In this document: positions 1-24,325 of the stretch, in pieces
Layout of the letters: every line of letters starts with the position of its first letter
How positions within the stretch are numbered: position 1 is the first letter of the stretch
Virus record (IMG/VR): IMGVR_UViG_3300032308_001587
Span: 1-24,325 of that record
Strand: one strand, 5' to 3'
DNA: 24,325 nt
From: a virus
Translations under genes and position numbers: made by a program
The notes under the pieces: model-generated
What the model was told of the DNA's origin: nothing
The model's database searches: none
What the model saw: the letters and a program-made list of their open reading frames with translations, nothing else

Positions 1-34
1 AATTGCATAGTGTCAAAAGTTTTATTAGTTTTAT

Positions 35-211
35 TCATTTAGATACATACCAATCTGTCCATGCAGGAAACTGCTCAGGGTCACTATCATAGTAGTAACG
101 CTCAATGTTACTATCGCAATTCATGCATAGTGTAAATTGCTCATCTCCAATTTCGGAGATAGCGGAAACAAGAGGCTCATGCCACTTGCATAGTGTGTTT
201 AGTGTAGTCAT
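35..211 (-). CDS. small Cys-containing protein, unknown function
   Basis: A 58-residue reading frame, ATG at 211 to TGA at 35-37. I do not recognise it. It has Cys/His pairs (CKWH at 8-11 and CMNC at 29-32) that could bind one zinc ion, and an acidic, aromatic C-terminus (RYYYDSDPEQ, WTDWYVSK). The start is supported by an upstream AAAGAAAGGT stretch on the minus strand; the same TAAAGAAAGGT leader precedes the divergent gene at 627, so both probably share a translation signal. It faces away from the plus-strand small-gene cluster across a shared regulatory region. The competing plus-strand frame at 105-341 has no such signal. It is probably an early, accessory phage protein, but that is inferred from size and position only. 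Confidence 0.6.
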   Translation of the reverse strand: MTTLNTLCKWHEPLVSAISEIGDEQFTLCMNCDSNIERYYYDSDPEQFPAWTDWYVSK

Positions 212-260
212 TTTGACCTACCTTTCTTTAAGGGATTTCTTTACCCTTGTTTTTCTTTAT

Positions 261-289
261 ACTGTAAGTGTAGCATGGGGGTCTGACAA
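261..289 (-). promoter_or_regulatory. candidate promoter for the 35-211 gene
   Basis: On the minus strand TTGTCA (289-284) is followed after 17 bp by TACAGT (266-261), giving a predicted start near 254 and a leader of about 40 nt. Two CRP-like palindromes lie upstream, centred about 76 and 92 bp from that start. Inferred from sequence only. Confidence 0.4.
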
Positions 290-322
290 ATCGCAACTCC
301 AAAATAGTATCAAAACGGACAT

Positions 323-354
323 TGTGAGGCGTATCACATGAGATACAGGTCACA
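323..354. promoter_or_regulatory. two adjacent CRP/GlxR-like palindromes
   Basis: TGTGA-GGCGTA-TCACA at 323-338 is a perfect TGTGA-N6-TCACA inverted repeat, the consensus core of CRP-family regulators (E. coli CRP; actinobacterial Crp/GlxR). It is followed directly by TGAGA-TACAGG-TCACA at 339-354, an imperfect copy. They lie between the divergent gene sets, so either direction could be controlled. Confidence 0.5.
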
Positions 355-429
355 TTTTTGGGAAAATTATAACAATCTCATAACAATCTTAAAATAATCG
401 GCGTGTTGATTTGACAGGCCCCGAGGCGA

Positions 430-445
430 TGTGGTACATATCACA
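430..445. promoter_or_regulatory. CRP/GlxR-like palindrome upstream of P1
   Basis: TGTGG-TACATA-TCACA, flanked by A and T so that ATGTG/CACAT pair. The centre (437.5) is about 64 bp before the predicted start of promoter P1, the usual place for a class I CRP activator. Confidence 0.5.
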
Positions 446-466
446 TGCGACACGCCGTGTTAGGAC

Positions 467-495
467 TTGACTTTTGGGTCGGTATATGTTAGGAT
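467..495 (+). promoter_or_regulatory. promoter P1 of the small-gene cluster
   Basis: TTGACT (467-472), 17-bp spacer, TAGGAT (490-495), with TGT just before the -10 box. The -10 box starts a 17-nt motif, TAGGATACTCCTATACAA, that recurs at promoter P2 with one change. TAGGA-TAC-TCCTA is itself an inverted repeat covering the -10 region, so a repressor may bind here. Confidence 0.55.
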
Positions 496-528
496 ACTCC
501 TATACAATTAAATAACAGGCTAAGTAAG

Positions 529-544
529 TGTGGTACAAATCACA
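529..544. promoter_or_regulatory. CRP/GlxR-like palindrome upstream of P2
   Basis: TGTGG-TACAAA-TCACA, with GTGTG/CACAC as the outer arms. It is exactly 99 bp downstream of the site at 430 and stands at the same distance from its promoter. Confidence 0.5.
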
Positions 545-565
545 CAGACACAAGGCTAAATAGAG

Positions 566-594
566 TTGAAAATGTCAGCCCTATAGTATAGGAT
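566..594 (+). promoter_or_regulatory. promoter P2 of the small-gene cluster
   Basis: TTGAAA (566-571), 17-bp spacer, TAGGAT (589-594), predicted start near 601, 26 nt before the ATG at 627. Palindrome, -35 and -10 are each exactly 99 bp from their P1 counterparts. TAGTAT-AGG-ATACTA is an inverted repeat across the -10 box. Confidence 0.6.
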
Positions 595-626
595 ACTACT
601 ATACAAACTAAAGAAAGGTGTTCACA

Positions 627-773
627 ATGAATACACTAGAAAGAATTAGACAAGAACAACAAGAACGCTACGCAAAACAGCGTGAGGCTAATCAGGCTAA
701 GATAGAGGCTATGTTCTCAAACAATGTTCGCCCCCTAAATAACTCATACCTACTAACGAAAGAAGAAAACTAA
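627..773 (+). CDS. small charged helical protein, unknown function
   Basis: 48 residues, ATG 627 to TAA 771-773, first of five closely packed small genes. The first 30 residues are rich in Glu, Gln, Arg and Lys (RIRQEQQERYAKQREANQAK) and probably form one long helix or coiled coil. I do not recognise a family. The AAAGAAAGGTG stretch 6-15 nt upstream is the likely ribosome site, and promoter P2 lies just before it. The stop overlaps the next start as TAATG, so translation is probably coupled. Minus-strand frames here lack start signals and are shadows. Confidence 0.65.
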   Translation: MNTLERIRQEQQERYAKQREANQAKIEAMFSNNVRPLNNSYLLTKEEN

Positions 774-940
774 TGACTATCACATACTCAATTTGGCAAG
801 GCTCAAAACTACTAAGCATTGACAACATCGCACATGAGGTCAAGGCTATTGACCACCTCATCGCATCACTCAACGATAGCGAATTAGGCAAGGTCAAAAA
901 GTTCACCGCTAACATTCAAAAGATTGAGGCAGGTAAGTAA
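773..940 (+). CDS. small hypothetical protein
   Basis: 55 residues, ATG 773-775 overlapping the preceding stop, TAA at 938-940. It begins MTITYSIWQGSKL and continues as a probably helical, mixed-charge chain (HLIASLNDSELGKVKKF). The purine-rich AAAGAAGAAAAC before the start could act as a ribosome site. No family recognised. Its place in a tightly coupled run of tiny genes is typical of early phage regions, which often encode host-takeover or regulatory proteins; that role is only a guess here. Confidence 0.6.
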   Translation: MTITYSIWQGSKLLSIDNIAHEVKAIDHLIASLNDSELGKVKKFTANIQKIEAGK

Positions 941-1054
941 ATGAATCCATTCACTATGTTCATTGACTGGATTGAGGACTATCCAGAAGCAGGTATGATT
1001 TGCGCTATTGCAACAGTTATTGCTTGCACTATCGCAGGAATTGTTTGGGGGTGA
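941..1054 (+). CDS. 37-residue single-span membrane protein
   Basis: ATG at 941 directly follows the preceding TAA; stop TGA at 1052-1054. Residues 1-17 are polar and acidic (FIDWIEDYPEAG) and about 18-36 form a hydrophobic stretch (MICAIATVIACTIAGIVW) long enough for one membrane span. It is probably a small inner-membrane protein. GAGGCAGGTAAG upstream could serve as a ribosome site. Function unknown; size and topology fit small phage membrane effectors, but no motif shows this. Confidence 0.6.
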   Translation: MNPFTMFIDWIEDYPEAGMICAIATVIACTIAGIVWG

Positions 1055-1058
1055 ATAA

Positions 1059-1220
1059 ATGAAAACCAATTTTGAGATTACACAAGAGATTAACACTCTT
1101 GCTAAGAAACACTATGGTGAGCAAGACCTTGCCTATGTATGGGGTTGCGCTCAAGCGTTGCTTTCAGTAAGTCAATTAGATTTGATTCTAGGAATACTAA
1201 AAGAAAAGGAAACTAACTAA
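1059..1220 (+). CDS. small hypothetical protein
   Basis: 53 residues, ATG 1059 to TAA 1218-1220. GGGGGTG 6-12 nt upstream is a good ribosome site and lies over the end of the previous gene. The chain looks helical (EITQEINTLAKKHYG, then SQLDLILGILKEKE). No family recognised. The stop overlaps the next start as TAATG. Fourth of the five coupled small genes. Confidence 0.6.
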   Translation: MKTNFEITQEINTLAKKHYGEQDLAYVWGCAQALLSVSQLDLILGILKEKETN

Positions 1221-1318
1221 TGAACGCTATGTACGCACACACCTGCGAGTTTTGCGGGGATACAGGTATTATTATTTTTGATGAGGGTAGTACACGCATA
1301 GACCCTTGCAAATGTTAG
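1220..1318 (+). CDS. 32-residue zinc-ribbon-like protein
   Basis: ATG 1220 to TAG 1316-1318. It carries CEFCGDTG (9-16) and CKC (30-32), giving a CxxC...CxC pattern with the CxxCxGxG flavour of DnaJ-type zinc knuckles, so it very likely binds zinc. AAAAGGAAAC upstream is a plausible ribosome site. It ends the small-gene run. A 13-nt direct repeat (GAGGGTAGTACAC) has one copy inside the gene (1283-1295) and one that starts in its stop codon (1318-1330). Confidence 0.6.
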   Translation: MNAMYAHTCEFCGDTGIIIFDEGSTRIDPCKC

Positions 1319-1370
1319 AGGGTAGTACACCTAATTAAAAAGGTGGCACTAGATCTAATTAAAAAGGTGG
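1283..1370. repeat. two pairs of short direct repeats
   Basis: GAGGGTAGTACAC occurs at 1283-1295 and 1318-1330, 35 bp apart. CTAATTAAAAAGGTGG occurs at 1331-1346 and 1355-1370, 24 bp apart. Both are exact. They cover the end of the small-gene cluster and the space before the terminator. No regular array follows, so this is not a CRISPR. Confidence 0.7.
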
Positions 1371-1401
1371 GCATACACACAGTGTGCTCACTATTTTTTT
1401 T
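1371..1401 (+). terminator. candidate terminator of the small-gene cluster
   Basis: GCATACACACAGTGTGC can fold as GCA(TA)CAC / GTGTGC with a short loop and is followed after a few bases by eight T residues (1394-1401). The bulge makes it weaker than a textbook terminator. CACAC-A-GTGTG (1376-1386) is also a small palindrome. Confidence 0.45.
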
Positions 1402-1419
1402 GTATTTATTTTCTATATA

Positions 1420-1434
1420 TGTGTATCATACACA
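1420..1434. promoter_or_regulatory. 15-bp perfect palindrome
   Basis: TGTGTAT-C-ATACACA is perfectly symmetric. The centre is too tight for a full RNA hairpin, so a dimeric DNA-binding protein is a more likely reader. It lies 63 bp upstream of the 1497 gene. Confidence 0.35.
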
Positions 1435-1445
1435 GCTACAAAATA

Positions 1446-1499
1446 TTCAGATTTTGGGGGATCTGAATTTGTAATATTTTATGATATAATCAACATATG
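1446..1499 (+). promoter_or_regulatory. hairpin plus leaderless promoter of the 1497 gene
   Basis: TTCAGAT (1446-1452) and ATCTGAA (1461-1467) form a perfect 7-bp inverted repeat with an 8-base loop. It is followed by TGA-TATAAT (1485-1490). Only 6 nt separate TATAAT from the ATG at 1497, so transcription should start at or next to the A of the start codon. Confidence 0.5.
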
Positions 1500-1592
1500 G
1501 AAGACCTAACAATTGTAGAGATCTCAGAGCCAACCGTATGCTGCGATGCATGCGTATGCACTGAGCCACACAGCTCAACTCCTAAAGAATAA
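1497..1592 (+). CDS. 31-residue Cys-rich protein
   Basis: ATG 1497 to TAA 1590-1592. It has a cluster CCDACVC (residues 15-21) and one His (25), so it may bind a metal. No Shine-Dalgarno site is present; the start is chosen because TATAAT ends 6 nt upstream, the spacing seen at several other genes here, which implies a leaderless mRNA. No family recognised. Its small size leaves doubt that it is real, but the promoter geometry argues for it. Confidence 0.45.
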   Translation: MEDLTIVEISEPTVCCDACVCTEPHSSTPKE

Positions 1593-1661
1593 TACTAATC
1601 AATAATAGTATAAATATGCTTAACATGAGCAGATTTGTCGTATCGCAAAGATAGAAAAATT

Positions 1662-1681
1662 TTCAGATTTTGGGGTATAAT
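1662..1681 (+). promoter_or_regulatory. leaderless promoter of the sulfotransferase-like gene
   Basis: TATAAT at 1676-1681 ends 6 nt before the ATG at 1688. It is preceded directly by TTCAGATTTTGGGG, an exact 14-nt copy of the sequence at 1446-1459. No TG dinucleotide extends this -10 box, so the repeat may supply the recognition. Confidence 0.5.
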
Positions 1682-1687
1682 GATATT

Positions 1688-2305
1688 ATGAAAATTTACG
1701 TAGATGGACTAGAAAGATCAGGCAATACATTTTTAGCTGGAGCAATAGGATATACACTTGGCCTCAAGGTTGTTCCACTTTGGTCACACAAGATAGAAAC
1801 TTTAGAAAATCGTGATAAAGATTATCCGTTTATAGTTCCAGTAAGAGATGCACTTCCTTCTCTGGTATCTGGAAAAATATATAAGGATTACGCAATAGCA
1901 AATGGTTTGAATAAGCACAACAATGGCCTATACGCTGATGTAGAAGTCGTTTTGCAGCGGTACAAGGATTATATAGAATACCTAATAGACAATGAAGATC
2001 TATTTATAGCTCCATTTAACGAATTTACAAAAAATCATAATGCTGTTATTACTGCTATTGCAATAGAGTACGACCTAGACATACATCAAAGATATACTGA
2101 TCAAGAAATTATTGATTTAATTGGTGAAAAACCAGAGCTTGCAAATCCATACCTAAGCAATTTTCCAAAAGAGGCTGTTCCAGAAAAGCAAGGTGTGGAA
2201 GAAATGTTTTTGTCTGAGCATAAAGAATCTATTGACTCTATTCAAGCAAACATAGACAAGCTATACGAACGATACGACAAAAAAGATAAGTCATGGCCAT
2301 ATTAG
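1688..2305 (+). CDS. sulfotransferase-like P-loop protein
   Basis: 205 residues. The N-terminus (YVDGLERSGNTFLAGAIGY, residues 4-22) looks like the PAPS-binding loop of sulfotransferases (R-S-G-T/N-T-F/W-L), with Asn where a Walker A kinase would have Lys. The rest is a mixed alpha/beta chain ending in a charged helix (DKLYERYDKKDKSW). A sulfotransferase would move sulfate from PAPS to a sugar or protein hydroxyl; I cannot see a substrate site or confirm the 3'-phosphate motif. An upstream TTG (1670) keeps the frame open, but that would put the start before the TATAAT; the ATG at 1688, 6 nt after it, is preferred and implies a leaderless mRNA. It overlaps the next gene by 13 nt. Confidence 0.6.
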   Translation: MKIYVDGLERSGNTFLAGAIGYTLGLKVVPLWSHKIETLENRDKDYPFIVPVRDALPSLVSGKIYKDYAIANGLNKHNNGLYADVEVVLQRYKDYIEYLIDNEDLFIAPFNEFTKNHNAVITAIAIEYDLDIHQRYTDQEIIDLIGEKPELANPYLSNFPKEAVPEKQGVEEMFLSEHKESIDSIQANIDKLYERYDKKDKSWPY

Positions 2306-2466
2306 AAAATCTTGAAGCATCAATTAGTTTTGAGGATGACAACTTGCAAACAAAAATTTTTTCAGAAACGGTATGTCAAAATTGCTCTGAAAAAGAATCT
2401 ACCCATATGCCTAATACAGACAATATGGGCAGAAACAAATTTTGGGAAGATCAGCCTTCTACGTGA
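2293..2466 (+). CDS. small CxxC protein
   Basis: 57 residues, ATG 2293 inside the end of the preceding gene, TGA 2464-2466. It is acidic, with CQNC at about 28-31 and a His further on. No clear Shine-Dalgarno site is seen; translation may be coupled through the 13-nt overlap. It converges with the minus-strand operon and overlaps its last gene by 16 nt. No family recognised. Confidence 0.5.
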   Translation: MAILENLEASISFEDDNLQTKIFSETVCQNCSEKESTHMPNTDNMGRNKFWEDQPST

Positions 2467-2642
2467 GAAAGTTCCCAGTCATTAAAGTTAATAATAGCTT
2501 TTCCAAGCTGATATGCTTCTTCTTGATCTAGAGCATCTACAACTACCAAAACAGAGTTGTTATATTCTCCAGTTGAAAAGCTTGTCTCTAGCTGTGTAGT
2601 TTCTACTGCTGTTTCAAGGGGCTTGTAATAGTATTTAGGCAA
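2451..2642 (-). CDS. small hypothetical protein, TTG start
   Basis: 63 residues, TTG at 2642, stop at 2451-2453. It starts MPKYYYKPLETAVE and has a central hydrophobic strand (SVLVVVDAL) followed by a likely helix (EEAYQLGKAIINF), a beta-alpha pattern as in small alpha/beta domains. AAGGAG on the minus strand, 11-16 nt upstream and inside the end of the previous gene, supports the TTG start. Fourth and last gene of the minus operon, overlapping the third by 8 nt. Function unknown. Confidence 0.55.
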   Translation of the reverse strand: MPKYYYKPLETAVETTQLETSFSTGEYNNSVLVVVDALDQEEAYQLGKAIINFNDWELSHVEG

Positions 2643-2820
2643 TTAGGTTTTTCTCCTTCATCTTGACGTATAAGTTACCCATCATAAAGACGAGTGACTG
2701 TTGGCTTTGATCAATTGACTTCTCAATATCTTCATCAGCCATTCCATTGTTCTTGCAAATAGCACGATTGTCTGCGTTTAAACTTTCAACCATAAATGCT
2801 ACTATTTCTTGATCATTCAT
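2635..2820 (-). CDS. small hypothetical protein
   Basis: 61 residues, ATG 2820 to TAA 2635-2637, third gene of the minus operon, 6 nt after the zinc-ribbon gene. It is helical and mixed-charge (NDQEIVAFMVESLNADNR; then SQQSLVFMMGNLYVKMKEK). No catalytic motif. Coupled to both neighbours by close spacing or overlap. No family recognised. Confidence 0.6.
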   Translation of the reverse strand: MNDQEIVAFMVESLNADNRAICKNNGMADEDIEKSIDQSQQSLVFMMGNLYVKMKEKNLIA

Positions 2821-2826
2821 ATTGTA

Positions 2827-3024
2827 TCACCATTTCTTTATCGGACACTCGGCGTTTGCCAAGGTAGTTTTTAACTTCATAAAACAACCACACTTTCTGC
2901 AAGTTTGAGTTCTCTTACGAAAGAATTCACATGTACTGCATATTGCCAAACGGTATTCTGCAACTTCTTCTGGACTTCTTGGAGATCCATTAATAAGGTC
3001 CCAAGGCTTCACATCATCAGACAT
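2827..3024 (-). CDS. zinc-ribbon protein (DUF6171-like)
   Basis: 65 residues starting MSDDVKPWDL at 3024. It has four Cys in two pairs, CSTC (29-32) and CRKC (42-45), followed by GCFM..K, and ends in ECPIKKW. This matches the small one-domain zinc ribbons common in phages and Firmicutes that end in CP-x-x-KW (DUF6171-like; recognised from memory of the pattern). Such proteins are structural zinc domains of unknown role. The frame is open up to 3063, but GGAGAT just upstream of 3024 decides the start. It overlaps the stop of the gene before it by 8 nt. Confidence 0.65.
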   Translation of the reverse strand: MSDDVKPWDLINGSPRSPEEVAEYRLAICSTCEFFRKRTQTCRKCGCFMKLKTTLANAECPIKKW

Positions 3025-3628
3025 TGCTAATCTCCAATTTTGACGGTATACCAATGATATCACAAAAAACTGTAGTCCACAACTGATGAGACATAGTAGG
3101 ACGTATAGTAGCTGACATACCTGGTATATCCATTACGTACTTATATCCTTTGCCATGCTTAGATTCTTTTCTTGACCAATGCTCAAAACCATAATCTAAT
3201 TTTGATGCTTCAAAGACAAATAGATGATATATCTTGATCTCATTTTTTGACGGGATATGAGACCAATCCTGGTCTGCTTTGGCTAAACACACATAGTAAT
3301 CAGCATGTGTAGAAGAAACACTTTCTACCATCTTTTCCAATGTCTCGTGTTTGCCAAGCCTAGACCCAGATATAACCAATGTGCCCCTTTCTGGATCATA
3401 TCTTCCTGACTTCACACTTATACTATGGCCAGTATCTAAAGTCATGTCTATACTGACGCTATGGCTTCTATCAGGCTTCCAGTCATTTGTCATACCGTTT
3501 TCATTTAGCACATCAGAGACAAGCTCTTCTAAATATTCGCTTGTACAAGGTAAGCGATATACAGAATGATGGATTGCTAATTTTGATAGCAAACCACCAA
3601 TGAGAGTATTTTTAATTTCATCAAGCAT
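3017..3628 (-). CDS. possible PD-(D/E)XK nuclease-like protein
   Basis: 203 residues, first gene of a four-gene minus operon. The centre, SVSIDMTLDTGHSISVKSG (57-75), followed by a strand and a loop (GTLVISGSRLG), resembles the core of type II restriction-type endonucleases: candidate residues are E34/E35, D61 and K73. Ser replaces the usual acidic residue of the D/E-x-K motif, so activity is uncertain. Later strands (ADYYVCLAKA, IYHLFVFEA) fit the beta-sheet of that fold. As a phage gene it could cut host or rival DNA. Function is inferred from pattern only. The ATG at 3628 follows TACAAT by 8 nt, again a leaderless arrangement. Confidence 0.4.
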   Translation of the reverse strand: MLDEIKNTLIGGLLSKLAIHHSVYRLPCTSEYLEELVSDVLNENGMTNDWKPDRSHSVSIDMTLDTGHSISVKSGRYDPERGTLVISGSRLGKHETLEKMVESVSSTHADYYVCLAKADQDWSHIPSKNEIKIYHLFVFEASKLDYGFEHWSRKESKHGKGYKYVMDIPGMSATIRPTMSHQLWTTVFCDIIGIPSKLEISNV

Positions 3629-3636
3629 AGAGTTCC

Positions 3637-3645
3637 ATTGTATCA
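3637..3645 (-). promoter_or_regulatory. extended -10 promoter of the minus operon
   Basis: On the minus strand TGA-TACAAT (3645-3637) ends 8 nt before the ATG at 3628. No Shine-Dalgarno site lies between, so the first gene of the operon is probably leaderless while the following genes have their own ribosome sites. Confidence 0.5.
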
Positions 3646-3797
3646 GACATGCTTGGATGGTGTCAATCCAGATGTGTCTGTGTAATGGTTTGATATCTCT
3701 ATTTCGGCGACGACTTTAAAGCAATTCATTTACTGGCGATAATTAAAGGCAGCACTTTGATTTTTTGTATCTACCCGCCGAACTTTATCTTAAATAA

Positions 3798-3815
3798 TGA
3801 TATAATAATACAACT
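3798..3815 (+). promoter_or_regulatory. extended -10 promoter of the holin-like gene
   Basis: TGA-TATAAT (3798-3806) lies 9 nt before the ATG at 3816. No -35 match at 17 bp and no ribosome site, so a leaderless or nearly leaderless transcript is expected. Confidence 0.5.
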
Positions 3816-4082
3816 ATGACAATTCAAGACTGGGCTTCATTAATTGTAGCAATTCTCACAATTGTCTCATCTATAGCTTTTGCAATCAAGTGGCTTGTTA
3901 AACACTACCTAAGCGAACTTAAGCCCAACGGAGGCTCAAGCGTCAAGGATCAAATTAATAGACTTGAAAGTGCTTTAGAGGATCAAAGAATAGATTCTCT
4001 TGAATCTAGAAATCGTCAAGAGTCTAAACTTGATGAGATGTATAGAATTTTAATTGATCATATTGCTAAGACTAACAAGTAA
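3816..4082 (+). CDS. holin-like membrane protein (DUF2746-like)
   Basis: 88 residues. Residues 7-28 (ASLIVAILTIVSSIAFAIKWLV) form one membrane span near the N-terminus, followed by LKPNGGSSVKDQINRLE and a charged coiled-coil tail rich in Glu, Arg and Lys. A single N-terminal span, the PNGGSS-x-x-D turn and a coiled coil match DUF2746-type proteins of actinobacteriophages, often annotated as putative holins that open the membrane for the lysin. The lysozyme candidate is about 10 kb away, so there is no lysis cassette here. A scaffold-type membrane protein is the alternative. The gene stands alone between divergent and intergenic regions. Confidence 0.6.
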   Translation: MTIQDWASLIVAILTIVSSIAFAIKWLVKHYLSELKPNGGSSVKDQINRLESALEDQRIDSLESRNRQESKLDEMYRILIDHIAKTNK

Positions 4083-4338
4083 CCTAATTTTCCTATTTTC
4101 CTTTATATAAAATATATAAACTATCTTTTAAAAACCTTGTTTAGATATACTTCTTTTCTTTATATATTTTAAGTATAGCATAAGGTTATTTCTACTAATG
4201 TGTATAAAATGGACATTTGGTATATCAGTAATTATAACTTTTTGATAACAATTCCAAATACCCTGGCCTTATAAAATTTTTATGTCTGAAATGTCCAAAT
4301 TGTATATACTTAAATAAATAATGTTATACTTTAAGCCT
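4083..4338. other. AT-rich intergenic region with a distant dyad
   Basis: No convincing gene in the 327 bp between 4082 and 4410. This part is very AT-rich. TGGACATTT (4210-4218) and AAATGTCCA (4289-4297) form an exact 9-bp inverted repeat 70 bp apart, possibly paired operator half-sites. It ends with the TATACT promoter at 4325. Confidence 0.4.
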
Positions 4339-4384
4339 GCTAGTACTCAGATTCTAACCCACCCCACTGCGTCTGAGTACTAGC
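4322..4384 (+). promoter_or_regulatory. TGTTATACTT promoter followed by a 13-bp stem-loop
   Basis: TGT-TATACT (4322-4330) is an extended -10 box with a predicted start near 4337. From 4339 to 4384 lies a perfect 13-bp stem (GCTAGTACTCAGA / TCTGAGTACTAGC) with a 20-base C-rich loop, so the mRNA would begin with this hairpin. CTTTATTTAA follows, too poor in T for a clear terminator. The same promoter-plus-hairpin layout is seen at the lysozyme and nrdJ genes. Confidence 0.55.
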
Positions 4385-4393
4385 TTTATTTAA

Positions 4394-4409
4394 TGGTATA
4401 ATCAGTTAC
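4394..4409 (+). promoter_or_regulatory. leaderless promoter of the BppU-like gene
   Basis: TGG-TATAAT (4394-4402) ends 7 nt before the ATG at 4410. With the TATACT promoter at 4322, this gene may have both a leadered and a leaderless transcript. Confidence 0.5.
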
Positions 4410-4811
4410 ATGTGTACCCCAGCAATAGAAAAATTAGGAGCAACTCCAGCTCACATCCAGTGGACCATTGTTCGTGGAGATTCGTCAAGCCTAGCAGTTC
4501 AATTTCTTGAAGATGATGAAGCCACTGGCTGGGATATAGAGGATTGGGACTTTGCAGCAACGGCCTATGAAGTGTCTGGTGATTTTCTTGATGAGTTAAC
4601 AGTTACAGTTTCTGGTCATACAGCAACAATTTTTGCATCAGCAGATCTAACAAAAAACTGGGGAACAAAATATACTTCAATAGTTTCTGAACTTCCATTT
4701 GACCTACAGGCAACAATACCTGCTGGAGAAGATGATATAGAGCCAACTGTTTGGACTCCAGTACTTGGAACAATTTGTGTTCTAGGTGACATAACTCCTG
4801 GAGGTTTATAA
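4410..4811 (+). CDS. BppU-like phage structural protein (copy 1)
   Basis: 133 residues. It has the pattern of the N-terminal domain of phage baseplate/receptor-binding proteins: W-x-I-V-R-G-D-S near residues 18-25, a D-D-x(5-6)-W-x-I stretch, then a chain of beta strands ending VWTPVLGTICVLGDIT. The gene at 14729 has the same skeleton (W-x-F-V-K-G-D-T ... DD ... I-x-DW ... VWT-x4-G-x-x-x-VL-x-D-x-T), so the two are paralogues. It probably forms an Ig-like beta-sandwich at the base of a fibre. Its stop overlaps the start of the next gene (TAATG). Assignment rests on pattern, not on a search. Confidence 0.55.
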   Translation: MCTPAIEKLGATPAHIQWTIVRGDSSSLAVQFLEDDEATGWDIEDWDFAATAYEVSGDFLDELTVTVSGHTATIFASADLTKNWGTKYTSIVSELPFDLQATIPAGEDDIEPTVWTPVLGTICVLGDITPGGL

Positions 4812-4897
4812 TGCCTGTCGTTAAAGTTGAGGTATCTCAAGTAAACCTTCCACCAGTTATTAAAATTGGAAAAAAGGTTTTTAAGGTAAAGAAATAG
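4811..4897 (+). CDS. 28-residue basic protein
   Basis: ATG 4811 overlaps the preceding stop; TAG at 4895-4897. GGAGGT at 4800-4805 is an ideal ribosome site at 5-6 nt, the best in this region, which argues that this very short gene is translated. The product is basic and hydrophobic (VKVEVSQVNLPPVIKIGKK) and would form one or two beta strands. It has the same position relative to the BppU-like gene as the 74-residue gene at 15142. Perhaps a fibre adaptor; function unknown. Confidence 0.55.
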   Translation: MPVVKVEVSQVNLPPVIKIGKKVFKVKK

Positions 4898-4906
4898 ATT
4901 CAGTTC

Positions 4907-5626
4907 ATGTCAACTAGCATGGATTTTCCAGGGAAGTCTAAAAAATATTCAGACAATGTAAACAACTCTTATCAACTTGAGCAATCAGTTTCTTTTATAG
5001 CTGTACCTGGACCACAAGGAGAACAGGGCCCAAAGGGTGATAAAGGCGATTCTGGACCAGAAGGTAAACAAGGACCACAGGGAGAGCCTGGAAAGCCTGG
5101 TAAAGATGGAAAAAACGGTAGAGATGGAATAGCAGGAGAAAGCAGCTTGTCTCCATCAGGTCAAAGAACTGGTTGGGCTCTTTATACAAATAAAGATCAA
5201 AAAGATATTACTCTTGGTGCAACAAAAGGAAATGACGGCTGGGTTAGCTTTAGCTTTGACTGTAGGGGCAAAAACAATGAACTTTATTTACCCGAAGATA
5301 ACGTTTCGTTATATAATTCACAATCACAAAAATTAAACCTTAAAGCACTAAAGGTTGGATCAATTGTAACAGTACGTTATGATATTATTCTAACTACCTT
5401 TACCAACAACACTGAGGTTTGGTTTAGAACCTATATACCAGAGTCTGATTTTTGGCCTACTACCTTTGCTGGAAACCTAAAATATCAGTTCTCATACGAC
5501 ATGTCACTAGAGCACACCTTTTTTATAGAAAATGACATGGTTAGAAACTATGGTGGGTTGCCACAAATATTGACAGATAATGATGCTTCAATGGTTGCCA
5601 AATCCATTTATATATCTGTTAGATAA
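4907..5626 (+). CDS. collagen-like tail fibre protein
   Basis: 239 residues. Residues 35-79 are 15 Gly-X-Y triplets without a break (from GPQGEQGPKGDKGDSG to GRDGIAGES), which would form a collagen triple helix. Two triplets, GEP and GKP, put Pro in the Y position, the classic target of prolyl-4-hydroxylase. The C-terminal 155 residues are beta-rich with aromatic residues and probably form a trimeric receptor-binding or trimerisation domain. Collagen-like segments are common in phage fibres. Start: ATG 4907, with an in-frame ATG at 4919 as alternative; neither has a strong ribosome site, so coupling to the 28-residue gene is likely. A row of dioxygenases begins 1.2 kb downstream. Confidence 0.75.
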   Translation: MSTSMDFPGKSKKYSDNVNNSYQLEQSVSFIAVPGPQGEQGPKGDKGDSGPEGKQGPQGEPGKPGKDGKNGRDGIAGESSLSPSGQRTGWALYTNKDQKDITLGATKGNDGWVSFSFDCRGKNNELYLPEDNVSLYNSQSQKLNLKALKVGSIVTVRYDIILTTFTNNTEVWFRTYIPESDFWPTTFAGNLKYQFSYDMSLEHTFFIENDMVRNYGGLPQILTDNDASMVAKSIYISVR

Positions 5627-5650
5627 AATATCAAAAACTGTATAATCTTA

Positions 5651-5666
5651 TGGTACAATTACTGCT
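5651..5666 (+). promoter_or_regulatory. extended -10 promoter of the Fn3/FFP gene
   Basis: TGG-TACAAT (5651-5659) ends 7 nt before the ATG at 5667; a second box, TGTATAAT (5639-5646), lies just before it. No ribosome site is present. Confidence 0.5.
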
Positions 5667-6662
5667 ATGAGCCCAAAAAATACTGGTACAACAGATTCTT
5701 CAAAAAAGTCCGTTCCAAACGCACCAGTAATTGGAGCAGTTACAGTACAAGGATCTGGACGCTTGTTTACAGCAGGTGGACAAGTTTCTGTAGCTTTTAC
5801 AGCTCCTTCTTATGATGGCAAAATGCCAATTATTGACTACACAGTTACATCCAATACTGGTAGTTTTACAGCAACAGGTGCAAGCTCACCAATAGTTGTT
5901 ACAGGAATGTCAACTTCTGGAACTCCAGCAAATTATACTTTTACCGTTACTGCAAGAAACGCAGTTGGATCTTCAGCAGCATCTGCAGCATCTTCAGCAG
6001 TTGTTCCAACATCTAGACCAGCTCAAGTAACAATTGGAACAGCATCAGTTAATGGAACAACTGGAATTGTAAGTATTCCATTTACAAACCTTACATCTGC
6101 ACAAATTGGAAACTCAGCATTAACTACTCCAAACTACACAGTGACTTCTACTTCTGGAAAAACAGCAACTGGCTCAGGTACTCCACTTAGTATTACAGAA
6201 ACAACAGCAGGAACATATACATATACAGTTATTGCAACAAATGCAAACGGTAATTCTCCAGCATCTAATGCATCTAACCAAGTTGTTGTTACACTAGGGC
6301 CGTTCTTCCCACCATTCTTTCCGTTCTTTCCTTTCTTCCCTCCATTCTTCCCACCGTTCTTCCCACCGTTCTTCCCATTCTTCCCACCGTTCTTCCCACC
6401 GTTCTTCCCATTCTTCCCATTCTTCCCGTTCTTCCCACCGTTCTTCCCATTCTTCCCGTTCTTCCCATTCTTTCCTCCATTCTTCCCATTCTTCCCGTTC
6501 TTCCCATTCTTCCCACCGTTCTTCCCGTACTTCCCATTCTTCCCGTTCTTCCCACCGTTCTTTCCGTACTTCCCAGCCTTCCAGCCAATTCCACCGTTCT
6601 TCCCTGGATTTGGACCAACAGCACCGTTCTTCCCATACTTCACACTACCAGGTGTAGTATAA
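5667..6662 (+). CDS. Fn3-like fibre protein with an FFP-repeat tail
   Basis: 331 residues in three parts. Residues about 18-113 and 117-209 are two fibronectin-III-like domains (for example ANYTFTVTARNAVGSS and GTYTYTVIATNANGNSP, the usual F/G-strand ends). Residues 211 to about 310 are almost only Phe and Pro, in units FFP and FFPP with a few Tyr variants, then a short tail (PTAPFFPYFTLPGVV). Fn3 domains in phages are found on capsid, tail and fibre surfaces, where they bind cell-surface sugars. The Phe-Pro tail is very hydrophobic and, if exposed, might bind membranes or lipids or bundle with itself. The opposite strand is also open over the repeat (Gly-Lys-Asn-Gly), but the Fn3 domains show which strand is coding. 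A terminator follows. Confidence 0.75.
   Translation: MSPKNTGTTDSSKKSVPNAPVIGAVTVQGSGRLFTAGGQVSVAFTAPSYDGKMPIIDYTVTSNTGSFTATGASSPIVVTGMSTSGTPANYTFTVTARNAVGSSAASAASSAVVPTSRPAQVTIGTASVNGTTGIVSIPFTNLTSAQIGNSALTTPNYTVTSTSGKTATGSGTPLSITETTAGTYTYTVIATNANGNSPASNASNQVVVTLGPFFPPFFPFFPFFPPFFPPFFPPFFPFFPPFFPPFFPFFPFFPFFPPFFPFFPFFPFFPPFFPFFPFFPFFPPFFPYFPFFPFFPPFFPYFPAFQPIPPFFPGFGPTAPFFPYFTLPGVV
6297..6639 (+). repeat. polypyrimidine FFP/FFPP codon repeat
   Basis: About 340 bp made of 9- and 12-bp units (TTC TTC CCN and TTC TTC CCN CCN), strongly biased to C and T on the plus strand. Units differ mostly at third positions, which suggests repeat expansion followed by drift or selection at the protein level. 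Such tracts are prone to slippage, so copy number may vary among phages. Confidence 0.8.
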
Positions 6663-6683
6663 AATAAAAAAGAAGTAATACAA

Positions 6684-6715
6684 TTGGCCAACATTGTTTG
6701 GCCTTTTGTGTTTTT
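6684..6715 (+). terminator. terminator after the fibre genes
   Basis: GGCCAA-CATTGT-TTGGCC (6686-6703) forms a hairpin followed by TTTTGTGTTTTT. It lies 24 bp after the FFP gene and separates the fibre genes from the dioxygenase operon. Confidence 0.7.
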
Positions 6716-6736
6716 ATGAGTGCTAGATCTTATGTG

Positions 6737-6753
6737 TTGCAAAAGGTTTGCAA
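6737..6753. promoter_or_regulatory. 17-bp palindrome upstream of the dioxygenase operon
   Basis: TTGCAAA-AGG-TTTGCAA is a perfect inverted repeat centred at 6745, about 59 bp before the predicted transcription start. The position suits an activator site. Confidence 0.4.
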
Positions 6754-6768
6754 TAATGTTTAAATTGC

Positions 6769-6797
6769 TTTACAAAAAGTCAAAGATAGTGTATAAT
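6769..6797 (+). promoter_or_regulatory. promoter of the dioxygenase operon
   Basis: TTTACA (6769-6774), exactly 17 bp, TATAAT (6792-6797): the closest match to a housekeeping sigma consensus in the window. The predicted start near 6804 gives a short leader with AAAAAGGGGA before the ATG at 6818, so this gene is leadered, unlike many others here. Confidence 0.7.
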
Positions 6798-6817
6798 GAA
6801 ATAAAAAGGGGATATAT

Positions 6818-7534
6818 ATGGAAATTTATGATGAAAATGAAAACCCATGGTTTACAAAAGATAGATCAGAAACAATAACAACAAAGGTTGATAGATCTAT
6901 ACCTGAGCACAACATTACAGTAGAAAACCCAGGACTTGGCTTAAACATATATAGAAATGTGTTTTCCGCAGAAGACTCTAAAAGATATATAGAAACCCTT
7001 GAATCTAATCTTTCAACTGGAAAAAAATATAAATGGTCTGAAGCAACAGTTACAAACTCTGCAACACCAATCAAAAGAGCAAGAGACTGTGTAGATTTTA
7101 AGTATAAGCAAGAAAACTTAGGTCCTAGAGATCCATTTAATTCTGAGCTAATTGATTTACATCAAGAAATATATGAGAAGTTAAAACTTTGTATAGATGA
7201 CTATGCAAGGTATTGGGGAATTAATGTTATTTATTACGAAGCATTTAACTTTGTAAAGTATGAAGGAGAAGGAAAGCACTTTAATATTCATGCTGACCAT
7301 GGACCAGCATATAACGCTACAGTGTCTGCAGTTATTTATATCAATGATGATTACGAAGGCGGAGAGATTCAGTTTCCAAGATTAGATGGATATACACTTA
7401 CCCCAAAGGTAGGAGACATTGCAGTGTTCCCATCAAACTATATCTATGAGCATGCATCTCTGCCAATGAAGAGCGGTACAAAGTATTGCGTAGTAGTCAT
7501 GACAGATATAAATGAGCTAGGCCATAAGCAATGA
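6818..7534 (+). CDS. 2OG-Fe(II) dioxygenase (P4H-type), copy 1
   Basis: 238 residues. Enzymes of this family use Fe(II), O2 and 2-oxoglutarate to hydroxylate a substrate. The iron ligands are H158-A-D160 (in HADHG) and H212 (YEHAS); K222, ten residues after the last His, should bind 2-oxoglutarate where most relatives have Arg. INDDYEGGE (175-183) is the typical strand-turn of prolyl-4-hydroxylase-like domains. The closest relative in the window is the gene at 8316 (shared RDCVDFK, EAFNF-x-KY, FPSNY-x-Y-x-H, SGTKY). AAGGGGA before the ATG supports the start. It overlaps the next gene by 4 nt (ATGA). The substrate cannot be read from the sequence. Confidence 0.85.
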   Translation: MEIYDENENPWFTKDRSETITTKVDRSIPEHNITVENPGLGLNIYRNVFSAEDSKRYIETLESNLSTGKKYKWSEATVTNSATPIKRARDCVDFKYKQENLGPRDPFNSELIDLHQEIYEKLKLCIDDYARYWGINVIYYEAFNFVKYEGEGKHFNIHADHGPAYNATVSAVIYINDDYEGGEIQFPRLDGYTLTPKVGDIAVFPSNYIYEHASLPMKSGTKYCVVVMTDINELGHKQ

Positions 7535-8307
7535 CATTAAAGGAAAATATTGCAAAGTTTACAGCCTATAGACCATGGGTTACAAAAGACAGCCCATCTG
7601 TTCCGTCACCAACACAAGCAGTAATTCCACAATGGTACAAGGATGCAGATAGGTTTGCTAAAGATCCCATTGGTGAATACTATAAAGCTACACCCCAGAT
7701 TTGTCCATTTCCTAAAGAAGGAACAAAAGATGATTATGGAAAGATTCCTACATGGAAGGCATGTCCAGCAATCATGGATGCATTTACAACAGGGTATGTA
7801 TTAAAGACTCCTTGTGATATTACTTTTTTTAAAACAGCAGATGGTTCTATAGATGTAAAAATAGAAGATGCACGACATCAAGATTTTTGTAGTAAAAGAA
7901 TGGCAATGCCACAATTTGAGCAACCAAAAGGATTCTACAGAGAACATTTTGCCTGGTATCCAGATTGGGGTCTAGAGTTGCCAGAAGGATACAGCGCATT
8001 ATTCATGACCCCAATGAATCGTTTTGATTTGCCATTTATAAATACTACTGGAGTTGTTGACAATGATAGTGTTCATCTTCTAGGTACCTTTCCATTTTTT
8101 ATTACAGAAGGTTGGGAAGGAACGCTTCCAGCAGGAACGCCATATGTACAGATACTGCCTTTTAAAAGAGAAGATTGGGGCCATGAAATCAAATTTATAG
8201 GCTCAACAGAAATTTATGCTAAAATGATGAGTAATGCAAGTTTTTATAGACAGCCAGATGGTGGAGTTTATAAAAATAAAGTTTGGACAAGAAGAGAATA
8301 TAAATAG
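7531..8307 (+). CDS. DUF6065-like protein, copy 1
   Basis: 258 residues, no enzyme motif that I can name. Blocks: GYVLKTPCDITFF (88-100), WGLELPEGYSALFMTPMNRF (146-165) and GWEGTLPAGTPYVQILPFKR (194-213). The same order of blocks, with weaker identity, is found in the gene at 8993 (GWNLSASQDIEFIWNG; TGL...FTINPVNYF; KAGTPLATIVP), so the two are paralogues. The AGTP-x-x-x-I-x-P block and strand-rich profile suggest a jelly-roll or cupin-like fold. The DUF6065 name is from memory of the family pattern. The 4-nt overlap with the oxygenase implies coupled, near-equal synthesis, so the pair may act as a complex or on one substrate. Confidence 0.55.
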   Translation: MTLKENIAKFTAYRPWVTKDSPSVPSPTQAVIPQWYKDADRFAKDPIGEYYKATPQICPFPKEGTKDDYGKIPTWKACPAIMDAFTTGYVLKTPCDITFFKTADGSIDVKIEDARHQDFCSKRMAMPQFEQPKGFYREHFAWYPDWGLELPEGYSALFMTPMNRFDLPFINTTGVVDNDSVHLLGTFPFFITEGWEGTLPAGTPYVQILPFKREDWGHEIKFIGSTEIYAKMMSNASFYRQPDGGVYKNKVWTRREYK

Positions 8308-8315
8308 GGGGAACT

Positions 8316-8993
8316 ATGCAAACATGGACAGAAAAAATAAACCTTGGTAATGGAATTGTGTGTTACAGGGACGTAATAAAAAAAGACTTCAATGTAATAG
8401 AAAGACTTGAAGAAAATTTGGGTTCGGTTGCTGGATATGGAGAGTTGTCTCCAGAGGGCAACAGATACCATTGGATGCCAGCATACGTTGGGTACCAACA
8501 ACTTATTCCAGACTACAGAGACTGTGTTGATTTTAAATTTAAAAAAACAGATATAGAGCTAGATAAAAGTGAAACATCTTTAAAGCTACAATCTCTTTGG
8601 CAAGATGTATATGATTCTCAGTTCCAGGCAGTTGAAGATTACAGAAAAGATTACAATATTATGGATCTTAAATATTGGGAAGCATTCAACTTTATAAAGT
8701 ATGGTCCAGGACAGCACTTCATGGAGCATCATGATCATGGGTATTCTTATAATTGTACAGTCTCTCTTGTTGCATATATTAATGATGACTATGAAGGTGG
8801 AGAATTGTATTTTAGATTGCAAGATTTAAAGATTAAGCCAAAAGCTGGCGACCTATATATATTCCCATCAAACTATATGTATCCTCATCAAGCAATGCCA
8901 GTAGAGTCTGGAACAAAGTATTCTATTGTTACTATGTTGGATTATAATAAAAAGTTTCATACTCCAGAAATGTTTTCTCAGGATAATATGTAA
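8316..8993 (+). CDS. 2OG-Fe(II) dioxygenase (P4H-type), copy 2
   Basis: 225 residues. Iron ligands H138-H-D140 (in HHDHG) and H191 (YPHQA), with K201 as the likely 2-oxoglutarate ligand. It aligns closely with the oxygenase at 6818 over the whole catalytic domain, including the unusual Lys and an extra His after the Asp. It differs at the N-terminus, which is shorter by about 20 residues. ATAGGGGGA is the ribosome site; the gap to the previous gene is 8 nt. Its stop overlaps the start of the second DUF6065-like gene, repeating the arrangement of the pair before it. Confidence 0.85.
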   Translation: MQTWTEKINLGNGIVCYRDVIKKDFNVIERLEENLGSVAGYGELSPEGNRYHWMPAYVGYQQLIPDYRDCVDFKFKKTDIELDKSETSLKLQSLWQDVYDSQFQAVEDYRKDYNIMDLKYWEAFNFIKYGPGQHFMEHHDHGYSYNCTVSLVAYINDDYEGGELYFRLQDLKIKPKAGDLYIFPSNYMYPHQAMPVESGTKYSIVTMLDYNKKFHTPEMFSQDNM

Positions 8994-9721
8994 TGCTAAA
9001 CATATCTGTTGAAAGATTTCCAGACTCAAAAATTATTATATCTCCAATGTCAATAAAAAGAGATTGGATGGATGTTACTCCAGAAAAACATGCATACAGA
9101 TGTTTTCCAGTAACACAAGCTAATATGGTTGGGTGGAATCTATCAGCTAGTCAAGACATTGAATTTATTTGGAACGGTATAAATGATACTAGTTCAGAAA
9201 ATGTTAAAATAACCAAAGGTTCACAGTTCACCTATACTGGAAGAGGTCAATCAACTGTAAGTATACACACTGGCTTGACCTTTAGGTCAGAACAAAATGT
9301 CAGTATGTTTACAATTAATCCAGTCAATTATTTTAATGAAGATTTTGAAACAATGTCTTCTTTGATTAGCACATCTTGGCTAGATACTGCTTTTCCACTA
9401 GCAATTAAGGCAAGATCTGCCAATAAAAAAATTAACATAAAGGCAGGAACACCTCTTGCTACAATAGTTCCAATTTCTTTAACAGCAATGGATAATACAT
9501 CAATTCAAATATTTGACTACGAAGATATAGATCGTAGCAGAGAAAAAGCCCATAAGTCATACGGCGAGGCTGCACAAAAAATAAATCAGTCTGGTGAGTG
9601 GACTGATTGGTACAGGGATGCAGTTAACGAAAAAGGAGAAAGCAAGGGATCACATGAAACAAAGGTATTACGTCTTTCTGTAACAGATAATACATCAAAT
9701 AAAGGAAATGGTATAATCTAA
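8993..9721 (+). CDS. DUF6065-like protein, copy 2
   Basis: 242 residues, ATG 8993 overlapping the preceding stop. The N-terminal part, DWMDVTPEKHAYRCFPVTQ (24-42), ANMVGWNL and WNG, matches the pattern I associate with DUF6065 (W-M-D-x-T-P...A-Y-R-C-x-P...A-N...G-W). The second half has TGLTFRSEQN, FTINPVNYF and IKAGTPLATIVPI. The C-terminal 70 residues are charged and helical (DRSREKAHKSYGEAAQ). No known reaction. Paralogue of the 7531 gene and, like it, placed directly after a Lys-type oxygenase. Its last codons contain the TATAAT of the next gene. Confidence 0.6.
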   Translation: MLNISVERFPDSKIIISPMSIKRDWMDVTPEKHAYRCFPVTQANMVGWNLSASQDIEFIWNGINDTSSENVKITKGSQFTYTGRGQSTVSIHTGLTFRSEQNVSMFTINPVNYFNEDFETMSSLISTSWLDTAFPLAIKARSANKKINIKAGTPLATIVPISLTAMDNTSIQIFDYEDIDRSREKAHKSYGEAAQKINQSGEWTDWYRDAVNEKGESKGSHETKVLRLSVTDNTSNKGNGII

Positions 9722-9723
9722 CT
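9709..9723 (+). promoter_or_regulatory. internal leaderless promoter in the operon
   Basis: TGG-TATAAT (9709-9717) lies inside the last codons of the preceding gene and ends 6 nt before the ATG at 9724. It would let the distal five oxygenases be transcribed apart from the first four genes. Confidence 0.5.
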
Positions 9724-10398
9724 ATGGAAAAAGAAAATGCCTCTGTTGTAGTTAGAAAACCATCACTAACCCCATCTGGCTGGTTTGGCAGCGGTAAAGA
9801 AATGATTATTGAGTTAGAAAATTTTATGACTCAAGATGAAATGGACTTTTTAGAAAAAGCTGCAAAGTCTTTGACAATATGGGATGTAACACAAAGCCAT
9901 GTAAATGAAAATGGAACAGTGGTTTATGACTCAGACTATTGGAAAGATAGAGTTGCAACTCAGCCAACCTTAGATAAAAATGATCCAAACATATCACCAG
10001 TAATTGCTGGACTATTTCAAAGACTACAGCCTATAGTTGAAGAGTTTTATAAGGTAAAGGTTATTCCTACTGGAACAACTATTGTTAAATGGCTACCAGG
10101 ACAATTTCAAAAGCCACACGCAGACAAAGAATTGCATGAAGGACCAGACGCTGGGCTTCCAAATGATTTCCCAAACTATGATCTTTCAAGCCTTTTTTAT
10201 TTAAATGAAGACTATGAAGGCGGAGAATTGTACTTCCCAAATCAAGGCGTTCAGTTCAAACCTAAGAAGGGCGCTGCTTATTTTTTTCCAGGGGATATGA
10301 ATTATATTCACGGAGTAACAGAGATTAAGAGTGGTATTAGGTATACCTGCCCATTCTTTTGGGAAATTACAGAACACACTGGAGATAGGAAACCATAA
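9724..10398 (+). CDS. 2OG-Fe(II) dioxygenase (P4H-type), copy 3
   Basis: 224 residues. Iron ligands H132-A-D134 (KPHADK) and H196 (YIHGV); R206 (SGIRY) is the canonical 2-oxoglutarate ligand. LNEDYEGGELYFP (160-172) is the family core. The insert between D134 and the next strand (LHEGPDAGLPNDFPNYD) is longer than in copies 1 and 2 and would line the active-site entrance, so the substrate is probably different. No ribosome site; the start lies 6 nt after TATAAT. Confidence 0.85.
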   Translation: MEKENASVVVRKPSLTPSGWFGSGKEMIIELENFMTQDEMDFLEKAAKSLTIWDVTQSHVNENGTVVYDSDYWKDRVATQPTLDKNDPNISPVIAGLFQRLQPIVEEFYKVKVIPTGTTIVKWLPGQFQKPHADKELHEGPDAGLPNDFPNYDLSSLFYLNEDYEGGELYFPNQGVQFKPKKGAAYFFPGDMNYIHGVTEIKSGIRYTCPFFWEITEHTGDRKP

Positions 10399-10399
10399 A

Positions 10400-11293
10400 A
10401 TGAGCAAAGACTTTACTTTTAAAGAGATTTATCCAAATATTTTTGTATACAATAATGTTTTTGAAGATCCAGAAAAAATGTATAAGATTGCAAAAGATTC
10501 TGTAAACAATTACGATGATGCAATTTGGGACAGCTGGCAAGAATGGTATGACTTTGGTCATAAAATAGAAAACTTTGGATTATTTTTTGATAAAACAGCT
10601 ACAAGCCTTAAAATATTATCAGACATAACACCAACCACAAAAGTTCAAGAAGATCAAAGATATTTTATTACTGAGTTAGTTAAGGGTTTTCACCTAGTAA
10701 ATAACCACTATATAGAACGTCATAATTTTCCAGTACATAGAGAAAAAAATGTAACTGTTGAAGCTAATGGCGAAACTCAAGCAAAGTGGAACTGGACTGG
10801 ACCCTCTTTATGCAGATATTTTGTTGAGTCTGAACTTTCTAAGACAAATGAGGGAGAAGACAAGTTAGCCATGAGATATCATAGCGATTATATTAGAGAA
10901 GTAGTAAAAAGTCCAGGATATAAGTTTGCCTTAACCACAACAACATATCTAAATGATAATTATTTAAAAGGCGGAATTGATTTTGCTGTTGGAGACAAAC
11001 TAATTAACTATAAGCCAAAAGCTGGAGACTTTCTTGTTTTTCCTTCAGGCCACCCAGACTATTCTACTGAAGAAGGAGAAGTTTATTTGCATGCTGCAGA
11101 AAATTGTTCAGTAAATGAAAAATTTTTTACAAGAATGTATTGGACAGTATATGAAGATGCATCAGAGGAATGGAAAGAAAAAAGTCAGATTTTTGGTGAT
11201 AAATGGCCAGAAGAACTTCAACGACTTCAACATCAGTATAGGATAGACCATCCAGCAAGAAACTTCATAGAGGGGGCAACAAGAATCAAATGA
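10400..11293 (+). CDS. 2OG-Fe(II) dioxygenase (P4H-type), copy 4
   Basis: 297 residues, the largest of the set. Iron ligands H161-S-D163 (RYHSDY) and H231 (YLHAAENC); K241 (ten residues later) or R245 would bind 2-oxoglutarate. LNDNYLKGGIDF replaces the usual DDYEGGE. About 100 extra residues before the catalytic core, with a Trp-rich stretch (WDSWQEWYDF), suggest a distinct substrate domain. The frame is open to 10331, but the ATG at 10400, one base after the preceding stop and following TAGGAAA, gives the expected start MSKDFTFKEIYPN. It overlaps the next gene by 4 nt (ATGA). Confidence 0.8.
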   Translation: MSKDFTFKEIYPNIFVYNNVFEDPEKMYKIAKDSVNNYDDAIWDSWQEWYDFGHKIENFGLFFDKTATSLKILSDITPTTKVQEDQRYFITELVKGFHLVNNHYIERHNFPVHREKNVTVEANGETQAKWNWTGPSLCRYFVESELSKTNEGEDKLAMRYHSDYIREVVKSPGYKFALTTTTYLNDNYLKGGIDFAVGDKLINYKPKAGDFLVFPSGHPDYSTEEGEVYLHAAENCSVNEKFFTRMYWTVYEDASEEWKEKSQIFGDKWPEELQRLQHQYRIDHPARNFIEGATRIK

Positions 11294-12036
11294 ACCTTAA
11301 AAATAAAAATAGAATAACAAAAGACATTGTTGTTTTTGAAGATTTTTTAACTAGAGAAGATTGTGAAAAGATAGTTAAAGCGCTAGATGCTCAAGCAGAA
11401 AATGGAAAGATTTCTTGGATGCCTATATCTTTTTATGAGTCATATTCTTCTGTACTTCCACAAGATAATGATCAGGAAGTCATTGACGCTGGTCTTAAGC
11501 CAACAATTTTTTCAGACATTGAAAAAATGATGCCTGAAGCAATTGCGTCTATACATGATTTAGATCCAAAAATAATTTCAAAAATTGGATACCACACTCA
11601 AAAGTGGGAACCTGGAGCATATGCAAGAGTTCACTCTGACAATACAGATGAAAAAGGAAACTCTGGAGCATTTACAAGAAGTAGGTATGCAGGTTTTCTT
11701 TATCTAAATGATAACTTTGAAGGTGGTATTCTTAGATTTCCAAGTCAAAATTTAGAGATACAGCCAAAGGTTGGAATGCTTGCTGTATTTGACGGGGGAT
11801 TTAACAATATGCACGAAGTATCCCTCATTACAAGTGGAGTAAGATATACAATAGGCTCATTCTGGGACGATAGAGAAGAAGATGCATATCCACAAGAAGT
11901 AAGAGATGCATGGGCAGAAGAGATGAAAGCCACCAGAGCACAACAAGAAATTGAAAGAGCAGAATGGCAAGATCTACTAAAACAGGGCTGGAAGATTGAT
12001 GCTCATGGAAATAAATACAAAGCAGAGGATATATAA
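11290..12036 (+). CDS. 2OG-Fe(II) dioxygenase (P4H-type), copy 5
   Basis: 248 residues. Iron ligands H115-S-D117 (RVHSDN) and H175 (NMHEV); R185 (SGVRY) binds 2-oxoglutarate. The core strand LYLNDNFEGGILRFP (137-151) is clear. After residue 195 there is a charged helical tail (about 50 residues, rich in Glu, Lys and Trp) absent from the other copies, perhaps for contact with a partner. The start overlaps the previous stop by 4 nt, so translation is coupled. Confidence 0.85.
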   Translation: MNLKNKNRITKDIVVFEDFLTREDCEKIVKALDAQAENGKISWMPISFYESYSSVLPQDNDQEVIDAGLKPTIFSDIEKMMPEAIASIHDLDPKIISKIGYHTQKWEPGAYARVHSDNTDEKGNSGAFTRSRYAGFLYLNDNFEGGILRFPSQNLEIQPKVGMLAVFDGGFNNMHEVSLITSGVRYTIGSFWDDREEDAYPQEVRDAWAEEMKATRAQQEIERAEWQDLLKQGWKIDAHGNKYKAEDI

Positions 12037-12037
12037 A

Positions 12038-12700
12038 GTGACAGTATTTTTAAAAAAAGAATTTGAAGATGCTGGATATGATGTTGAAGTTTTTCATGAT
12101 CATGTTTTATTTATAAAAAACTTTTTAAAAGAAGAAGAGCTACAGACAATATTAAAAATAATTGAAACAACTAGTGAAGAAGATTGGTCAATAGAGTATA
12201 CAAAAAACCTTGCCAGATTCTGCATGGAAAAATTTGGAAGAGACGATGTAGAAAACCTGGTTGCAGAGGGTAAGTTTGAAATAACTAAAGGCTGGCAAGA
12301 TAAAAACTTAAATATTACACGTGAAAAAATAAGCAGCGCACTTCAAAGAAGACTTGGTGAATTAATGAAGATAGCAGATCCATCGCTAGAGCTTGGTGGA
12401 TTTGGAACTCTTCAAAGAATGCAAAAGGGTGTTGAGTTAAAGTCACATACAGATCAGCATACGGATCCATCTATTAGGTATGCTGCTATACTTTATATTA
12501 ATGATGACTATAAAGATGGAACTTTATTCTTTAAAAATAAAGAAAATTCAGATTTAAGGCCAAAGCCAGGAACACTGCTTATTTTTCCAGGTAACGAAGA
12601 ATACGAGCATGGAGTAAGGCCTGTAGGAGAAGGACCTATAAGATATGTTACTGTAGGTTTCATGAAGGTAACAGGCTTTTATGAAAACAATAAATACTAA
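12038..12700 (+). CDS. 2OG-Fe(II) dioxygenase (P4H-type), copy 6
   Basis: 220 residues from a GTG start. Iron ligands are H137-T-D139 or H141-T-D143 (the sequence SHTDQHTD holds two HxD motifs) and H191 (YEHGV); R202 (PIRY) binds 2-oxoglutarate. Core YINDDYKDGTLFF (153-165). The frame is open back to 11996 inside the previous gene, but GTG 12038 after GCAGAGGAT, one base past the previous stop, is the natural start. The doubled HxD is unusual; alignment would show which is used. Confidence 0.8.
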   Translation: MTVFLKKEFEDAGYDVEVFHDHVLFIKNFLKEEELQTILKIIETTSEEDWSIEYTKNLARFCMEKFGRDDVENLVAEGKFEITKGWQDKNLNITREKISSALQRRLGELMKIADPSLELGGFGTLQRMQKGVELKSHTDQHTDPSIRYAAILYINDDYKDGTLFFKNKENSDLRPKPGTLLIFPGNEEYEHGVRPVGEGPIRYVTVGFMKVTGFYENNKY

Positions 12701-12711
12701 GGAGATATAAG

Positions 12712-13341
12712 ATGGACAAAGAAATACTTGAGGAAAAAGTTTACTATTACACAAACGTAATAGAAGACCCTGCAAAGCTTGTTGAGGCAATTGAAAATGA
12801 CAACAAGGATGCTTGGGGAGAGTGGGCTGCTTGTAGTGGTCAGCACTATGTCTATGGCTCAGATAAGACTATTGCTTTGACTCCAGGCTTAGATGAAAAA
12901 AATAAGTATATCTACGAAACACTACAAAAAGCATTTGATGTTGTAGCAAGAGATTATGCTAAAGCCCAAGGAATTACAGAAGAGCCAAAGCTTTTCCCAC
13001 AGTATCCAATTAAAAAGTATCAACCAGGCACTTACATGGGAGCACACTTTGATCAGCAAGAGGGTGATGAAAGACTCAAGGTTTCTTTTGTTATGTACCT
13101 AAATGATGACTACGAAGGTGGAGAAATATCTTTCACTATTGCTTCACCAGATGGTGTTTTACAAAACGCAAGCCCAGCATCAGATTTTGCAGAAGCAGAA
13201 AAGAATAAAAACTATACTTTTGCTGTGAAACCAAAAGCAGGAAGCGTTATTGTCTTTCCTCCATCACCACCATATCATCATACTGCTCACTTGGTCAAGA
13301 GTGGTGAAAAGATTATGGTTCCACAACACTGGATTCATTAA
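12712..13341 (+). CDS. 2OG-Fe(II) dioxygenase (P4H-type), copy 7
   Basis: 209 residues. Iron ligands H112-F-D114 (GAHFDQQ) and probably H190 (in PPYHHTAH, where H189 and H193 are alternatives); K200 is ten residues after H190. Core LNDDYEGGEIS (130-140). An insert of about 25 residues, SPDGVLQNASPASDFAEAEK, lies between core strands. AAGGAGAT before the ATG is the best ribosome site in the operon. It ends one base before the dehydrogenase start. Confidence 0.8.
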   Translation: MDKEILEEKVYYYTNVIEDPAKLVEAIENDNKDAWGEWAACSGQHYVYGSDKTIALTPGLDEKNKYIYETLQKAFDVVARDYAKAQGITEEPKLFPQYPIKKYQPGTYMGAHFDQQEGDERLKVSFVMYLNDDYEGGEISFTIASPDGVLQNASPASDFAEAEKNKNYTFAVKPKAGSVIVFPPSPPYHHTAHLVKSGEKIMVPQHWIH

Positions 13342-13342
13342 T

Positions 13343-14011
13343 TTGAAAACAGCAATAGTCACGGGGGCTAGCAAGGGCGTTGGCTATGCTACAGTTAAGC
13401 TTTTGTCTGAAAATGGATATAAGGTAATTGCTGTATCAAGAAACCTGTCAAAGGTTAATGAGCTTATATCTGACAATGTTGAGACGTATCAGTTAGACAT
13501 CACAAGTGAGTCTCAGATTAAAGATTTTGCTGAAAAGTATAAGGACATAACCCTAGACCTGCTTGTAAACAATGCAGGTGGAGGATCAGGTCCTACCTTT
13601 ATTATTAATGAGACAATGGATAATTTTAGAAGGGCATATGATATAAATGTATCAGGCCCAATGTATCTTTCTCAACTTTTTGTTCCATGCATGAAAAGGT
13701 CTAAGTCACCAACCATTATATTTGTAAGCTCACTAGGAGGCAAGGTGCCATATCGTAGTGGAGGTAACTATATAAATGCTAAAAGAGGAATGATGGCCTT
13801 GGTTGATACAATGAGGCTAGAGTTCCCTGAGCATGGAATTAAAATAACTGAAATATGTCCAGGAACAATTGACACACAAGTAGAAAAGCGTGAGATAGCA
13901 TTAACCGCTGAAGATCTTGCAGAGTCTATTAGATGGGTTTCAGAGCTGCCAAGCCACTTCAATATTAATCATATTGAAATGAACCACATAAGCAGCAACA
14001 AATTTTCTTAG
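13343..14011 (+). CDS. short-chain dehydrogenase/reductase
   Basis: 222 residues, a complete classical SDR. It has the NAD(P)-binding TGASKGVG (7-14), NNAG (76-79), N102, catalytic S129 or S130, Y143-x-x-x-K147 and PGTIDT (173-178). SRN after the second strand (32-34) suggests NADPH. SDRs oxidise or reduce alcohol/ketone groups, so this one could act on a hydroxyl group made by the oxygenases, on a sugar, or on a host metabolite. The start is TTG at 13343, one base after the previous stop; the frame is open to 13250, but that extra part overlaps the oxygenase and is not SDR-like. It is the last gene of the operon and meets the lysozyme gene tail to tail with 2 bp between. Confidence 0.8.
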   Translation: MKTAIVTGASKGVGYATVKLLSENGYKVIAVSRNLSKVNELISDNVETYQLDITSESQIKDFAEKYKDITLDLLVNNAGGGSGPTFIINETMDNFRRAYDINVSGPMYLSQLFVPCMKRSKSPTIIFVSSLGGKVPYRSGGNYINAKRGMMALVDTMRLEFPEHGIKITEICPGTIDTQVEKREIALTAEDLAESIRWVSELPSHFNINHIEMNHISSNKFS

Positions 14012-14013
14012 AT

Positions 14014-14586
14014 TTAGGAAGGAAACCTAGTCATCCAAACCTTAGTCTTTGGAGTAATTCCATGCCAAGCAGACCAGTTCTTTCCACCATTACTCATATG
14101 ATATGCAACCTGTGCATTAATAACAGGGTTTAACAGCTCACTGTTAAAGTTTATGCCAAACTTATCTTGACGAACTTCTTTTAGCATTCCAAGCATATTG
14201 ATTTGGAATATACCGTAAGAGTTGTCACCAGTCTTAACGTTGCCATTAAAAGCTAGTGGACGGCCATTAGACTCTTTCTTAGCTACCGCCCAAGCCTTTA
14301 CTAGGCCCTGGCCACGAAAACCAACGGCATGCAAAAGCTCCTTTAGCTGACGATCTGTAAGACTAGCAGCATCTTGATATTTATGTAGAACATCTAAGTT
14401 CTTTTTTACTGCTACCAAACTTTTAGGCTTAGAAACCAAAAAAACCGCCTTGGCGGTTGAAGGTTCAGCTACAGCTGGTTTGCTTAGATTATTTTCAGTA
14501 CTTAAAGCATTAGCTGCATTACTTAGTGGTGCAATAAGCCCAAGTGCAGCAAGGATTCCAATCCAAATCTTTTTATCTCTTCTCAT
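14014..14586 (-). CDS. secreted lysozyme-like transglycosylase
   Basis: 190 residues. MRRDKKIWIGILAALGLIAP with ANA at 27 is a signal peptide, so the enzyme is exported. The domain at about 95-180 is a goose-type lysozyme/soluble lytic transglycosylase fold: AKKESNGRP with E105 as the likely acid catalyst, NSYGIFQIN (122-130), NAQVAYHMSNGG and W171/W174. It would cut the glycan chains of peptidoglycan. It might serve lysis, or host wall opening as a tail-associated enzyme. GGAGG before the ATG at 14586 is the ribosome site. It is a lone minus-strand gene between plus-strand operons. A perfect terminator-like hairpin lies in codons 43-50. Confidence 0.8.
   Translation of the reverse strand: MRRDKKIWIGILAALGLIAPLSNAANALSTENNLSKPAVAEPSTAKAVFLVSKPKSLVAVKKNLDVLHKYQDAASLTDRQLKELLHAVGFRGQGLVKAWAVAKKESNGRPLAFNGNVKTGDNSYGIFQINMLGMLKEVRQDKFGINFNSELLNPVINAQVAYHMSNGGKNWSAWHGITPKTKVWMTRFPS
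14438..14458 (-). terminator. terminator-like hairpin inside the lysozyme gene
   Basis: On the minus strand AACCGCC-AA-GGCGGTT (14458-14443) is a perfect palindrome run into TTTTTTT (14444-14438). It falls about 130 nt after the start codon and between the signal peptide and the catalytic domain. The codons used (ACC GCC AAG GCG) are GC-rich for this genome, which suggests selection for the structure. Confidence 0.6.
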
Positions 14587-14612
14587 AATAATAACCTCCT
14601 AGAGACTAAAGA

Positions 14613-14646
14613 TGCTACCCGTTGGTAGCACTATCTAAGTATAACA
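14613..14646 (-). promoter_or_regulatory. TGTTATACTTAG promoter with 5' stem-loop (lysozyme)
   Basis: On the minus strand TGT-TATACT (14646-14638) is an extended -10 box with a predicted start near 14631. From 14630 to 14613 lies TGCTACC-AACG-GGTAGCA, a perfect 7-bp stem, which would be the first thing in the mRNA. The ribosome site follows at about 14599. Confidence 0.6.
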
Positions 14647-14713
14647 TGAAATTGACCCAAAAGGCAACTTTTTCTAATATTTTTTTAAACTATTTTATTT
14701 GTTGTTTTCATCG

Positions 14714-14728
14714 TGGTATAATATAAAA
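14714..14728 (+). promoter_or_regulatory. leaderless promoter of the second BppU-like gene
   Basis: TGG-TATAAT (14714-14722) ends 6 nt before the ATG at 14729. No ribosome site. Confidence 0.5.
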
Positions 14729-15142
14729 ATGGCTACATTTAGAGGACAAGCATCTACATACGATATTGGTGAAAGACCACCATTCGTAAATTGGACTTTT
14801 GTTAAGGGTGACACAGCAGCATTTAAGGTTTATTTAACTGATGACGCTAAAGTACCTTTAGTTATCCCTGACTGGAATATTTCTATGCAGATAAAGCGTC
14901 CTACTACAAGCCCAGTAGTTCCTGGCCAAATAACAGATACAGCAACTTTGCTTTTAACTTTAACACCACTTCAAGATGCAGACGATCTTGTTGGAGAATT
15001 CACAGTTTCTTTAGCAGCAAGCCAAACTGCAACTCTTCAAACCAATGATATTTTTGATATTGAAGTTTCACTTCCAGGAGATGCAATAGTTTGGACGGTA
15101 GCTCAAGGCAAACTTATTGTCCTTGAGGATGTAACTGCATAA
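14729..15142 (+). CDS. BppU-like phage structural protein (copy 2)
   Basis: 137 residues. The skeleton matches the gene at 4410: W-T-F-V-K-G-D-T (20-27), a D-D pair, I-x-DW, and the closing VWT-x4-G-x-x-x-VL-x-D-VT. This fits an N-terminal beta-sandwich as in phage baseplate or fibre-attachment proteins. An upstream TTG (14699) keeps the frame open but would precede the promoter, so ATG 14729 (MATFRGQAST) is preferred. It starts a second adhesion set and overlaps the next gene by TAATG, as copy 1 does. Confidence 0.6.
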   Translation: MATFRGQASTYDIGERPPFVNWTFVKGDTAAFKVYLTDDAKVPLVIPDWNISMQIKRPTTSPVVPGQITDTATLLLTLTPLQDADDLVGEFTVSLAASQTATLQTNDIFDIEVSLPGDAIVWTVAQGKLIVLEDVTA

Positions 15143-15366
15143 TGTCTACTGTTAAGATTTATGAAGACAGGCCAGTATTTACAAAAAAAATTGAACAAGA
15201 TTTTGCAATTAGAACAAGCATTAGTGCTCCAAGCAAGAATGTAGTCATAAACTCTACACTACCGTTTAGAATTAGACTAACAGCAATTCGTATTGAAGCA
15301 GGTGGAGCAAACGCAGTTCCACCTATTCCACTTCAAATTATTGGCTACAGTAATTATATACTTTAA
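15142..15366 (+). CDS. small structural protein, unknown function
   Basis: 74 residues, ATG overlapping the preceding stop. It begins MSTVKIYEDRPVFTKKIEQ, then is rich in short beta strands (NVVINSTLPFRIRLTAIRIEA) and ends VPPIPLQIIGYSNYIL. No family recognised. It holds the same place after a BppU-like gene as the 28-residue gene at 4811 and is probably a fibre adaptor or connector. Confidence 0.6.
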   Translation: MSTVKIYEDRPVFTKKIEQDFAIRTSISAPSKNVVINSTLPFRIRLTAIRIEAGGANAVPPIPLQIIGYSNYIL

Positions 15367-15374
15367 TATAAATA

Positions 15375-15389
15375 TGCTATAATTAGGAC
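15375..15389 (+). promoter_or_regulatory. leaderless promoter of the 15390 gene
   Basis: TGC-TATAAT (15375-15383) ends 6 nt before the ATG at 15390. No ribosome site. Confidence 0.5.
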
Positions 15390-15836
15390 ATGGCTAAGCT
15401 CCCAATCAGCACAATAAAGTCAACATTTCAAACAGGTGATCGTCCTACACAGACAGATTATGAAAACCTAATTGACACTACCTCTGCTCAGTCAACAGAC
15501 TTAGGTTCTGCAGGTAATAATGAAAATACTGTTAACGGTATTGAATCAGCAACGGTAATTGATAATTTTGATGCCACAACATGGCGCATGGTCAAATACA
15601 TAATCTCCATCAAAAAGACAACTGCTGGAGACAATAAGTTCTACGCAACAGAAATGACAATTTTGGTTGACGGTACAGATGTATCAGTCAGCGAATATGG
15701 AACAATAGACAATGATGGGAATATTGGCACCATTAGCGTCTCTAGGGTGGCGAATACAGTAAATCTTTCTGTAACGCCAGCAGTGGGTATTACGCCTATA
15801 ACCGTACGATTTGCTCGTATGGGTTTAAAGGCATAA
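15390..15836 (+). CDS. tail fibre-associated protein with shared C-terminal domain
   Basis: 148 residues. The N-terminus (AKLPISTIKSTFQTGDRPTQTDYENLID) has the look of a fibre-attachment segment. Residues about 60-148 form a beta domain (W-R-x-x-KY-x-I-x-I..., LVDGTDVSVSEYGTIDNDG, NTVNLSVTP) that also ends the 15855 protein (EYLVKVAY..., LTLDSSDNIAVTEYGIVGTNG, NNVQLLVDT). Domains with the EYG-T/I signature close many tail fibres of aquatic phages and probably serve in trimer assembly or receptor contact. Likely a baseplate or fibre-network component. Confidence 0.6.
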   Translation: MAKLPISTIKSTFQTGDRPTQTDYENLIDTTSAQSTDLGSAGNNENTVNGIESATVIDNFDATTWRMVKYIISIKKTTAGDNKFYATEMTILVDGTDVSVSEYGTIDNDGNIGTISVSRVANTVNLSVTPAVGITPITVRFARMGLKA

Positions 15837-15854
15837 CCAACAAGGAGATAAAAA

Positions 15855-17531
15855 ATGGCAACAGTAAATAAAAACTTTAAAGTAAAGAATGGTCTTGTCG
15901 TTGATGGTGCAACAGCTACCGTTGGCGGATTTGATGTTCTTACAAAGAAGCAAGCAGACCAAGACTACATTGTTAGTCTTATTGGCGGAACAGCCACATC
16001 TGCTAACGAAGCAAACAAGGTTGTAAAGCGTGATTCTAATGGAAACTTTGCTGCTGGAACAATCACAGCAAATCTAACAGGAAACGTAACAGGTAACGTA
16101 ACAGGTAACGTAACTGGTACAGTATCAGACATTTCAAACCATGACACAGGCGATCTTGCAGAGGGTACAAACAAGTACTTTACTGATGCTCGTGCAGTAA
16201 CTGCTAACACTGGTCTTTGGGATACAATTGGTGCAGCAGCAGCAGCTGAACAAGCAGCAAATGATTACACTAATGACAGAGAAGCAGCAATTACAAATGC
16301 ATACGAAGCATACGCAGATCAAGCAGAAGTAGATGCCAAGGCATACACAGACACCCGTGAAGGTGCAATTACAACTGCCTATCAAGGATATGCAGATCAA
16401 GCAGAAACAGATGCAAAGGCTTACACAGATACTCGTGAAGGCGCAATTACAACTGCTTACCAAAACTATGCAGATCAGGCTGAAGTAGATGCTAAAGCCT
16501 ATGCTGATCAAAAGGTGTCAGCTCTTGTAGATGGTGCACCAGAACTTCTTAACACTCTGAACGAGTTAGCATTTGCAATCAATGATGATGCTTCGTTTGC
16601 TTCAACAATTGGAACATCAATTGGTCAGAAGGTAGCTAAGTCTGGCGATACAATGACTGGACTTCTTGTACTTTCAGCAGATCCATCAGCAAACCTTGGT
16701 GCAGCAACAAAACAATATGTTGATGCAGCAGAATCAGATGCAGTCACAACAGCAAATGCTTACACAGATGGCCGTGAAACAGCAATCACAACTGCTTACC
16801 AAAACTATGCTAACACAGCAGAATCAGATGCAGTAACCACAGCAAATGCTTATACAGATGGTAGAGAAACTGCAATTACAACTGCTTACCAAGCATACGC
16901 TGACCAAGCAGAACTAGATGCTAAGGCATATGCAGATGCACTTACAACATCTGATGTAGCAGAAGGAACAGCACAGTACTTCACAGATGCTCGTGCTAAG
17001 TCTTCAGCAGCAGCACTTTTGACTGGTGCTTCACTTACAAATATTACAATTACAGGAACAGGTGCAGGACTTACTATTACCGCAGAAAACGGTGTAGCAG
17101 ATTCTAATACTGACCAACTTGTAGAAGGTACAACAAATAAGTACTTTACAGCACAGAGAGCAGTAGATGCTCTTGAAGCAGTTGTTCCAAACTTTACAGC
17201 AGTTGAGTTAAACTCAGTTGCTAAGCAGGTTGCAGCAACTCTATCAGCACCAACAGCAGGAGTTCAGATAGCACACGCTTTTGCAAAGGCTGAATATCGT
17301 TCAGCAGAATACCTTGTAAAGGTTGCTTACACAACACACACTGAAATTTCAAAGGTTCTTCTAACACTTGATTCTTCAGACAATATTGCAGTCACAGAGT
17401 ACGGCATTGTAGGAACTAACGGTTCACTATCAGCAATCTCTGCAACAGTATCAGGAAACAATGTACAGCTGTTAGTAGACACAGAGTACAATGATTCAAC
17501 AGTTACTGTTGTAGGAACACTAGTAGCTTAA
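15855..17531 (+). CDS. tail fibre protein with coiled-coil repeats
   Basis: 558 residues. It opens with VNKNFKVKNGLVVDG, shared with the 17552 gene, and three TGNV repeats. Five helical repeats of about 25 residues follow (A-I-T-T-A-Y-Q-x-Y-A-D-Q-A-E-x-D-A-K-A-Y), interrupted by a beta segment with APELLNTLNELAFAINDD and TMTGLLVLSADPSANLGAATKQYVD, both known in phage fibres. The C-terminal 105 residues are the EYG-type domain also present in the 15390 protein. AAGGAGAT is the ribosome site. It should form a long trimeric fibre. Confidence 0.75.
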   Translation: MATVNKNFKVKNGLVVDGATATVGGFDVLTKKQADQDYIVSLIGGTATSANEANKVVKRDSNGNFAAGTITANLTGNVTGNVTGNVTGTVSDISNHDTGDLAEGTNKYFTDARAVTANTGLWDTIGAAAAAEQAANDYTNDREAAITNAYEAYADQAEVDAKAYTDTREGAITTAYQGYADQAETDAKAYTDTREGAITTAYQNYADQAEVDAKAYADQKVSALVDGAPELLNTLNELAFAINDDASFASTIGTSIGQKVAKSGDTMTGLLVLSADPSANLGAATKQYVDAAESDAVTTANAYTDGRETAITTAYQNYANTAESDAVTTANAYTDGRETAITTAYQAYADQAELDAKAYADALTTSDVAEGTAQYFTDARAKSSAAALLTGASLTNITITGTGAGLTITAENGVADSNTDQLVEGTTNKYFTAQRAVDALEAVVPNFTAVELNSVAKQVAATLSAPTAGVQIAHAFAKAEYRSAEYLVKVAYTTHTEISKVLLTLDSSDNIAVTEYGIVGTNGSLSAISATVSGNNVQLLVDTEYNDSTVTVVGTLVA

Positions 17532-17551
17532 TCTAACAGAGGAGAAACCAA

Positions 17552-18010
17552 GTGTCAACGAATAGCAAAGATTTTAAAGTCAAAAATGGGCTAATCGTTG
17601 GCCTTGGTGGATCCTTTGGTGGAACAGTAACTGTAGGAACACCAACAAGCCCAAGCCATGCGGTAACAAAGCAATATGTTGATAACCTAGCTGGAGCACC
17701 ATCTATTCCAGTTTCAGATACTCCTCCACAATCTCCTTTAAATGGTAATTTGTGGTTTGACAATGTAACACAAAGAGTTCATGTCTATTATGACGGTCAA
17801 TGGTTAGCAATTGCAACTCTTGAAGATGCAGAAGTTCTTCAAGATCACATCCATGACACTTCAATTGATGGAAATGGATTAATTGTTAGTACTTTTATTT
17901 CTGGTGGATCTTATGATGAGCCAGGAGTTTTAGTAAGTGCAGGAAGCTATAACACAACATCCTGGGAATACACCTGGGATGGAGGAACGGCAACAGATAA
18001 CTTTAACTAA
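17552..18010 (+). CDS. small fibre protein, GTG start
   Basis: 152 residues from GTG 17552, chosen because AGAGGAGAAA stands just upstream. Residues 5-14 (SKDFKVKNGL) match the N-terminus of the 15855 fibre, so both may dock at the same site. AVTKQYVDNLAG is a fibre-type motif, and GNLWFDNVTQRVHVYYDGQW resembles short beta modules at fibre ends. The tail, SGGSYDEPG...SWEYTWDGG, may be a receptor tip. Perhaps an accessory fibre or an alternative tip. Confidence 0.65.
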   Translation: MSTNSKDFKVKNGLIVGLGGSFGGTVTVGTPTSPSHAVTKQYVDNLAGAPSIPVSDTPPQSPLNGNLWFDNVTQRVHVYYDGQWLAIATLEDAEVLQDHIHDTSIDGNGLIVSTFISGGSYDEPGVLVSAGSYNTTSWEYTWDGGTATDNFN

Positions 18011-18015
18011 TTATC

Positions 18016-18050
18016 TGTTATAATACTATTATATACCACCAAGGGAGAGC
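18016..18050 (+). promoter_or_regulatory. promoter and ribosome site of the large fibre gene
   Basis: TGT-TATAAT (18016-18024) gives a predicted start near 18031 and a leader of about 25 nt with AAGGGAGAG before the ATG at 18056. The same type of -10 box as the leaderless set but with a true leader. Confidence 0.5.
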
Positions 18051-18055
18051 AATAA

Positions 18056-21000
18056 ATGGCAACAAGAATGCAACAGCGTAAAGGAACCGCTGCACAATGG
18101 ATTTCTACTAACTCAGGTCAAGGACCAGTTCTCAATGCTGGTGAAATTGGCTTTGAAATAGACACTAACAAATTTAAAATTGGTGACGGTATAAATCACT
18201 GGATTAACCTAGTATACTTTACTGATTCTGCATCAGCTCTTGCAGCAATTAATGGATTAATAGATTCTGCACCTGCTGCACTAAATACCCTTAATGAGCT
18301 TGCAGCTGCTATCAATGATGACCCTGCATTCTTTACAACAATTGCTACTAACTTAACTAATCACCAAAACGATACAACTGCTATTCACGGAATTGCAGAT
18401 ACAAGCCTACTGGTTACAACAACTGGAACACAAACACTAACTAACAAGACCATTACTTCTCCAGCAGGACTAGTAAAGGCAGACGTTGGTCTTGGTAACG
18501 TAGATAATACCTCAGATGCCAATAAGCCAGTTTCAACTGCTACACAAGCTGCCCTTGATCTTAAGGCAAACTCTTCTGCAATTACAGAGCTAGCACAAGA
18601 TGCTGTAAATACAGCAATTGTTGCTGGTACAGGATTAGACAAGGTATATGATGATGCAGCTAATACTATTACCCTTGATATTGATTCAACAGTAGCAACT
18701 AAGACATATGCAGACAGTGCTGTAACAACACACAATGATGATACTACAAACGTTCACGGCATCGCAAATACAGCAGACCTTGCTACACAAGATTATGTTA
18801 CAGATGCAATAGCAAACTCTGCAGCTGATTATCCAGATCTTGCTGGAGATGGACTTGTTTGGGATGGTGTTAATCAAACATTTGATGTTAATAACACAAT
18901 TGCAAGATTAGATTCCCCTACATTTACAGGAACAGTTTCAGGCATTACTAAGTCAATGGTTGGCCTTGGATCTGTAGATAACACATCAGATGCTAATAAG
19001 CAAATTTCAACAGCAGCACAAGCAGCTCTTGACCTAAAGGCACCTATTAATTCTCCTACTTTTACAGGAACAGTTGCTGGTATAACAAAGGCAATGGTTG
19101 GACTTTCAGAAGCTCAGAATACATCAGATTACAATAAGCCAATTTCAGCAGCTACTCAGACAGCACTTGACTTAAAGTCTCCTTTAGCATCACCTACATT
19201 TACAGGAACAGTAACACTTCCTGCTCTTACAGCAACTGGCAACGTTGTTGTAGAAGGAGATTTAACAGTTAATGGAAATAACTTTGCAGCATCAGCAACC
19301 TCTATTACAATTGAAGACAACATGGTTCAGCTTGCTCACCAAAATGCATCAAACACAGTTGACCTTGGTATCATAGTTGGATATAATGATGGAGCAGCTA
19401 AGCATGCAGGCCTCGTAAGAGACGTATCTGATGCTAAGTGGAAGTTATTCAAGGGTGTAACAACAGAACCTTCAACAACAGTTGACTTTACACAAGGATC
19501 ACTTGATGATCTTGCAGTAGCTGGCTTTACAGCATCTTCTGCAACAATTGGAGATGTTTCAAACACAGAGCTTCAATATCTTAATGGAGTAAATGCAAAT
19601 ATTCAAGATCAACTTAATGCAAAGATTAATGCTGCAGCAGCAGCATCTACATACGCTCCAATAGCAGCTCCAACGTTTACAGGTACAGTTTCAGGTATCA
19701 CTAAGTCTATGGTTGGTTTAGGAAATGTAGATAATACTTCAGATGCAAACAAGCCAATTTCTAGTGCTACTCAGGCTGCACTTGATACTAAGCTTGCTTC
19801 AGCAACAGCTGCAACTACTTACGCACCAATCGCCTCACCTACCTTTACTGGTACAGTTGCAGGAATCACAAAATCAATGGTTGGACTTGGAAACGTAGAT
19901 AATACAACTGATGCTGATAAGCCAGTATCTACTGCTACTCAAACAGCATTAGACGCTAAGCTTTCATCTTCAACAGCAGCTACAACTTATGCGCCAATCG
20001 CCTCACCTACCTTTACTGGAACAGTTTCTGGTGTTACAAAGGCTCACGTAGGTTTAGGTTCAGTTGACAATACTGCAGATACAGCAAAACCAGTATCTAC
20101 AGCACAGCAAACTGCACTAGATCTTAAAGCACCACTTAACTCCCCAACATTTACTGGAACAGTTGCAGGTATTACAAAGAATATGGTTGGTCTAGGTAAT
20201 GTTGACAATACAACAGATGCAGGAAAGCCAGTTTCAACAGCTACACAAACAGCTTTAGATCTTAAGGCTCCACTAGCTTCTCCAACATTTACTGGAACTG
20301 TAGCTGGTATTACAAAGTCAATGGTAGGACTTAGCGAAGTAGACAATACTTCAGACGCTAACAAGCCAGTTTCTACTGCTACATCAAATGCTTTGGATCT
20401 TAAGGCTCCACTAAATTCTCCAACATTTACAGGAACAGTTTCAGGTGTAACAAAAGCACACGTAGGCCTAGGCAACGTAGATAATACTTCAGATTCTGCA
20501 AAGCCTGTATCAACTGCTACTCAGACAGCACTTGATGCTAAGCTTGCCTCTGCTACAGCAGCAACAACTTATGAAACAATTACTAACGTAGCACTAAAGG
20601 CACCTTTAGCATCACCAGCACTTACTGGTGTACCAACTGCCCCAACAGCAGCAGCTAATACAAACACAACTCAAATTGCAACAACTGCTTACGTACAAAC
20701 AGAAATCGCAGACTTAATTGCATCTGCACCTGGAGCACTAGATACTCTTGATGAGTTGGCAGCTGCCCTTGGTGATGATGCCAACTATGCAGCTACTATC
20801 ACAACAGCACTTGCTGCTAAGGCTCCACTAGCATCACCTACCTTCACTGGTACTGTTTCTGGTATAACTAAGTCTATGGTAGGTCTTGCAAACGTTGATA
20901 ATACAACTGATGCTGCAAAGCCTGTGTCAACAGCAACTCAAACAGCACTTGACCTTAAGGCTCCTTTAGCTAATCCAACATTTACTGGCACAGTTGCTGG

Positions 21001-23146
21001 TATTACTAAGTCAATGGTTGGTCTTGCAAATGTGGATAATACTACAGATGCAGGAAAACCAGTATCTACAGCACAGCAAACTGCTCTTGATCTTAAGGCA
21101 CCTCTTGCTTCACCAACATTTACAGGTACTGTAACTCTTCCAACAGGAACAGTAACTTCAGCAATGATTCTTGATGGAGCTATCGTAAATGCAGACATCA
21201 ATGATTCTGCAGCAATTGCACAGTCTAAGATTTCAGGACTTACTACAGACCTATCATCTAAGTTAGCACTTGCTGGCGGAACAATGACAGGAGCACTTAC
21301 ACTATCAGGTGCACCTTCATCAGACCTTCATGCAGCAACAAAGGGATATGTTGATTCTGCTGTACAAGGACTTCATGTTCATGCATCTGTAAAAGCAGCT
21401 ACAACGGCAAATATAACACTTGCAACTGCTGTTGAAAATGGAGATGTTCTTGACGGAGTTACTCTTGCTACTGGAGATCGTATTTTAGTTAAGAACCAGA
21501 CTACAGCTTCACAAAATGGTATTTATATTGTAGCAGCAACTGGTGCACCTACTCGTGCTACAGATTTTGATACAGCAGTAGAAGTTGATTCTGGTGACTT
21601 CGTATTCGTAGATCAAGGTACTACTCAGGCTAACACTGGATGGGTACAAATTAATACTCCTGCAACTATTGGAACAGATGCTATAGAGTTCGTTCAGTTC
21701 TCAGGTGCTGGAACATACCTAGCAGGTAGCGCACTTACACTAACTGGTAATACATTCTCTATTGCAGATGGAGCAATTACATCAGCAAAGATTGCAGATG
21801 CAACAATTGTTGATGGAGATATCAATGCTTCAGCAGCAATTGCCCAGTCTAAGATCTCAGGTCTTACTACAGATCTTGCTGCTAAGGCTCCACTTGCTTC
21901 ACCTACATTTACTGGAACTGTAGCAGGTATCACAAAGTCTATGGTAGGTCTTGGATCTGTTGATAACACAGCAGATACAGCAAAACCAGTGTCTACAGCA
22001 CAGCAAACAGCACTTGACCTAAAGGCTAACTTAGCTTCTCCAACATTTACAGGTACTGTAACTCTTCCAACTGGTACAGTTACATCAGGAATGATTCTTG
22101 ACGGAACAATTGTTGATGGAGACATAAGCGCAACAGCAGCAATTGCTCAATCTAAGATTGATGGATTAGGAACAAGTCTTGGATTAAAGGCTAACCTTGC
22201 TTCTCCAGCACTTACTGGCACTCCAACTGCTCCACTAGCAGCAACTGGTACTAATACAACACAAGTTGCAACAACAAGCTTCGTGCAACAAGAAATTGCT
22301 GTTCTAACAAGTGGCGCACCAGCAGCGCTAAACACTCTTGATGAACTTGCTGCAGCACTTGGAGATGACGCAAACTATGCAGCTACAATAACAACAGCTC
22401 TTGGAAACAAAGCTCCTTTAGCTTCTCCAGCATTAACTGGAACACCTACTTCACCAACAGCTGCTGCAGATACAAATACTACTCAAGTAGCAACTACAGC
22501 ATACGTTGTTGGTCAGGCATCAGCAGCTACACCAGCAATGAATGGAACTGCTGCCGTTGGAACATCTTTAAAGTATGCTCGTGCAGATCACGTACATGCT
22601 AGTGATACAACACGCGCACCTCTTGCTTCACCTACATTTACTGGAACAGTAACAATTCCAAATGGTGCAGCACTTGGTATACCAGCATCTGCAACACTTA
22701 CAAATGCAACTGGTCTTCCAGTAGCAACAGGTGTCTCTGGTCTTGGTACAGGAGTAGCAACATTCTTAGCAACTCCATCATCTGCTAACTTTGCTTCAAT
22801 GATTACAGATGAAATTGGAACAGGAAACATTGTTCTTTCTGAAGCTCCAACTAACGCACAAACAGCATCATACACACTAGTTGCTGCTGATAGATCAAAG
22901 ATGGTTGAAATGAATGTTGCTTCAGCAAATACATTGACAGTACCTCTTAACTCATCAGTTGCTTTCCCAGTAGGAACAAAGATTGACATCCTACAGGTTG
23001 GAGCAGGACAAACAACAATTGCAGGTGCAGGTGGTGTTACAGTTAATGCAACTCCAGGCTTAAAGCTAAGAGCACAATGGGGTAGCGCAACACTTATCAA
23101 GCGTGCAACAGATACTTGGGTACTAGTCGGAGATCTCTCAGCATAG
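18056..23146 (+). CDS. large repetitive tail fibre protein
   Basis: 1696 residues, the main adhesion fibre. The N-terminus (MQQRKGTAAQW...LNAGEIGFEIDTNKFKIGDG) is the phage fibre module also found in major tropism determinant-type proteins. Residues about 285-1325 hold 11 copies of a unit near 46 residues (PTFTGTVAGITKSMVGLGNVDNT...), plus one partial copy before them. Between copies sit other fibre modules: TLDELAAALGDDANY (twice), IAQSKISGLTTDL (twice) and GLHVHASVKAAT...RILVKNQTTASQNGIY. The last 130 residues, after the repeats, are beta-rich (DILQVGAGQTTIAG, WGSATLIKRATDTWVLVGDLSA) and are the probable receptor-binding or trimerisation tip. AAGGGAGAG is the ribosome site. A terminator follows. 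Confidence 0.85.
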   Translation: MATRMQQRKGTAAQWISTNSGQGPVLNAGEIGFEIDTNKFKIGDGINHWINLVYFTDSASALAAINGLIDSAPAALNTLNELAAAINDDPAFFTTIATNLTNHQNDTTAIHGIADTSLLVTTTGTQTLTNKTITSPAGLVKADVGLGNVDNTSDANKPVSTATQAALDLKANSSAITELAQDAVNTAIVAGTGLDKVYDDAANTITLDIDSTVATKTYADSAVTTHNDDTTNVHGIANTADLATQDYVTDAIANSAADYPDLAGDGLVWDGVNQTFDVNNTIARLDSPTFTGTVSGITKSMVGLGSVDNTSDANKQISTAAQAALDLKAPINSPTFTGTVAGITKAMVGLSEAQNTSDYNKPISAATQTALDLKSPLASPTFTGTVTLPALTATGNVVVEGDLTVNGNNFAASATSITIEDNMVQLAHQNASNTVDLGIIVGYNDGAAKHAGLVRDVSDAKWKLFKGVTTEPSTTVDFTQGSLDDLAVAGFTASSATIGDVSNTELQYLNGVNANIQDQLNAKINAAAAASTYAPIAAPTFTGTVSGITKSMVGLGNVDNTSDANKPISSATQAALDTKLASATAATTYAPIASPTFTGTVAGITKSMVGLGNVDNTTDADKPVSTATQTALDAKLSSSTAATTYAPIASPTFTGTVSGVTKAHVGLGSVDNTADTAKPVSTAQQTALDLKAPLNSPTFTGTVAGITKNMVGLGNVDNTTDAGKPVSTATQTALDLKAPLASPTFTGTVAGITKSMVGLSEVDNTSDANKPVSTATSNALDLKAPLNSPTFTGTVSGVTKAHVGLGNVDNTSDSAKPVSTATQTALDAKLASATAATTYETITNVALKAPLASPALTGVPTAPTAAANTNTTQIATTAYVQTEIADLIASAPGALDTLDELAAALGDDANYAATITTALAAKAPLASPTFTGTVSGITKSMVGLANVDNTTDAAKPVSTATQTALDLKAPLANPTFTGTVAGITKSMVGLANVDNTTDAGKPVSTAQQTALDLKAPLASPTFTGTVTLPTGTVTSAMILDGAIVNADINDSAAIAQSKISGLTTDLSSKLALAGGTMTGALTLSGAPSSDLHAATKGYVDSAVQGLHVHASVKAATTANITLATAVENGDVLDGVTLATGDRILVKNQTTASQNGIYIVAATGAPTRATDFDTAVEVDSGDFVFVDQGTTQANTGWVQINTPATIGTDAIEFVQFSGAGTYLAGSALTLTGNTFSIADGAITSAKIADATIVDGDINASAAIAQSKISGLTTDLAAKAPLASPTFTGTVAGITKSMVGLGSVDNTADTAKPVSTAQQTALDLKANLASPTFTGTVTLPTGTVTSGMILDGTIVDGDISATAAIAQSKIDGLGTSLGLKANLASPALTGTPTAPLAATGTNTTQVATTSFVQQEIAVLTSGAPAALNTLDELAAALGDDANYAATITTALGNKAPLASPALTGTPTSPTAAADTNTTQVATTAYVVGQASAATPAMNGTAAVGTSLKYARADHVHASDTTRAPLASPTFTGTVTIPNGAALGIPASATLTNATGLPVATGVSGLGTGVATFLATPSSANFASMITDEIGTGNIVLSEAPTNAQTASYTLVAADRSKMVEMNVASANTLTVPLNSSVAFPVGTKIDILQVGAGQTTIAGAGGVTVNATPGLKLRAQWGSATLIKRATDTWVLVGDLSA
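18914..22024 (+). repeat. 138-bp repeat units in the large fibre gene
   Basis: Eleven copies of a unit coding for S-P-T-F-T-G-T-V-x-G-I/V-T-K and V-G-L-x-x-V-D-N-T, usually 46 codons, in two blocks separated by other modules. Third positions differ a lot between copies although the protein is conserved, so the array is not a recent expansion; a few neighbours share longer identical stretches, a sign of occasional recombination. Confidence 0.8.
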
Positions 23147-23152
23147 TACTTA

Positions 23153-23176
23153 TAAAAAAATAGAGTACTAACTCTA
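23153..23176 (-). terminator. minus-facing hairpin with T tract
   Basis: TAGAGT-ACTA-ACTCTA (23161-23176) is a perfect 6-bp inverted repeat. On the minus strand it runs into a T tract, so it could stop transcription coming from the nrdJ side. On the plus strand it is only a hairpin. Confidence 0.45.
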
Positions 23177-23188
23177 TACTATAGATTT

Positions 23189-23220
23189 ACACGCTCTTTA
23201 TGAGCGTGTTTTTCTTTTTA
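23189..23220 (+). terminator. terminator of the large fibre gene
   Basis: ACACGCTC-TTTAT-GAGCGTGT (23189-23209) is a perfect 8-bp stem followed by TTTTTCTTTTT. It lies 42 bp after the fibre stop and ends the late adhesion genes. Confidence 0.85.
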
Positions 23221-23225
23221 AAGTG

Positions 23226-23262
23226 TGTTATACTTAGGTACTACTTCAGAAAACATGAAGTA
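23226..23262 (+). promoter_or_regulatory. TGTTATACTTAG promoter with 5' stem-loop (nrdJ)
   Basis: TGT-TATACT (23226-23234) is followed by TAG as at the lysozyme promoter. The predicted start is near 23241, and TACTTC-AGAAAACAT-GAAGTA (23242-23262) would form a hairpin at the very 5' end of the mRNA. The leader is too short for a cobalamin riboswitch. Confidence 0.55.
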
Positions 23263-23295
23263 CTCATATAATTTTACTTTGAAAGGTATATAAAA

Positions 23296-24325
23296 ATGTC
23301 AGAAAGTGTATTTTCATTTCGTTTGTCAGATGAGTTTGTAAATAAATATCAGTTAATTCCAGCACCATTTGGATTCTCAGATGCAGGGTCTAACTCGCTA
23401 GGAGAGATCACATTTATTCGCACATATTCTCGTGTCAAAGAAGATGGAACAAAAGAACGCTGGCATGAGGTTTGTCGCCGTGTAATTGAGGGTATGTATT
23501 CAGTACAAAAAAATCATGCTAAAGATAATCGTCTACCATGGAATGATAACAAAGCACAGAAGTCTGCACAGGAAGCCTTTCAAAGAATGTTTGAATTAAA
23601 GTGGACACCTCCAGGTCGTGGTCTTTGGGCATTTGGTACACCTATGACTATGGAGAAGCGTAACTCTGCCTCCCTTCAAAATTGTGCAATGGTCTCTACT
23701 CGTGACATTGATCGTAACGACCCTGGTGCACTATTTGCTTGGGTAATGGATGCATTAATGCTTGGTATTGGTGTTGGATTTGATACCCTGGGTCAAGAGA
23801 AGAAAATGGCAATCTACGCACCTACTGAGCCAGAGTCAACCTATGAAATCCCTGATACTCGTGAAGGATGGGTTGAATCAGTTCGTATGCTGATTAATTC
23901 ATTCCTACGCCAGAATCAATCAATTCAGCTATTTAACTATGATCTTATCCGTCCTCTAGGTGCCCCTATTAAGGGCTTTGGAGGCGTTGCAAGCGGTCCA
24001 GCACCACTTATTGATCTCCATACACGTATTCGTAATGTAATTGGTTCTAGAGCAGGAGAGTTCTTGGATAGCCGTGCAATTGTTGACATTATTAATTTAA
24101 TTGGAACCTGTGTTGTTTCTGGTAACGTTCGTCGTTCTGCAACACTTGCACTTGGAACACCAGAAGATGAAGGTTTTATTAATCTTAAAAACCCAGAAGT
24201 ATTTCCAGAGCGTAACTCATACGATCCAGAAAAGCCAGGTTGGGCATGGATGTCAAACAACTCTATTGCAGCAACAGTTGGAACAAAGTATGAAGACTAT
24301 GTAGATTTAATTGCGGATAACGGAG
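23296..24325 (+). CDS. nrdJ: class II B12-dependent ribonucleotide reductase (partial)
   Basis: 343 residues seen; the gene runs off the window. It reduces ribonucleotides to deoxyribonucleotides with adenosylcobalamin as radical source, supplying DNA precursors for phage replication. Features: LKWTPPGRGLWAFGT (101-115), the Cys of SLQNC (C130), which corresponds to the first redox Cys of Lactobacillus-type RTPR, LMLGIGVGFD (154-163), and GNVRRSA (276-282). The length before C130 fits the monomeric RTPR type. The thiyl Cys, the second redox Cys and the swinging C-terminal Cys pair lie beyond the window. GAAAGGTAT before the ATG is the ribosome site. The two overlapping frames at 23937-24304 are shadows. 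Confidence 0.85.
   Translation, partial: MSESVFSFRLSDEFVNKYQLIPAPFGFSDAGSNSLGEITFIRTYSRVKEDGTKERWHEVCRRVIEGMYSVQKNHAKDNRLPWNDNKAQKSAQEAFQRMFELKWTPPGRGLWAFGTPMTMEKRNSASLQNCAMVSTRDIDRNDPGALFAWVMDALMLGIGVGFDTLGQEKKMAIYAPTEPESTYEIPDTREGWVESVRMLINSFLRQNQSIQLFNYDLIRPLGAPIKGFGGVASGPAPLIDLHTRIRNVIGSRAGEFLDSRAIVDIINLIGTCVVSGNVRRSATLALGTPEDEGFINLKNPEVFPERNSYDPEKPGWAWMSNNSIAATVGTKYEDYVDLIADNG

Follow-up and report, generated by a model that had tools for sequence, protein, structure and literature searches.

Viruses of the Baltic water column carry prolyl 4-hydroxylase (P4H) genes as one of their most abundant kinds of auxiliary gene, although viral use of these enzymes 'remains cryptic' (PMC9301287). 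The best-studied viral P4H is vCPH of the chlorovirus PBCV-1 (PDB 5c5t); its role is unknown, and no hydroxyproline was detected in the virions (PMC7019647). It is a single enzyme of a eukaryotic virus and has no known repeat-protein partner. The prokaryotic P4Hs of Pseudomonas putida (PPHD, with EF-Tu as substrate) and Bacillus anthracis are likewise single enzymes. In plants and algae the HRGP/extensin P4Hs, such as Cr-P4H1 (PDB 3gze, with (Ser-Pro)5), hydroxylate many prolines of a repetitive structural protein within the eukaryotic secretory pathway. Finally, T4-like cyanophages carry 2OG-Fe(II) oxygenases (phrog_61), up to 3 per record among the matches listed for enzyme A below, which adjoin tail-fibre or virion genes. 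The locus described here shares elements with each of these systems. It lies in a virus-derived stretch of 24,325 nucleotides (the window).

The oxygenase array and its partner proteins

Seven P4H-like 2OG-Fe(II) oxygenases (A–G) are encoded at 6818–13341 (Table 1). All seven contain HxD...H, followed 10 residues after the last His (11 in F) by Lys (A, B, D and G) or Arg (C, E and F), as the preliminary description had stated for these 6.5 kb. Six exceed the curated cut-off of 27 bits for the Pfam profile PF13640 (A 44, B 58, C 39, E 36, F 50 and G 44 bits), so that the proposed HMM check succeeds except for D, which at 21 bits falls short. D also matches phrog_61, '2OG-Fe(II) oxygenase', and the array enzymes belong to the same sequence family as the cyanophage proteins. 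The catalytic columns H-D-H-K/R are 100% conserved within each family (60–81 non-redundant orthologues each) save for the Lys of D (77 K, 4 R), which bears out the earlier view that the catalytic residues are intact throughout. D is the fastest-evolving member and is missing from some arrays.

Table 1. Features of the window discussed in the text.
Feature	Position	Strand	Description
Collagen-like Gly-X-Y protein	4907..5626	+	close relatives only; possible extra substrate
Candidate substrate gene	5667..6662	+	Ig/Fn3-like N-terminal part and C-terminal (P)PFF repeats; just upstream of array
FFP-repeat region	6303..6635	+	residues 213-323 of the protein, with 58 F and 44 P among 111
Terminator-like stem-loop and T-run	6686..6703	+	between FFP gene and array; 2 found, 0.2 expected
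Promoter-like TTTACA-17-TATAAT	6769..6797	+	ahead of A; 11/12 consensus match only; 1 found vs 1.4 in shuffles
A	6818..7534	+	P4H-like oxygenase, HAD...H...K; predicted model nearest protein prolyl hydroxylases
d1	7531..8307	+	DUF6065-related partner (phrog_7084); dUTPase-like predicted fold
B	8316..8993	+	P4H-like oxygenase, HHD...H...K; sister of A
d2	8993..9721	+	DUF6065 protein, PF19541 108.7 bits; remote homologue of d1
C	9724..10398	+	P4H-like oxygenase, HAD...H...R
D	10400..11293	+	divergent P4H-like oxygenase, HSD...H...K; below PF13640 cut-off
E	11290..12036	+	P4H-like oxygenase, HSD...H...R
F	12038..12700	+	P4H-like oxygenase, HTD...H...R (+11); GTG start inferred from orthologue lengths
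G	12712..13341	+	P4H-like oxygenase, HFD...H...K
SDR oxidoreductase	13343..14011	+	adh_short 147 bits; often, not always, last array member; TTG start inferred from relatives

Pairwise identity among A–G is 20–42%, with A/B the most similar pair, and in a 75-row tree the labels group by array position (8 changes against a minimum of 7). Judged from this tree, the array genes are seven old lineages in which A and B form the sole sister pair, in agreement with the suggestion of non-redundant oxygenases and no recent copies. The order A-d1-B-d2-C opens 178 fetched arrays, and gene order is kept across hundreds of contigs instead of homologues being scattered singly; together with the non-redundancy of the members, this fits the idea of a dedicated, conserved pathway. 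The seven genes do stand together, but the 'unbroken row' first reported contains d1 and d2, and the number of P4H genes varies from 5 to 10 (mode 7; 92 arrays with a visible end). Nor is the dehydrogenase (SDR) a fixed partner, since some arrays are without it.

Enzyme A alone of the seven was modelled. The predicted structure is a double-stranded β-helix (Z 17), the small virus-encoded P4H fold of vCPH, and 49 of its best 50 structural matches are prolyl hydroxylases (Z 14.6–17.3). PPHD is the best structural match, vCPH has Foldseek rank 3, and the fold is also common to Cr-P4H1 (Z 16.0). The loops at the metal residues (157–165 and 208–212) have pLDDT values below 50; an iron site is therefore predicted from residue conservation. 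By sequence, A matches BaP4H, LH3 and P3H1. The prokaryotic P4Hs of P. putida and B. anthracis are its best structural and sequence matches. B matches peptidyl hydroxylases, C a mixture of these and the PKHD-type PiuC, and G matches PPHD only (E 0.007); for F no solved relative was found. The nearest relatives are protein prolyl hydroxylases for A and B, the same mixed with PKHD for C, and PPHD alone for G.

These relationships bear on whether the substrates of the oxygenases might be small molecules, sugars or free amino acids, from which a surface glycan or secondary metabolite would be built, the SDR acting at a subsequent stage. The PiuC match of C, the lack of a solved relative for F, the many arrays that end in an SDR, and the glycosyltransferase and carbamoyltransferase genes present in record G001 would all suit such a role. 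It is nevertheless distinctly improbable, given that A, B and C have sequence matches among peptidyl hydroxylases, that the constant partner of the array is a repeat protein (see below) and that sugar genes are patchy: the GlcNAc-transferase family PF11397 occurs in 4 of 24 records and PF01755 (GT25) in 1 of 24. A hydroxyproline glycosyltransferase was rejected as a constant member of the system on the same counts.

The two partner proteins are related to each other (hhalign d1 vs d2, 94.7%). PF19541 is matched by all 33 relatives of d2, whereas d1 itself has no match and only 7 of 43 d1 relatives match, with E up to 5. The predicted structure of d1 aligns with dUTPases over about 110–130 residues (Z 8.8–10.3) and thus shares the predicted fold of the dUTPase/dCTP deaminase family, but the protein is about twice as long and has no Pfam dUTPase match. 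Residues D177, D179 and Q207 are invariant in the d1 family and occupy the positions expected for dUTPase motifs 3 and 4; the corresponding VVDxD and GTPxxQ are conserved, and motif 2 (PRSG) appears to be replaced by PMNRF, as judged by eye only. A system for nucleotide or DNA hypermodification, with d1 and d2 acting on nucleotides and the oxygenases on bases in the manner of Tet/JBP, would account for this fold, for haloarchaeal-virus relatives of d1 encoded near thymidylate synthase or ribonucleotide reductase, and for a sub-threshold Tet_JBP match of C. The apparent lack of a PRSG motif, the closeness of A to prolyl hydroxylases and the linkage to a structural-type protein make it highly improbable.

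The FFP-repeat gene and its linkage to the array

The preliminary description left out the gene just upstream of the array, which proves to be its constant partner. The repeat region of its product (FFP repeat) is 54% Phe, 42% Pro and 2% Tyr with no Lys, and proline is consequently the only precedented hydroxylation target within it. At the DNA level the repeat has a 39-nt tandem period (7.6 copies), and near-identical relatives differ in repeat number by 13 residues. The Pfam fn3 profile scores 23.7 bits on the window protein, just below the cut-off, and is above cut-off in four relatives (L062, L196, L216 and L225). We interpret an antisense ORF with GKNG repeats (6134–6742) as a shadow of the FFP repeat, since it is the + frame that encodes the Ig/Fn3 part and is preserved in relatives. 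Promoter- and terminator-like signals belonging to the array indicate that it is probably not transcriptionally fused to the FFP gene. Literature searches on FFP/PFF repeats, DUF6065 and phage prolyl hydroxylase returned nothing, or nothing on point, and to our knowledge no known P4H uses an FFP-type repeat.

Linkage between the P4H array and the FFP protein is two-way. Among non-redundant arrays with enough upstream DNA, 72 of 73 are preceded, within 5 kb and on the same strand, by an FFP gene, and only 3 FFP genes lie elsewhere in 1.3 Mb. Conversely, a scan by repeat DNA alone found P4H genes beside 74 of 76 FFP genes among the matches listed, with at least 3 in the same direction at 68 of the 76 (FFP genes with at least 3 kb downstream; redundant loci counted in). 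As a control, cellular genomes scanned for this DNA pattern yielded 80 loci; in-frame FFP ORFs numbered 17 among them, and the single P4H ORF lay at a locus that has none. These are unrelated low-complexity runs and a few short Firmicutes ORFs, with no linked P4H, and were rejected as a related system. The FFP–array pair is retained in phages whose portals are 50–97% identical to that of G001, while other neighbours turn over, an SLT lysozyme gene being near 15 of 46 arrays and the collagen-like gene near 15 of 78.

The collagen-like protein, encoded two genes upstream of the array and containing 15 Gly-X-Y units, could be seen as the main substrate, as in collagen biosynthesis. Owing to its rarity beside other arrays, this gene was rejected as the conserved partner in a collagen P4H system, and that reading is scarcely credible; the protein is disfavoured as a general substrate and could be an extra one in this clade. 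Isolated Nanopelagicales phages E7/F5 (39 kb) have collagen-like genes (PMC10202952), and no Nanopelagicales phage is among the P4H matches listed.

The array phages are not T4-like. They are freshwater, ~115-kb, siphovirus-like relatives of Streptomyces phages; in a close relative, both polymerase and portal have their nearest counterparts in Streptomyces siphoviruses. The array was not found in the cultured phage records searched, and a near-identity search of cultured phages gave no match, for d2 likewise. Beside the P4Hs of the T4-like, not siphovirus-like, cyanophages, no FFP protein or proline-rich repeat was present in the neighbourhoods examined, and neither the DUF6065 pair nor the seven-member order was seen.

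A proposed prolyl-hydroxylation system

Sequence directly shows the genes, how far they have diverged, the conservation of their active-site residues and the linkage in both directions. From this we infer that the linked FFP protein is the substrate of the array and that its prolines are hydroxylated; the array is probably a dedicated prolyl-hydroxylation system through which the FFP repeat in a surface protein of virion type becomes a stalk rich in hydroxyproline. The turnover of other neighbours, the prolyl-hydroxylase matches of A and the tail-fibre-like genes nearby also favour this reading. In the FFP protein an Ig/Fn3-like portion precedes the low-complexity stalk, which is nearly all Phe and Pro in (P)PFF units. 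During synthesis of the phage structural proteins, several peptidyl-prolyl hydroxylases (seven here, 5–10 in relatives) would hydroxylate the stalk prolines with the help of the two DUF6065-type partners. An extremely hydrophobic repeat may thereby become soluble and stiff, forming a spike or adhesive stalk that is rich in hydroxyproline and displayed on the virion, similar in principle to plant extensins or collagen but with a new repeat.

The HRGP/extensin P4Hs embody the same idea, with Ser/Pro in place of Phe/Pro substrate repeats. As in such extensin-like systems, a proline-rich repeat protein, here a candidate substrate, is linked to P4Hs; linked glycosyltransferases are confined to the few records given above. 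The paralogues may read three proline settings (F-P-P, P-P-F and F-P-F) or act in order; the data suit paralogues that each prefer certain sites of a single repeat polymer no less than the 'successive steps' envisaged earlier. Seven enzymes seem, against this proposal, to exceed the chemical need of one simple repeat. The separate transcription signals of the array, the low pLDDT of the iron-site loops in the A model and the negative hydroxyproline result for PBCV-1 virions (PMC7019647) also weigh against it.

Alternatively, the array might hydroxylate other proteins, such as several tail fibres or host EF-Tu, with the FFP protein as one of many targets or a mere neighbour in a structural module. 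It is relevant here that the EF-Tu hydroxylase PPHD is the best structural match of A, that cyanophage P4Hs have tail-fibre and virion genes as neighbours but no FFP protein, and that array phages have tail-fibre-like genes near the array and further P4Hs elsewhere in the genome. We regard this as unlikely, since the FFP gene stays while other neighbours turn over.

Beyond the dedicated hydroxylation of the FFP stalk, a bolder form of the proposal is possible, if doubtful: an undescribed class of phage biopolymer, in which the stalk undergoes site-specific hydroxylation by a set of specialised hydroxylases, each recognising one proline context, and two dUTPase-fold proteins have been re-used as substrate clamps or chaperones.

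Phage prolyl hydroxylases thus gain a specific candidate substrate, genetically inseparable from the whole enzyme set, and with it at hand their role becomes directly testable with peptides. If the proposal is true, phages produce a structural protein of their own that is rich in hydroxyproline, which would represent a novel material and change how the surface chemistry of lake virions is viewed.

The upstream repeat protein and its linkage to the array

The product of the gene that precedes the row of seven P4H-like oxygenase genes (A–G) is here termed FFP. The window protein has an Ig/Fn3-like part, and the fn3 cut-off is exceeded in relatives. The (P)PFF stretch contains 58 Phe and 44 Pro per 111 residues and is composed of Phe (about 54%), Pro and a little Tyr, with the prolines in F-P-P, P-P-F and F-P-F settings at about equal frequency. 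Near-identical phages (L007, L009 and L010) differ by whole 39-nt (13-residue) units of this coding minisatellite, so the length of the stalk changes fast. The tip of FFP proteins varies: it may be short, rich in Cys or Hint-like. Among 142 FFP proteins, 43 have Cys-rich tails and 12 have Hint/intein-like C-terminal domains by motif; such tips could possibly allow self-processing or cross-linking.

The preliminary description read the array as a dedicated pathway, a reading that missed the FFP gene. Of the 73 non-redundant arrays whose upstream DNA spans 2.5 kb or more, 72 have a same-strand FFP gene no more than 5 kb upstream, and only three FFP genes are found elsewhere in the 1.3 Mb of this set. 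All other neighbours turn over among arrays. The reverse test was a scan by the DNA of the repeat alone, taking in-frame FFP genes with at least 3 kb downstream from loci that were not deduplicated. In this redundant set, among the matches listed, P4H genes lie downstream of 74 of the 76 FFP genes, with at least three in line in 68. Of the two FFP genes without P4H genes downstream, one (L181) shares its contig with an array located elsewhere (L173) and is the second FFP gene there. When the whole records of cut-short FFP contigs were searched, every record above 20 kb but one contained P4H genes; in that record the FFP gene is at the contig end. As a control, the repeat DNA pattern was traced in cellular genomes; across 80 loci a single P4H ORF turned up, and its locus has no FFP ORF in frame.

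Short FFP-repeat ORFs (63–94 residues, partly Gly/Phe-rich) also occur in Firmicutes contigs, with no P4H nearby in the four loci concerned, and perhaps encode spore or surface proteins.

Features of the window (plain positions) and of relative loci (positions after an L number)
Feature	Position	Strand	Remark
FFP gene	5667-6662		Ig/Fn3-like part and C-terminal (P)PFF repeats; directly upstream of array
Coding minisatellite	6303-6635		within FFP gene
Antisense ORF	6134-6742	-	GKNG repeats; shadow of FFP coding repeat
A, d1, B, d2, C, D, E, F, G, then SDR	6818-13341 (A–G)	+	almost gapless
Lysozyme-like SLT_3 gene	14014-14586	opposite	directly after array
Extra small P4H-like gene	L284:17272-17850		between SDR and lysozyme-like gene
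PF11397 and GT25 genes	L286:12641-13690, L286:18568-19998		relative phage G001
Carbamoyltransferase	L286:14815-16239		G001; NodU/TobZ-type by Pfam domains
Hint/intein-like or Cys-rich ends (example loci)	L087:623-1924, L196:2791-4125, L178:3-782		in FFP proteins
Firmicutes FFP-repeat ORFs	L291:7094-7378, L293:6594-6785, L318:2643-2840, L352:4794-5021		

Conservation and relationships of the oxygenases

Six of the seven oxygenases (A, B, C, E, F and G) pass the PF13640 cut-off in a profile search, with D below it. The iron residues are present in A–G, and the 2OG-binding residue is Lys in A, B, D and G and Arg in C, E and F. The catalytic columns are invariant in each family (60–81 non-redundant orthologues), except for four K-to-R changes in D, which bears out the earlier observation of intact catalytic residues in all seven. 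This invariance argues for working enzymes under selection, not decaying copies.

Modelled with AlphaFold2 (pLDDT 80), A is structurally similar to P. putida PPHD (Z 17.3), HIF PHD2 (Z 17.0), the algal enzyme Cr-P4H in complex with (Ser-Pro)5 (Z 16.0) and human P3H1 (Z 15.8). Prolyl hydroxylases make up 49 of its 50 best structural entries, the PBCV-1 viral enzyme is at Foldseek rank 3, and the sequence profile matches (BaP4H, LH3 and P3H1) agree. The loops carrying the iron residues are poorly modelled in A, and the iron site rests on conservation. C leans partly toward PKHD-type PiuC, and no solved relative of F was found by sequence.

Scans with d1, a partner gene inside the array, and with G collected 160 loci. 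The start A-d1-B-d2-C is found in 178 fetched arrays (repeat-scan arrays counted in), which is most array loci; one distant group has A-B-d2-d1-C. The P4H count ranges from 5 to 10 and is most commonly 7 (92 arrays with a visible end). In a 75-row tree the copies cluster according to their place in the array, with 8 changes of label against a minimum of 7. This grouping indicates copies that are old and distinct, in line with the earlier view that they are not recent or redundant. A pairs with B as its sister, the Arg-bearing C, E and F form one group, and D evolves fastest; some branches are long, which leaves the deep joins of this tree unsure.

The lysozyme-like gene is near 15 of 46 arrays. 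The extra P4H-like gene occurs in close relatives; the window is without it.

Partner proteins and the phage

The second partner, d2, is DUF6065 by profile match, and hhalign identifies d1 as remotely homologous to it (94.7%). The d1 model (pLDDT 88) is dUTPase-like, with Z reaching 10.3 across about 120 residues. Judged by eye, VVDxD (motif-3-like) and GTPxxQ (motif-4-like) are conserved in d1 and a PRSG motif is not. From d1, a dUTPase-like fold is predicted for DUF6065-type proteins; we know of no earlier assignment of this kind. Our guess is that d1 and d2 have been co-opted for binding or as clamps and probably form oligomers. Haloarchaeal virus relatives of d1 lie close to nucleotide genes; two, in tailed viruses (L407 and L408), adjoin thymidylate synthase or class II ribonucleotide reductase, near tail genes.

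The window, an IMG/VR contig of 24,325 bases taken whole, is a fragment. The relative G001 (114 kb), whose d1 is 98% identical to that of the window, has one gene as large as a tape-measure gene; its portal (47%) and DnaE polymerase (55%) are nearest to those of Streptomyces phages. Related records with a portal match (50–97% identity to the G001 portal) carry arrays or several P4H genes. The array was not found in the cultured phage records searched, where P4H matches are mainly from cyanophages and, among the matches listed, no record has more than three places. G001 also carries a carbamoyltransferase and two glycosyltransferase genes, one of GT25 (1 of 24 records) and one of the GlcNAc-transferase family PF11397 (4 of 24), to which the Skp1 hydroxyproline GlcNAc-transferase belongs.

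A possible role for the array

The sequences themselves show the genes, their conservation and divergence, and the linkage to FFP; hydroxylation, its target, the location of the protein and a division of labour are inferred. We propose that the FFP protein is the substrate of the array. Proline would then be the sole precedented target, because the repeat offers just Phe, Pro and a little Tyr. A stalk with about 54% Phe should be insoluble. The array, perhaps with labour divided among its enzymes, would hydroxylate the stalk during its synthesis, and with hydroxyproline at many positions the stalk would become wettable and stiff. The protein, with its Ig/Fn3 base, stalk and variable tip, would end up on the virion.

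Both P4Hs of viruses and P4H genes in phages are already known, and their use has been called cryptic (PMC9301287; PMC7019647). In the open-licence literature searched, we found no account of FFP repeats as a substrate, of an array with seven members or of a link to DUF6065. As prolyl hydroxylation of a repetitive structural protein the system would be known in kind, with a real chance of being more than that.

Follow-up and report, generated by a model that had tools for sequence, protein, structure and literature searches.

DUF6065-Related Proteins of Predicted dUTPase-Like Fold Accompany Prolyl 4-Hydroxylase-Type Oxygenases in a Conserved Phage Gene Cassette

RESULTS

Gene content of the phage locus

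The DNA analyzed here, hereafter the window, is a 24.3-kb contig (24,325 nucleotides) of a freshwater phage. The plus-strand genes OxyA (6818-7534), DufA (7531-8307), OxyB (8316-8993), and DufB (8993-9721) follow one another, with overlaps of 4 nt between OxyA and DufA and of 1 nt between OxyB and DufB, as described in the initial annotation of the locus. OxyA and OxyB encode 2-oxoglutarate (2OG)-Fe(II) oxygenases of the prolyl 4-hydroxylase (P4H) type; their PF13640 domain scores (44.3 bits, E = 3.7e-11, and 57.7 bits, E = 2.5e-15, respectively, against a cut-off of 27) and their HxD...H...K ligands both place them in this family. A third 2OG oxygenase, Oxy5 (9724-10398, plus strand; PF13640, 1.7e-9), is the next cassette gene, and the five genes from OxyA to Oxy5 are nearly contiguous, with overlaps or gaps of only a few bases. 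Four more 2OG-type oxygenases of PF13640 occupy 10400-13341 on the same strand (starts at 10400, 11290, 12050, and 12712), the gene at 10400-11293 scoring under the Pfam cut-off and the other three over it. The cassette ends with a plus-strand short-chain dehydrogenase (13304-14011; PF00106, 5.9e-43), whose position is conserved. A minus-strand open reading frame (ORF) (14014-14586) separates the cassette from the genes that follow; it resembles transglycosylases only weakly (phrog_34720, E = 0.017).

Two plus-strand genes upstream of OxyA encode candidate virion substrates. One is a collagen-like protein with 15 Gly-X-Y triplets (4907-5626; PF01391, 1.4e-8), and the other combines fn3/PKD-like domains, to which the matches are weak, with a Phe-Phe-Pro (FFP) repeat tail (5667-6662).

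OxyA and OxyB are sister oxygenases

OxyA and OxyB are 42% identical over 212 amino acids, and their score of 150 bits makes them the closest pair among the seven oxygenases of the window; the next-best pair scores 73 bits, about half as much. This closeness had been proposed in the initial annotation, as had the shared RDCVDFK, FPSNY, and SGTKY motifs and a Lys ligand for 2OG, all of which we recovered. The iron and 2OG ligands are kept in 85/85 OxyA and 87/90 OxyB homologues, with the Lys ten residues past the distal His, a P4H-type spacing. From these sequence features, OxyA and OxyB would probably act as hydroxylases. In the oxygenase tree, the two form one starred clade (97*), which supports their common origin; its sole other member is the oxygenase of locus L214. 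The L214 contig is binned as Gammaproteobacteria and may be a phage contig. Its OxyA/OxyB-like gene overlaps a DUF6065 gene, and several further 2OG oxygenases are present.

DufA and DufB belong to one remote superfamily

DufB is a clear member of Pfam family DUF6065 (PF19541; 4e-31, 108.7 bits, cut-off 26.6), whereas DufA gave no match to that family at an E value of 1 and is related to it only remotely, by profile comparison. Pairwise, DufA and DufB are barely alike (BLASTP E = 0.021), yet both match phrog_7084 (3.1e-34 for DufA and 5e-9 for DufB), and alignment of the two family profiles gave an hhalign probability of 97% (E = 2.8e-11) over 130 columns with the same order of blocks, just as the initial annotation had described for the proteins at 7531-8307 and 8993-9721. 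The residues that the two lineages have in common comprise one Trp, one Cys, one Gly plus an aromatic residue, one Asn, and two Pro. A search of 50,697 sequenced phage records gave no match for DufB. Distant relatives of DufA, annotated as hypothetical proteins, occur in haloarchaeal tailed viruses; in one of these, Halophage HF1 (L156), the gene lies near a ribonucleotide reductase gene. Our literature search found no paper naming DUF6065.

Both DUF proteins are predicted to adopt a dUTPase-like fold

A dUTPase-like motif pattern was spotted in the DufA and DufB sequences ahead of the structure search. AlphaFold models of DufA and DufB were built as single chains from separate alignments, with pLDDT values of 90.5 and 89.2, respectively. 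For both models, the top PDB matches by Foldseek and VIA were trimeric dUTPases, and the VIA matches listed were all dUTPases. The DufB model matched dUTPases with a Foldseek E value of 1.2e-4 and a VIA Z of 11.2 (rmsd 5.4 over 124 residues), and it fitted 8hrv at 2.5 A over 116 residues; for DufA, the corresponding values were a Foldseek E of 1.2e-3 and a VIA Z of 9.6. Sequence profiles of the DUFs found no relative in the PDB, and hhalign of these profiles against dUTPases was weak (probability 3%), with the alignments falling on dUTPase motifs III and IV. DufA has G-V-V-D-N-D where dUTPases have G-x-I-D-S-D-Y and so keeps an Asp at the catalytic position. DufB has SSLISTSW at motif III, without the catalytic Asp, and the C-terminal GGFG motif of dUTPases is absent from both proteins. 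On these motifs, we rejected the identification of DufA and DufB as dUTPases themselves. Altogether, the predicted models indicate that DufA and DufB are built on a dUTPase-like beta fold.

The four genes travel together in phages, with variable order

Scans of IMG/VR with DufA and DufB as queries returned about 500 relatives each. Among 96 distinct phage loci carrying both DUFs, 86 have the order OxyA-DufA-OxyB-DufB (one of them with an extra DufB) and the others are cut or rearranged; Oxy5 comes after DufB in 95/96. A wider, non-deduplicated set contained OxyA-DufA-OxyB-DufB 156 times, OxyB-DufA-OxyA-DufB six times, OxyA-OxyB-DufB-DufA four times, and OxyA-OxyB-DufA-DufB three times, besides forms with an additional DUF or oxygenase. 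Thus, the four cassette genes travel together; since the orders OxyA-OxyB-DufB-DufA and OxyB-DufA-OxyA-DufB occur, the pairing of oxygenase with DUF is not fixed.

Several loci carry further genes of interest. A third DUF6065 copy, about 21 to 24% identical to DufB, sits just 5' of the cassette in four of them (L033:1544-2305, L109:3059-3802, L137:1417-2148, and L141:3725-4456), and an extra ORF of about 151 amino acids follows DufA or DufB in several loci (e.g., L017:6777-7232, a copy without a Pfam match, and L038:5967-6419). Other phages (L242 to L249; e.g., L243:4330-5723) have two DufA-type genes in tandem, in several cases with a collagen-like protein upstream; OxyA/OxyB-type oxygenases are mostly absent from these phages, and in L245 to L248 an Oxy8-like gene lies two genes downstream. 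Downstream of the tandem genes, L243 has genes for a glycosyltransferase, a sulfotransferase, and a radical-SAM protein, and L249 has one for a glycosyltransferase. This setting is consistent with a broader function in the modification of surface structures.

The two DUF genes come from different branches

In the DUF tree, DufA groups with haloarchaeal-virus proteins, other phage proteins, and two Hyphomicrobiales proteins, and DufB groups with bacterial DUF6065. When DufA and DufB were forced into one clade, the log likelihood was worse by 96.5 (AU P = 0.0004, from quick trees on a remote alignment). These trees argue that the oxygenase was duplicated and that the two DUFs stem from different branches of the superfamily.

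Some bacterial DUF6065 proteins are fusions with 2OG oxygenases of two families

The bacterial set comprised 80 loci fetched by DufB similarity alone, together with loci from a genome survey of one order, in which DUF6065 was present in 31 of 249 genomes. Single distant DUF copies used as queries recovered few loci. DUF6065 is fused to a P4H-type PF13640 domain at seven loci (L173, L191, L203, L221, L234, L237, and L281) and to Cupin_8/JmjC, a different 2OG enzyme family, at five (L211, L166, L199, L175, and L225). The fusions are scattered over the DUF6065 tree and require repeated changes on it (3 and 4; the starred branches alone force fewer). A separate oxygenase adjoins DUF6065 at four loci (L190, L219, L233, and L214). 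Together with the conserved phage cassette, the two kinds of fusion and the direct adjacency lend good support to the role beside a hydroxylase that the initial annotation had envisaged for DUF6065-like proteins. Most bacterial DUF6065 genes (75 of 101 rows) had no fused or adjacent oxygenase and no collagen-like neighbor by the criteria used. A Pfam survey of bacterial neighbors yielded mainly unrelated chromosomal genes, save for collagen, sulfotransferase, and 2OG oxygenase.

Tandem pairs of bacterial DUF6065 genes were seen at L284, L285, L187, L201, and L213. In Ancylobacter (L231:6001-7062), DUF6065 is joined in one protein to PqqD, a domain that features in peptide-modification systems.

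Collagen-like and FFP-repeat genes are linked to the DUF genes

Within the 80 bacterial loci, the only collagen-like genes, one spurious reverse frame aside, immediately precede DUF6065 and share its strand (5 loci), and the survey added four further collagen-like/DUF6065 loci, one of them from a genome already represented. All ten DUF6065 rows with an upstream collagen-like gene form one starred clade, every member of which has that gene. The linkage thus has a single origin and has persisted in genomes of the Brucella, Mesorhizobium, and Kaistia types. Around five collagen-DUF6065 loci, no 2OG family occurred among the 25 of 44 neighboring Pfam families listed.

Among the phage loci (not deduplicated), OxyA is preceded by a collagen-like ORF in 51 of the 83 for which 2.5 kb or more was available; in 64 loci, it is preceded by an FFP-repeat ORF. 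As a test, we scanned IMG/VR with a pattern that encoded nothing but the FFP repeat at the DNA level. Of the loci among the matches listed that had usable downstream DNA (n = 57), a 2OG oxygenase was present in 52 and a DUF6065-type gene in 51, in both cases no more than 4 kb downstream. The FFP repeat tail found in the protein at 5667-6662 is nearly diagnostic of the cassette among the IMG/VR pattern matches listed. Part of this linkage to FFP and collagen-like genes may stem from a genome backbone common to related phages.

DISCUSSION

We propose that the cassette carries out posttranslational hydroxylation of the phage's own fiber proteins with the DUFs as dUTPase-fold hydroxylase partners, a reading to which we assign a probability of about one-half. 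The targets of the P4H-type oxygenases would most likely be prolines in the FFP-repeat and collagen-like proteins encoded upstream. DufA and DufB would be repurposed dUTPase-fold proteins that serve the hydroxylases as dedicated partners, binding the repeat or presenting it, perhaps in trimeric form on trimeric fibers. Catalysis, the substrate, the Oxy-Duf complex, and the noncatalytic adaptor role of the DUFs are elements that we infer. In favor of the proposal, we counted the fusions, the adjacency, the collagen/FFP linkage, the two separate fold models, and the P4H-type ligand spacing; against it, we counted the 75/101 unlinked bacterial rows, the lack of a 2OG family among the Pfam families listed around five collagen-DUF6065 loci, the tandem DufA-type phages that mostly lack these oxygenases, the possibility that a common phage backbone explains the FFP and collagen linkage, and the nonsignificant dUTPase profiles. 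Phages are known to build trimeric collagen-type fibers (PMC3368898), and hydroxylation of (PPG)n collagen-like peptides by a bacterial P4H has been described (PMC8968730); the viral use of such hydroxylases has been termed cryptic (PMC9301287). More broadly, and more tentatively, DUF6065 and its relatives may be new dUTPase-fold partner subunits for 2OG hydroxylases in bacteria and viruses, which in these phages would drive hydroxylation of a previously undescribed FFP-repeat virion protein and a collagen-like fiber.

Alternatively, DUF6065 could itself be an enzyme. As a hydrolase or deaminase of the dUTPase superfamily, it would act on a nucleotide or a similar metabolite, the linked 2OG oxygenase would hydroxylate that compound, and the product of the cassette would be a modified metabolite or nucleotide. 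The predicted dUTPase/dCTP-deaminase fold, an invariant residue set of its own (W, C, G, N, and P) common to both lineages, and the G-V-V-D-N-D of DufA fit such an activity, but the window DufB has lost this motif to SSLISTSW, GGFG is absent, and the genomic links are to hydroxylase, collagen-like, FFP-repeat, and glycosyl-/sulfotransferase genes and not to nucleotide pathways. We therefore consider an enzymatic DUF6065 rather unlikely. It is likewise unlikely that the genes are merely located together in a variable auxiliary island near the tail genes, with oxygenases and DUFs working independently of each other, e.g., on host metabolites or the level of 2-oxoglutarate. T4-like phages have many 2OG oxygenases, about which little is understood, with up to 24 in one cyanophage (PMC9602691), and this cassette has seven in an order that varies; nonetheless, DUF6065 fusions in bacteria involve two kinds of 2OG oxygenase, and the four phage genes stay together despite reshuffling.

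The initial annotation had read the locus as a tandem duplication of an oxygenase-DUF pair. The half of this idea that concerns the oxygenases holds, OxyA and OxyB being sisters, whereas DufA and DufB are not. Neither of the two refuting outcomes named in that annotation was observed, since the DUF profiles match and the oxygenases have a common origin; the idea fails on the phylogeny of the DUFs, which was not among its criteria. A true pair duplication, followed by very fast divergence of the DUFs, would account for OxyA-DufA-OxyB-DufB being the commonest order, for the sister relationship of the oxygenases (97*), and for the homology of the DufA and DufB profiles. Nevertheless, the DUF tree, with kin of DufA in haloarchaeal viruses and two Hyphomicrobiales proteins, the AU test against a DufA-DufB clade (lnL 96.5 worse; P = 0.0004), and the phage gene orders that put OxyA beside OxyB and DufB beside DufA led us to reject it. 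Furthermore, conservation within the cassette is about equal for DUFs and oxygenases, which gives no sign of fast evolution. We regard the pair duplication as very improbable and retain the hydroxylation cassette as the preferred reading.

For both the substrate and the partner of these hydroxylases, the cassette suggests a specific candidate, testable with a few recombinant proteins. DUF6065, an orphan Pfam family, gains a predicted fold and a setting in which it may work, with a hint that the dUTPase fold can serve purposes other than nucleotide chemistry.

Among known systems, the closest in chemistry are the viral and bacterial prolyl 4-hydroxylases (the PBCV-1 P4H cited in PMC9301287 and the Bacillus anthracis P4H of PMC8968730), which share with the cassette the 2OG-Fe(II) fold, the HxD...H...K ligands, and proline-rich or collagen-like candidate substrates. 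In contrast, the phage cassette has seven oxygenases of predicted activity and two putative dUTPase-fold partners; the passages of the two papers considered here mention no partner of this type. The cyanophage 2OG-Fe(II) oxygenases (phrog_61; 24 copies in S-SCSM1) belong to the same oxygenase superfamily in T4-like phages, but relatives of OxyB in sequenced phage records are <60% identical and DufB is unmatched there. With the trimeric dUTPase/dCTP deaminase superfamily, DufA and DufB share the predicted fold and a weak alignment on motifs III and IV; they differ from trimeric dUTPases in having no significant sequence match, no GGFG motif, and extra N- and C-terminal parts, and DufB also lacks the catalytic Asp. 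DufB belongs to PF19541, a family that carries no assigned function, and DufA is a separate lineage outside the reach of Pfam. Viral protein hydroxylation is of a known kind; the predicted fold assignment for the orphan family DUF6065 is new.
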